Shown here: in pieces, positions 1 through 64,000 of the stretch | Position numbering within the stretch: position 1 is the first letter of the stretch | Layout of the letters: every line of letters begins with the position of its first letter | Assembly (NCBI GenBank): GCA_900073065.1 | Contig: FJOG01000005.1 | Location: forward strand, 2,223,818 to 2,287,817 | Direction of reading: 5' to 3' | Source: Phialocephala subalpina | Taxonomy: Eukaryota; Ascomycota; Leotiomycetes; Helotiales; Mollisiaceae | DNA length: 64,000 nucleotides | Notes under the pieces: model-generated | Seen by the model: the letters and a program-made list of their open reading frames with translations, nothing else | The model's database searches: none | What the model was told of the DNA's origin: nothing | Made by a program: the position numbers and the translations under genes

Positions 1-620
1 ATATTTTATAATTTGATTTCGTTAAAAAATAAAAAATTTATTCGATTTTTATTTATTCGATTTTATTTTCGAATCGAAATACTTATATAATTTAATTATT
101 AAAATCTTTATAATTAAATAATAATAATTCAAATTTTAAATTTCTTTATTATAATTAAAAAGTTTAAATATTATAATTTTAATAATATTTTTCTATAAAT
201 TTTATTAAAAAATATTAAAAATTAAAATATTTATATATAAAGTAAATATTCTTTATTTATTAGAATATTTATATAAAAAGTTAATTAGAAGATCTCGTTG
301 AAATATTCTATGCTTATAAAAATACGAATACTTATATAGGCAAGTTAGGTTACTTGTATAGGCGCTCCTCGGATAAATTATACGGGTATCCCAAGCGGTA
401 TGAAAATAAGCGAAAATAATACCAAAATACCACCAAATTTATTATAATTCTTATACTTTAAATACGATAAAAAAGTAATTATTTTATAGAATTAATTAAA
501 AAGAGGATAAAAATAGCCATAATTTAGTTCTTTAATATTACGTATACTTTTTACAATTTCATTAAGTTTTTTATAGCTAAAATATAAAGAATTGCGTATA
601 TCCCACCTAATTTTAAGCTA
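1..620. repeat. AT-rich block, probable RIP-degraded repeat
   Basis: This stretch is dominated by A and T with very frequent TpA steps and almost no CpG. No open reading frame of coding character is visible. This matches AT-rich blocks formed when repeat-induced point mutation converts C to T in duplicated transposons. The original element cannot be recognised by eye. Confidence 0.7.
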
Positions 621-1780
621 CTGGGACATGTGTATAATCTACCCGAGTACTGACCTGGCCACGCTGTTATCTTGAGCATGACCGGCTGGCAGCCGGAGGA
701 TTCGAACCTACTAGCACAAGCTGTCTTCCTCGACCCTGGCAACGAGAAGAGTATACACGACAGGTGCTCACCAGAGAGGCAGTGCCAGCTACCTCTCCAG
801 CCACCATTCGAATACTCAGAAGTTCTAGGCTCCCAAGTGCTTGGAGGCCTGTATTCTCAGGCTGCTATTAAAGCCGTGCCCTGTGTCTTGAAACGAAGTG
901 TGCCCTGAAACGAGGAAACGAGAGGAAGGGACAACTAACCGGCGCCCAGGGACAGAGACAGAGGCCCAAAACTGCAAGCTCCCCAGCCTAAGCTCCCCCT
1001 GCCAAGCCTCGAACAGATTGGTTGCTACTGTACAAAGTCTCCCCCCGGATTGGCTGCTTCGGCCCCGAACATCGCCGAATAAGTTTAGTTTTGCTCGAAG
1101 TATCCTCGGCGACGCTCTCACCTCGCAGTGTGTGTGAACCCTACGTTGTTCATCGTCGTCGGTTCCGTCTTCCGCAGAGGCCTCAAGCCCGCTAGGACCA
1201 TCCTCCTATGGGAGGGGAAAAACTTTAATTAAGGTTTATATTTTGTATCACCTTTTTCCTTCCCCGCACTACAGAGACTGACAAATTTCAAGCCGATGAG
1301 GTCATAATCTGCCGATAACTTCATAATAGCTCCAGCAAGATCTGGCCAGGGCGATGTCCTCGGCATGAGCGACTGCTTTTGGCTCACGTCCCACGAGCAC
1401 CCTACTGTACCTCATTGAGCTTGAGGCTGGGTCAGAACGAGCGAACCTTAGTGCTGGCTGGAGCCGACCGTCGATTGCTTGCGGAAATGGACAGGCTACA
1501 AGGACTGCAGCGGGAAACCATAACAGCGGTGGGAGCGTAATTTCGTTTTGAGTAAGAGTTTCTTTAGTTCGCAACCGCTTTATGTTAGCAGAGGTGCAGG
1601 GTTGCCTCACGACTTTAAACTCTGGAATGCTATGCTTCCTCTACTTAGGTGCGGTAATCAAGGATGCGGTTCATCACTCGATTCGGAGGCTAGTTATGCA
1701 CGGCACTGAATAATCAACTTCTCCATGATTGGATCGCCGAATGGCCTAAACTGGATTGCAACTTTATCCACCTGCTGGAC

Positions 1781-1896
1781 ATTGTAGTCCCTTTGCAGCC
1801 AAGTCTTCGCTACGACCAAAGATATCTTGTTGGAAGATATTGTTGTCCCTTTTGGAGCCGAGTCTTCGCTACGACCTAAGAAATCTTATGTGGTGT
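1781..1896. repeat. Diverged 58-bp tandem duplication
   Basis: Two adjacent 58-bp units start with ATTGTAGTCCC and ATTGTTGTCCC. They share the core AGTCTTCGCTACGACC and differ at roughly a dozen positions. No coding role is apparent. Confidence 0.6.
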
Positions 1897-2229
1897 GGTT
1901 CCTCCTTCGCTCATGGAGTCTTCAATCCCGTGGCGGTCTGGGCCGCTGCGAGAAGCTGGCTTTCTGGAACCGCAGATTGAGTGTGTAGAAGCACCTGAAG
2001 ATGAACTAGACCACACTGGTAGGAAGCATGTAGTGGAACCCCTGATGAGATCAGGAGCTGACATCTTCGTTCTCGCAGGGCTTAAATTGGCTGGATTGGT
2101 CAGCCCCCTTGCATGGCAGACTCGAAGCCATTGCTAGTCTGCTAATATCTCGGTTCCCCTAGCGATTTCAATTCATCAGCGAGACTGGACACTCACGGCC
2201 GAAAGGGGCAGCTCGACGGCTGATCCGCT

Positions 2230-2450
2230 CTCAAGTAAGGCGAGACGTGAAACAGAACCGCAAACAGAACTCCCTATCAAAACAAGTGCCACGTTTGCTT
2301 CGCCCCCACAGTAAATCGAACAGAACCAAGGACCCCTCGAATTTGGCAACCCTCGGATTATTGGGCCATCTTATACTAACAAATGCAAATACCAGCCTGA
2401 ACCGCGGCCTGGCAAGCAATAGGTTTGATCCGTTCAATACGTTACCTGTA
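2230..2450 (-). repeat. Degenerate repeat R, copy 1
   Basis: Read on the minus strand, this segment begins with ATTGAACGGATCAAACC and CTATTGCTTGCCA, words found again exactly at 4878-4906. It continues to a CTTGAGAGCGGATC end that resembles the end of the copy near 5430. The translated fragments contain an ERIKPIACQA-like string but are interrupted by stops, so this looks like a relic of an unidentified duplicated sequence. Confidence 0.5.
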
Positions 2451-2555
2451 GATGGACGTGGGAATTCTCACTACTTAATCGGTCAATGTAAGTTGAGTGT
2501 TTTCAGGCAGGGAACCCTCTCTTCTCCATAATAACATCAACTCATCTGCATTATC

Positions 2556-3928
2556 ATGGTCAATTTCTGCCACAATCAAAGAGGCTATGATTTCAAGGCC
2601 CCCGTAACTTCTCGTAACTACTAGACTTAATACTAGTGTCCCACTGATAGCCGATCAGATTATGCTACTTTCCAACCCACCAATCACCCGTATTCGCCGG
2701 TCAGACCAGCCTTCCGAAAAGAGGAGCTTCTCAACTTCGCAATATCAGATTGCGCACTCTTACATGCGATGCTAGCACACGTAGCCATGACTTTATGCGA
2801 TCTATCAGGCATCAAGTCGAGTCCCGATCTGGTTTATCACGTTGGCCAAGCAATTACTTTAGTGAACAAAAGAATCGCAAATCGTAATCACAAGGCTATT
2901 ACAAAGGAAACTATATTTGCCGTCGCTTGTCCAACCGGCTTGGAGGTGTGCGCGCTTTCTGCCCTTACTTTCTTAGTTATGGTAGCTAATAATCACCATA
3001 TCATTAGCTCAGATCTGGCTCTATGGCTAGTCTTCAGATTCATCTTGATGGCCTAGAAGCTCTGGTTAAGAGCAAAGGCGGCATCCAAGCTCTAGTCAGT
3101 CATCCGTTTACATTGAGATTCGCGTATTGGTAAGTCAACCCTAGAACTATGATAACTTCTCTCATTATATCGTGTATTGATAGGATTGATAACCGTTGTT
3201 CTATTGCCATGAACTCTAAACCACGCTTCGAACTCGTCAACCCAGCTCCGGATCCTGAAGACTTGGAGCCCTGTAGTCTCTTAGGTGTACGATATAAGAC
3301 TAAGCTATCGAATCTCACGGGCTTACAAGATATCAGCCAAGAGACGATAGAGGTTTACCGCACCTTGCGGTACCTGATAGTCAAGAAAGAGAGGGTCCTG
3401 GGCTCACAGAAAATGGGGACAGAAGCTGAGTTTGAATCGTTACGATCGTACACTGATCAACTCATGCGCCGACTCATTGCCCTCGCTCAGTGCAAAATTC
3501 CCCGGTCGAATCAGAACGCTCTGATTTATAAATTATTTGGAAACGCAGCGCTAGCGCATATTGTGATGTTCACGCGCAACGCGCCTCCGCGGCTCGGTGT
3601 ACCGATATTAATGTCGACACGAATACGAACAAGTTTGGAGATAATCAATCTACGATCTTTTCAAATAGCATACCCTGAGATGATGCTTTGGATCATCATG
3701 GTGGGAGGGTTGGCCAGTATTGGGACCGAAGATCAAGTGTGGTTTGTTAAGCTTCTTGCGGAGTCGTGTCGTGCTGCTGGAATAGCGGGGACCGCTGAGC
3801 TTGCCCTTTCCTTGACGGAGTTTCTGTGGAGTGAATTTTATCTTGGTCCTATTTTTGAAGACTTCTGGGATGATGTTTTCCTAACACAAGCCATAGAAAT
3901 TGAGAATTATATTGGTGAAGGCGGTTAA
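2556..3928 (+). CDS. Fungal-specific transcription-factor-like protein, zinc cluster absent
   Basis: I do not see a Zn2Cys6 DNA-binding cluster, but the body resembles the regulatory region shared by fungal zinc-cluster regulators (Fungal_trans_2 type), including a DCALLHAMLAHVAMTL helix and HLDGLEALVKSKGGIQAL. Exons fit well at 2637-2945, 3008-3129 and 3184-3928. The introns at 2946-3007 and 3130-3183 have GT/AG ends, one with a CTAAT branch-like word, and joining them keeps one frame of about 391 residues. The ATG at 2556 is in the same frame, but only if the 33-nt segment 2604-2636, which contains three stops, is removed; that is unusually short for an intron, so the 5' end is uncertain. 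It may be a regulator lacking its DNA-binding exon, a cofactor-like protein, or a 5'-truncated copy. Confidence 0.65.
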
Positions 3929-4371
3929 TAAACTTTGATTTATGGGGAGTGTAGGTTTATCAGTTGCTCAACACGTGACTTTCCTCTCATTTCAGACCTT
4001 CTAAATCGGATATAGTCTATTTACAAGTAGGGGGCGTTGCCGCCCTTCCTAACCTGAAACAAACTCGAAGCCCTTTTTAACTCGAAGCCTTCCTAAGTCT
4101 CAAGTAAATTAAGCACTTTATTCTAAGGCTAGCGCTCGCAGCGCGGCTAGCTAAATCACAATGCCTCTGTCTCTCACAATGCCTTTGTCTCTTGGCTAAA
4201 AGCTCCTTTAAAAGCTCACGTGATTTTAAGATCTTACCACGGCGGAAAGTGGGTCCAACTTCTCGTCGTGTCCCCTTCTCAAGGCCTCGGGAACAAGGCT
4301 TATAAATATCTCCTCCTCTAGATACACAAATTCATGTACTTTAAACTACTCAATATCATTGATTTGGACCC

Positions 4372-4562
4372 TGTGATAGCAGTCATCACATAAAGTCCTA
4401 GTGCCGCATATGCGACGCACGGTTGTCTCAGGTCAGGTCCGAGGGTATAAAACCTCTAGCTGTTCCATCCCTTTGGTCCTTCCTTTCGTAGCTTAGTATT
4501 TCGGTATACGTAGAAATCTTAGATCTTTGAGCTTCGTCCATTGCTTTGTTCCTGCCGTCACA
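4372..4562. mobile_element. Solo LTR (191 bp) with 5-bp target duplication
   Basis: The segment begins TGTGATAGC and ends GCCGTCACA, so it has the TG...CA ends and short inverted termini (TGTGA/TCACA) of a retrotransposon LTR. It is flanked on both sides by GACCC (4367-4371 and 4563-4567), a perfect 5-bp target-site duplication. A TATAAAA word lies inside, as expected for an LTR promoter. No internal retrotransposon sequence follows, so it is a solo LTR left by LTR-LTR recombination. Ty3/gypsy or Ty1/copia origin cannot be decided from this piece. Confidence 0.8.
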
Positions 4563-4604
4563 GACCCTCAATTTGGACTACTTTTATTGATAACTGACGA
4601 TTCA

Positions 4605-4780
4605 GCTGCTTTGGCTAGGAGATACTTAGCGAGGTTAACTAAGGGGTATAAAAGGTCGAGGCGTGCACTTGTTCTCTCCTCCTTAGCTTAGAATTCTCGA
4701 ATACATCTTGATTTTTGAACTTAGTGCCTTCGACCTATGCATTGATCCTGCCGCCACACCTGCCGTGCCAATAATTAGTC
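4605..4780. repeat. Older, diverged relative of the adjacent solo LTR
   Basis: This segment parallels the solo LTR: GGGGTATAAAAGGTC matches GAGGGTATAAAACCTC, CTTAGCTTAGAATTCTCG matches CGTAGCTTAGTATTTCGG, and GATCCTGCCGCCACACC matches GTTCCTGCCGTCACAGA. It is more degraded and has no clear target duplication. Confidence 0.5.
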
Positions 4781-4872
4781 TTTTATTCTCTTAAGATATA
4801 ATTTTATAATCCAATATATCCCGGGCCGTACGAATGAGAGAACAAACGCGTTCTTTAAAAGGGAATAAGACC

Positions 4873-5000
4873 TGCCATATTGAACGGATCAAACCTATTG
4901 CTTGCCAAGCTGTGGTTTGGGTGGGATTGGCATATCTCAGGGCAGGATCTGACATCGCGAGCGGCAGCCACTTTTCCCTTAGGTGGACTAGGGTGTGGAA
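4873..5000 (+). repeat. Degenerate repeat R, copy 2
   Basis: Shares an exact stretch of about 29 bp (ATTGAACGGATCAAACC continuing to GCTTGCCA) with the minus strand of 2390-2450. A short open frame through it reads ERIKPIACQA, as in copy 1, and then diverges. Confidence 0.55.
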
Positions 5001-5224
5001 AGCCTTCTCATCTATAGAACAAAAATGGCTTAGAATTTATGAACAACAATTTTGAAAAATAAGAAACACTAGCGTAATGGCTGCAACATGACTTTTGGGT
5101 ACGTTGGGGGTTATTCAAGTAAGGGGATAGTGTTTGTGAGCCGGGGGGTCACGAAACGAAATGACGAGGTATTCACTGACAATGATTTGTCAGCGCCCGT
5201 GTATTCCTGCTGCTACCAACAGGC

Positions 5225-5445
5225 AATACAGTAAAAGGATCGAGTCCATTGTTTCCAAGGCCTGGGCCCGGCTTCACTTCCATATTCTGACGCTCTGGTT
5301 TGCGGCGAGTCGGCAACCGTGGCTTTTGAACTTTATGTTTGACATTTCTTATATTACTGTCTTCACCTTTTTGAGAGTATAGAGGACGTCGAGACACAGG
5401 ATTTGGTTTTATTTTTCGAGTGCGCCTTACGTGAGAGCGGATAAG
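5225..5445 (+). repeat. Degenerate repeat R, copy 3
   Basis: Aligns along its length with the minus strand of 2230-2450: AAAGGATCGAGTCCATTG against GAACGGATCAAACCTATTG at one end and GCCTTACGTGAGAGCGGAT against GCCTTACTTGAGAGCGGAT at the other. It is more diverged than copy 2 and no intact frame spans it. Confidence 0.5.
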
Positions 5446-6142
5446 ATTGCGCAAAGACCCGTCTGGTCGTGCTGTGCCAGTCTCGGGCACAAAATGAAGG
5501 CCCTGGAAAAGAAAGTAACCCAAGTCAGCATAAGTGCGCCGGGGGTTAGGCGTTGCATTTTACCGTTTGGGTGTCGGCTAGGGTTGGTTGAAGTCAGCTT
5601 TATCCTGCTTTGCTCTGATGACCATTCCACAAAGTGACTCAAGTTCTTACACAGACTACATGTACCAATAACGTCTAGACCCTCAGCCACCCACGCAAAG
5701 TGTTGTCCTAGCCCTTCACCTTCAACGTTGAATGACGGAGCTCTTCTTTCCACATCTCCCTCAATTTCCACTTGCACACGTTGTTGGGAATCTGATTGGT
5801 ATGCCATTGTGTTCATGCGTCGATCTGCTTGGCACTGCTTCGACAGGGTTCGGTATGCGATATGGCTGTTGTCGACTTAGTCACCGTAACAACAGGTCAA
5901 CCAGGCGGCGCAAACAGCTACCTTCACTGCGATACCTTGAGACAGGAAGCAGACCAGTCTACCATCTCAGAATACGGTTCTTAGACTTGTCTGCGTTCTT
6001 TTACGACTTTGCGGCATGGTGCAGTAAAAGTCGAAATTGGTGTCAGTCCGAACTACATAATGCACTTGGAGGCAGATGATAAATACATTTTGCACCTGGA
6101 TGCAGACCATAGCCAGTGAAAGTTAGGAGTACTCCAAAGCGG

Positions 6143-6150
6143 TATAAGAA
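6143..6150 (+). promoter_or_regulatory. Possible TATA box of the CVNH-like gene
   Basis: A TATAAGAA word lies about 94 nt upstream of the ATG at 6237, followed by a CT-rich stretch (TTTTCTCTTTCTC) typical of fungal transcription-start regions. Assignment is by position only. Confidence 0.3.
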
Positions 6151-6236
6151 AGTCCCGACTCCCTAGTAGTCTTTACTCCGTAGAAAATGGGAACTGTATT
6201 TTCTCTTTCTCAACATCTTTCCATATCTTCTACAAG

Positions 6237-6735
6237 ATGAAGTTTACCACCTGCCAGCTCCTTCTTCCCCCGATTTTCCAACAAGTGTTTGCCGCTCCTA
6301 TTGACAAACGCGAATCCACGGAAGAAGAAGCATATTTTTCGGAATGGTGCAATAATATCGATATAACAGGTACCTCTATGCTCAAAGCGAGCTGCAGAAA
6401 CAAGGCAGGCAAATATGTGGACGCATCCTTGGACCTTAACTCTTGTATAAATAATAAGAATGGGGAAATGCATGTACGTTGACTAGTATAATCTTCTTAT
6501 TTTTGACACAGACACTAACAGTCAAATAGTGGGGGTTCAATAGCTATTTGTCCTATCACAGTTATATATCTAATGGTTATCTAGTGGTTCTGGATTTGCA
6601 AATAGTTGTATTCGAAAATACAATCTGCCCAGCCGCACATATCAATGGTCTTGCGCAGATGGAAACAACGGATGGAAGCTTAATACTCTTTATGGGGGTC
6701 AGAACAATCACACGCAAAGATGGGATAGGGCATGA
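6237..6735 (+). pseudogene. Secreted CVNH (cyanovirin-N homology) lectin-like gene, broken
   Basis: The first exon encodes a secretion-type N-terminus (residues 1-20, ending QQVFAA), a Kex2-like DKR site, and the first half of a CVNH module: YFSEWCNNIDITGTSML, the SCRNKAG region, then SLDLNSCINNKNGEMH. The second half-module is visible at about 6590-6735 in another frame as SGFANSC followed by YQWSCADGNNGW. CVNH domains are tandem half-modules that bind high-mannose glycans. A GTACGT donor follows NGEMH at 6474, and several acceptors exist, but none I tried joins the halves in frame without a stop. The gene is therefore either pseudogenised between modules or spliced in a way I cannot see. 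An annotator could report only the 81-aa first ORF. Confidence 0.6.
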
Positions 6736-6759
6736 TATACTAAAACCTTACGGATCAAT

Positions 6760-7060
6760 GCTTAAGCAACCAAGATGGCGTCATTGCCTTCGACGTTGGG
6801 TGTTTCGGCAAGACCTCGGAATACACTCTGGGACCCTCGGTGGGACAGTTGTAGAGCTCTATTTCGGGAATAAAGGGGCTTTGTGTGTGTCTTGTGGATA
6901 TCTTGTCTTCTTTTAAAATCTACCCATAATGGCAACACTATTCTTTCAAGGGGCATATTAATCGTTTCCTCGGTCCGGTTCATGCTCTTGGCTCGTATTC
7001 AAGAACTTGACCTTGATGTCCACCTTGAGCCAAAACGACCCTGTGATGAGACAGATTTCC
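6760..7060 (-). pseudogene. Decayed partial copy of the adjacent Clr5-domain gene
   Basis: On the minus strand this segment aligns with part of the last exon of the gene at 7267-9029 (about 7860-8115). DNA words such as GGGAATAAAGG, ATCTTGT, TTGGTCTGGTTCATCCTCT (here TCGGTCCGGTTCATGCTCT) and TTGAGC(A/C)AAAAC recur in the same order. The translated relic PLWVDFKRRQDIHKTH parallels PSWKEFRKRILFITRC of the intact gene. It has no start exon and no long frame, so it is a fragment from a tandem duplication that has decayed. Confidence 0.65.
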
Positions 7061-7266
7061 ACTTACTGGCAGCTTTGAACTAAATTGTGTATCATTTTGA
7101 AATTAAGCAGACTTCAAATTTCAGAAACTTTTGTCCTCTCCGATTACCTGAACAGCTGGTACGATCTAGGCTACCGAACCCTCCTACGCGCCATGTTCAT
7201 TGCATCGCATTGCCATAACGCCCTGTTCAGCCCCATGAAAAGCCTCGAGAGCAGAACTTCACTCAT

Positions 7267-9029
7267 CTACGGGAACAGAGCTGAATAGTCCCAGCTAATG
7301 CCAGTTATGCAGCTTTCCGTATACGTAACTCCAAGTGGGTTGCTACTCATATCTTCCCTCTCTTTGTCTTCCTCGTCATGGTCCGTGATATCTTGCCCAC
7401 CAGTCTCATCTTCCCCTCCAAGTGCCTCGAGATCACGAGTAAGATTGTCTAAGCCAGCCGAAAGATCAAGTTGCATCAGGTTTTGCTCAGGTCTAGTCGA
7501 GTCCAGAATCTCAATGGCAGACGTTACTTGCTTAGCGACGTCGAGATTTCGGTCCTGCAGACCGAGGAAGCGGCTTACATCTTCCGGTGGAACAAGTTGG
7601 GCTTTAGACTCTGAAATCAGTTGAAAAACGTTTCCCTCTTCTAATGGAAACCTAAAGAAAGAATGATCCTTTGGTTTCTGTGCGTCGTTTGCGCCGGGAC
7701 TTTGCTGGAGAGGGTCAGCAAGTGATTCGTCGGGATTTTCGTCGTCTTTCGATGGCGTCCAGAAGTAACGCGTATCGTCTGCCGCTAGAGACATGAAACT
7801 CTTAGTCGATTGTGAGTTACCCGAGGTGGTGAATTTTTCTTGGCGGTATCCTTTTCCAGTTGCCTTCGGCGAGTGTGGTGCCTCGCGAGATTGTGTAGTT
7901 GTAGAATCTTGTTTTGGGAATAAAGGAGGTTTGTTTGAGTCTTGAGTACATCTTGTTATAAACAAGATTCTCTTTCTGAACTCTTTCCACGATGGCATTG
8001 ATGGATCCCCCATCTTTGCAAGCATATCCACTATTTCTTGGTCTGGTTCATCCTCTCGGCTTGCATCAACGAACTTGGTCTTGCCGTCTTCTTTGAGCAA
8101 AACAGGTATTGTCGAAACCTCGTGAGCTTGAATGGGAATAAAAATACCGAAATCTTGAGCTTCCAACTTCTCTAGGTGCCCTTTAACCCACTTCAACTTC
8201 TCCTTCTTCTTAATCGCCTCCCACGTCTCCTCTTTCATCTCTTCTGCGATCTTTTTGATAAATTCTTCGACCTCTGATGCCTCTGGTTTATGAATAGAGT
8301 AAGCGGTGTTCCCAATTTCTGTCGGGTCAATCAGATAATGTTTTGAAGGAGGGAAAACCTTCCTTACTTGTGGTTGGTGACCCGATCTTCTCTGCATCTA
8401 GCTTCTTTATGAAATTCTTAACCAGCTCCTCTCTGATTTTTTGAGAATGTCTTTAGCCTCTGATTCCTCTCCGATTTCCATTTCGATCTGTTTTATGGTC
8501 TTTTGGAGCTCTGTCTCCTCTGGTTCTGGAGTACAGTAATTGATGTTTGCTGGGGTATCTTCTAATCAGTTAGATAAAGTTTTGCATGAGGGATGCATAA
8601 TTTACCTGCGGTTGGTGACAATATGTTCTCTGCAACCCCCTTCTTCCTCTTCATGAAAGTCTCCATCTTCTCCTTCGGAATTTGTTTGCCCCCAACGAAG
8701 AAATCAGTATCTTTACCCTCCGCTTGCCTGCTTTGCATTTTCGAGGCGATGAAGGCCATGTCCTCAGCCTTTGAATATTTCTCGAACCCCCAGTCCTTGA
8801 GCTTTGCCTTCCATTTTCTCATGCTAATTTTCGTCAGAATAGAAGCATAAGTAGAGAGATTTGGAGCAATAGTGAGGTACCTTGCCTTGAGACCGCGTCG
8901 ATGCATAAAAAAGTCCATGGTTTCCTTGAGCGGCTTGCCTTGATCGCAATAGATCCGACGGATCTCTTCCTTACAGTCATTGAACTGCTTGTCGAGATGG
9001 GTCATTCTGCTTGAAGCTGGTTGATCCAT
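7267..9029 (-). CDS. Clr5-domain protein with duplicated internal exon
   Basis: The start at 9029 leads into a Clr5 domain, a fungal N-terminal domain of uncharacterised, probably regulatory proteins: EIRRIYCDQGKPLKETMDF, then RRGLKA spliced to SMRKWKAKLKDWGFEKY. Exons: 9029-8881, 8823-8606, 8561-8368 and 8318-7267. The intron 8880-8824 is in frame (57 nt), so it could be mistaken for coding. The third exon is a tandem duplicate of the start of the fourth, with duplicated splice sites. It carries a one-base deletion in an A-tract (8437-8442 on the plus strand), so including it shifts frame and skipping it does not. Without it the protein is about 472 aa. The C-terminal half is charged and low-complexity with no domain I recognise. 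Confidence 0.7.
8143..8618 (-). repeat. 238-bp tandem duplication inside the Clr5-domain gene
   Basis: Two direct units (8618-8381 and 8380-8143, minus strand) both start TCACCAACC and include a splice donor, an intron ending near CTGATT, and an exon encoding a glutamate/lysine-rich helix. TPEPEETELQKTIKQI in the first unit corresponds to HKPEASEVEEFIKKI in the second. They have diverged substantially, so the duplication is not recent. Confidence 0.75.
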
Positions 9030-9600
9030 TGTTGAATCAACACTAGCAGCTTCTCAATAGTGTACGATTTTGAGTAAAAGAAGGTATAGTAGATAAAAGA
9101 AAAGACGGCGAGATGGGTGGCAGGGCTTGGAACTTCTGCGAGCCTTAACATTCAGGGGCCGGGCGCTGCGGTCATGGTATACCATTGGCTCGACGTCCCT
9201 AGGGAGCGAGCTGACCAGTCAGGAGGGAATACAAAAGTGCAAAATGCCAAGACCAGCCGCCATAGCGCCACAAATGCACGAGCGACCACTACATCCGAGA
9301 ACTGAGGAGCGTGCACTATAAGGGTTTGCGACCTCCTCTACTTCATAATCGCTTCCTTCACAGAATCACAGCCCCGCCGAAGCGCCGCGACAAGGATGAC
9401 TCGAGACAGTGGGTGACACTTATCTGTCAAATAACGACTGATTCTCGGAGCCTTGGCTACTCATCAATGCCACACTCATCCAGCTAACCATCTCGTCAAG
9501 CCTCAAAGCGGCCTTGACCAGTTGCCCTGGAATTAACAAAAGAGAATATAATTTAAGTATTACCCCAACTCTAAATATCTTCCTAAGAATACAAGAAAGA
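9030..9600. other. Intergenic, nothing recognised
   Basis: This is the upstream region of the Clr5-domain gene and the 3' flank of the GH115 fragment. No coding region, repeat or clear promoter element was identified. Confidence 0.4.
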
Positions 9601-10374
9601 TCAAATAACAACCTGAACCTGTATCCCCGCAAAGTTCGTCCCATCATAAACACCCAGCTTATCAACACCCGCCCTAAAGCTCTCCGGCGGGCCCAAATAA
9701 CTATACCTCAGCCCTCCCAAATTAATAATAATCTTCTGGAACACTACGCCCGGCTCCACAGCCCAGACTTTCAAAGTATGTTTCCTCGTCTTGCTCAGAT
9801 TATGCAGCGTCGTCGTAGTATTTCCGCTGGCTGACAATCCCCACACGCCATCGGACACGGCGCCCTCCCAGCTAGGCGGGTACCCGCCACCGGTATAGTT
9901 GCCGACGAACTGGATAGTCTGTGGCGTCTCGGCATCGAAGGCGACGCCGTATTTCAGGGGGCGGAGCGCGCCGTTCTGGTTCTGGCTGGGGGAGATGAGG
10001 AGCGTAACGCTGGCGGTCGAGTTGCTTGTGAATGTGAAGATGTCGTATTCGAGGACGGGGCCGGTGCCGGTTGGCTGGGAGGGCGCGAGGACCGGCATGA
10101 GGGTCACGCCGGAGAGGGTGCGTCCGTGAGAGGGGAGGGTCGAGTAAGAGATGCCGTCTATGGCGGTGTTGCGGGTGGTGTGCTCGGCTTCGATGGATAG
10201 GTAGCCGTCGCTTTCGACGAAACCGACGAAGTCTTTGGGTATGCTGACTGAATTGACTGGAAGTTGAACTGTGGGCGCGGCGTAGCTGCCCCAGTGAGTA
10301 CCACAGGAAGAAGTGATGTTTATGGTTACCGTTGTACTGTTGGGTGCGGCAGGTGCTTTGGTCCAGTCGACTCA
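9601..10374 (-). pseudogene. GH115 glycoside hydrolase, C-terminal fragment only
   Basis: About 257 codons encode the C-terminal domain of family GH115 (alpha-glucuronidases acting on xylan side chains). Landmarks in order: VDWTKAPAAPNSTTVTINI, CGTHWGSYAAP, FVGFVESDGYLSIEAEH, a GRTLSGVTLMPV segment, and the family signature LRYSYLGPPESF before a natural stop. Family members are about 1000 residues, so roughly three quarters is missing, including the catalytic barrel. The frame closes upstream at a TGA (10372-10374, plus-strand TCA), and no start exon or upstream GH115 sequence is recognisable before 10600. This is best read as a truncated, non-functional remnant. Confidence 0.8.
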
Positions 10375-11130
10375 GAAGTGCCGTCACCTGCTCCCCAATC
10401 TCCCAACCTCGCAGGCAGATATAGCATGATTCGGCGAGCATATCGTCGTCGACATTCTTGCGGTGAACGGCGGTGTTGGAAATTGGGTAATGCTATCGCG
10501 ATAGTCTCTGCGCAATGCGCTGGCGTCAAAGACGATCCCTTTCATCCCTATAAATTCAATGTCGAAGCGAACTGAACGGCAAGGATCAGGGAGGAAAGGA
10601 AGGTGGCGAAGAATGAAGTTTGAGGTTCCTGGATATTTGATGTGTGAATGTGTAATGCTTGTGCTTTGTTAATGCGAGCGCAAGAAAACTTTTGCCGTAT
10701 CACGTCGAGATATGCATGCTGCAGCGGTTGCTGTTGTCACACCATTTTCCATCCGCACGTGAGTTTACGTCATAGGAATTGCGCCGCTTCTGGCTATCCA
10801 CTTTCAAGAAGCCATTTCTTGCTCAAGCCGGTTCAGGGCATAACCAAACCTGCAAACGTCTGCAGGATTATAATTCCAAATGCCCTAAGTTCAAGAAACC
10901 TCTAGAGTAAATACTGCATCTTTCAGATGCGAGGTGATCTTCCTCCACGGACTGATCTCCCTTGGCGGGTAGCTTGGTCCCCGCGTGAATCCATGATTAC
11001 CGATGCAGTGGGCTTGGGCGTGCCGTACTTGGAAAGCCTATATCGCATAACTATCGCCATTGACTTAACGATGGTTAAATCTAGCTCAATACCTTACATA
11101 TGTCGCAGTGAGAGATGGTCGGTTTGATCC
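10375..11130. other. Intergenic, nothing recognised
   Basis: Sequence upstream of the GH115 fragment. I looked for the missing N-terminal GH115 region here and did not find it. No gene or repeat is evident before the AT-rich block starts. Confidence 0.4.
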
Positions 11131-13340
11131 TATTCAAAATAAAATATCACCTTATAATATAATTATTGAGAGCTCTGGATATATCCCTTTGTTTGGTGAA
11201 ATATAGTTCGTATTAATAGGAGGGCTTTATTTGGGATAATATAGAATAGAATTATGTACCCCTCCATACAAATTGATTAGTAAAATATATCATTTGAATA
11301 ATACTACTCTTAATATTCCCTTTCCTTATAAAGATTATTATTACAAAATATATAATTATTATAAAAATAATTTATTCGATTTTTTAATATTTTAATTTAT
11401 ATAAATATTATATATAAATATTTGTAAAATACTTATACTAATAATATAAATATTATTAATTAAAATTAAATATTATTTTCTTATTTAATTTTATTTAAAA
11501 AATTTATAATTTTATTTTTTTAGAATAATTTAAAAATTTATAATAAAAATTTATTTTGAATTATAAATATATAAAAGGATATTTATGTTGGAACGTCCGG
11601 GGGTTATCATCAAGCACTAAGATCTTAGTCTGGTGTCAATGAATATATTCTCTCTCTGNNNNNNNNNNNNNNNNNNNNNNNNNNNNNNNNNNNNNNNNNN
11701 NNNNNNNNNNNNNNNNNNNNNNNNNNNNNNNNNNNNNNNNNNNNNNNNNNNNNNNNNNNNNNNNNNNNNNNNNNNNNNNNNNNNNNNNNNNNNNNNNNNN
11801 NNNNNNNNNNNNNNNNNNNNNNNNNNNNNNNNNNNNNNNNNNNNNNNNNNNNNNNNNNNNNNNNNNNNNNNNNNNNNNNNNNNNNNNNNNNNNNNNNNNN
11901 NNNNNNNNNNNNNNNNNNNNNNNNNNNNNNNNNNNNNNNNNNNNNNNNNNNNNNNNNNNNNNNNNNNNNNNNNNNNNNNNNNNNNNNNNNNNNNNNNNNN
12001 NNNNNNNNNNNNNNNNNNNNNNNNNNNNNNNNNNNNNNNNNNNNNNNNNNNNNNNNNNNNNNNNNNNNNNNNNNNNNNNNNNNNNNNNNNNNNNNNNNNN
12101 NNNNNNNNNNNNNNNNNNNNNNNNNNNNNNNNNNNNNNNNNNNNNNNNNNNNNNNNNNNNNNNNNNNNNNNNNNNNNNNNNNNNNNNNNNNNNNNNNNNN
12201 NNNNNNNNNNNNNNNNNNNNNNNNNNNNNNNNNNNNNNNNNNNNNNNNNNNNNNNNNNNNNNNNNNNNNNNNNNNNNNNNNNNNNNNNNNNNNNNNNNNN
12301 NNNNNNNNNNNNNNNNNNNNNNNNNNNNNNNNNNNNNNNNNNNNNNNNNNNNNNNNNNNNNNNNNNNNNNNNNNNNNNNNNNNNNNNNNNNNNNNNNNNN
12401 NNNNNNNNNNNNNNNNNNNNNNNNNNNNNNNNNNNNNNNNNNNNNNNNNNNNNNNNNNNNNNNNNNNNNNNNNNNNNNNNNTTTAAATTTAATTAAATAA
12501 ATATTCTATTAATTAATTAAAACTTTTATATATAAACTTTATATAAAATTCTATTAGAAATAAATTAATATAATTTTTAAATTAAAATTTAATTCGATTA
12601 ATATTTTAATAAAATTTATTAAAACGATAAAATATTTCTTTAAATAAATCTTTTTATTTATTAAATATAAATATTAATTTATTTATTTATAATTTTAAAT
12701 TCTTATAAAAAAATTTAAAAGTTTATAATTTGAAAAATATATTATTAAATAAAGAAAAAATAATTCCTCGTAAAAATATTTTTATAAGATTTATAAAAGA
12801 AAATAAAAGAATATTTATAAAATATAAATCGCATTAAAATTTTATTTAAATAAAAAATAAATTGAAAATATTTTTTTATATAAATATTATATTATTAATT
12901 TTATTTTATTTTATTAAAATTTATATATATTTTTTTAATATTATTTATATAATTTTATATAATTTTATTAATAAATTATATATTACGAAATAATTTTCTT
13001 AATATTATTAATTTTTATTTATTTATAAAATTTTAATTATTTTAATTTCATTTTAATATAATATTATTATTTATAAATTTTTTATTAATAATTTTATTTT
13101 TTATTTTATTATAATTTAATTTCATAATTATAATTATTTATTAAAATAAAATTAATATAATTTTCTTTTTTATATAATTTTAAATTTATTATAAGAATAT
13201 TTTTTAAAAAAAAATTTAATATATATAAATAAATATAAATTCCAAAAAAAAATTATAAAGATTTTTATTAGAATTAAAATAAGATTTATCCTTAGAAATA
13301 AAACAAAGAAAGTATTACTAGGCTTTAAAGGAGTCAAAAT
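11131..13340. repeat. AT-rich block with assembly gap, probable RIP-degraded repeat
   Basis: Both sides of a run of Ns are almost pure A/T with dense TpA. There are no coding frames beyond those produced by base composition. A more balanced island at 11586-11658 starts TGTTGGAACGTCC, which looks like the 5' end of an LTR, immediately before the gap. Confidence 0.7.
11659..12481. other. Assembly gap (823 Ns)
   Basis: A run of N bases. Any reading frame crossing it is an artefact. Confidence 0.99.
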
Positions 13341-13480
13341 AAGCTTTTGCGGATACACAAATAATACTTTAATGTATACTCGGGCTTATTTAGCGTATGC
13401 TTAGGCCGTGCTCGAGAATGCTTACCCTCGGCTTAAGCTTGCTCACCTATAGCTCAGGCTAAAGCAGCAGCTGCTCAGGT
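13341..13480 (-). repeat. Boundary repeat, copy 1
   Basis: At the edge of the AT-rich block. Read on the minus strand it contains CCTGAGCTATAGGTGAGCA and CACGGCCTAAGC, and resembles the plus strand at about 62831-62950, which sits at the edge of another AT-rich block. Probably a remnant of one repeat family. Confidence 0.5.
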
Positions 13481-13941
13481 CTAAAGACGGAAATGGAAAA
13501 TATCCAATTGAGCGTTGGTATGTTGCACCCTTGGAGCCGAGGAATTGTCCTCCATTCCAGAATTGTTTGCCTTTCTTCAACTCTCACACGATCAGCCGCA
13601 AGTCTTTCCTCGCTCGAATCACTCACCGAAGCCAAGGCTGATTCCGGGATCCGTGTGTGACCCAAGCCTCATCATTCAACAAATCAGGCTTCAGCAGCCC
13701 CAAGTACAAGCGCTTCGCCCTGTCCTCGAGATCATCTGAAAGTCTGATTGGATTCCTTTTGAGACACCTTCTTGGTCATCCACAATGATCTGCCCATGGG
13801 GCTTTTCAGGGCAGAGAGGCTCCCTCATAGGAGCCTCCAAGTTATATCTCGCCCCACGGTCCGTTCCGCGTCGTGTCTGATTTCAATGTTTCTCGTTCAT
13901 ATCGACATCCCGGGCGTTTACTCGACCTCACATCACACACC

Positions 13942-15852
13942 ATGGGCCCGATTTCCCCTCATACGAAGAACACGGAAGTCTTTACACTTGATTCTAGACC
14001 ACCGTCTCTCGAGCAACTGTCGAAGCTGTATGGCCACCAAGCACTCATTTAGAGAAAATAACACTGACAAATATCAGAGAGAATCCAACGCATCCTGTCC
14101 AAGAGTCCGATCGCCTCAAAGAATTCATGAACGAACCCATCATCTCCCAGTCAAGGCCAGCCGAGCCCATCAGCCCCGGTGGGCTCGGCTACGAGCGCAC
14201 AGAATCCAGCACCTCATACGAATCCTCCCTCACAGCATCACAGCCCCATATCGATCGAGGCTTGAGACCCGTAGACTCGATGAACAAATCTTTCCTCAGT
14301 GTTCCCATCAGCCCGATAGACATCGACGATCAATCCGACCTCGATTCCATCGCCTCCGCTTCCTCAGATGAAAACAACCCTCGAGCTCCGTCCTCCCAAT
14401 CTTCGATCAACACCAACACTCGCTTCAACGATGCAGTCGCCTCATTCGTTTCTATGCTAACAACAGACAAATTCCTCAAGCCTCTCTACCGAGAAGCCAT
14501 TGGCGTCATGTCCTCTGACCGATTCGAAAGGAACTTCGCTCGCTTGCTCAAGCGATACGCGAAGCATTTGCATCGAGGGGCAACGGACCAGACAGAGATA
14601 GCTATTGCTATGTTTGTGCGTCGCTCCGCGTTGGATGCTGCGACTGCAGTGACGAGACATTTCTTTCCGAATCGTGAGGGGGAGACATTGTTGCATGAGT
14701 TGGTGACTTTGCCTTTACAGCAAGCCGTGCTTGTTGAAAACTGTCTCTCGAGAATTGACGAGGATATCGCGGACAATGTATCCACAGGCAATGAGGATGC
14801 TTCGTTTGTTGATGGGGACCTGGGTGATAATCTGCCCGAAGACGATGAGAGTATTACGAGATTTATGGTGAGGGGTAAAGCCTTCGAGTGCTTGAGGGGT
14901 AATTTGAAGGCGTTCTTGGACCCTGCGGAGTCGATTTATGATTGCGATGGGTTGCAAAAAAATCCTTCTGGTGCAACTGAGGAGCTCGAGGATCCGGGGA
15001 TTTCTCGAGCGCTGACTCGAAGGGCAACGCAAGCCTGGCAGGACGACGAAGGATTCCTACTTGACTTCGATGACCCCAGCGGTTCCAGAACATCAACAGG
15101 CCTCAGCGAGACGAATTCGGATTTCGTGATCTTTATTCTCTTCTTCCATCTGTGGGACTTGTTGAAGAAGTATTACATCCTCAGCTTGCAGTATTTACTC
15201 TCATTGGTTCCTCCAAGAGACTTGGATAGACACAGCAAGAATGTAAGAATCGCCCCAGCTGAAGATCTGTCAGACTCAAAGAACGACTGCTAACTGCATC
15301 AGCAATCCTCATGGGCAGTGATCTATCTCTACAACGCGAACGGAGAAGCAAGTGAAGCGACCGTAAAACTCGACACAGGCTCAGACCTCAACGTCATCTC
15401 GCTACAAAAGCTCTCCGAGCTCGGGAAAGAATCCGAAATCCAGCGCTTCAATCGCAACGTCTTCGAGGGCGTTCGGACTGTAAACGGCGTCACATTCCAA
15501 CCTCGAGGTTCGTTGGAGCTTCGTTGGAGCCGGCAGAAGACCTCGAAGATATTCAAGGAGAGGTTCTTCGTCTTTGATGACTGTCCCGAAGACGTGCTGT
15601 TTGGGAACCCGTATATCAAGAAGTTGAGATTGGTGAGGTATGATTGGAGATCGGTTCTGTTGGATGTCTGGGTAACGAAGCCAAGTACGCAGGAATTCAG
15701 GTAAATCTCAATGTACTACATACTGACAGACAACAGAGCAAACAGATGCGGACCGAGCAGCAGAGAAACGACGTCAAAATGAGAAGGCTGCGCTCGCAGA
15801 AAGGAGGCGGTTGGCGAGTATGCCCCAAACTGCCATAGTTGTTTCGACATAA
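13942..15852 (+). CDS. Unknown protein with C-terminal retropepsin-like domain
   Basis: Four exons fit: 13942-14027, 14078-15242, 15303-15684 and 15737-15852. All three introns (50, 60 and 52 nt) have GT/AG ends and preserve frame; the start sits in a strong CACCATGGG context. The N-terminal half is Ser/Pro-rich and apparently disordered, followed by a helical acidic region. After a hydrophobic helix (LFHLWDLLKKYYILSLQYLL), exon 3 begins a beta-rich domain with KLDTGSDLNVIS, the active-site pattern of retroviral-type aspartic proteases, and ends near EDVLFGNPYIKKL. The tail, residues like DRAAEKRRQNEKAALAERR, is a charged helix. Catalysis would require a homodimer; whether the domain cleaves anything is unknown. 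Domesticated gag-pol ancestry is an inference. Confidence 0.7.
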
Positions 15853-15944
15853 TTAGGACTTGAACGTATATTTACTGTATGGATATCATTAATCAAATTC
15901 AAGATGCAGCACTGAACAGTGTAACTCACCAATCGATTCAATTG

Positions 15945-16178
15945 CTACGGGCATGAGGCGTTGCTTTTCGTAGCCATCTGGCCTTCCCCCTTTTCACTCT
16001 CAGCTACCTCTTTCCCCTTCTCTCTCTTATGTCCCTTCTTCGACTCTCCAAAATTGCTCAACTTCTCAACACCCTTAACAACACAAAGACAAGGTAAGCA
16101 GCAAAGTATCGCAGCACCAGCGAGAAACTGTTCGAGCGCATCGTGGGGAGTGCGGCCATGGCCGTCGAGGAGCGTCAT
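15945..16178 (-). CDS. Small putative membrane protein, 77 aa
   Basis: A single-exon frame, convergent with the preceding gene. Residues 17-38 (EQFLAGAAILCCLPCLCVVK) form one hydrophobic cysteine-rich segment, and the remainder is a strongly charged KKGHKREKGKEV tail. The architecture, a short amphipathic N-terminus, one membrane segment and a basic cytosolic tail, suggests a real small membrane protein. There is no recognised family and the ORF is short, so it may be spurious. Confidence 0.4.
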   Translation of the reverse strand: MTLLDGHGRTPHDALEQFLAGAAILCCLPCLCVVKGVEKLSNFGESKKGHKREKGKEVAESEKGEGQMATKSNASCP

Positions 16179-17029
16179 CGTGTCTGTCGAAATTCGCGAT
16201 TTGAATTGATGAGAGGGATTGGAAGTGAATGTAGAGAAGAAGATTCATTGATCGGAAAGAATGATGGAAGAAGGCTATGTCGAGGTGAATCGGGCGAGTG
16301 CGGGGCTGAGTCACTACCTCATTTCCCCAATCCAGTCTCGACGCCACAATCCCCCTATTGAAGCCCCCTGCAACATCGCGTTTTATCCTTCATAGAGAGG
16401 AACAGAGATGATCAAGAAGCAGAAAGGTGTGCCAGTCTTCGAGGCCAGGCGTCCATGAACAGCATCCCCTTTCGTAAATAATTGACCCGAAGCCTGCCAT
16501 TGAAGCAAGCGATTGTCATTGAGGCAATGGGCTTTTGTTGTCGACACTTATTGTTGGCAATTGTGCCCGGGGCCGTGAGTTGGAATGAAGAAAATAAATC
16601 GAGGTGAAGGCATGGAAAATGAACAACAAGAATGATTTTGAGGTCGAGAATCGGGAGTACTTGCTACACCTCAGCTACCACAGCTGTGTTACTTCTTGTG
16701 TGCTGCAGCTTGCATTTTGATGGAGAAGATATTCAAGTGAATTAGGTGCGGCTGAGCCTTGACTCATCTCGTGCAAGCATCCCAGCGCCTCATTTCCAGG
16801 CCTCTTTGTATGTGTAAAAGCTTCCGGCAAGACGAGTTCTGTCGCTCATGATGGACCCTGCTATGATCCAAGATCAAGTTCTGAATCTCGTGGGTAGAAG
16901 GACGCATCTGCAGATATAGACGATTCAACAAAGTGCAAAGTGATGCGCATCGACAAGGGGACAGCTGACACTTGCCAAGCTGTTGTGTAGCAGAGCTTGG
17001 AATGGAATGCTGGACAAGAAGATGGCCTT
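16179..17029. other. Intergenic, nothing firm
   Basis: No coding region identified. Two short words (TTGTTGTCGACACTTATTG at about 16537 and TTTTGTTGTCAACACTTGC at about 17027) resemble the 3' end of the decayed gene units to the right, hinting that the duplicated cluster once extended further left. Confidence 0.35.
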
Positions 17030-17635
17030 TTGTTGTCAACACTTGCTATCTTGCACAAGTCGTTCAAGCAGACGAAACATCACATCCAGGCATGGACGAG
17101 ACGAAAGTCCAGCACAACCAGACATGTTTCCATCGCAAGAACAACCCAACCTCGTCCCAACAATCACACCCCTCACGGCCAACAATCGTGCTATTATCAA
17201 GAATCTCAGACATCTGACAACTCTCCCTCCAGATTTCCAAATGCATGAGCAACCACCGTCATTTGCATTATCCAACCCCAAATCCAAGAGTACGGGTAAC
17301 ACACAGTGTGCAATCTTGCACCTGCTCATTCCTTTCAACCACCCATAGTATCTCCAGAGAACACCATGCACTTCTCCTTCGTCCCGTTCTTCATATTGTG
17401 CGTGGGATTTAAATATCTCCAAACCCACTTCATCGCCGCCTTCAGCATTGACTTGGACTTGAACTTCTGCCAACCGCTGCCTTACTGCATTCACTTGGGT
17501 GTTGACGTCCGTTTGGTTTTACAAGGCTCCGGCCTTGTCAAGCACTAAGAATATTTCTTGAGCAAGAACGTCAAGGGTATAAATGCCTCGTCGCCGTTGT
17601 GCCACGTCCGTCGCATACAAGAGTCAAAACTTCGC
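17030..17635 (-). pseudogene. Decayed gene unit D (VRxRLAxVQV family)
   Basis: Member of a five-copy local family read on the minus strand. It keeps a 152-codon open frame whose beginning (NAVRQRLAEVQVQVNAEGG, then VGLEIFKSHA) aligns with the other copies. The homologous upstream part VLDKAGAL is followed by a stop. The rest of the frame does not match the other units, so I regard it as a relic rather than a gene. Confidence 0.5.
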
Positions 17636-17754
17636 TGCATCAATCCCATGTGGACCAGCAACTCTGCCGGAAGCTCTGCTGCACTTGCTATTGCTCCTGC
17701 TGATCAGGAACATTGGTGCACTCGCTGCTGAAGGCGTACGGCTTTAGCGGGGCG

Positions 17755-18215
17755 GGGAGTAAAGAGATTGAAAGATTTCGTTGTCAACTTAAACTTTGTT
17801 GTCAATAAGCTTAAACATGTAACAAATGTCCTTTCAAAATCAAGTCTATAAAGACATGCGCCACTAGCCTAGTTGCAGAAAGAAAGTAAAAACCAAAAAG
17901 TATGAAGTGTAACCCAAAGAGTGTGCACGCAATATCTCCCGTTTGGGTTTCATGAGAGTGGCCAATACCACGGCCATACGACGTGACGAAGGAATCGATT
18001 ACAGTTGCTTCTTTTCATAGAGAGGAAGCGTGGGTTTATATACCTTCCAACCCGCTTTCTTTGCGCTTGAAGCGCCAACCGTAGCCTTGTTGTATTCACT
18101 TGGTATTTTTCCAGACCGTAATCCAGCCTCGCCAAGTACGTTCTTTACCCCTCCTTAAGTAGTATAAGTACTTCACCGCCGCCCTCGTGCCACGACCATT
18201 GCGCACAACTTCGCT
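17755..18215 (-). pseudogene. Decayed gene unit C
   Basis: Aligned with the sister units by TTRLRLALQ near 18080, KREILRAHSLGYTSYFL near 17920 and LDFERTFVTCLSLLTT near 17840. Frames shift between these blocks. Conserved TGCCACG and TATAAG words occur at the upstream end, as in the other units. Confidence 0.5.
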
Positions 18216-18359
18216 GGACCAACAAGAAGGTACATAGCAGGAACAAACGACGGTACAGGACGATGTAAGACAAAGAAGCGTTCGACCTGATGCTTCCCTT
18301 CCAAATATTCATTTCGACATTTGGCCAAGTGATTATAGATTCTGACGAACTGCAAGGTT

Positions 18360-19650
18360 AAAGGGAGATGGTTGCCAAGTTGATATTTGTTATCAATTGT
18401 CAAAAATATCCGACGAATGCTCCTCAAAAATGCGCATGAAAAGCAATTGCAAGTAACCTAGCTGCATGAAGAAATGCTCAGGCTATGTACCCGAAGGATC
18501 ACCTCTCCAATCTGACTCTAGTTGATAAGCAAATGTCGCAATCTCATCTCAGATCTCCGATGGAGGAGGCAACTGGCCGTGCAACTTCGCCTGTTGATCT
18601 GTGACCGTCAATTGGTAAGTCCGTACTAGCTCATGAATTCATATGCATATCCAACAGATATCACAACCCCTCATGAGCTATCACATAATTCATGAACGAG
18701 TTCTGATCAGCTGAAATGAGAGTGACGACAATTAATTATTCAAACAGATCGACGGGAGGGAGGCTCTCCCGTCTCCCAGCCCCCCTATTGTCAGTTGAGA
18801 ACGCGGCCTACACGCGGCCTGTTTCAGGGTCCTCCTGGGGGTAGGGGGGGTACCCCTCCCCTCTGTGTATATATAGCTCTTCCATAGCCCTTTTCACCAC
18901 CAATGCAGTCTTTCCCAAGCAACTGACACCTATTTACCCCGTTCTTAGCCCCCTTTTTTTGTCGAATCTCTTGATATTTTGTTTAAACTCTTACTATACG
19001 ATGTTTTGGCTTTCCCGCAAAGATATACTCTTATATCTCAAAAGAAGTTATTATAAGTGCGCTCGAGATCAAAATAATCTACAGTATTCGACTTATTTTT
19101 TAAAGCATAAATCATATAATTGTTCTCTATATAAATTCATGAACTAATATAATGACTTATGAATTTGCATAAGAAACTATAAGTTTATGCATAGGAATTC
19201 ATAAATTCTTATACAAACTTATTAATTTTTATGTAAATTTATAAATTACTTTGCAGATTTATGAGTTTTAATAAGAGTTAATGAGTTTATATAGAATTCT
19301 ATAAAATCGCCAGATTCTGGTGAAATTAGGTATATAGCTCATGAATTATTACGTATTTCAGAATCGCCAACTGATCTGATGAATTAGTAGGGCTGATGAA
19401 TTGACGGTCACAGATCCATTGGCGTGGGCAACGACGTTTATATACTCGCAAACCCACTTGACTCCGGTTTTGAGCGCTGACTCACACGCAAACGTTCGCC
19501 AACCGCAGCTTCACTCTCTCAAGTATTCACTTCATATTCTTCTAGCACCGCGAGGCTCTGGCCTTGTTAAGCACTTCCATTTCCTCCTCCACAAGTATAA
19601 AACCCTCATCGCACTCGTACCATATTCGTCACACACTAGTCCGACGACTG
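18360..19650 (-). pseudogene. Decayed gene unit B, split by a transposon
   Basis: The 5' half (19650-19417, minus strand) encodes ILERVKLRLANVCV followed by a stop and VGLRVYKRRCP. The 3' half (18599-18360) encodes an LPPPSEI-stop-DEI string, the equivalent of LTIPLEIRNETY in unit A, then an IFEEHSSDIF segment. The halves are separated exactly by the 813-bp element at 18600-19412; removing it and one GATC rejoins the alignment to unit A. Confidence 0.6.
18600..19412. mobile_element. 813-bp DNA transposon with TIRs and GATC duplication
   Basis: The ends are perfect 14-bp inverted repeats, TGTGACCGTCAATT at 18600-18613 and its complement at 19399-19412. They are flanked by GATC on both sides (18596-18599 and 19413-19416). 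GATC is palindromic, so it could alternatively be part of 18-bp inverted repeats. Subterminal regions share CATGAATT words, and a TATATATA element lies near 18868. There is no transposase-length frame, so it is a non-autonomous (MITE-like) element. The superfamily is not assignable by eye. It interrupts decayed gene unit B. Confidence 0.8.
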
Positions 19651-19789
19651 AGAGGTCCGAAATAGTAACTGAAGACGGTACAGGCGATGCAGGACAAAGG
19701 ACTAGGACCAAAGCAGTGTTGTACCCAATACTTGAATACTTTGGTGTACCTCTCTCTTCATAAGATCCTGATCCCTAACAATCTGGCAA

Positions 19790-20265
19790 AGTAAAGACGG
19801 AATTTGTTATCAACTAGACACTTACTATCAAGAAACTTAAATATACAACAAATTTTCCTTCAAGAAGCCTATGTATGCATGGCAATGATAAGCCACCTAG
19901 CTACCTGTAGAAATATTCCTTACATATTATGAAAGGATACCGTGTCCCGTAAAAAGCAAACATCTGTAGGTCTCGTTGCGAATCTCTAATGGAATTGTCA
20001 GAATCTTCAACAGCAAGCTAGATACTTTGGTTATTCGTCCCTCGGCGTGAGAGGCAAGGTTTACATACCCCAAACCCACTCTCATCCAACTCCAGACATC
20101 AACTTTTACTTGAACATTTGCCAACCGCAGCCTCACTTTCCAAAGCATTCACTTGCCAGCCTTCTAGCAACGCAACGCTCTAGCCTCGACCAAATCCAGA
20201 TTCCACTAGGTATAAATCCCTAACCCCTTCACCGCGACCGCCGCACAACAGTCCGCCTTGAGACG
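19790..20265 (-). pseudogene. Decayed gene unit A, best preserved
   Basis: Contains a 73-codon open frame (20148-19927): KVRLRLANVQVKVD, a VGLGYVNLASHAEGR stretch, then SSLLLKILTIPLEIRNETY. The LP.EIRN..Y pattern is common near the start of uncharacterised, F-box-like fungal proteins (family knowledge, not a firm assignment). Upstream, the homologous segment LVEARALRC ends in a stop; downstream, LLEGKFVVYLSFL follows a GTAGCT...TAG intron-like gap. No intact frame spans the unit. Confidence 0.55.
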
Positions 20266-20481
20266 ATGCAAACTGTGCAGGACGAAGGACAAAGGACGAA
20301 AAATCCCTAGGCTCGGTGTCTAATGGGTGGAACTTTCCAACGTGGTAACGGGAATTTCCACTCCCGAATTATACAGACAAACGATCGCTAACAGAATTTA
20401 TAAACTGGAAAGATGTACTGCCAACTGGGCAGTTGTTATCAACTTTCAAACCTTAGTTAGAGTTTGAAAGCAAGAGTCCCC

Positions 20482-21123
20482 ATGCCGCAAGTTCACTCAC
20501 CTTCAAATGGCTCTGTACCGTCTAGCATCGACTCCTCGTCATCCTCATCATCTATACCCGGTCTCGAGTCGGATAATGAGTCTTTGCCAGAGGACTTTAT
20601 TGCCTTCAATGAACGGAAACTCCGGCGCGCCTTGGGCCAGATATCGGACGACGAATCCGATGAAAGCGTTAGCAACATTTACGCATTCAGCGCAGTAGGC
20701 AGTGGCGACGACCATGCTCGCACCGGTCCATGGATGAATGGGCAGCTGAATACAGGTTCGCACAGCAGTGGCATACTATCTATACGCACCGGAAGCGATT
20801 ATTCTGTGCGTGTTGACGTGAATACAGATCCAGAAGCCGGGCTCCCTGTAACTTATGGCAGTGCGGTCATCAGCCTGTGTACTATCGGTATGTATCTACT
20901 GGATATCGATATCGACATGCAAGCCCGCACAGACAACGTCGTTATGTTCCCTGCTGCCGGCAACACAAATCTCCCGACTAGGCCAGATCATTGGAATGAA
21001 GGATTGGAGGAGTTGTTACGCATTGAGTATGGAAACTTAAGGAGCATGCATGGTCTTACCGTGAGTTTCGATGAATTCCGAAATGGCAGGTATGCGGAGC
21101 AGTGCGGTGTCGGAATGGACTGA
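20482..21123 (+). CDS. Acidic 213-aa protein, unknown function
   Basis: The first ATG of the frame is at 20482 (MPQVHSPSNGS). The N-terminus is serine-rich and acidic (SIDSSSSSSSIPGLESDNES, then QISDDESDES), and the C-terminal half has mixed hydrophobic blocks (TYGSAVISLCTIGMYLLDID) with no known domain. It is intronless with a plain stop. It lies on the opposite strand between two pieces that look like the 5' end (21420-21612) and 3' end (about 20400-20460) of another decayed unit, so it may be a later insertion or a nested antisense gene. Coding status rests on length and composition only. Confidence 0.45.
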   Translation: MPQVHSPSNGSVPSSIDSSSSSSSIPGLESDNESLPEDFIAFNERKLRRALGQISDDESDESVSNIYAFSAVGSGDDHARTGPWMNGQLNTGSHSSGILSIRTGSDYSVRVDVNTDPEAGLPVTYGSAVISLCTIGMYLLDIDIDMQARTDNVVMFPAAGNTNLPTRPDHWNEGLEELLRIEYGNLRSMHGLTVSFDEFRNGRYAEQCGVGMD

Positions 21124-21419
21124 GCATGATAGCATCACACTTTGTGTATACATACAGATGTTGATAGTAATTGCGTGTTGAAAGATAGCTAGCTATCTCA
21201 CTCTTGTCATCAATGACCTCCAACCCATATCGTCCGTCCTCGTGGATGTTTGTACTCGATTGTCCGCAACTACCAAAGTAATAATCACTGCCTAATATCT
21301 ACCAAAAATAGGCCATTCCGTAATAAATAGTGATTCTAGAAATTTTCTTGAGACGGAAAGCCAACAATAAACGAACAAAAATGAGAGGAGAGCTGAAAGT
21401 CAAGCATTTAAGATATCCC

Positions 21420-21612
21420 GCTCACACTAGGACATCAAGACCCAGCATCTCATGTTCAAGGAAGGATTGACTCACCATCCTCCTAGAACCACAAGGCTCC
21501 AGCCTCGGCCCCTCATTAAGCAAACTCCCCAACCAAGCACATACCCAACAGGTATATATACCTCCCCGCCCCCGTCCCACGTCCGTCGCACACCTCAATC
21601 TGAACTTCCCTT
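21420..21612 (-). pseudogene. Decayed gene unit E, 5' part
   Basis: Shares the upstream blocks of the family: TGTGCGACGGACGTGG (TATGCGACGGACGTGG in unit D) and GAGGCTGGAGCC corresponding to AAGGCCGGAGCC in unit D. An 86-codon open frame covers it (RCATDVGRGRGGIYTCWV, then LLNEGPRLEPCGS), but the RLRLANV block is not recognisable, so it is an incomplete, decayed copy. Confidence 0.4.
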
Positions 21613-22831
21613 GCAAGCAGGTTGGTTCCCAGCTACCAATACATGAAGAAAGAGCTGCGAGAACGGATACAGCTGACAACACCTTTTATTTCAATCATCT
21701 GGCAAGTACTGAAGTATATATGAAGGATCTAGCAATACCACACCGTGGCAAATGAGGATCTGGAGATAGGTACTAAGAGAAGGGAGTGTTTGTTATCAGG
21801 TGGACGAGTGCTATCAACGAAGGGATGCTAGATTGATTAGGTGTTGACAGCAGAAAGTGGTTGGAGAAAGAGGAATTGAGATGAGGTGGGATGTTATGGG
21901 ACGAGAGCTGAGAAGTATGATTTTGATTGTCCCATCAGCTCTGGGACGTTGAAATCTGGATTTCAGGTGAGAGGCAAAAGGTGGAAAAATGTGAAAACAG
22001 TGTGCATGCATGAAAATCAGTTCAGGAAAAAAGCAAAGTCGTGTCGCTCCCTGGGACATTGAAACCCAGCCTTAAAGTACAGCCAAAGGAACCAGAAACG
22101 CAAGGAGAAGCATTGTAAAATCAGCAAATAGCACAGGGACAAAATAAAGTCGTGCCACTTGGCGGGACATTCAAAATTTCACCAAAGTCACGCGTGTTTC
22201 TCAAAGGGTGTCTGAAGGTACTTCATTCCCATCCTATCCCACGCTCTCTAAAAAGAGCAGAAATCATTGTCCCATCCCTTTCAGGACATCCATATCAGAT
22301 CCAGGAAACCTAATCCTATGAATCTGCAATTGCATTGAAAAAAATTGAAAGAACCACCACCCCGGTCCGCACAGTGAATACCATGCTCATCCCTATGAAA
22401 GAAAAACCCTAAACGCCTCGCTGTATGTAAATCGAATGTCTGTGCCTGCCATATGCGTCATTGCTTCATTTGATATGAGCGCTGCGCTCGCTCGTTGTGC
22501 TGTGATCCAAGCTCCCTTAGGCGCTGATCATCCTATCGCAGAAAGAACCATGATGTATGTAAAGCAACGCAACGCAAGTATGAAACCCCCAAACGCCATA
22601 AACCAGATAATGTGTTGTGAAGTCGATTGTGTGTTCGTAAGTCGTGTCGTGTGGGGGGACATTGGAAGGGAGTGGGATGGTGGGGGTATGGAGGGGTCGA
22701 CTGTCGATCTTTGGAAAAATGTATGCAAGAGCACGAGGACGTGCAGCGTCGATTGAAGAAAGCAGGTACCCGCCCATCGATCTCCAGACTCCTATATTCC
22801 CTTCCGCCCAATGTATGTGTATGCCCACCTC
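21613..22831. other. 3' flank of the 22.8-kb gene, with a repeated 30-bp motif
   Basis: No gene seen. A 30-bp motif, AAAGTCGTGTCGCT followed by a GGGACATTGAAA block, occurs at 22035-22064, 22146-22175 and 22638-22667 in the same orientation. Its function is unknown. Confidence 0.4.
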
Positions 22832-23968
22832 TCAATTCTTCTTCCCCAATCGAATGAATCTCGTACGAAGCCACATAACGAACTTAGTCCACGCACTATG
22901 CGTCTTCGCCTTCGTCGTATTTGTATTTCGTCTCGGCCGACCCTCATAATTCCCATCGCCAAATGCAGGAGGAGTTTGACCCGCAGATACAGAATCGTAG
23001 CCTCGACCGACAAAGACATCGCTTCCCTTCTCATTTTGTTGCATGGTGAGATCGCTCTTGGATCGGTTTCCGCGCGTCTTTCGTGTAGCTTCACTCTGAC
23101 CGGATGCTCTGCGCGCCTCACGCTCGTAGTTCATGGCTTCCTTGCGTTGTCTTTTCTCTAATGCCTTGATCTCCTCCGCGGCGGCTTTGGCTTCCTTCGC
23201 GTCCTCCTTCTCTTGGAATCGTCGGCGGGCTTCGTGGATTGTCTCTCCGCGACCGGTATCAACGTCAGAGCGACTGCGGACCCGCCAACCGGTCTTGTCG
23301 AGAGAGGTGCGGATGGCGGAGACGGGCGACATGGTGTCGGTGGGAGATGCGATATCGGGTGAGAGTGTAGAATTATGTAGACTCGTGTGTGACGTCGCCA
23401 ACGCCAGGCGCGACGATGACGGTTTGGTTTGGATGCGGAGGTTTGGAAGTTGGTTGTTGGAGGTGAGGACGGGACTCGAGATCGAAGTTGTCGGGGTTAA
23501 AGAGGTCGTTCGATTTGAGAGGTTCGAAGGTGAGCGGAATTGATGTTGCTGTATCTGGTCTTCATCTTCTTCCACCGTGGGAGAATTGGTATTGCTCAAT
23601 TCACTTTCGCGCAGCGAATTCTGGTACGAGGCTGCGATGGGCGGAGTGTATGGTCGAGGTGTTTGCTGGAAGGGATGCACGAAACTTCCCGTTCGATGGC
23701 CACTGCCTGTTGTCGCGGTCGAGAATTGAGATGTTCCGCTGGTTGAGCGGTGGTGGTATCCTCTCCGGCCTGTTTGTGCAAACCCAACATCGTGCGAACT
23801 TCGCGATGCACCACCCATCCCATATTCGTAAATTCCCAAGCCATCCTGCTCAGCAGCCGGCCGGTCCAGGTCCAGCGAATTCTTCTCGCTCTGTGTCAAC
23901 TTGCGCAGGATGGGCTTGACCTTGGTTCTCGATTTCGATACTCGCTCGCCATTATGATAGCTGGACAT
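22832..23968 (-). CDS. Disordered, probably conserved fungal protein, 378 aa
   Basis: A single-exon gene starting MSSYHNGERVSKSRTKVKP. The N-terminus is basic (KPILRKLTQSEKNSLDLDR), and the middle is Ser/Thr/Pro-rich with many SP/TP sites (LSPDIASPTDTMSPVSAIR) that could be kinase targets. A predicted long helix rich in K, E, A and R follows (ARRRFQEKEDAKEAKAAAEE, continuing to EREARRASG). The C-terminus ends in a basic aromatic stretch, WTKFVMWLRTRFIRLGKKN, which could associate with membranes. There is no catalytic motif. Length, composition and the absence of internal stops make it a real gene; I do not recognise a function. Confidence 0.75.
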   Translation of the reverse strand: MSSYHNGERVSKSRTKVKPILRKLTQSEKNSLDLDRPAAEQDGLGIYEYGMGGASRSSHDVGFAQTGRRGYHHRSTSGTSQFSTATTGSGHRTGSFVHPFQQTPRPYTPPIAASYQNSLRESELSNTNSPTVEEDEDQIQQHQFRSPSNLSNRTTSLTPTTSISSPVLTSNNQLPNLRIQTKPSSSRLALATSHTSLHNSTLSPDIASPTDTMSPVSAIRTSLDKTGWRVRSRSDVDTGRGETIHEARRRFQEKEDAKEAKAAAEEIKALEKRQRKEAMNYEREARRASGQSEATRKTRGNRSKSDLTMQQNEKGSDVFVGRGYDSVSAGQTPPAFGDGNYEGRPRRNTNTTKAKTHSAWTKFVMWLRTRFIRLGKKN

Positions 23969-26900
23969 GGTTGCACGAAGCCGTGGCCGCGACTGGTCTC
24001 TCTCTTCGACGGCAGCCTCTTCGTCTGCGTCTGCGACTTCTTTCTCGACTTCGTCTTCCCCTCAGCTGGTCACCGCAACTCATATACGGAATATCATCGA
24101 CCTCGCATGCCTGCGCTGCAGCCGGTGCTTCCGGGGGATTGATTTTCGACGTCGGTCAATTGCCCTAGCCACGACGACGATGCAGCAGCGACGACGTGAT
24201 ATGCTGATGGCAGGTTGATGGACAGAGGATTGCGTAGTTTGCTGGGCTGAGGTCGTCGTCGGAACAGGCGATTCAATCAACAAGAATCAGCCTCAGCATG
24301 CCTGGGGCGAGGACTGGGCCTCCTCAGCAGAGTGGTGAACAGTGCACTGCTCAGAATGTACTTGGTTGCTGGGGGCATTATCGCTCCTCCTATCAGCGCC
24401 CTTTCACTGGCTGGGCCGCACTGGACTGCCCACTTTCGTCTCGTCCTCCACTGTCCGAGGATTCCGACCCCTCAATGGTCTGGTCTGCTGCGTAGGACGG
24501 AGATACGGATGGCTCGGCGACATTATTGCTGACTGTGGAGTTTCAAATCAACGGGTGCAAAGTATCGAGAGTTTGAGGGTGCAAGAGAAAGAGAGGAGGG
24601 CCGTCAATTGTACCTACCATTCAAGTCAAGGCCCGTTTCATTAATGGAGGGACGCAAGGGGGACGGGGGTGGATTCTGACAGATGGGATTTGCTGGTGGG
24701 CGTGGAGTCACTGGGCTACGAAGGGATCATGATCAACATGCGGCGGTACGGGCAGAGGCGCCATGTTCTGGCTGAGATCTGTGTGCCGATGTCACGATGA
24801 AGATCATCCAAGACCGAGATCGGTACCATGGGAACGCCCGCTATGTAGCCACTAGACTATAACTTACCTGATATATTGCCATGACATGTTTATTTCTGCA
24901 CATCTGCCGTCTGGAGCAAGAAGCAGAACAATTGATGCTGATCCCCTCCACACTGCAGACCAGTTGCTGTATGTATGAGGCAGAAACTGAACGAATTTTC
25001 ATTGTACATGATGCAGTATGTACTTTGCGTAGCATTGCTTGAGCTGGCCGAAACAAACCGTGTCCAGACTCGACCTCGACTCGCAGCCAGACGCGAGATA
25101 CCAAGCATTCCAAGGATTGGATATAGAGGTGCTCACTGGACGCTTTCTCCGGTTTCAGGTCCTGCTTGCTGATATCTGAAATATCTTGCGACTTGGCCGG
25201 CGGCACGGCGGTTGGAGCTGGATAATATATTTTCCGAGGTATACAACTCCTATCCAACAGTTCTCATTCCCGAATGCACCACGTTGCTTCTTCTTCAGCC
25301 GGTATGCAAGCCAGAAATCAGCTCACTTACCCGTCCCGTGCTGGCTGTACCGAAAACCTGGATTATATTGATAGTAGGTGTTCCTGATTCGACTCGGGGT
25401 GTGTGCAAGTCAGTGCAGTACATCAGATAAAGAAAACAAAATGTCGCAGATGATGAATGGAAGGGGGCTTCCGTGTTCTCCAACTCTGCCAGTTGTCTGA
25501 CTCGGGGAACGTCCTGTCCCGTTCCCATATGTGAGGTTCCAAGCCAGAAATGTCACCACTTTTGAAATGAATGAGTAAGAACTTGAACCCTCCTTGGAGA
25601 CAATCGCCGATTCCGACTCACTGCTACCTGCCGCATCCAGATGCCAGATAAGGCGGAACATAAGAAGGTGATCTTATCGATCAGATCAAATGTTGGAAGT
25701 CCAGATACACCAGATACGGAGCTAGTCTAGGCCAGAGGTTCCAAATTCCGTGATGGCCGTCTCATCGGCCGTGGTCTACCACCATCTTTGGCCCGGATAA
25801 CCTTTCCTAACCTCATCAGTTTGGCAGATTTTTGACAGACAAAAGAGGAACCGACTCGAATCGATCACTTGCATACAGCCGTGCATCCGTTCCGCTATCG
25901 ATGGTTGCGTTGCATTGCTGCCGAGCTGCCCAAGAGGCGTTTGGTGCTGGTGGAAGGTGGTTCGCTACTACTAGCGATAAACCATGGTAATGCAGATCAA
26001 AGAACTTGAGGCTATTCTTGTTGGTGGTCCCATCTCTGGAGATGTAAGCCATAGAAACGCAGGGTTCTGGAAGATATGTAAGTTCTTCCAATCTGCTTTC
26101 ATGTACTTGATACTACTGCAAGTTGGAAGCGTCGTATTGACTGCCAGCCCTGACCTGGGACTTCGTTTGAGATTTTCGAGATTTTTCAAACTGCGGTTCT
26201 GGATATGTCGGCATGTGATATTTGTTTCGGCACAGGAAGGCAAGTCCACCTTTAGCTGGTCCATCCAAGATACATTACTCGCTCATCCGAAGACTTGAAT
26301 AGTGTTTAAGGTTAGAGGTCGTCTGTTTGGCGAACTTGATGAGCCCACAGATCAGCACTGCATGAGATGCCGCTGCTGATTTTTCTTTTTGCGCTGAGCC
26401 GCCGTACATGCTGAGGTGACTTCCAAGGTACTGCTGAGGTACGAGACTGGGCCTGTGTTTCGATAGCGAGATTGACTAAATAGTGGAGTCGGGAATGGAG
26501 TCGTGAAAGGAGGGGTTGCTTGGTGGTCCCCTGTGATGAAGAAAGATAAAGCACACGCCACCATGCGTTCATTGCTGCTCCGCTGGCCTTTTTCAGCTCA
26601 AAGTGCAGATTTGGAACCATTGGTGCTGGTGTTGGAACCGGATATACCACCAATGTTTGGCAGGTGGTTCATGTACAGGTACATGATCCACGCTCCGTTC
26701 CCGCTGAGGTTAATAAGGGGAAGAGCCTCGTGCTTCCGAACCAAGATCCAGGTCGCATTGACAAAACCGCTGGGAGCTTAGCAGGACTGCCCGAGAACCC
26801 CGTCATCTCTAACATCGGGATCTCAACGCTCTTGCAGCACCAGAACGGATGTGTCTGTTAATCTTCGGAGGCGCGTATTTCGACCATAGAATGTCCGACA

Positions 26901-29524
26901 TCGTCGCATCAAACTTGTTCGTGATTCTCCACCATTGCACCACAGTCGCGCTTCGCTCCAGGTTGCTCTTACGATCAGTGCTCTAGTCAGCTGGCAAACC
27001 CCGCCCGGCCATTGTAGTCAGTCGTATGTGTCTCAGCAACTAACTCCCGTCATCCACGAACGCCAGCATTCGGCATGAGCAAAGAGGGGAGCCACTAGCT
27101 CTCAGCCTTTTGTAATATGTCTAATATTTCGAGGCGGCAACAGCGTGAGCATCGCTTTTCAAATTTAGAGGACCCTGAAAAGCCAAGGTCAAGGGCAAGG
27201 AGACCAGTCCTGGTCCTGGCTGGCATCCTAACATCTGCGGCTTCCGCTGGAGAAATCTTGATCCGTAATGTCAGTGCTCCCGTTGAACTCGGAATCGATG
27301 TACTATATGTGTACATTCGGAGTACCTCGCATGTAGGGACTACTGGCTGCATGAGAGCTGCAGCCCATCGCGTCACTCTGCGCCGACGAACGCTTGTGTG
27401 TAAGGTAGAAACATCGTCGTCCTCTGGACTGGAGGTAGCCTGGTACTGGAGAGAAAGATGCTCAGTTCTGGCCGAAGCTGCTGGAACCATGAGAGGGGCG
27501 TTATAGCTCATCATCCCTCCTCCATTATGTTACAGAAACATGCTCGACTCGGTCGATGTACGGCCGCGTGCCCTCTTGATTTTGCCAATTGCAATATGCC
27601 ATGTTGATCTCGGTACCCTGGAGAACGAGACCGTCTGGTACCGTGGTGAATCCTGACGAGTACCATTGCCCAACCGTTCTTCCTGGACCAGTCTGCTGCC
27701 ACGGCTCCAGCCTCGATGGCCAGCACTTATGCCACTTAACGAGGTAACTTGACCAAGGGCAGCGAGAGCTCCTCATTGCTACACCATCTTTTGCATCTAT
27801 TCGCGGGCCCGAAAGGAAAGTCGTTGCGAACCTCGAAGGCCGGTCCTGACTGGCAGCTCTGCACACAATCGCCATCAAGGCTGGCTCTGTGGCGCCTGCA
27901 TGCCCGCAGCAGGGTCTCCAAGCGAAGCGCCTCCATTCCTGACAACCCCGTCGTCTCTAGCCCCTCAGTGGTTGCTGAAGGAGGCGTGAAGCTCCGGACT
28001 TTCTTCAAAAGGCGTTTTCATGTGTACCAAAACGTCTCCGTGCAGCGGGCTATTGTCCTTCTCGTTAAAGCCAGGCCACCAATTCCCACCGCACCCTACT
28101 GTCCACCCCCATCCAAGCGCTCTCCATTGCACATTGCGCAAAAGACTGGGGGCGCATTGCGGGCTCGGTTGTTTTCCCTGGTTACCCATTCAGGCTGTCC
28201 TAGAGTGAGCAGCGTACAGATCTCGCAAACGGCCTTTGCATCGCCGTTGAAGCTGTTGAAGGTAAGGTCTCCCGCAACCTTACCGAGTAACAATGCCCAT
28301 GGACGGCCATTGATACTGCGACAGAGACTGTATTTCCTGCACCACCCGCACGCGGTGGCGCCTTTCGAGTGTAGTTCTTTCTATGTTCATATTCGACAGC
28401 TCGACTGCGATCTGATGTCTCTGTTCGCGTCTCGGCCAGCCAGCATCCCGCATCCCTCCTCTGCTCCCCCAGCGCGTGCTGCTTGTCTCCAAGCAGCAGC
28501 TCCACTCTCCACTCTCCACTCTCCCACTCCCACTCCATCTCGATCCCTGGCCATCCATTGTCCGCCGACTAACGTCAGACTACTCTCGAATCTGTCCCAG
28601 ACAAATGTGACCGATCAAGTTAGCATCCGCTGCTAGACACTCGTTTGTCTGGCCTACTTTGGTTGTAGTTGGTCCTGGTGCCATTCCCGTCTGGCGTGGC
28701 TTGAACTATAAGACCTCCTCTAGACCCTGTGGAGTAGGATTGCAGCATGACATCTCGGCGACCTTCGTGCACGGTGATATATGAAGGGCACTGGTACTTG
28801 TATATTTATCAATTGACTGAGGGCACGGGACGGTGACGGTCGTTTTGTGGTTTTTCGAACGCGGTCCTTCGTTGCTGTTCTGTTGAAGTTATTCCTGACA
28901 TCGACTTGCTTGCCTCGTCTATACTCCTTCCTCGAACGGCAGCCGCACCTCACCTCCACGGGTCCTTCCATTTCCAGTCTTGGAAGCCATTTGCTCACGG
29001 CACGGCGTTGCATTGGGAATTCTGTTGCATTCACGGCTGGATCCTGTGAATACCCAATCGCTACCCAGTCAGGCCAATATCGACCTCGCAGAACTCCAGC
29101 AAAAAGCATCTCTCGCCAGCGAACGCGTGGCTGACACTTTCCCGCACCTCGGGGCCAACGACCACGAGGAGTCTGTCTCATTGACCGCGCTGAAGATTCG
29201 ATTCTGCGAGGCAATACGCGCCTGCCGACGCCATCAACAACAAAATATCAGCTTCGGTCCACCACTCTGGGAATAACTTTCGCTGATCTCGTTCGATTGT
29301 TGGAGGTGAACTGGTCAATATAAATTCGCTTGTCAACCACAACCACTTTTCTCCTGGCAACTCGACACATGACCACCTTTCTCCTCTTCCACAACACTCC
29401 ACAGTGGCAAGTCAGTCAACCGTTTCTTGCCGGACCAACATAATAGATCTCGTAGCCTAGATCTCCTAGCTTTCAAGTCTATTTATCTAGTGGTCCTGGA
29501 CTGTCTTTCCAGCTCCTCGTCAAG
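23969..29524. other. Long region without a confident gene
   Basis: About 5.5 kb between divergently oriented genes. Open frames on both strands are 60-295 codons and none has a recognisable domain. On the minus strand several fragments have somewhat protein-like composition (around 27525-27720 RTVGQWYSSGFTTVPDGLVL, around 26660-26740 GNGAWIMYLYMNHLPN, around 25900-26050 SRDGTTNKNSLKFFDLHYHG), interrupted by stops. This may be one heavily decayed gene or chance. The two ends presumably hold the promoters of the flanking genes. Confidence 0.35.
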
Positions 29525-31291
29525 ATGCTTGCCCTCATTGCAGCCTTCTTTCAGCAGCACCCTGTGCTTTTACTTTGCGCTTTCTGGGTTACTTGGTAAG
29601 TCTGTCCCCGTGGTATCATCTGCAAACACAGGCAGAATTGGTATCAAATTTGGTTGTGGAAATTTGCAAAGTCTTGACATGGAAACTAATGTGCTCTTGG
29701 TAGGCTCCATCGATATGTGCGCCTCTTGGTGAACTGTGTCAGCCATTGGTGCTACAAGACTGTCCCAATCCCAGCGAACCCATCGTATTCATCGAAGGAT
29801 GTCACCGTTATCATCCCTACAATCCACAACAATTTCGAGGAGTTGAGGGAGAGCCTGCAAAGTATTCTCGCTTGCCACCCTTACGAACTGTTACTGGTTA
29901 CTACCTCCAACAAGTACCAAAAACTCACACGATTTGCCAAAACCCTCGAAGTCTCGAATATCCGCATATTCCAGGTCCCCATTGCGAATAAGCGCATCCA
30001 GGTCTGCGAGGCGATTCCAAAGGCCAAGACTTCCATCATTATCATGGCAGACGACGATGTCACGTGGCCAGGCACAATTCTTCCATGGCTTTTGGCTCCA
30101 TTCGAGAACAAGAAAATTGGAGGGGTTGGACCTTGTCAAAGAGTCAAGCGCCTTCGTACTGGCACATTCGGTGAATTCCAATACAATTGGCTTGGCGCAG
30201 CATACATCGAGAGACGCAACTTCGAGATCTCGGCAACACATGGCATTGATGGAGGAACTTCTTGCATGTCTGGTCGCACTTGCGCATTTCGATCCGAAAT
30301 CCTACAAGATCCTCTGTTCCTGGAAGGCTTCAAGACTGAACGCTGGGGCCCTTACTCACTCAATGCCGATGATGACAATTTTGTTACCCGATGGTTGGTG
30401 TCCAATCAATGGAAAACCTGGATCCAGTATAACCGACAGTGCGAAATCGAGACCACCCTGGAAAATAACTACAAATTCCTATATCAATGTTCTCGTTGGG
30501 CCCGCAGTAACTGGCGATCCAACTGGACTAGCACTGTTACTGAGAGACATGTCTGGACGTAAGTTTTTTCCTCTTGCATACTCCCCATGCACTGCTGACA
30601 TGATTTCCAAAGTCAACAACCCTGGTCACTCTACGCATTGCATCTCGCCACATTCACTTCCTTGTCCTTCGTCTTCGACCCTTGGATCTTGACGGCCTCG
30701 TATGTGATCTATGGATGGTCAGGTCTCTGCCTTCAAACCATCTTCATGTTCGCCCTCGTGAAGACGGTCAAGTTGTGGGGCTTGTGGCGACGCAATCCTA
30801 TTGATGTAATCTACTACCCGACCTCGGTTTTGTTTGGCTGGTTCCATGGTACCATCAAGCTCTGGGCTTTGGCAACTCTGAGAATTGTAAGTCACGTGCA
30901 TATGCCCGCCCCTTTCTTCACTTCTAACAACGGCCAGACTTCTTGGGGTAGCCGAGCAGATGGTGACACCAACGACGCCGAACGTATGTATCCTCGAGCT
31001 CGCCGAAGCGAAAGCATCACCCTTCCACCTGGCAACCACCCAGGTCTCGTCCGGTACAAGGATGAGAAGGACTTCCCGATCACTTCCGAGAAGCAAAGAG
31101 ACTCGGACAGCGACGACTTTTCTGAGAAGGACTTCCCGACCACTTCCGAGAAGCAAAGAGACTCGGACAGCGACGACTTTTCTGAGAGCGACTTGGGCTT
31201 CTACTCGAGTCGCTCTGATGATGATAATGACTCTTACGACGACCGAACCTCAAAACCTAATTCTGTATCGACAAAGTCCCATGGACGCTAG
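29525..31291 (+). CDS. Family 2 glycosyltransferase, membrane polysaccharide synthase type
   Basis: Four exons: 29525-29595, 29704-30558, 30613-30886 and 30938-31291, giving 517 aa. Intron 1 is 108 nt; the last intron is 51 nt and in frame, so it could be missed. The N-terminus is a membrane segment (PVLLLCAFWVTW). The GT-A domain starts at DVTVIIPTIHNNFEEL. Key motifs are DDD at 140-142 (IIIMADDDVTWPG), DDD at 246-248 (NADDDNFVTRW) and QCSRW at 285-289, i.e. the UDP-sugar/metal site, the acceptor aspartate and the QxxRW of processive synthases. Further membrane helices follow, then an acidic Ser/Asp-rich tail with a perfect-phase 20-residue tandem repeat. Related fungal proteins (Cps1/GT2) act at the cell surface in hyphal growth; product here unknown. 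Confidence 0.9.
31064..31183 (+). repeat. 60-bp tandem duplication in the GT2 tail
   Basis: Two 60-nt units (31064-31123 and 31124-31183) differ at one base (ATC/ACC). Each encodes EKDFPxTSEKQRDSDSDDFS. Near-identity implies recent expansion; the unit adds acidic SDSDD patches that resemble casein kinase 2 sites. Confidence 0.9.
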
Positions 31292-34200
31292 TGCAGCATA
31301 AATCCAGGGGGGCTTTGTCCGGTAGCATTGTTCTTCTATTCTTCGGCGCGACGACTTTACGATTCACGAACAGGAGGATTACTATTTCAGTTTTACACTC
31401 CGCGGCATGCATGAGCTAGATTCTGCTAGCACAGCAATCAGACTTTTTGAGCAACTTTGTCGACCTTCTCCATTCGAGGATACAGGGCATCTTTGGTTTG
31501 GTTTCTGCTGCATTTTCAGGAGTTTGTTTTACTCTTACCATATGGCACTTATTCTGCATATTGTTTTATTCTGGGAAAGAAGGATGTTCCGGGTGAAAAC
31601 AGGACCGCTTTCTTCTTTTCAACAGCAGCCAAAATTCGGTTTTATTTTTCTTTGGAATGGGATTCACAAGAACGGAAAATTCCTCTTATTCTTCTGGCAC
31701 TGTAACTTTGGGCGGCAAGACTGATTCAAAATGGGTTGTCTCGGGGCTCGTGGAAAATAAAATTCTCCATTCTTCTTTACACAAAAAGCGGCAATTGTTA
31801 CAGCGATGGTGGGGCATTTCCGGTTCTGGAACTGACATTGGGCTCTTTGATACTCACATAGAGGGGTGAGAGGATAGAGATCATCAATAGATGAGATCCA
31901 TTTGATATTTGCAACAATTGCCAAAGCACCAGACGTGATTCAGATCCCCTCAGCACCATGATTCCCAGCCATTGGCACCCCGCACCACTTCCAAACACTT
32001 TTGATTCCCCCCTCGTTCAACAATCACAGCACAACTTTCTTCAGAGCCTCACCTTCAACATCCCATACAACGTCGTCGGAGAAAGTGAAATAAAATTTGT
32101 CCAACAACCTCTAAAAACGCCAATATGTCATGATGCCGGCTGTACCTCTACCTCACTCGTCTGCGCTCTATCTCCGCAAGGCGCTAATGCACCACAAGGG
32201 AACTCTGCATTCTGCATGCACGTCAGGTCCCTGCTGCGTGCAGCCTGGGATGCAGAATGTTTCTCGTCTTCCCTTGTTGGGTGTGGCAGCCTTCCCTAAG
32301 TCGTTCATCGCTAGAAGATTGAAGAGGTGTGGTGATGATGACGATGATGGTGGTTGATGGTGAGAAAGAGGGGCAAAGCAGGCACACCACCTAAATTCGT
32401 ATTTGCTGACGAGGTTGAGAATACGAAGGTACATTGTTACTTTCGGACAACGGAGTCAAAAACCTGAACAACGGGACTCGAAATCGGATGCAAATCGGCT
32501 CTATTTGTTAATGCCATTTTAGCCGGACCGAAATGCTCACTCAAGCCGAGAACGAACCATCGAATAGGCAACTTCTGCGATGGTATAGGGGCTAGGGGTT
32601 AGTCGACTATTACAGATTCTTGTCAATTGTCAATTTTCTTTTTTCCCCTTACCAAGCGGCTTATATAAGGTGCTGGTTTTATGATATGTTTGATTTGAAA
32701 GGGGGAGTTTTTCTTTAAGCGCGAGCTGCGCAACACGCAACAATTGTACTGTAAATAGATTGAGACATTGAGATACGAGGTTTCAACGGCTTTTGTAGAG
32801 TTTGTGATACATCATCATATACGGCAATAAGATTTCTATTTCTGACTCTTTCTTGTTCTTTTATGTGTCTAACTCTGTTGTCTGTCTATCTACCTGAGGT
32901 GCGGGCATTGCACGTGCGGTCCTCATTCCGCTTCCGCTCCCGCTCACTTCAATCCCGACAGCACACCTCTCTTTGGACCATTACCCGAGCGTCTGAGTGG
33001 GTGTGAACCTCGATGCCAGGACATGGGTTATTGGGTCATGGTACAGGGAACAAGAGGACTGCATATGCAAGCCGCATGCAAGAGGGAGACCGACTCATGC
33101 ACGAAGACCGATCTGAAGGGACCTGCAGGAGTGGGCCCTTGCTACTCTTGAGCTGCCTTGTAAAAGAGTGCTTGCTTGACTCAGGAGTCTGGACTTCTTG
33201 ATTCGATTCCTTTGAAGTGAGATGCGAGACCTCGTCATAAGCCTATACGAGGGAGGTCTCGAGAAAACTTTAAAACCAATGTCATGAGATGTTGAAGGAG
33301 AGAGGAGTGGTTTCGATGCCAAGTGGCTGGACGTGCGCAATTGTGTCTGTGCGACGATTGAGTTTTGAGGAAAAAGAATTAAAATGGGCGCCGCTGCTGG
33401 CAATAGAAAAGGAAAATATACCCGCCCGTTTCTGACTTAGCGTAAGCCTCAACTGGTAGCTGCAGAAGCGAGTCTGCGAGCTGCAGTTTTCAGACGCACT
33501 TTTAAGTTTCGGCTTCACGAGACGAAAAATATACTTTTTCTCTCACATGAAACTGAGGGAATGCCCGGGTGCAGCGGGAGACAAGCATGTGTCAACACTG
33601 TCAATTGATAATTCCCATGATATTTCCCATTCTCTACTTTCGTGATCTGGATGTTTGATTTTCCGACTTGACGTGAGATCGTCAAGTTAAGGTTGGTTAC
33701 AGCAGACATGGAACAACCTTGTTTCTCATAGCGGGTGGACACAGCATATTTTGTGTTCCCCTTTGACGCTGATATGATGTGCAGAATACCGTTCCCGCAA
33801 CCACAGGAGAGGAATTCTCGGTTCGGGATTTGATTTGCGTTGGGTTGCGTTGCGTTTGATGTTGTGTGGTACTGTTGGTGGTGGTGGTGGACGCTCACGA
33901 TGTTCCATGGTCCAACTGCGGGGTAAGAAGGCGCAAGACAAGCAAGACCGGGACCTGTGCCCCTCACTAGAGAAAGCTTCTATGTCGAAACACAACCATT
34001 ACCGAACCAACAATGCATTCACAAGTTCTGTGTCCACTCCATGCATATTAGTAACGAGTTTGAATGTTTGAAGAATGTTGGATCTGACATGTCGCGAATA
34101 CAAGGTCAAAGCCAGAGCAGAGATTTCAGCGCACAGGATGAGATGCACTGCTCGTACGAGAAACTGGGGTTTTGACAGTGCAGGAACTGCCTCAATAAGA

Positions 34201-35891
34201 AAACAATGGACACTGTACAAGGCGGCCGAAGGACACCGAACTGCAACCGAGGACGGCATCTAGGGATACAATTTGGATATATCTCGAGCCGAGTGACTGC
34301 TTTTTCCGTAACTGCAAAGATGGCAGAGTTGTGTAAGGCACCACATACTTGCTCAAGGTTGTTAGAGATAACGTATGTTTGATTATCTCCGGTCCCGAAA
34401 TTGAAGCTTTCAAGCAAAGCTACTCTGCAAGTAGTAAATGCAAGCATGTACCGTGGTGTATGTGTCTCCGGACATATATCCCCATTCTGCTCTGCTGAAG
34501 CAAGTGGATATGTGGGGGAGAAGCACGCCAGAACGCCCGCACGTAGGAGGCGTCTGTGGGACATTCAAGCTTACTATTCGAGACGCGAGGCACAGAACTG
34601 TCAGATTTGATAATTGTTCAAAAGTACTGGTTTCCTAATTGGGACAGGAAGGCTCTCCATCGGAGATCCTGAAGGATTCGAAGTGATTTGCTATCCTTGC
34701 AGCTGATATTTCTCCACGGTAAGCTCCAAGGTTTGAGGCTCGAATTGTTCTGGACAATGCCAAGAACAATCCTCGTCCGTCAGTTCATGATTTGGGCGAA
34801 TGGGTTCATGGCTCGTTTCGCTCTTCTTATCTTACCCTGAAGCTGCCCGTCAATAGTCAAGGATGATCCGCCCGCCGACCGCGAATTCGACAGTCTGCGG
34901 CCGGATTGCGGATGCACGCGGCCCTGGATGAACTTAGATTTATTGAGAAGACAGAGCGAAGGAACGGAAAGATCGAGTCTAGTAAATGGTATGCATAAGG
35001 TTTGACCGGTCACGGACGGCGTTGGTGTTGGTGCTGGTGGACGAGGTGTGCACGGAGCACAACTATAAACTGCTTAGGGATATACTTTATCCTACCGGTA
35101 GCTTGTAGAGTATATTCGTCATTAAACATTCTGGAGCTTCAATTCGAAGCGAGCACTTTCTTGATTATTCTCGTGTTCTGAGACAACGATATTGCTTAGT
35201 AGTAGTTCTCATCTTGGCTTGTACCAAACTGGAGACGATGAGATAAGATCGCACCACGGCCTTGGCTGCGGGGTTTTCAGAAGCAAGATTTCAACATTTT
35301 GGGAGCGTCTCACGGCAGAATTTGGAATCCAATTGGAAAGACTAAGGTCGTATTGCAAGATCAAGATCTAGCTAGGCAACCTCCACACCAAAATTAAGCT
35401 ATCTTACTCAGAAAATAAACAGCACATTCAGTCATAAATCATGAAATAATTTTCCGTGAATGCAGGACTCAAACCCCACCACCTCTTCCCCCCACCACTC
35501 ATTCTCCACATCCACTGCATTGCAATGCCGTTGCTGCAAAAGTACCGAAACGGACGAAAAATGAAAAAGGTCGTGTGCCATGAACCAGAGGGGTCTTGAC
35601 ACCCTTAAAGCTTTCCTCGTCTGTATACTTCCACTGCTTGAGCGAAACAATTGACCGCACCGGCATCGGGATTTGGATGCAGTCATACCGTTACGACATA
35701 CATACGTGCCTCGCATGCGCATCAATCAAAAACGTCCAAACTCCATGCTCCAACGCCAAGTACGAAGTATGTTCTGCAGAGATTTTCGCCGCCGTTGAGT
35801 TTTGACCACGACACAGATACAACAATGCCCAATGCTCATGCAGTATTCATGCGGTATTCATGCAAGGAGAATATATGCAAGCAGTTCTAAG
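31292..35891. other. Long intergenic region, no gene seen
   Basis: About 4.6 kb. The longest frames (33515-33967 and 34106-34564, minus strand) have no recognisable domain, and their composition looks like shadow ORFs. A TATATAAGG-like word at about 32652 precedes a pyrimidine-rich stretch but no coding frame follows. Non-coding RNA genes or untranslated leaders may lie here but are not visible from sequence alone. Confidence 0.35.
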
Positions 35892-37080
35892 TCAAGCATG
35901 TCCCGCGAGGTAAAGCACATTCTCCCTTACAGCGGATGTAAGGATGCCGCTTCCGGTATAGATGTACGTTACGACTTCATGCCAGGCGGCGGGGTGCGGG
36001 ACGGGAAGATCGATGGAGTCGCCTTTCCGGACGTGGCCTGAGAGCATCAGGGCGGCGAGAACGGGGAGATAGTGGAGCGCGTATTCGATGTCTGTGGTAC
36101 TTGTTAGATGATGTTGATTTTAAAAGGGCCAAGCTATGAGACTTACGAATTGGTACGGGGCCTTTGCCCAATTGAGGGGTGCTTTCGGTTGCAGGTATAT
36201 CCAGACTGTTTCGCTGTCGAGTCTCTGCTGCAGATGGCTGGACGGATTGTCGTCGGACTCTGCTTGAGCGCCGCAATGGTCTTGGACTACTAGAGACTAA
36301 ATCTGCTCGACTATTTGGTGCTGGTATGCTGGCTCGTAATTCTTCGATGTCGAATTGTCGCTGGATCAGGAAGGGCTTCCTCTCCTTCGCTCTTGGTGTG
36401 ACTCTGGCACGTATCGTGACTTGACTCGAAGATGCACACTTGCTATCGTCCTGGAGTACAGCTAAGCTTGGCCGTCGTAGACCAACTGCGTTGACGAAAG
36501 CATCTGCTGTCGCTGACTTGCCAAGGTAGGCGTGGCCCCAATCTCTCAAGTGATCATGAGTGTACTGGAAAGGAACTTGACGAAGGACCTCTTGTGGTGT
36601 ACCACACAAGAGATCTGACTTTGATTGCACTTCGACCTCCTCCTCAACCTCGTCACTCTTGATACTCTCTATCATATCCACATCATCACCTTGCTCCACC
36701 TTGATCTTTGGACCCGTCTCATCTCCCTCTGGCACCGTTTGAAGTTGTCGGCTCGGAGGTGAAAATGTAAACTTCTCAAGCTGTGCTGTCAACCCATCAG
36801 TTGAAGATACAACTGAGTGTCTGCGGGGTAGTTGATGTTCTTCAATTAAGATTCTACGCCTCTGTGATGCGTCTGTATTTGTCCCGATTGGCGTTGCTTG
36901 TTGAAGATAGTAAGCACGTGCTGCCACGATACTTGGGCTTGGGATCACTGGCGTCGATCGCCCCAGCGACCCAGAGATCTGGTTCGATCTCCTCCGTCCG
37001 GGGGTAATTGGCGTGCCGGGACGAACGGCGAGTGGCTGAAGATCTGTATGGTGACGGCGAGGAGAAGAGATTACACTCAT
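35892..37080 (-). CDS. Two-exon protein of unknown function, BTB-like tail possible
   Basis: Exon 37080-36147 encodes MSVISSPRRHHTD and a long disordered, acidic and SP-rich region; the intron 36146-36092 (55 nt, GTAAGT/CAG, CTAAC branch) joins it to exon 36091-35892. This yields 377 aa. The C-terminus is compact and ordered: IEYALHYLPVLAALMLSGH, a DSIDLPVPHPAAWHEVV stretch, then TYIYTGSGILTSAVREN and LYLAG. The YIYTG element recalls the end of BTB domains, but this is only an inference. Reading through the intron instead gives an artefactual basic tail. Upstream (about 37260-37090) another frame, SNSNDFVSTPADPPKVTF, looks coding and could be an earlier exon, so the true start may be higher. 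Confidence 0.65.
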
Positions 37081-38631
37081 GGCTGCCGCTGAGGTGCGTT
37101 GCACAGATGCTGACTGCGTGTCGTCGAATTTGGCGGCCCCGCACTGCACTGAAGTCTGGATCTGGTAATTTCGTGTTGACCAGCGTCCTTGAAGCCCGTG
37201 TTCTCGTACCGAATGTAACCTTAGGCGGATCGGCGGGTGTCGATACAAAGTCGTTGCTGTTCGAGCGTGGGGTACCTATACAAACGAATGTAGATCCTAG
37301 AAACTCCCATCCAAAATATGAGAACTCTGGAGATAGACATCTCCAGCAGCGAGGGTCCATATCCTAGATAACCACTATCAAGCTGAGACATACATTCCTG
37401 AGCAGCGAGGGGTAGCTGATGGGGGAAATGTTGATCAACATGAAGACAAAGAGGAAAGAACGTTTCGTCCATCCCTTACATATGAATCAACATCAACTTG
37501 CTAAAGGCTGCTTGCGGCATCGAAAAGACAAAATCGCACCATATCTTGAACTCGACGGTCCATCTCGGATCACCAGAGCTCTGAGTCATTTTGAGGCAGC
37601 CACAACGACAACGATTTGCGAGGAGAGAGATCGCTGGTCGCGTAAGAAGAGGACGTGTGGCCTCAACGGTGGAGGCTGCCTGCTTATACTGAAATCAAGG
37701 AAGTCGATGTATCGAGACGAATGAAAGAAAGGGTTTGCATCAGAAGAAGAGCTCAACATTTCCTGTGAGCCTCCCGCAGCCATTCCGTTCTTGAAACAGC
37801 CTTGTCATCTGAAGGTGAAGAGGGAGAGACACTTCCCACCGGACGACTGGCCCAAATTGAGGAATGCCTCATTCCCCACGATCGCGTACCCGTGACAGCC
37901 GAGACGTTCTCGGATAGCAACAGATTGGACCCCGAAACTGTTACCGGTGGGTATGATATTTGGTTGTCTAGATCGTGGGGAATTCTGAAGCTCGACAGTT
38001 CGCAAGGGCAGGGGCCTTGAGCAATGCAGCTTGGAGGGGTACGACCTGCATGTCTGAACACAAAATTTGAAGCTTTGAATATCAAATTTTTCCGGTCTGG
38101 TTTTGTATCTTTTGCCATCAAAAATGTCCAGATTGAGCTCAGGGTTGAGCTTGGTACTCCACAAGACTTCAATCTCCCAGTCATCAAAAGACATCGTATG
38201 AACTTCATCCAACAGAACAATACGAAAGCCAAATAGGAGAACAGCAGCCGATCTAATACTACAGAACTTGAAACAAAAACGAGGGACAATGAGCAAGTAA
38301 GAATTGGACATTGAAAATACGCGATCGAGCCAGAGACTTGCAAAGAGCAAGACCAACATTGCAGCTCGTGCAGGAGGCTGTGTCGTTTTTGGTTGCCTTG
38401 TTGAACATCCGAATGTATGTAGAGAATCCAAAGGAAGGTCGGGAAATCAGAGGAAGGAATTCAAAAATCTGTTTCAATATTGTTGAGAGCAGAAAGAAAT
38501 GTTGAAGGAAATTTGCGCGGAGCGGAACCCGCCTTCCGAACACGAACATTCGCGATTTCTGGCATCTTCAAGGACACGACACGACTTCTCTTCTCAATGG
38601 GCAGGGCTCCGTCCCTCAACACCAATCCACG
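37081..38631. other. Intergenic, weak minus-strand ORF
   Basis: Between two divergent genes. A minus-strand frame (38431-37805) contains MSFDDWEIEVLWSTKLNPEL and continues for over 100 codons with plausible composition, but has no domain and no conserved end. It could be a real unrecognised gene, an exon, or a leader of the neighbouring gene. The promoter of GWT1 must lie just upstream of 38632. Confidence 0.3.
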
Positions 38632-40168
38632 ATGTCGCGAGCAGCTGAGCAAGCCATAAAAGCGAGCTACAAAGCTCTGAAAGAAGACTTTGTATCGAAT
38701 CTCACAGGAGGAGATATCTCGGAGATCAACTATGTCACCGCTGTAGCTCCAGTATGCTTCTCCCGTCGATGTTTGGAATTCTGCTAATGATTGAAAGGCA
38801 GCAGTTGTTCTTTGGTCGGCTCTGCAATCGCGGCAGAATTTCTTCAGGCCGTATACTCCGATCGCGTTTGCAGTCGATTTCCTTCTCAATATCGGCGCGA
38901 TTCTCCTGGCGACGACGCTGTATGCGAATACGCCTATCCTCCTGAGCATCCTCCTCATTGCGCCCGTCGCGATCATATACTCTCTTCCCAAACCTCCTAC
39001 ACCGAAGAAGGCCAAAGTGCCGCCGAAGCAGACGAAAGATGAAGCTCCGAATCCTCTGCCAAAGAAGCCGTTCCTTACCACATACCGAGGCGCGATGCTG
39101 GTTGTAACATGCCTAGCAATTCTCGCAGTCGATTTTCGTATATTCCCGAGACGGTTTGCAAAGGTTGAGAATTGGGGAACATCGTTGATGGATGTGGGTG
39201 TTGGGTCATTCGTGTTCTCTGCGGGTCTGGTTGCTGCCAGACCGATTTTGAAGGAGCAGTTGGCAGGGAAGACGACACCTCTGGGGACGAGACTATACCA
39301 ATCGATTCGACACTCGATACCTCTGCTCGTCTTAGGATTCATCAGGCTATACAGTGTGAAGGGATTGGACTACGCAGAGCACGTCACGGAATATGGAGTA
39401 CACTGGAACTTCTTCTTCACATTGGGGTTCCTCCCACCATTCGTAGCACTCTTCCAGTCTGCCTTCCAATTCATACCCTCATACGCCGGGCTAGCCATCC
39501 TCCTCGGAGCAGCATACCAAATCGCCCTCGAATTCACACCCCTCAAAGCCTTCGTCCTAATAGGCCCGCGAACAAACCTCTTCAACAAAAACCGCGAAGG
39601 AATCTTCTCCTTCATCGGCTACCTCGCCATTTTCCTCGCAGGCCAACACACCGGGATGTTCATCCTTCCCGCTCATAGTTCATCAGGCGCAACTGGCATC
39701 AAACAGCGCAAATCCCTCTTACTCAAACTCGCCGCCTGGTCCGGTATCTGGATCTTGTTATTCTTCCTCACCTTCTCCTACTCCTACGGCCTCTCCCTCG
39801 CCGTCTCCCGCCGTCTGGCAAACCTCCCCTACTTCCTCTGGATCGCAGCTTTCAACAATACCCAAATCCTCGCGTTCTGTTTGGTGGAGACGGTGTTCTT
39901 TCCGCAGGCGTATAAACATGGGCATTTAACGAGGAAAGAGGAGGATGATGTTTATAAGGGGTCTACGAGCAGGGTGCTAGAAGCGTTTAATAGGAATGGG
40001 TTGGCGGTATTTTTGGTTGCTAATCTGGGGACGGGGGTGGTGAATTTGACGGTTAATACGTTGGAGGTGGGGAGTTTGGGGGCGATGGGGATTTTGATGG
40101 GGTATGCGGTGTGTTTGACGGGGTTGGCGGCGGGGTTGGATGTGTATGATATTTCGATTAAGATGTAG
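38632..40168 (+). CDS. GWT1: GWT1, GPI-anchor inositol acyltransferase
   Basis: Exons 38632-38751 and 38798-40168 (46-nt intron, GTATGC/AAG) give 496 aa. GWT1 (PIG-W) is an ER membrane enzyme that acylates the inositol of GlcN-PI during GPI-anchor synthesis. Family landmarks are visible in order: [20 protein letters not shown], the N-terminal membrane segment, [20 protein letters not shown] (a hallmark block), [48 protein letters not shown] and the C-terminal [12 protein letters not shown] region. Length and about a dozen hydrophobic segments agree with the family. No lesion seen. Codon choice changes from C-ending in 39420-39840 to G/T-ending after 39880. The start is the only ATG giving the conserved first exon. 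Confidence 0.95.
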
Positions 40169-43100
40169 GACTATGTAAAGTACAAAAGCAAGATGGGATG
40201 AAGATATACGGCTTCAAGAAAGACAGGGGAGCGGAGGCTTCTCCTGATTTCCGTTTGCTGCTCCCTGAATACGAATTGATATTCTCGGTTGTGCCTAGGT
40301 ACCAGAACAAACATATCTTGGTAAAAGATAGGAGCGATGCGTGATCTCGGAATGGGTATTTCCCTTGGGCTGTAAAGGGGAGATGATCCGAACGGAAGAA
40401 TAACACCGTTTCAATTCACCCGGTACGTACTGTACGTACCGATCCCTACCTCTCATCTTCTCCCCGAATCCCAAGAATCTGGACAGATCTCTCAACGAAA
40501 CCTCCTCAGATGAAGAACGAGATGAGAAGCTGCAAGTCTGGAAGCACCCTTCTAGGAAGAACATTGTGCCTAAAAGAGACACGTTTCATCGATTTCAACC
40601 GATCCCTAGAAAAACCCTAAATGCTGTACCGAGAAAAGTTTATTGGGGATATTCGGATGAGATCTATGAAGTATGAGAAGAACGGACCGAGGTCGGGAGT
40701 TTGATGGACTGTATCTGGTTTTGGGGAGTTAGGAGGATATTTGGACTAAATGTTTGAATTGAGGTATGACTCTAAGGAATGTATTATTATACTTGACATT
40801 GGAAAGTTGGGACATCGCGAGGTATCAGGATCGAGTTGTGAACTCTGAACATTAAAAAAGTTGCATCTGCAGCTAGTATCCGCGATTGAGGCCGGAGAAA
40901 ATTCCGGATGATTTGGTAGACTCAGAGTTGAACCGTCAGACTTCGAGGTTGTGGTAAAGTTCGCGATCATCATCTCAATTTCCTCAAACGCTCATCCCAC
41001 ATGCCGATCGCGACTCACTGCTGCAAGAGTAAGAGCACACAGTAGAAGGTTCCGGGCTCATCTCGATCGTTTGATCCGGTGCATATGCTGAAACCTCCTT
41101 CCTCGTTTATTCATGAGAAACCACGAGCTGCCAAAGCCGTACTCGGTACCACAACATACATCTCTCATCTCTCGAATTTTACCTCAAGCTTTCATTTCTT
41201 CAAGGTCTCTTGTCTCACTCCTCTTCATATGATTCTCGCTCACCTTCCTGTTCCTCCATCATCTAACCTTAGCCCCGCTGCATGAATCCCTCAATCTGCC
41301 CTCATTTCTCACTTGCCCAAAGCTTCTTTCGTGATACTCACCTTCTCGCTCTTCGCCATAAATGTTCCGGAACAAGAAAGCTAGAAATTTAAAAAAGCAG
41401 GCCGGTCAAACGAAAATACGATCGGCTCGTCGAGCGAGGATGAAAAGGGATTGGCTTCAGGTACGAAATCGGCTCGGTTGGGGGTTTTGGATGGAAAGGG
41501 GATGGTGCCGGGAAGGTGCATGTGAGGCTGGTTCTAGATCGCGGGTGTTGATTGAGGGGGTAAACGAAAATTGGAGGAAAATAGAGGGGTTGGGAGACTT
41601 CAGAAGTTCAGATGAAGGAGTAGGAGGGAAGGAGGGGAATTAGGGATTGATAGAATGTTGATGCGTGCAAGTTGGTAAGGCTTGAGTGGAGTCACGCCGA
41701 GTTGGAGTGACTCGCGAGAGTGCGGTGACATGACAGTGACAGCGGTGACAGATTCTTGGGAATTGGAGAGGGGCGGAAGGGACCGAGGATATTGCCTGCA
41801 TCCCTACTGTATTTCCTCTTTCCATCTCTTCCAGGAGAAGAAACTCCACCGAAATACCAGATGAAAGTCCCGATCTCCAGCGCAAACAGAGACAAACGGA
41901 AACACACCAGTTTCGTCCGCATCTTGCTCTCAGATCTCTCCCCATCTTCCAATCTCCAAATCTCAAATAAGAAGATATAAATAGCACCCACACCGAAGAT
42001 CCTCTCCTCAAGCATCGTCTTTTTACCCGGGTACAAGTTGATCATGATGCTCCATTTCGGTTGCGCCGATGCTGGGTGCCCTGTCCGTTCGCATATGGTA
42101 CGGGATGTGATTGGTGCTTGAACACTTGCATATCCAGACGAACGCCTCATTTCCGATATCAATGCCTTATTTTTAAAATGGTCCTGGATGTGGATGACAG
42201 CATTGCTTTTGCGGGTGAGGGCGTCCGCACGAGGAATTGGAGGCTCGGCTGGATATATTAATTTTCTGGCGTGTGAAGGAGTTGACAGTGGGTGACGTTG
42301 GCGGATGGATGGTTTGAAGTTCGAGGTGGGGATTCAAGGTTGGGCCCAACGCGAGGTGTTTGCCGATGCGGTCAGGATGCGGTGCTTGGATGTGAAGAGA
42401 TTCGCAAGTGGAGAGAAAGAGACTGGGCGTGATGTTATGCTTCGATGATGCTGAATAGACGTGCGGGTTTCATGGGAGATCCTGGCCTCGAGTGGTGTCG
42501 CCCACAGACGGTGGAAAGGCCGGGGGCACTTGATGGATGCCACGTCAATGCAAGTAAACAATGTTTATGCCATTGTTGTTTAAGCGCACCGTTTCTCGCT
42601 GCTGTGAGAGGTTGGGGATCGGAACGAGATCTGTACGCGGATGGGGAGAGAGACGCGTCTGACGAGACGGCGTGTTTTTGAATACAAGGAGATGTCTGCT
42701 TGGTTGGGAGTTCTTGCGTCTGCGCGAGTGGTGTAGGGTGGTTTTTATGGGGAGCGTATACCGAGTATCAATATCAGAATAAATGCATGAAGCACGCCGT
42801 CGTAGCATTTGAGAAGATTCTTTCCTCCTTTCTGACTCGATTCAGCGTGAGTCTGCCTCTTTTGTTCGCGGTCAATTCCTCAATTGAAAGGCCAGTGAAG
42901 CCACTCATCCAGGTGGGATTCGAGGACGATATACGTACCCAGGTCGACCTCGCCCATCACCCCACCATCAGCCACCACAACAAGCCTCCAAATCGGTTCA
43001 GCGGCCGCCATTGTTCTCAATTTTGAAGGAAGTGAGAAGTGGGATCATCTCATCGGGTCAGCCAAATCAATACTCTGTGCGAACGTCCACAATATTATAT

Positions 43101-43992
43101 CAAACCGGACTTCTCCATCTCTGGGGGATCGAGGGCACAGCACATATCAGATCGTGAACTGGCGCAGAGGGTGTTTCTGTGCTTTGAACGACTTTATCCA
43201 GAAAACTTGGCTCTGCCAGCGTCATCCTGCTTCCATTGCTCCACGACACGACAGTTGGTGTTCCAGTAAGTCGTCCTCGTCTCAATAATATTTTAATGCC
43301 GACCCGATATTCGCGCAGGATCTCGTTGTCCTCGTCAGGCACAGACACCAAAATTCGCAAGGCTTCCACACCACACCCGTAAGGCCGCCACGGCACTGGT
43401 GCGTTCCCCTATTGTCCCTCAAACTTCGCCTAACCCGAAAGGAAATTACCAGCTCCAAGCACCATCGACCATTGATCGAATCTTGCGCAGTCGAACACGC
43501 TCCTGACTGGACAACACCAGCACAATCACAACCACAGACCACGCTTCTGCCGCTCCTTCTCGACTTTTCTCCAACATCAACACCGCCAGAACACCTCCAA
43601 TCCGCCATCTACAGACCTTCCACTTCTGCGACAGTTGCCCCTTTGTTGTTGTTGTGATCCCGCCCGCTCTGATCGAGAAGAGACAGGACCCGGCCCCCGT
43701 TCAACGGTCAACCCGCGTACCGTATTTTTGTTCGAGCCCTCAATCAACATCCGCGACGACTTCTTTTATCAGTTCTGTGTGCTGCCAACAATCTGCGAAT
43801 CTGCCATCGAAGAGTTCATCGCCAACAGCGCCGCACCATGGTAGCTGGAGCGTCTCATTGGTGACGCAGGCGATCAATTTCGCTATCACAAGGAAGTGAA
43901 TTGGAGGACTGGATCTGCGACCTCCAGAATCAAGGCTTGCCAGTTCGACGGCGAGCAGGAAAAACATCAACTTTCGCACCGTCGAACAAATA
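40169..43992. other. Long intergenic region and probable kinase leader
   Basis: No convincing gene on either strand. The distal part (about 43400-43990) is rich in C, A and T with pyrimidine runs and is probably the long 5' leader and promoter of the downstream kinase; it contains several short upstream frames. Frames at 41362-41643 (plus) and 41692-42162 (minus) look like composition artefacts. Confidence 0.35.
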
Positions 43993-46900
43993 ATGTCTTC
44001 GGCCGCGCTCCAGGCCCAGCCGCATCAAACAACTACAGTCGGATCACATTCGCCAGTCGCAGCTACTTCATCGGGTCGTCCATACACTGGAGGCTCATCT
44101 CAGTCCCGAGACGGCTACTATACACAAAACTCGGCCAACGCGTCGCCAACAACAACACGCCGCCCATCGAGAAGACCCAGCGGCAATGGCGCAACAGCGA
44201 CCCCAAACGCATCACAGACTCAGTATTACTCTCCGTCTGGCAGCACCCCGACCTCTGCGGTAACGAGTCGCTCCACGAATCAGCCATCATCCCCTGCTCA
44301 AGCCGGATATCCAGCGATGGCACCTGGCGATCATCAGCGCGGTGTTCCGCCAGTTGTCTCACCTCGAACCTCATCTAATCGGAATACCGCACATGCCGCA
44401 GCTGCAGCCGCAGATCGGTCCCGAAGAACGGGCCACAGCGAATCCTCGAATTCTCCACGAGCCGCAACAGGTGATGGATCACAAGATAGGGTGGATAGAC
44501 AGCGAAGCAATGGGAATACACAACAACCGAACGGAGGAGCTGAAGATCCCGCTTTAGCTGCTGCAAATGCTGCTGCCCGATCAAGGAGAAGAGCGCAACA
44601 AGCTCAAGGGGACGCCTTACCGCATCGACCGAGCGGTAGTCGAGAACCTAGATCCTCCGCATCTGCATCTGCGGTGCAACGACAAGCAATGGCCACGGCC
44701 AGTAATTCCGGGGGGCAATGGTCGGAAGGCCCATCAAGGGAAGCCAGCGAGGTATTGAATCGAGTGGTTATCAGCAAACCCGAGGTTGACATCGAAAGAG
44801 AACGTGAGCGAATGGCAGAGGCTATCCCGTCTTCGCCAGCATCACACCGAGCAGCACCTGGTCAACTGGCTGTAGTTCCGAGCGACGGCGTGGATGATAC
44901 CGGTCGTGGAGGTAGCAGAAGCCGGCACGATCATGCTGCCAGTACAAGCACCAGAGAGAAGAGTACCAAATTCGGGGAATACTTCCTGGGCAATACCTTG
45001 GGTGAGGGAGAGTTTGGCAAGGTCAAGATGGGGTGGAAACAGGAGGGTGGTGTACAGGTAAGCATGATGTGGAGGATGCTGGGATCATAAACTGATAACT
45101 TTCAGGTCGCTATTAAGCTCATTCGAAGAGACAGCGTTGGCACGAATCCTACCCGACTTGCGAAGATCTATCGAGAGATCTCCATCCTCCGCGAAATCTC
45201 ACATCCTAATATCGTTCACTTGCACGAGATGGTGGAAACTCCAAAGCAAATTGGTCTTATCCTGGAATATGCTTCTGGCGGAGAGCTTTTCGACTACATT
45301 CTTAACCACCGATATCTGAAGGACCAAGCGGCTCGACGTCTGTTCGCCCAACTCGTCTCCGGTGTCGGATACCTACACAAGAAGGGCATTGTTCACCGAG
45401 ATTTGAAGCTTGAGAATCTGCTGTTGGATCGCAACCGGAACATAATCATTACCGATTTCGGTTTTGCCAACACCTTCAACCCTGATGACGAATTAGGAGA
45501 TGAGATCGAGTACAACCTTTCGAGTAGAGACTTCGTCAAGCGGATGGAGCTTGATAAGATTCTGGAAGGCGGCCATCGCAGAGGTGATCTGATGCAGACC
45601 AGCTGTGGTAGTCCTTGTTATGCAGCTCCAGAGCTAGTTGTCAGTGATTCATTATACACTGGCCGCAAGGTAGACGTCTGGAGTTGCGGTGTCATTTTGG
45701 TACGTACTGAATATTCCTGTGTCTTGGTGTCTTCTATCATACAAAGTAGTGGGGTCAATACTTGAAATTTACTACTCTAGCAAATGGTTGTTCTATGCAG
45801 AGTACTTTGCTAACCGAAAACCAGTACGCTATGCTTGCAGGCTACCTTCCATTCGATGACGACCCAGCCAACCCCGAAGGCGATAACATCAACCTACTCT
45901 ACAAATATATTGTCTCCACTCCCCTCACCTTCCCCGAATATGTAACACCCCACGCCCGAGATCTCCTCCGCCGAATCCTCGTCCCCGATCCACGAAAGCG
46001 CGCAGACTTGTTCGAAGTTGCCAGGCATAGCTGGTTGAGCGAATACTCCCACGTTGTTGGCTTCATCACCAGCACAACAACCACAAGCAAGGATGTCGCT
46101 ACAACCACCGTTGCCTCGGAGGAAGAAGAAAGTGGTCCTCTACTCGGAAGAAGTGCTTCAGTCAGAGAAGCGTCCAAGTCCTCGAAGCAGACTGCACCCG
46201 GCGAAATGTCCAGAAAGCATGGTCATGTTGATCCTGAGGCTGCAGAGACACACCCCAAGCCATCGAAGGACAACAAACGCAGAACAGTTCAGGTCGAATA
46301 TGTGGCTCCTAGGTCGCAAACACAACGTGGCGAGCCATCAACTTCGGGTGCCGCTGCTCCAGCACCAGTAGTGTCAGGGTCGAGGACAAGAGCAAGAGCC
46401 GGAAGCCAAGGTCCTGTCGAAGTCCAGTCTACTCAGCCGACAACCAGGAGACAGGTTTCAACAGAGAAGCCATTGCCCCAAGACCCGCCATCATCCCAAT
46501 ACCCTCAAGGAAGACGTCCCTCCGCTTCTTCGTCCAGACAGCAAGGCATGCCACCACCTACGCGACCTGGTCGTGATGTTCCTCGATCCGCGTCTGAGAC
46601 TAACTACATAACAGCTCACGCCCCTCCACCTGTCTCGGCAGTCACAAGACCGACCACCGGTGGTTCCATGACATCTACAGGCAGCAGATCTGGATCGTTA
46701 GCATTGAGAGATCGAGGTTCGTACAGCCAACCTGCACCGCCAAGTGTAGCTGGAACCAACGCCCAAGGTCGCATGACGCAGCCAAAGAACGGCACTAATT
46801 ATAATATCTCAGCGCCTTTGATGGATCAGGACCAAGCAGAATTTGGCTATCCCAGCGCGAGCTCTGGTCAACAGGTTCCTGCGAAGTTTGCACGAGTTGC

Positions 46901-47843
46901 AGGTTTTCCCGAAGGAACAGCCGCCGCCCCAGACAAAGGGCACAAGAGATCCAACACTATCGGCGGTATCTTCAGTCGAACGAACTCCCTCTTTGGCGGC
47001 AAGAGGAACTCCGAGCAACTGGAGAAGCCAGAGAAGACGAAGAAGTACCCTCCCGTCAGTATGTCTGGAGCTGTTGCACACGACTCTCCTCGCCAGTCTA
47101 TAGATTCTCGGCGCTCGATATCTTTCGGCTTTGGCAAGAAGAGAAGTGGAAGCATAACTGGTGGGTCACAAACCACCACTCTCCAGGACAAGCCACGCCG
47201 ATTCTCTCTCCTTCCAGCTTCGTTTTCGCTGAAAGCAATTGGCATTGGCAAGGAGTATGGAACCCCAGGTGCTCCTCCCTCCAACTATAGCGACTACGAC
47301 CGTGATGCCTACACTCCTCCACCTCAGACTGCCCGAACAGCTGAGAGCCGAAACATCAGTGGTGTCACAGCCACTCAACCATATACCTCCGACGGCGTCT
47401 ATGATCGCAGCCGTGACAGTCCTCGACAGGAGCGAAGAGCTGGCAATACCTCCAGCCCAGCTCAAGCTCGATACAGGTCTCAAGGAGTCCCGTCTGGCGC
47501 TCCACAGCAATTCCTTCCTCCGATGAACTTCCGTCAAGGCGAATCCGCTTTGAACACCGAGTCCGAGTCTTCCTTGAACGAAACCATCCAGGCCAGGAAA
47601 GCTGTGTACCCCGAAGGCTTCAATTCGTACAATGATGGGCCTCGGAGACAGACGACGGGACAATCACGCAGCAGCGCGAGGCAGGGTGTGCTCCAGAAGA
47701 ACAACCGGAAATTTACCGACGCATACGAGCAAGAGGCCAACAATGGGTATGGACCAACCCACTCCGACCACGCCGGTAGCAGTGGAGCAGCAAGAAAGGT
47801 GATGGACTTCTTCAGACGAAGAGGGCGCGATAGAGGACAATGA
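43993..47843 (+). CDS. KIN4: Kin4/KfsA-type serine/threonine protein kinase
   Basis: Exons 43993-45057, 45106-45699 and 45825-47843 give 1225 aa. The N-terminal 320 residues are disordered. The kinase domain has all core elements: LGEGEFGKV (336-344), VAIK (356-359), HRDLKLEN (452-459), DFG (472-474, DFGFANTF), [11 protein letters not shown] (APE about 529-531) and DVWSCGVIL at the exon 2/3 junction, continuing [12 protein letters not shown]. About 30 residues ([20 protein letters not shown]) are inserted between DFG and APE. The C-terminal 600 residues are Ser/Pro-rich and end [15 protein letters not shown], a basic tail that may bind membranes or spindle poles. Kin4 in yeast and KfsA in Aspergillus act in spindle-position control and septation; I infer orthology from the [17 protein letters not shown] context. 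Confidence 0.9.
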
Positions 47844-49167
47844 TTTTGAGATCATGTGTTCTAGCTAAACACCCGAGTATATCGATACAATACGAAACAG
47901 TACGGAGATGTCAGCAGTAATAATACTGTCCGCCAGGGACAGATGTTGGATTCATCCGGAGAGAGGGGCAGAATCACACTCCGCACAACTGCGCTTGCTT
48001 TGGCTTTGGCGTCTGGGCGGGAACCTTTGCTTCGAATTGTTTGCGTGCTTCTTGGAGATAAGAAAGATGGCGGGGTTGAGCTGTACGCTCAGTGCACTTC
48101 ATATTCCGGTGAAATTGGAGTTGGAGTTTCTGGTGCGAATGGGGGGTGGTGCGGTGTATTGATTCAGCACATCTTGTCATATTGTATTTCTTCAAAGTGC
48201 CTCCAAGGCGCTGTGTTGAGGAGAGAGATGGATGAGGGGGGTGAGGGGAGGGAAAGCGTGAGTGCATAAGGTGTGAGTTGAGAGAGAACCTTGTAATAAA
48301 TCATATTTTCATTTTCGTGTTGATTGTTCGTTGAGATTCCCTTTGTTNNNNNNNNNNNNNNNNNNNNNNNNNNNNNNNNNNNNNNNNNNNNNNNNNNNNN
48401 NNNNNNNNNNNNNNNNNNNNNNNNNNNNNNNNNNNNNNNNNNNNNNNNNNNNNNNNNNNNNNNNNNNNNNNNNNNNNNNNNNNNNNNNNNNNNNNNNNNN
48501 NNNNNNNNNNGCGTGGGCGTGAAGCTGGTGGGAGAGTTGTAGTTGGGCTGTGGAAGGAGAGATTTGGAGTGGGCAGGGGAAGGGGATGCGTTGAGTAAAG
48601 ATACAGGAAGGCAGAATGAATGACAAGAATATACCCACTCCAAACCATGATTCCCACTTGGTTTTGATTGATGTGACATTTGGCAAGTGCCTCCTTTCTA
48701 TTGTGTCAATTTGCGTTTGCTTGGTACCGAGTTCATCTCTCATGCTGTGTTCGTTGCTTTCCTTAGCTTCTTAAATACTGCAATGCTCCCATCGGTAACA
48801 ATCTTCCCCATATTACCACCAATCACATGCAGTGTTTCCGATACGAAAGAGGCGTAAACGGCCGACAAAATAACATTTCAAGGTGATGTCTCGCCAAAAA
48901 ACATTTGGGTTACACAAGAACGGTATGGTCCCCCACCATCACAACGAGCCGATGCTACCTCATTGGCCTGTATCAAGCCACTCGCAGCCCCGAACTGGCA
49001 AGGTGCATTTACTGAGCACCTGACCTCCCATATCTTGGTGAGGCTGTGATGCTACGACCGTCAACAACACTCCAGATTAACCCTTCATCTCCTCATGATT
49101 TAGGTCTGATGAAGGAAGATTTGCATCCAACCGTCGTCGAAAACGCACCACTTTCAGGTTAGCATCG
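47844..49167. other. Intergenic with small assembly gap
   Basis: Contains the 3' end region of the kinase and 163 Ns at 48348-48510. No gene recognised. ORFs that span the gap are artefacts. Confidence 0.5.
48348..48510. other. Assembly gap (163 Ns)
   Basis: A run of N bases flanked by low-complexity sequence, probably an unresolved simple repeat. Confidence 0.99.
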
Positions 49168-50926
49168 ATGGAGGCTGCAGTCACGAGGAGACTTGGTGGG
49201 GGAGGTGCAGGCTACGAGGCTCTCGAACCACAAGGCTCTATTGAGCTCAGTTCCACACCGACATCCCTGGGGCCCAACAACCATGAAGGAGTATTCGCAG
49301 TCAATCCAATTGATCCGGATTTGCGATCAGTGTCAACCCTCATCAATTCAGATGCTACTACGTCTTTGGGTACCTCGGCCATTGTTCGGGCAGCAGTTGG
49401 CTCCCAGAATGAAGTGAGCGAAGACAACGAGCTGGATTTAAGTCTTCGACCAAGATCAGTTCTTATCAACACAGATGCAACAACCTCTTTGGACTCCCGA
49501 TCACTGTTCAGGCAAAAGGCAGCCCCCTTGAGTCAACGCCCAAGCAATCTGTGCCCCGAGTTCAAACTTCGGCCCCCAGGCATGTTTCTTGGGGAGTCTC
49601 CTGGCAATCGCCACTGTTCATCATCTCGACCCTCATCACCGGTCTTGTGCCGCATCGACTTTCAACATTGTCCCAATTTCGCCACCTGTTCAAAGCTTGG
49701 ATTGGTCATATAACCTAATCTTCTATGGCCCTTCCGTACAATGCAGCCCAGCAAATAGCACGCAGCAGCTTGCCTTTGACGATATTATGCACATGTTCGA
49801 AAGCAATCAGGACCCCACGTTCATTTTCTCCCAGGTCAACGATTCTTATTGGGATCCCTTTAAAAATTGGCTTCTCTTCTCTGCTTGGACAAACTCGATA
49901 ACTAAGCAAAACGCACCAAATTACTGGGTCCCTATCTGTTCCCAGGATACTTGTCCGCTTGATCCTTTCCAGTTATGGATACAGACGTCCACTTCAAGTC
50001 TAGTATGCAATTCTGTCAACTCGTCATTCGATATTACCATAGCATCTATCAATGGAACTCAGCACGTCATCCAGCGCGAGATCGCTGTGGTTGGAAAATT
50101 CATTCTCGACCCTATATTTGAAGCGCTCATCGACCCGAATGTCAACCCGGAGAGCTTCAACCGCACTAGTGTGGACGTATACCGTTCTCACTTCTCTGCA
50201 CTGAGCTCACTTCTGATCGGGAATCTGTCGACAGGCCTTTTTATCAATGGGTCGGGTTGGTCCAATGGACAGAGGATCACCGTTGCGAGCAATATCCTTT
50301 CCACAGGTCTGTCAGGATGCGACGATATCCAAAACAGCCCTTTCAAGAACCTCTCGATCGAACTCCATGTGGTAGGAGTCGACTCTGCATATGCTACTGC
50401 TTTCCCGACTCGACCTGGGATGTGCAGAAATGGATCCCTTCTCCGAGCTATCGAAGATCTTGCTAATAATATAACGTTGAGCTATCTGAGTTCTGCTGAT
50501 CTTACCAATTCTAACACGACGTTCCGTAACATTACCACTTCGAATACTGTCAGTTTGTACGAATACAATCCTCGGTATCTTCTCCTTTCATATGGGCTTG
50601 GCTTTCTATTCGCGTTGGTTGCTGCGGCTGTTAGTATCTATGCAATGATTGATAATGGAGTCTCACATTCCTCGGCCTTCTCCGCTATCGTAGCTACGAC
50701 CCGCAATTCCGAGCTGGATTCTCTTACGAGAGGGGCATCACTTGGAGCGGAGCCTCTACCTGCAGATCTTCTGAAGGCGAAATTGAGATTTGGACCTTTG
50801 CTGAACAACGATGGTTTTCCAGACGGTGAGGGACGACATGGGAATGAGTCCAAGACCGTACCGCATATTGCCTTCGGATTTGAGAAAAGCGTTGGAAATT
50901 TGAGGAAGGGAACAAAGTATGAGTAG
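49168..50926 (+). pseudogene. Fungal multi-pass membrane protein, internally deleted
   Basis: The C-terminal frame (about 49670-50926) is an intact ectodomain with many N-glycosylation sites (NSTQQ, NDSYW, NLST, NRTS), one final membrane helix (LLLSYGLGFLFALVAAAVSI) and a cytosolic tail with FSAIVATTRNSELDSLTRGA, a pattern seen in a large uncharacterised fungal family. The N-terminal frame (49168-49600) is a cytosolic region with two ATTSL repeats. Between them a third frame supplies one membrane segment (WGVSWQSPLFIISTLITGL) and then stops. Full-length relatives have several hundred residues here, so the gene has lost that part and changes frame twice. I see no intron that repairs it. Confidence 0.6.
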
Positions 50927-51929
50927 ATGGGGTCATTGAAAAGCCGGAGAACTGAGAGTGGAGTTTATTATACTACAAATGCAGCCAGTCATCCCATACC
51001 TCAAGCTTTCAAACACTATCCACGATGACAAGTAATCCCAAATGGGAATGTTCTCATAGCATTTCCCATTTCCGTCTTTGGACCTGACCAGTCGCCGCTC
51101 CAACCTGAGCCGAGGATGGGCGTTCCTGAGTCCTGTCTGAGCATCCCTACGAAAGCAACGCTTCGGACTCTCACTCCGGACTATTGAAAGGACCAACCAG
51201 AGAGCTCGAAAACACCCACTCTGAGCCCTTACAGCGCATCACCAGGGCTCTAAGACAGCGTCAAAGGGTCTTGTAAGGATTTATGCCTTGGCATATCAAG
51301 GTTTGAGAGCTTTCTTGACTCTTCCGAGGAGCTTTCGAGTACTTATAGAGGCCCTTGTCTTTCGGGATGTTAAGGGTCTACTAGCAACCAGCACACATTT
51401 AAACATTCCGAGAGACAAAGGCCTTTAAAAGTGCTCGAATGCTTCTCGCTTGCAAGCTTGGTGGCTAAAAGTTGACCGTTTGGCTGTGGATTTAAGAGAT
51501 AAATTTTCTTTAAGTCCTTTTCTCTCCTTCATTCCTTTCTATCTACAATGTGAGTGTAAGTCCTCTTTCTCTCCCTATTTTTCTCAACTTATAATTGACT
51601 CTTAAACAGGCACGCTCACAGAGGATAGAGATTGGGAGGATTGGGAGGACTGGGAGGACTAGCTGACTGGCAAATAGATTGTTGGTTGACTCTTAGGAAA
51701 TGGGAGGAGCTAGCGTGGCTGGTGGGAAATGACGAGTGGATCCGTTGATATCAATGCACGTTTTTTATAACACATAAACCTCATCCCCCCCCGCCATTCC
51801 AAGTAAACTTGTATAATTTCCTCTTTTGGCACTTTAAGACTCGTTGCCGCCCTCACCCAAGTAAGTCGCGCGCCTCGGGTAAGCCAATACTATCTTAGGT
51901 AAGCCAATTTCACTTTGCTCACCCGGCTT
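50927..51929. other. Intergenic with hairpin-forming repeat
   Basis: No gene seen. It includes an imperfect inverted repeat (51326-51447) and a short tandem string of GATTGGGAG-like 9-mers at about 51630-51662. Confidence 0.45.
51326..51447. repeat. Imperfect inverted repeat, about 44-bp arms
   Basis: Left arm (51326-51369) GAGGAGCTTTCGAGTACTT ... CTTTCGGGATG; right arm (51404-51447) is its complement with about eight mismatches (CATTCCGAGAGACAAAGG ... CTTCTCG). A loop of about 34 nt separates the arms. It could be a MITE core or a transcribed hairpin. Confidence 0.6.
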
Positions 51930-52790
51930 TACTTGTTTCTATATAATATAATTAATCGAACCCTTCTATTATACCCATTTCTAACTCGCAATTAGAAAAA
52001 GTCTAAGTAGTATAATTTACTCTTATAAAATTGGAATTAGAAATAAAATACTTATAAATACTTTTCTTTAATATTTTTATTATTATTTTTCTTTATTTTT
52101 TTATTATTAATTATTAATTTGATATTTATTAATTTGAAATTCTAATTATATTCTTATATAATTTATTTTCCATTATTAATCCCATTATATTTTTATAATT
52201 ATTTCTTTTTTTATTCGATATATATATTATTTTATAAGCCTTATAAAAACGTTTTTATAAAAAGTTATAAAATCTTTGATTTTATTAAAAGAAAACTTTT
52301 TATTAATATTTTTAAAAGTTATATAATTATATAATTATATAATTATATAATTATAAAATTATAAAGAAAATAAAAATTTAATATTTTAAATAATAATATT
52401 TTAATATTTAATAATTTTAATATTTTAAATAATAATATTTTAATATTTAATAATTTTAATATTTAATAATTTTAATATTTAATAATTTTAATATTTAATA
52501 ATTTTAATATTTTAAATAAAAATATATTTAAAAAAAATTTATAATCGTAATTTATAATATACGTAATTATTTATTAATTAATAATATAATAACAAATTAA
52601 TAATTAAATTTTAATTTATTTATAAATATAAAATAATTTATATAAAAAATATATTAATTTTTAAATTATAAATAAAATGAAATTTTAATATTCTTTAGTA
52701 ATTTTTTTAATATTATATAAAAGAGAAAATCTTTAATAAATTAATCAAAGAATCGTATTTAATACTTTTATTAAAGTTTAAAAGGGTGTG
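51930..52790. repeat. AT-rich block with simple tandem repeats
   Basis: Extremely AT-rich, TpA-dense sequence. It includes repeats of a 16-nt unit AATTTTAATATTTAAT in the interval 52436-52515 and a run of ATAATTATAT words at about 52320-52360. No coding frames. Probable RIP-degraded repeat. Confidence 0.7.
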
Positions 52791-53251
52791 CATTTGGTGG
52801 GTCTATACATTAACAATGGAAATCGGTTAGGTTTTAAGCCTGAGGCACTCAGACATTGTAGTAGGATAGTATTAACTAAGTCCCTGGATCTTTGGGCAAA
52901 ATCCTACCCCGCTGCAGTAGAATAGCACGTGGAATCCCAAACACAGCTTCAACACTAGCGCGCGTACGCTCATTTCTTAGTGTTGAAGGGGATTGGAAGC
53001 CTAGAGGCTAGTACGAATGTGTGGAATGAGTCATGTGAGTAGTGAGTCATGTGTGTGCAACTTGCACGTGCTAGCTCAGTAAGGTCGGAGGAATGGACAC
53101 CGCTGTAGTATTAGTATAGAGATCTGTCCATACGACACTCAGTAGTTAAGTCAATGTATTCAGTCAGTCCTTGAACCTGTCAAAACTTGGTACAAGCAAT
53201 CTACATGATCGTTCCTCGGCTTCCATCAACTATTCCGACACTCTCTTGGCA
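52791..53251. other. Upstream region of the H2A-fold gene
   Basis: Transition from AT-rich to balanced sequence. No ORF and no clear TATA box. The frame of the downstream gene is open up to about 53171 but has no ATG before 53252. Confidence 0.4.
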
Positions 53252-54748
53252 ATGACGACCAAACCGCAAGTTTACGCTCAATTCACTGTCACATCCGGAT
53301 GTCTCTGCTACGGCGCCCTCCATAACATCTGGCATGGTGCTACAAGCCCAATCCAGCAATTTCCCACCTCTGTGGCCCGGCATGCCGGCGGAACTGTTAA
53401 AGCTCAAATCTTGCAATTCAATGTTACTGCAAAGAACGGGACATGGAACGCCTTCCAGCTTGTCGCGAAAGGTACGGGTCGTGTCTGCGCATGGTTCGTG
53501 TGTTATTCCAACGTCGACCCAGAAGTGGAAATCGACAAGATTCTCCGCGTCTCGGGCTCTCCCTATGAATATGACAGTGGAAGTCAATTTAACAACGAGA
53601 ATACGGCTGCGGAAGCCGTGTTTGTCATTAATCGATACGACTGGGGTTATTACGATAACCGCGGGAAGGAAGAACTTGGTATCGACGATGAGGTCAACAT
53701 TGAGAATTTCGATACACAGGTGTTTGGTGAAGGAGCAGGACTCGTGGACTTCGGAATCGCGAAAACAGAAGTTCTGCAGTGGCAAAAGAAGGAACGACAT
53801 GAGATAGACACCCAGCCCGGTGGAATCTGGATGTTTATTCCGGGTGGTGAATACATGTTTGGTCGTTTTGGGTTCGACGAGCTCCGTGTGGCAGCAAGAT
53901 CATTCATATTTTTTACGACATACACCGACTTCACTAACACAACCTTTGTTGGACTGGACAACACGCTACGCATATTTGAAACCGATGAAGAAAGGTTTCA
54001 ACACCGCTTGCGCGAAGGCTACAACTTTGAGGGCTTTGGTACATTGGACCAAATGATGAATATCTTTGGGAATTCAACAGTCCTTCCTGCGGAATCCGAA
54101 TACCTGGGACCTTATGACAGCTATGAGTATCTTGTTCAGACCACCGACTTTGAAGCTATTCTTGATGGTATACGACTCATGCCGCAAAGGGTAGAGATGA
54201 AGCTCAACCGATTCGTTGACCCTTGGAAGGAAAAGTGTTACGCCTGTCTAAATGAGATTATAATGGGCTACTTGGAGCACTTCATCGCACCTGTGTCATC
54301 CTGTGACACTGTTGCCGCAGCTGCCGCCTCTTTGTTTCCCAAACAGAACGAGGACAGGGGTGCGGATAGGTACATGTATTCATTCATGATGGAGCCTCAT
54401 TTGAACCTGATTCCTGGCTTTGATGATCGAGGGGTGGAAGGCAGGATTAAAAGCTTCCTCACCCCACGGTGCGGAGACGATAGTTTGGTTAAGGACGACA
54501 AATTCATTGCTGGAATCCGGGCGTGTATCGCGTATCTGCTCTCTGAGGTGTTGGAGCTGGCGAGCAACCATAGTCTAGATTCCAGAAGGAGCGCGATTGT
54601 CCCGGAGGATGTACGGCTTGCCGTATTCAATGACGTTGAATTGCGAGGTCTATTTAAGTATTCTAGGGTTTTCTGGAAGGGAAACAATCAGACTTCTCAA
54701 GTAGCTGGATTTTCTTATACCACAGAGCCTGCCCGAGCTGCTGAATGA
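53252..54748 (+). CDS. 498-aa protein with C-terminal histone H2A-like fold
   Basis: An intronless, intact ORF; the first ATG in frame is 53252 (MTTKPQVYAQFTVTSG). Residues 1-385 form an ordered-looking, beta-rich region with no family I recognise. From about residue 389 the sequence follows histone H2A: VEGRIKSFLTP (alpha 1), ACIAYLLSEVLELASNHSLD (alpha 2), RRSAIVPEDVRLAVFNDVEL (loop 2 and alpha 3), then RGLF. The acidic-patch glutamates in SEVLELA and D/E in NDVEL are kept. Canonical H2A is about 130 residues with basic tails; here the basic N-tail and docking domain are absent and a 390-residue N-terminal region precedes the fold. It could be a chromatin variant, a transcription-complex subunit using an H2A-type fold, or a captured element gene. 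It sits between an AT-rich block and a STAND-like gene. Confidence 0.85.
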   Translation: MTTKPQVYAQFTVTSGCLCYGALHNIWHGATSPIQQFPTSVARHAGGTVKAQILQFNVTAKNGTWNAFQLVAKGTGRVCAWFVCYSNVDPEVEIDKILRVSGSPYEYDSGSQFNNENTAAEAVFVINRYDWGYYDNRGKEELGIDDEVNIENFDTQVFGEGAGLVDFGIAKTEVLQWQKKERHEIDTQPGGIWMFIPGGEYMFGRFGFDELRVAARSFIFFTTYTDFTNTTFVGLDNTLRIFETDEERFQHRLREGYNFEGFGTLDQMMNIFGNSTVLPAESEYLGPYDSYEYLVQTTDFEAILDGIRLMPQRVEMKLNRFVDPWKEKCYACLNEIIMGYLEHFIAPVSSCDTVAAAAASLFPKQNEDRGADRYMYSFMMEPHLNLIPGFDDRGVEGRIKSFLTPRCGDDSLVKDDKFIAGIRACIAYLLSEVLELASNHSLDSRRSAIVPEDVRLAVFNDVELRGLFKYSRVFWKGNNQTSQVAGFSYTTEPARAAE

Positions 54749-55257
54749 GTTGATGTCACTTCGATAGCAAAATCCATATTATCATATACCAAGCTCTCGG
54801 CTCTTGTGACTGAGAGCACGATTGTGCATGATATCTGGCGCCACGTGCCGTCCCTCTTGAAAGTCAAGAAAGGCAGAGCTATTGTGTGAGGGGTGATTCA
54901 AATTTGCTGGCAAGCTCGGCCGAAGTTGATGCGAGCCGTAGAGCGAACACTGTAGACAGCATTGCCAAAGGCCTCCCAGGCCTCCTTCGGCGGGGTCATC
55001 TTTAGCGAGAAACCCCTAAAAATGCCCTCGGTTAGACTAAGTGCCACTGAGGCAAATTCCTCGACATGATTTTTCACAAAAGAAAACCCCTGTAAGTACA
55101 AATACTATGGCCGTTAAAATTTGGGATATCTAGAGCGTTTACAAAGTCTTGACAACAACATTGACTATGAAAACAACGCGCAAGGGAACTTCCGTAGGCA
55201 AAGCTGCAATCTCGGTTAACACCCCCACGAAGCACACTTTAACTTGTGATGAAGACT
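54749..55257. other. Intergenic with an isolated exon-like ORF
   Basis: Between the H2A-fold gene and the convergent STAND-N-like gene. The minus strand (55101-54898) has a 67-codon frame, FSFVKNHVEEFASVALSLTE ... ARINFGRACQQI, preceded by a TTACAG acceptor-like word. It looks like a last exon without the rest of a gene. No family recognised. Confidence 0.3.
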
Positions 55258-57162
55258 TTAATCCTGTGCTCTCTCTCTTCTCCGACGGCGTCTCTCGTAA
55301 AGATCATATTCCGGAGGCTGACTGCCACCCTCACTTGGCTGCTGCGTTGAATGAGTCGAGTGGTTGCGAGATCCAGACTGCCGGCTCCAGGACGATGATT
55401 CACTTCTCATGCTTCCATGATCGTCAGCGTTTGAACCCAGTCCACTGATCGATCCGTAGCCTGAGTCCGCTCTACTTCGAGATCTTTTCCTGGGTTTGCC
55501 TGGTCTTTCTTCGGGTCCTCTGTAGCAGGTCGGGGGGTAACGTTTTTCTTCCACACCTGGTCTCCGTGGTCTGGGACGCTCATCGGCATCCTCAATACCG
55601 GAATCGTGGTCAATCGAACGTGACCTACTTCGTGTTGGACTGCGGTACTGCATTCGATCCTCGTGCGGATGATGAGTCGGTCGTAGGTGAGGCTGAGTTG
55701 GTCCACGCTCTGCTGTTGGATGGAAGCGTATAGGAACATCATCAGGTCTTTGACGTCTGAGAGGCTGTGGAGCTTCTTCAACAAAGGAGTCATGGCCAAT
55801 TGAGCGTGGTCTGCCTCGTGTGTTGTGTTGCTGCCTTGGATTTTTGTGCTGATGGTAACTTGACGGTGGGGGTGGTCGAATGGGTCCACGCTCTTGCATA
55901 GGCTGTTCGTGCAAGAGAACACCGTCACGTCTTCTGACTGACAATGGTGAGTGATTATACATAACGTCGTCTTGTACAAGGGCGGGAACAGTTTGATGCA
56001 ATTGTGTATGCATCAGTCCTTGGCCCGAACCTTCTGAGTGATGATGATATTGCCGTTGATGTTGATTGTTCCGTGGAGGCTGTGGGCGAGGGACGGGTGG
56101 TGGGGTACGTGGATCGGTATAGAGAGACTCTTGTACGATACCAGGGAAGCTTTGAGGCATCTGCACGCGAGCAGGTGCTTGTACTGGTTGTTGTGGCTGA
56201 TCATAATATTGTGGGTTGTAGTTGTTTCGTGGAACTTGTGGGTGGTCATCGGGTGACGGTTGACTGTAGATAAAATCTTGCACAGAAATTGGAACCGTCT
56301 CCGGTATTTCACGACGAGTACGTGTCTGCGTTCGCAGTTGATGATTCTGAGGCCGAGGAAGATTTTGTGGTGCTGGTCGTTGTGGTCGAGGAAGGGAGCC
56401 TGTAGACCTCGTCCCTGCAGTTGTCGGGTCATCAAGTACATCCTCCGCAAGATTTCCCAGTCCATTAAGGTCGATACCGGCCCTCCTCATCCTTTGGTAT
56501 CGAGAATTTCTACTGCGTCTTATACGACTAAGGTGCCTTCGTAGATCATTCTTAGACTGGATCTCTTGTGATCCTCGAAGGATATCTTGCTCTGTGATCT
56601 GCGCCGGGATGTTACTTGGACTTCGTGCCCTTACTTCTTGGCTCACCGTCCTGAACGCATGTTATTATCCGGGTACTCGAACATCAGGACTAGAGAACCT
56701 ACAAGTGCAAGGTATTGAGAGCAATGCTATACCAATTTTCACAATCTTCTAACCGATCCCGGTACCTTTCTATTTTATTGAATCCCGCCGTCATAGCGAT
56801 CCAATTCATGAACCGAAAACTTCCTTTATTCCGAAACCTCAGGTGAAAACGGGCAATGTCGTCACCGAGTAGCCTACAGTACTGTCCAAGGGCGTGAATG
56901 ATATCCGAAAGATTTCTAGGGACTAGACCTCCTAGTCTTCGTAACGTACTTCTCACCTCATCTATAGTTTCATTCAAATAACGAAGCTGTCTTCTCAACT
57001 CTCTAGCCTCCTCTTTTGAGGATATGACATGTTGGACGTTCCCAATTACTCTCGCAAGCTGTATCCCCGCCCCTAGGATACCGAAAGTCAAAGTACTACT
57101 CTATTTATCAGTAAAAAAGAAGATTATCCAAGATCGATGTACACTTACATTGGATCCGTCAT
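55258..57162 (-). CDS. STAND-type N-terminal protein without NTPase domain
   Basis: Three exons: 57162-57149 (MTDP plus two bases), 57095-56703 (or 57098) and 56650-55258, giving 599 or 600 aa. Residues 5-135 resemble the helical N-terminal region found in fungal STAND/NLR-like and related signalling proteins: LTFGILGAGIQLARVIGNVQ, EEARELRRQLRYLNETIDEV, then DIIHALGQYCRLLGDDIARF. The remaining 460 residues are disordered and rich in Pro, Arg, Gln and Ser, with no NB-ARC, NACHT or repeat domain. The reading frame is intact. In fungi such N-terminal regions occur alone or with effector modules, so a role in allorecognition or signalling is possible but unproven. The first exon is only 14 nt, so automated models may start later. 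Confidence 0.75.
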
Positions 57163-58160
57163 GATAGAACAATCGACATTCAGCTGCCACCGAGCCTCGT
57201 CCCGGCCAAACCTCAGGCAACACGACGACACCCAAGCCTCGCCGCAGGCCTAGCCTTGAGCAAAAGTATAGTATATGAGCGTCGAAATCACCGTAAAGTT
57301 TAAATATTGTCCCGGCCTAGCCAGGGCATATTCTGACTGAACAGCCCAAGAACAAAATTGGCAAAATAGAAAAGTCAAGGATCTCGTTCTTGATCAAGGG
57401 ATATGAACTCGTAACATTCCAGAAGGTCAAGTTGCACAGCCTCCTTCGTCAAGCATGGCTTGTTTCCCGGCAAGTTCATAGGAACGCCATGTCTCAGCAA
57501 CGAGGCTGAGCTAGCCAAGTTCGAGATCATCACACTTCATGTATGCACGTTCCAGCCTCGCTCGAGGAGACACTGGTCCACGTCTCCTGCATGAACGCTA
57601 TGGAGGAATTGAGTATGCAAGGTAATCGCCCGCGAGCCTCGGTGAAGAGGTCGAAAGTAGGTTCCGTGCACTTGCTATTGGTGATGCCCGGTTCCTAGTC
57701 AAGTCTCTCGCCCTACTTTATTCTTCGTGGTGGTGGAGCAGCAGTTGGAGGTGACATTGACTGTGCCACTAAAGTACGAGTCCCTATCTTCATTTGCTGT
57801 ATGGCTAATGTCGAGAAAGTCCCTATCGTATTGAATCCGCAAGGCTGCATCGTCACGAACTCTTATTGGTTGGAAAAGCTGACACACAACCCAGGAGTTC
57901 TACATTGTCACTCTTGCTTGTTGAAACATCTGTGAGCGTGATCAATGCTTTGGAATTTGCCTGAGATGTGACAGGAGCCATTGAGTCTTGTTGTCTATAG
58001 AGAACAGATAATGAAATGGACTGCCTCTGAGAGAAATAGCAAGCAGCGAAGATATGGCTGGTGCCACCCCTCGGTTAGCGATTAGAACCTGAAGCTTACA
58101 ACGCACGTATTCTCCCCTCTTCTACCGGCGCCTGTACTTTGCTGTTACTTTCCTTCAATA
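57163..58160. other. Intergenic, nothing firm
   Basis: Upstream of the STAND-N-like gene and downstream of the CorA-like pseudogene. A minus-strand 62-codon frame (57887-57699) has the string DDAALRIQYDRDFLDISHTA but no context that supports a gene. Confidence 0.35.
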
Positions 58161-61100
58161 CTATATCCACTCATCAGACTCTTCGGGAGCCTTCTTCCTG
58201 AACAGCGGAACACGTCGCGAGGCAACATCAGCCCTTTTGGTATCGTCCGCCCTACCATCCAGCATTGACTGCCAGTCCTGAGCCGGACCGTAGTATCCAC
58301 TTCTGCGGGGCCTCTCTTCGCTCCTCCTTCTCGACCAAATATTGCTGAATCCCGTCCAGAAATTTCTCAACTCGCCTGCCCAAATCAGACAGAGAGTGAT
58401 GATGATGAAGGTAAGCGGAATTGCGGTCACCCAGAAGACCCATTGCGTGAGTTCCATATTACGGACATCGTTGACGTTCATGCCGAGGATACTAGCCACT
58501 GTACTCAAGGGAAGGAAGATGATTGTAACGATCGTAAATGCGTAAACCGCTGCTTCTTGGCGGTCTTTGTTATAGTCGATATTTTGAATGTTCTGTGCGA
58601 GAGGGTTCTGGTTAGGTGGTCGTTCCAACAAGAGAAAGGGATCAAACATACTCAGGTTTCAAGTTCAGAAGCACGAATATACATGTCCTAGAATGCGCGA
58701 ATCTTTCGGTCAACTAACGATTGGGTCTCTTGGATGAGCAGTCCCTGGACACCACTAGGATCGGTAGGATCAAGATGAGAGCCAGCAAGGTGCGAGCTCT
58801 CGACCGTGGTCAGCCTGTCCGGTCGGTCCACATAGTCGCTTCGAGCCCGCTCGGGATCATAGTCGCTTCGATTACTTTCTCGCGTTCGTGAAACATACGA
58901 AACCTCTGGAGGCGCAGCATATGAGGATCCATGTTCTCGATAAGAGGATCTTTCAATTTGAGATGGCCTAGGAAGCTCGTTTGCACAATACGGAGCTGCT
59001 GGCGGTCCGCCGCGAATTGCTCGTCTTTCGGTGGGTTGAGTGAGCAGTTTAGGGTATGTGAGAATGCGACTTTGATGCATCAAATTATCTAAGATGACTA
59101 TGATTTCCTGTTTGAAAGAAGTGATCTTGTCCTGATGACCTCGATCTAAAGGGTTACTCTCGATGTTTGACTCCTACGAATTAATGAGCCTTGAAATGGT
59201 ACAGCATTGAAACTGAAGGGGAAGGGACGAACAAGAATGCTCAGATATTCTAGGTACGTATCGCTGATGTCCAGAAGCTGTGTTTTTGTGGATGGTGTAA
59301 TATCCCCTAGAAGTACCAGATTTATGAGAGACACAATGTCGGAGGGCATGAATGCAGATCTTCTCACAAGGCTCAAATGGGCTATGCCACGGACGGATTT
59401 TCGCGTGCCTTCACTTATCAGAGAGCTACAGATGTCGCTCTGCACTTCAAACGCCGCGATGTGCCTGTCCTTGACACAAAACGGAAGAGCCATTAAAAGA
59501 TGCAGCCATGCTCTTGGGAACTCTTCGGATAGCTCGATTATAGACCTATTGGAAGTGGTTGCTTCAGAAAATATATCTTGAAATAAATTGTCTCTCGAGT
59601 AACGCTGTCAAGCCAAGTGAGAATTCCTATTAGGTGTCGTTATTTGCGCAGAGGCCGAGCGCCACGGGAGAAACTACTCTCACCGTCCTGATTGGCGGTA
59701 GACTCTTTGAAGGAAGAAGACTTGACTGGGGAGATTGCCTAGTTCATGTGTTAGCTTGATGAAAGCCCCAAAAGTCAGCTAATTGATTAAAAACTGAGAA
59801 AGTACTCGATCACCAGTAGTCCACTGGAAGACCGACGATGCTTCTCCGATTGATATCGGGAAAGGAGATCAACGCAGAACTATAATAAAGGAAGACACGT
59901 ACCATTATCAGGCTATAGATCGCGCCCCAGAGCTTCCCCACTGTATGGCCATCGAAGCAAGAGGGCAGAAAGAATGAGAATAGTAGCTCTGCCCTATATA
60001 CGACGTCAGCCTGAATCTCGTAAATCTTGCGGTATTCGTCGTCTTGTTCTGCTAAGGCTATGATTTTGTCCTCCTCTTTCCCAAGAAAAGTGTACACCTC
60101 TTTCCGGGAATGCTGGGGGCATTCTTTGTAGGCTAGATTCTCGACGAAGCTAGTGTTGCGTTTGAGAAAACGATCCATTTCCTTGAGGTCGCCTTTTAAA
60201 TTCAGTTCCGACATATTCCCATTTTGAAGATTTTCCGAGTGGGTAATCACTTCTTGGTCAGGCCACGTAGTACAATCGATCTGGTTCATCCAAGCAAATA
60301 CGTGAAAAGTAGGTTTCTTGGTCACAGGCTGTTTGACTTTAAGATCAGCTGGTTGGTTCTTACCGGCTGTATCTGGATGCAACCTAGAAGACTTTGTAGT
60401 TTCAACATCAGTTTGAACAGGCGCCGTGCTACGTTCTGCAGCTGATGGATCATTTTCGGTGCGTTTGATTGTCGGTGAGACCGTCTGGCCCAAGTCCGAT
60501 TCCCGGGGAGGCGCCTTTTCACTCAACTGAGAAAATTCCGTGGCTAACAGGATACCTCCTACAGGCTCCTTCACGTTTGGACTTATGTTGGTTAATAGGA
60601 TACTTTAAAATCATTCGAGACAGGTGACTAAAATTACCTTGTCTCAAGATGAATACGAACAATGGCCTTGCAAGCTTGAGCATGAATATTCGGCCAATCA
60701 TCTGGTATGATGGGTTTTCCGTTGTGGGAGAATTGTATCCTTCTGGGCCAATATTCCCAGAAGTGCGACAGGCATGCCTGCTCTCGTCTGCACTTGAATT
60801 GGTGGCGCTATCGAAAAGGAAGTACTCACAAACCATGACTGACATTCATCTACTGGGAATGACCAATGTAGAGAACTGCTCCCTGTGACGAGCAACTGTT
60901 TTGGACGTCCAGTCTGAGTACCCGGCAGTCTTGCTACACTCGGCTCTACCAAGACTGAAATGGATTTGCCAATGAGAGACTGAATGGATGTCCAAGAACA
61001 TGTGATCAAAAGAGCTGTCTCGGCAACCATGAATGTTTAAAAATAATGGGGTCTAAGTTCTGACGTACAGTGGTCGGTAGGCAGCTCGTTTTCCCCCCAA

Positions 61101-62476
61101 ATGGGGCCCCACGGTTTGTTTAGATCCTTGCATCGATTAAAAATCCGCGAGTAATCTTCCCGAAAAGCTCAGTTTCCGGTTATTTGAGCCCGGGCCGTTT
61201 CGCACCTCTTTATCGGATCTTATACTACCAGAGCTTGCCCCCACCGCACGTCCTCATAGAGCCCTATAGGGGAAAAAACGACCAGTGCCACTGGTCGATT
61301 ACAATGCACCAAAGTTGAGCAGTATGAAAGCAGTGCTTAGTAGTCGTCCCAGGTATTTGACACACAGCTTGCTGCATGTCCCTAGCCTTTCTCACCAAAG
61401 AAAAGCGTGTTTGTAGCAAGGTTCTGATTAGATAACTGGAGGCTGGAAGCCCAATTAATGCTCCTGAGCATTTTTGCAAGCAAAAATACGGAAAACACAT
61501 CCAAGTCACGGTCCTAGATTGTGGACTGCCGGGACTATGTCCCGGAACCGTAGTACCTTTTTGCTGGTAGATACTAGGGACTATGAATCCCACCTTGGCT
61601 CCCCCGGAAGTCTGGAAAGGTTTCCAGAATTTCCTCCGCACACGAGTAAAGACCTTGATATGGCAGCCCTCTCACCCTCTGTGAGTCCGGAGATATGGCT
61701 GCATCCGGTCTCGAACTTATCGAAATTCATATGAACGTCTTCAATTGGATCCACCGGAAGACAGACCGTGCTCCACTTCGAGAGCTTTGGCCTGTATCTT
61801 GTGATACTGCCAATTCCGCCGTCTGAAAGCCTTCAATCGATCCGTCTCCTGTGTAATGGGATCGAAACACTCGTAGAACCTTTCCTGCCTGGGGGTCGTT
61901 AAAGTTGACGCCGGACGGGGGATCCTGCATCTCGCCTTCTGATAAATAGGAAACGGAGCCGGCAGTACTCCCGCGGCTCAGATCGCTCCTAGTGTGTCGA
62001 GACAAGCTAAAAAAATAGGTATCCGCGTCCAGTTCGTCTTCTGTTTGCATGGGGCGCATATGCCAATGACTTCGTGAGCGAGATTGGGTCCGGCTATCGA
62101 ATCTTTCATCGTCCGAGCTAAGACTCGAAAGAGACGTGTGTTCCCCAAAAGTTACGGTATGGAAAGTTGGTTCCCTCTCGACCACTAGTGGAGGACTAGC
62201 AAAGGTTCTTCTTGGAGGGCTAACAGGTCTTCTCCTAAGTGAATCTTGTTGCGGTTCTCCCCGACTCACTTCTGCCGGGGCGAATGCATCAGGGTTTTCA
62301 TCTTCAAAACGCACAGGTAAAGTTGCAGCCCGACGAGGCGGAGGAAGAGGATGACCGTTACTGTAGCCTCGTTCGGCATTGATGTGACTGTTCGGGTAAC
62401 GTGCGTTCGCAGGGGTTGACAGATCGCGACGGGTTCCGAGGTCGACCTCTTCTTCGTCTTCATAGAAAGAACTCAT
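58161..62476 (-). pseudogene. CorA-like Mg2+ transporter family gene, inactivated
   Basis: A large member of the fungal CorA-like family (membrane divalent-cation transporters and relatives). The last exon keeps the family core: NKDRQEAAVYAFTIVTIIFL, then GMNVNDVRNM (the GMN signature) and a second membrane helix (WVFWVTAIPLTFIIITLCLI). Upstream exons follow the family (CFPYFCLQKCSGALIGLP; AQLWCIVID; LPFCVKDRH). Good introns lie at 60829-60778, 60637-60582, 59902-59739, 59683-59605, 59232-59174 and 58651-58593. Lesions: a one-base deletion near 61740, another near 61660, a roughly 250-bp insertion near 61031-61290, a TAG codon at 58690-58688 and a TGA (for a tryptophan) at 58654-58652. It therefore cannot encode the full protein. 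Confidence 0.8.
61031..61290. mobile_element. Insertion interrupting the CorA-like gene
   Basis: Between the codons for AQLWCIVID and ALLITCSW, which are adjacent in family members, lies about 250 bp of unrelated sequence. One end reads TACAGTGGTCGG and the other ends in a 19-bp perfect palindrome (CGACCAGTGCCACTGGTCG, 61279-61297). The ends are weakly inverted (CAGTGGTCG / CGACCAGTG), suggesting a small non-autonomous DNA element, possibly Tc1/pogo-like. No convincing target duplication was found. Confidence 0.4.
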
Positions 62477-62830
62477 CTTGATTTTAGAATGTTGGTGAAT
62501 CGAGGTTTGAAACTCCAGTCGAGATCTGCTGCTGCTGCTGGAGTATAAGAAGGCGCGAAGCCCCGGTAGTGGGCTGGCATGATGTGCAGATACTATTGCA
62601 AAGCTGCAGGTTAGTAACAGTAGGAGTAGGTCAATTGCAACGTTCTTCTGCCCCCGTCAACGAATCAACAGAACAGCCCCCAACATGCACGACCACACGA
62701 TATCAACTCGGCGGCCAGATAGGAACACAAGCAAAAGCAGATGCAGCTGGTGGCTATCTCCCACTACTAAGACTGGCACATCAGTCGGACTCAACTTTTT
62801 TTTTCGCTGGTTCCGTTTTAGTATTTAGAC
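62477..62830. other. Upstream of the CorA-like pseudogene
   Basis: Former promoter region. No gene recognised. Confidence 0.4.
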
Positions 62831-63060
62831 GTGAGCAGCTATCGCTTTAACCTGAGCTAAGGGTGAGCATGCCTAAGCACGGCCAGAGCTCGGCCTAAGC
62901 AACCTGAGCACATGGCAAAGTCAGCTTGAGTATGCCCTAAAAGGCTATTCTCGAACCCAAAGGGGCTCGTTCTGGCTCCTTTGATGTTCGGCTACATTTT
63001 TCTCGTCGCGTTTTAAAGCACAAATCCCATTTTGGCTCCTTTGCGACTAAGATCCCTTCG
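62831..63060 (+). repeat. Boundary repeat, copy 2
   Basis: Contains CCTGAGCTAAGGGTGAGCA and CTCGGCCTAAGC, resembling the minus strand of 13341-13480. Repeated TTGGCTCCTTTG words occur within it. It sits directly before the terminal AT-rich block. Confidence 0.5.
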
Positions 63061-63079
63061 AAGCCATTTTTGGATCCAC

Positions 63080-64000
63080 ATTCGCTTGTATACATGTAAT
63101 AAGTAGTTTAGCCTCATTATTTCTTTAATGTTTAGTTTATACCAAGAATAGAAATTTGAGGATATAATTATTAGATATTAATTTTCTATATTATTTTTTA
63201 ATTTTTTTATTTTTATTAATAAAATGAAATTATATATATAATTAATAAAATATATATAATAATTTATTATATAATAACTCATTGGATAATTATTTATTAT
63301 ATATTAATTTATTATATAATTTAATTATTTATATTTTATTAAAAATAAAATCCTTTTATATTTATAATAATAATTTTTTTTATAATTTCGATAATTTGAT
63401 TTATACGAATTATTTTATTAATTCCAAAAACCAAATTATAACTTTAAAATCCAATTAAAAATTAATTTAAATTAACGTAAAAATAGTTTCTTATAAAATT
63501 ATAAAATTATAAAATTAATTAAATATATTCGAATAATATTTTTTTATTTATAATTATATATATAATTTTATATTTCCTATATAATATTTTTATAATCAAG
63601 GTTTTTTTAACCTTAATTATTAATATTATAATTATAATAATAATACCAATTAATTAATTATATAATTTTTATATTTTCGCTTATAAATCCTATTGATAAA
63701 TTATTATTCCGATTTATAATAATCGAATTTTATATCAAAATAAACCAAATAATAATTATTCGTATATTTAAATTCTTTCGATAAATAATTATTTCGATTA
63801 TATAATCAAATTAAAATAAGAAGTTTATAAAGCCTTTTAATAATTCTTAAACTAATAATAAATTAATATTTAATATTAAACTCGTTATTTTTATTAATAA
63901 TATAAATAATATTTTAATTATTTTTATAGATTTTATATTTCCTTAGAATTTTCCTATGAATTTTTTTATCGAAAACCAAAATAAATAAAAGTTTATCGTA
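63080..64000. repeat. AT-rich block, probable RIP-degraded repeat
   Basis: Near-pure A/T sequence with dense TpA and no coding frames, continuing beyond the window. Confidence 0.7.

Follow-up and report, generated by a model that had tools for sequence, protein, structure and literature searches.

A 498-residue protein of Phialocephala subalpina with an H2A-like C-terminus and a possible second histone fold

What kind of protein carries a histone H2A-like sequence at the end of a chain of 498 residues, and is the resemblance genuine? The question is raised by a gene of Phialocephala subalpina located in the window, that is, the whole stretch of 64,000 nucleotides analyzed here (contig positions 2223818-2287817), which abuts the contig end. 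The gene and its H2A-like part occupy the following positions:

53252..54748, + strand: single-frame open reading frame, whole protein (498 amino acids plus stop, by translation)
54425..54679, + strand: H2A-like histone fold, residues ~392-476 (sequence matches; helices in the AF2 model)
54515-54652, + strand: ungapped H2A match, residues 422-467 (alignments with PDB chains and with the resident H2A)

The initial annotation had described the reading frame as intact, and this was borne out: the stop-free stretch containing the gene spans 532 codons, whereas 1000 rounds of base shuffling of positions 53101-54900 gave none longer than 227. Only one full-length copy was found in the 68.1 Mb, 119-contig genome.

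The similarity of the tail to H2A was evident in several searches. With the whole protein as phmmer query against PDB sequences, H2A chains were matched at E 8.1e-6 over residues 422-467 without gaps, and with residues 290-480 as query H2A chains were matched at E 2.2e-6. The Smith-Waterman score against the genome's own H2A was 99, while the best of 5000 protein shuffles scored 56, and 19 of 46 residues (41%) were identical in an ungapped alignment. These results confirm the resemblance first noticed at the C-terminus and support, at the sequence level, the existence of a large protein with an H2A-like end. The aligned part comprises helix 2, loop 2 and helix 3 of H2A, with no stop; helix 1 requires gaps, so that of the gap-free overlay claimed from residue 389 to about 475 only residues 422-467 stood. 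The Pfam Histone model gave 13.7 bits (E 0.075) with the whole protein and 16.6 bits (E 0.0095) with residues 385-498 alone, both under the cut-off of 26.4; the histone HMM match that the initial annotation had proposed as a check of the tail was thus obtained, at a score below the cut-off. Pfam searched at E up to 10 yielded nothing else in the protein, and NCBIfam gave no match.

The low Pfam score could be taken to mean that the resemblance arose by chance or through an artefact of assembly. This explanation is strongly disfavoured by the distance of the score of 99 from the shuffle maximum, by the PDB match (E 8e-6) and by a frame that is open across all parts of the protein. An assembly chimera, named earlier as an outcome that would overturn the finding, is unlikely, since the gene is one open frame and its H2A part is 41% identical to the resident H2A; at so low an identity it is not a misplaced copy of that gene.

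The type of histone fold was examined with a PF00125 search of the genome (E up to 1), which found 17 pieces including the 498-aa gene. Against the 16 others (500 shuffles each), the tail gave z = 17.8 with H2A; two pieces that make up an H2A.Z-like gene followed at 7.1 and 5.5, and none of the remaining 13 exceeded 3.5. The names given to these pieces (H2A, H2A.Z-like, NF-YC/Dpb3-type) are our presumed assignments. Judged by these scores, the tail is of the H2A type and not of the NF-Y, H3 or H4 type. NF-YC and Dpb3 have an H2A-type fold outside the nucleosome, and the tail differs from them, as its z values against the two genes of this type in the same genome were 1.2 and 0.4, compared with 17.8 against H2A. 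Other PF00125 matches of the genome include pieces that we take to be H3-like and CENP-A-like, and C111:483511-483869 presumably contains an H3-like histone fold that has strongly diverged and is broken up by stops, through introns or decay.

Individual residues of the tail were compared with H2A in human numbering, assuming the six usual acidic-patch positions and R77 as the loop-2 arginine. Four acidic-patch residues are kept (E61, E64, D90 and E92), and two are changed (E56 to A, E91 to V), leaving partly kept a patch that the initial annotation had as largely kept. R77 is replaced by A and R81 by E, and K74 and K75 are both R. Residues 386-480 have a net charge of 0 and the whole protein one of -22; the domain is thus not basic and has lost the loop-2 arginine. 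A neutral domain in an acidic protein is unlike a DNA-packaging histone. The tail therefore shares with core H2A and H2A.Z the ungapped segment from helix 2 to helix 3, whereas it departs from them in its acidic carrier of 498 residues, its sub-threshold Pfam score, the changes at R77 and at two acidic-patch positions, and an uncertain helix 1. The description "near-canonical H2A" could not be maintained in view of the Pfam score, the loss of R77, the neutral domain and the acidic protein.

The remainder of the protein was divided as follows:

53273..53656, + strand: N-terminal domain, residues ~8-135 (common to a fragment on contig C77 and larger genes on contigs C75 and C88)
53657..54148, + strand: middle region, residues ~136-299 (acidic; no relative found)
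54149..54403, + strand: possible first histone fold, residues ~300-384 (from the single-sequence AF2 model alone)

According to the initial annotation, the 390 leading residues match nothing. This does not apply to the first 130 or so, which have relatives in the same genome; searches with residues 126-289 and 290-389 found no relative. Residues 4-81 are 53% identical to the C77 fragment, which looks truncated; local tblastn of the 9 kb around it gave no convincing further match. Weak matches to the N-terminal domain were detected on C75 (E 0.010) and C88 (E 0.020), and a reverse search with the C75 stretch recovered C88 at 6e-57 and the 498-aa gene at E 0.0055. Local tblastn extended the similarity to a common RYDWG or RYEW stretch, and 11 columns are invariant across the four members (the C77 row being partial). 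The C75 and C88 genes are 66% identical in the N-terminal domain and 57% in a region further down, and no histone match was found in them in the pieces scanned or in the genome-wide PF00125 search (E up to 1). Differences between the 498-aa gene and the C77 copy fall mainly at third codon positions (23, 17 and 51 at the three positions over 77 codons), indicating, from this codon pattern, that the N-terminal domain has been under constraint at the protein level; the bias bears on this domain only.

Two identities considered for the N-terminal domain were discarded. A YHG-like motif, presumably a sign of ADP-ribosyltransferases, suggested such an enzyme; the histidine is H, Q, H and Y in the four members and hence not conserved, and this reading was dropped. 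A TFIIS/Med26-like domain in the C88 relative scored 13.9 bits against a cut-off of 20.6 and is missing from the matching C75 piece, and PDB sequences gave it no support, two weak matches being viral replicase chains. As to the relatives themselves, C75 and C88 carry two long related genes. Some 25 kb separate the C75 gene, whose first ORF (614 aa) has no Pfam match, from the end of its contig; ORFs downstream of this gene (~6454-7350 of L025, the C75 locus) resemble what we take to be Tc1/mariner-type transposases. In the C88 gene, some sequence is duplicated locally, and a stop, perhaps due to an intron, interrupts the matched frame.

The middle region is acidic (net charge -15 over residues 137-289) and is followed by predicted helices. 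In the single-sequence AF2 model, helices precede the tail at residues 300-308, 315-345, 351-360 and 372-384, and the H2A-like part is helical too. The upstream helices of this low-confidence model are sized and spaced as in a histone, and the nearest structures cover both halves, weakly. The VIA structure comparison comprised the model of residues 290-480 alone and 172 chains; a structure search with the model of the whole protein gave only unrelated matches among the best 50 of 220, and the best match in a BFVD structure search had E 0.6. No sequence support for a histone fold at residues ~300-384 was obtained in shuffle, Pfam, relative and profile searches; the profile test used eight rows without shuffles and was also weak (probability 1.9%) for its positive control, in which the H2A part was run against a profile lacking H2A. 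The paired folds of the AF2 model may reflect a pull towards a remembered H2A-H2B pair. The protein may also contain two histone folds in tandem, a larger module than the one proposed in the initial annotation.

That the H2A part alone is recognized by sequence would equally be expected of a protein with a single histone fold, which would pair in trans with the cell's H2B or with an NF-YB-like partner, the upstream helices belonging to an unrelated domain. The conserved stretch fits such pairing, as much of the H2B interface of H2A lies in the segment kept here, from helix 2 through loop 2 to helix 3. On the other hand, the preceding helices are histone-like in length and spacing and the nearest structures, if weakly, span both halves. 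We regard the single fold as the main rival explanation, doubtful but a genuine contender.

The best explanation, a tentative one with somewhat less than an even chance, is a multi-domain fungal protein in which a small-family N-terminal domain and an acidic middle are followed by a histone module at the C-terminus. In this module, the final ~85 residues would be an H2A-derived histone fold, seen by sequence from helix 2 to helix 3 and by the model alone in helix 1. The ~85 residues ahead of them would most likely be another fold, strongly diverged and taking the place of H2B, and the two would pair within the chain as a histone pseudodimer.

The surroundings of the gene bear on a further alternative. 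A dispersed repeat lies just upstream:

53000..53189, no strand assigned: dispersed repeat of ~190 bases just upstream of the start codon (copies elsewhere in the genome)

Its copy at C71:634918-635098 is 88% identical, and those on C6, C108 and C80 are shorter or weaker; the repeat is perhaps a solo LTR or MITE that may now form part of the promoter or 5' UTR. The window contains AT-rich blocks at 12000-13000 (2.9% GC), 52000-52760 (6.8%) and 63050-64000 (12.4%), compared with 48% in ordinary DNA, and the second of these lies about 500 bases from the gene, in agreement with the reported AT-rich neighbour. The blocks have TpA/ApT ratios of 0.96-1.02 and (CpA+TpG)/(ApC+GpT) ratios of 0.50-0.93, against 0.62 and 1.19 in the gene, values that are compatible with RIP mutation but mixed. 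A position next to such a block and just downstream of a repeat, together with a single full-length copy in the genome, an apparently truncated C77 relative and a lost DNA-contact residue, would suit a relic or captured exon: part of an H2A gene would have become joined to an older gene and would now be drifting, without any function related to histones. The full frame, however, is open, and the segment from helix 2 to helix 3 is ungapped and stop-free; we consider a relic improbable.

The window has 42 other ORFs that reach 150 aa; 20 of them were searched with Pfam (E 0.01), and no domain of chromatin or defence proteins was named. About 45-50 kb from the gene there are a Clr5 domain and a sub-threshold match to a fungal transcription-factor domain (Fungal_trans_2), and another ORF has a GWT1 match; together with the AT-rich blocks, these matches are in keeping with a filamentous ascomycete. 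The next long ORF downstream (55258-56646, - strand, 462 aa) has no Pfam match. Scanning the window with Rfam and for tRNA genes found nothing. A telomere-end location was rejected, the last 1600 bases being AT-rich and by eye containing no telomere repeat.

The protein was also compared with known histone-fold proteins. According to the available text of PMC13088155, double histone folds occur in archaea, bacteria, viruses and animals (SOS, ABTB2 and HSIH), and fungi and protists have one as well, in SPT3. This component of the SAGA complex has two histone folds in one chain in fungi, the layout predicted for the present protein; it differs, by description, in being single-domain with low identity to histones (PMC13088155), whereas the tail studied here is H2A-like. 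No SPT3 chain was present among the 60 PDB sequence matches listed, and Pfam, searched at E up to 10, matched Histone alone. The double fold of Son of Sevenless (PDB 1q9c), recorded for animals and Capsaspora, stands at the N-terminus of a Ras exchange factor (PMC13088155), whereas the weak Histone match is all that Pfam gave here; no RasGEF or neighbouring signalling domain was matched in the 498-aa protein by Pfam at E up to 10. ABTB2/Cca3 and HSIH join H2B-like and H2A-like folds in one chain, with identities of about 25% and 30% for Cca3S and of 60% or more for HSIH (PMC13088155); the H2B-like half is predicted in our protein. ABTB2 differs in its ankyrin and BTB/POZ domains, neither of which was detected here (Pfam, E up to 10), HSIH in being single-domain, and both are listed for animals only in the available text of the same paper.

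A similar layout, again likened by description, is that of the Marseilleviridae H-zeta/H-epsilon protein, in which an H2A-like domain follows an initial unidentified domain; similar fusions occur in giant-virus bins (PMC9145170, as far as available). These layouts would favour descent from a histone doublet of a large DNA virus, such as a Marseilleviridae H2A-like gene, or from a mobile element. Four scans of viral contigs by short exact patterns, with the whole protein, the tail, the N-terminal domain and a piece of the resident H2A as queries, found no relative, by an insensitive method that misses H2A itself; the same kind of scan of prokaryote genomes found none either. Since the best BFVD match had E 0.6 and the N-terminal domain has other members in the same genome, we consider a viral or mobile-element origin very improbable.

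As to function, the H2A-like fold of the putative pseudodimer would pair with the helices that precede it in the chain and not with free H2B. Like the double fold of SOS (PMC13088155, available text), the module would have proteins as its partners instead of DNA. Packaging of DNA by the module appears unlikely from its sequence. Given the acidity of the protein and the loss of the loop-2 arginine, the module is most likely a binding platform or an H2A-H2B look-alike: it could serve in protein binding or autoregulation as in Son of Sevenless, or engage chromatin factors through its acidic patch. The partly kept patch could let it compete for readers or chaperones of H2A-H2B. The role in transcription or defence suggested by the initial annotation found no direct evidence in the sequence.

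Current eukaryotes as a rule lack fused histones (PMC10919886), and the putative H2B-H2A and H4-H3 fusions examined in PMC9145170 appear to be splicing misannotations, with room left for real ones, in the available text of these papers. The histone part studied here lies in one uninterrupted frame, and mis-joined exons are therefore no explanation. Unusual fungal histones exist, as shown by an ascomycete H4 variant, a different case from the 498-aa protein (PMC10878826, available part). As SPT3 occurs in fungi, a fungal double histone fold as such is already known; an H2B-H2A-type multidomain double fold in a fungus was not found in the available text of PMC13088155, nor was a fungal protein of this kind described in the accessible portions of the open-access literature. 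It is conceivable, though rather unlikely, that an undescribed fungal family combines a new N-terminal domain with an H2B-H2A-type pseudodimer devoid of DNA-binding charge, and that it arose when H2A was captured or through mimicry of the H2A-H2B dimer. Going by its sequence, the histone part has apparently been reused inside a larger fungal protein, a genuine though modest peculiarity. Should the pseudodimer prove real, a histone dimer would here have been put to use independently as a binding module, possibly one that mimics H2A-H2B, which would be relevant to histone chaperones and acidic-patch readers. If the family is indeed new, it would provide, besides SPT3, a second and different fungal double fold, one half of which derives from H2A and which belongs to a multidomain protein, as those of the animal proteins SOS and ABTB2 do.
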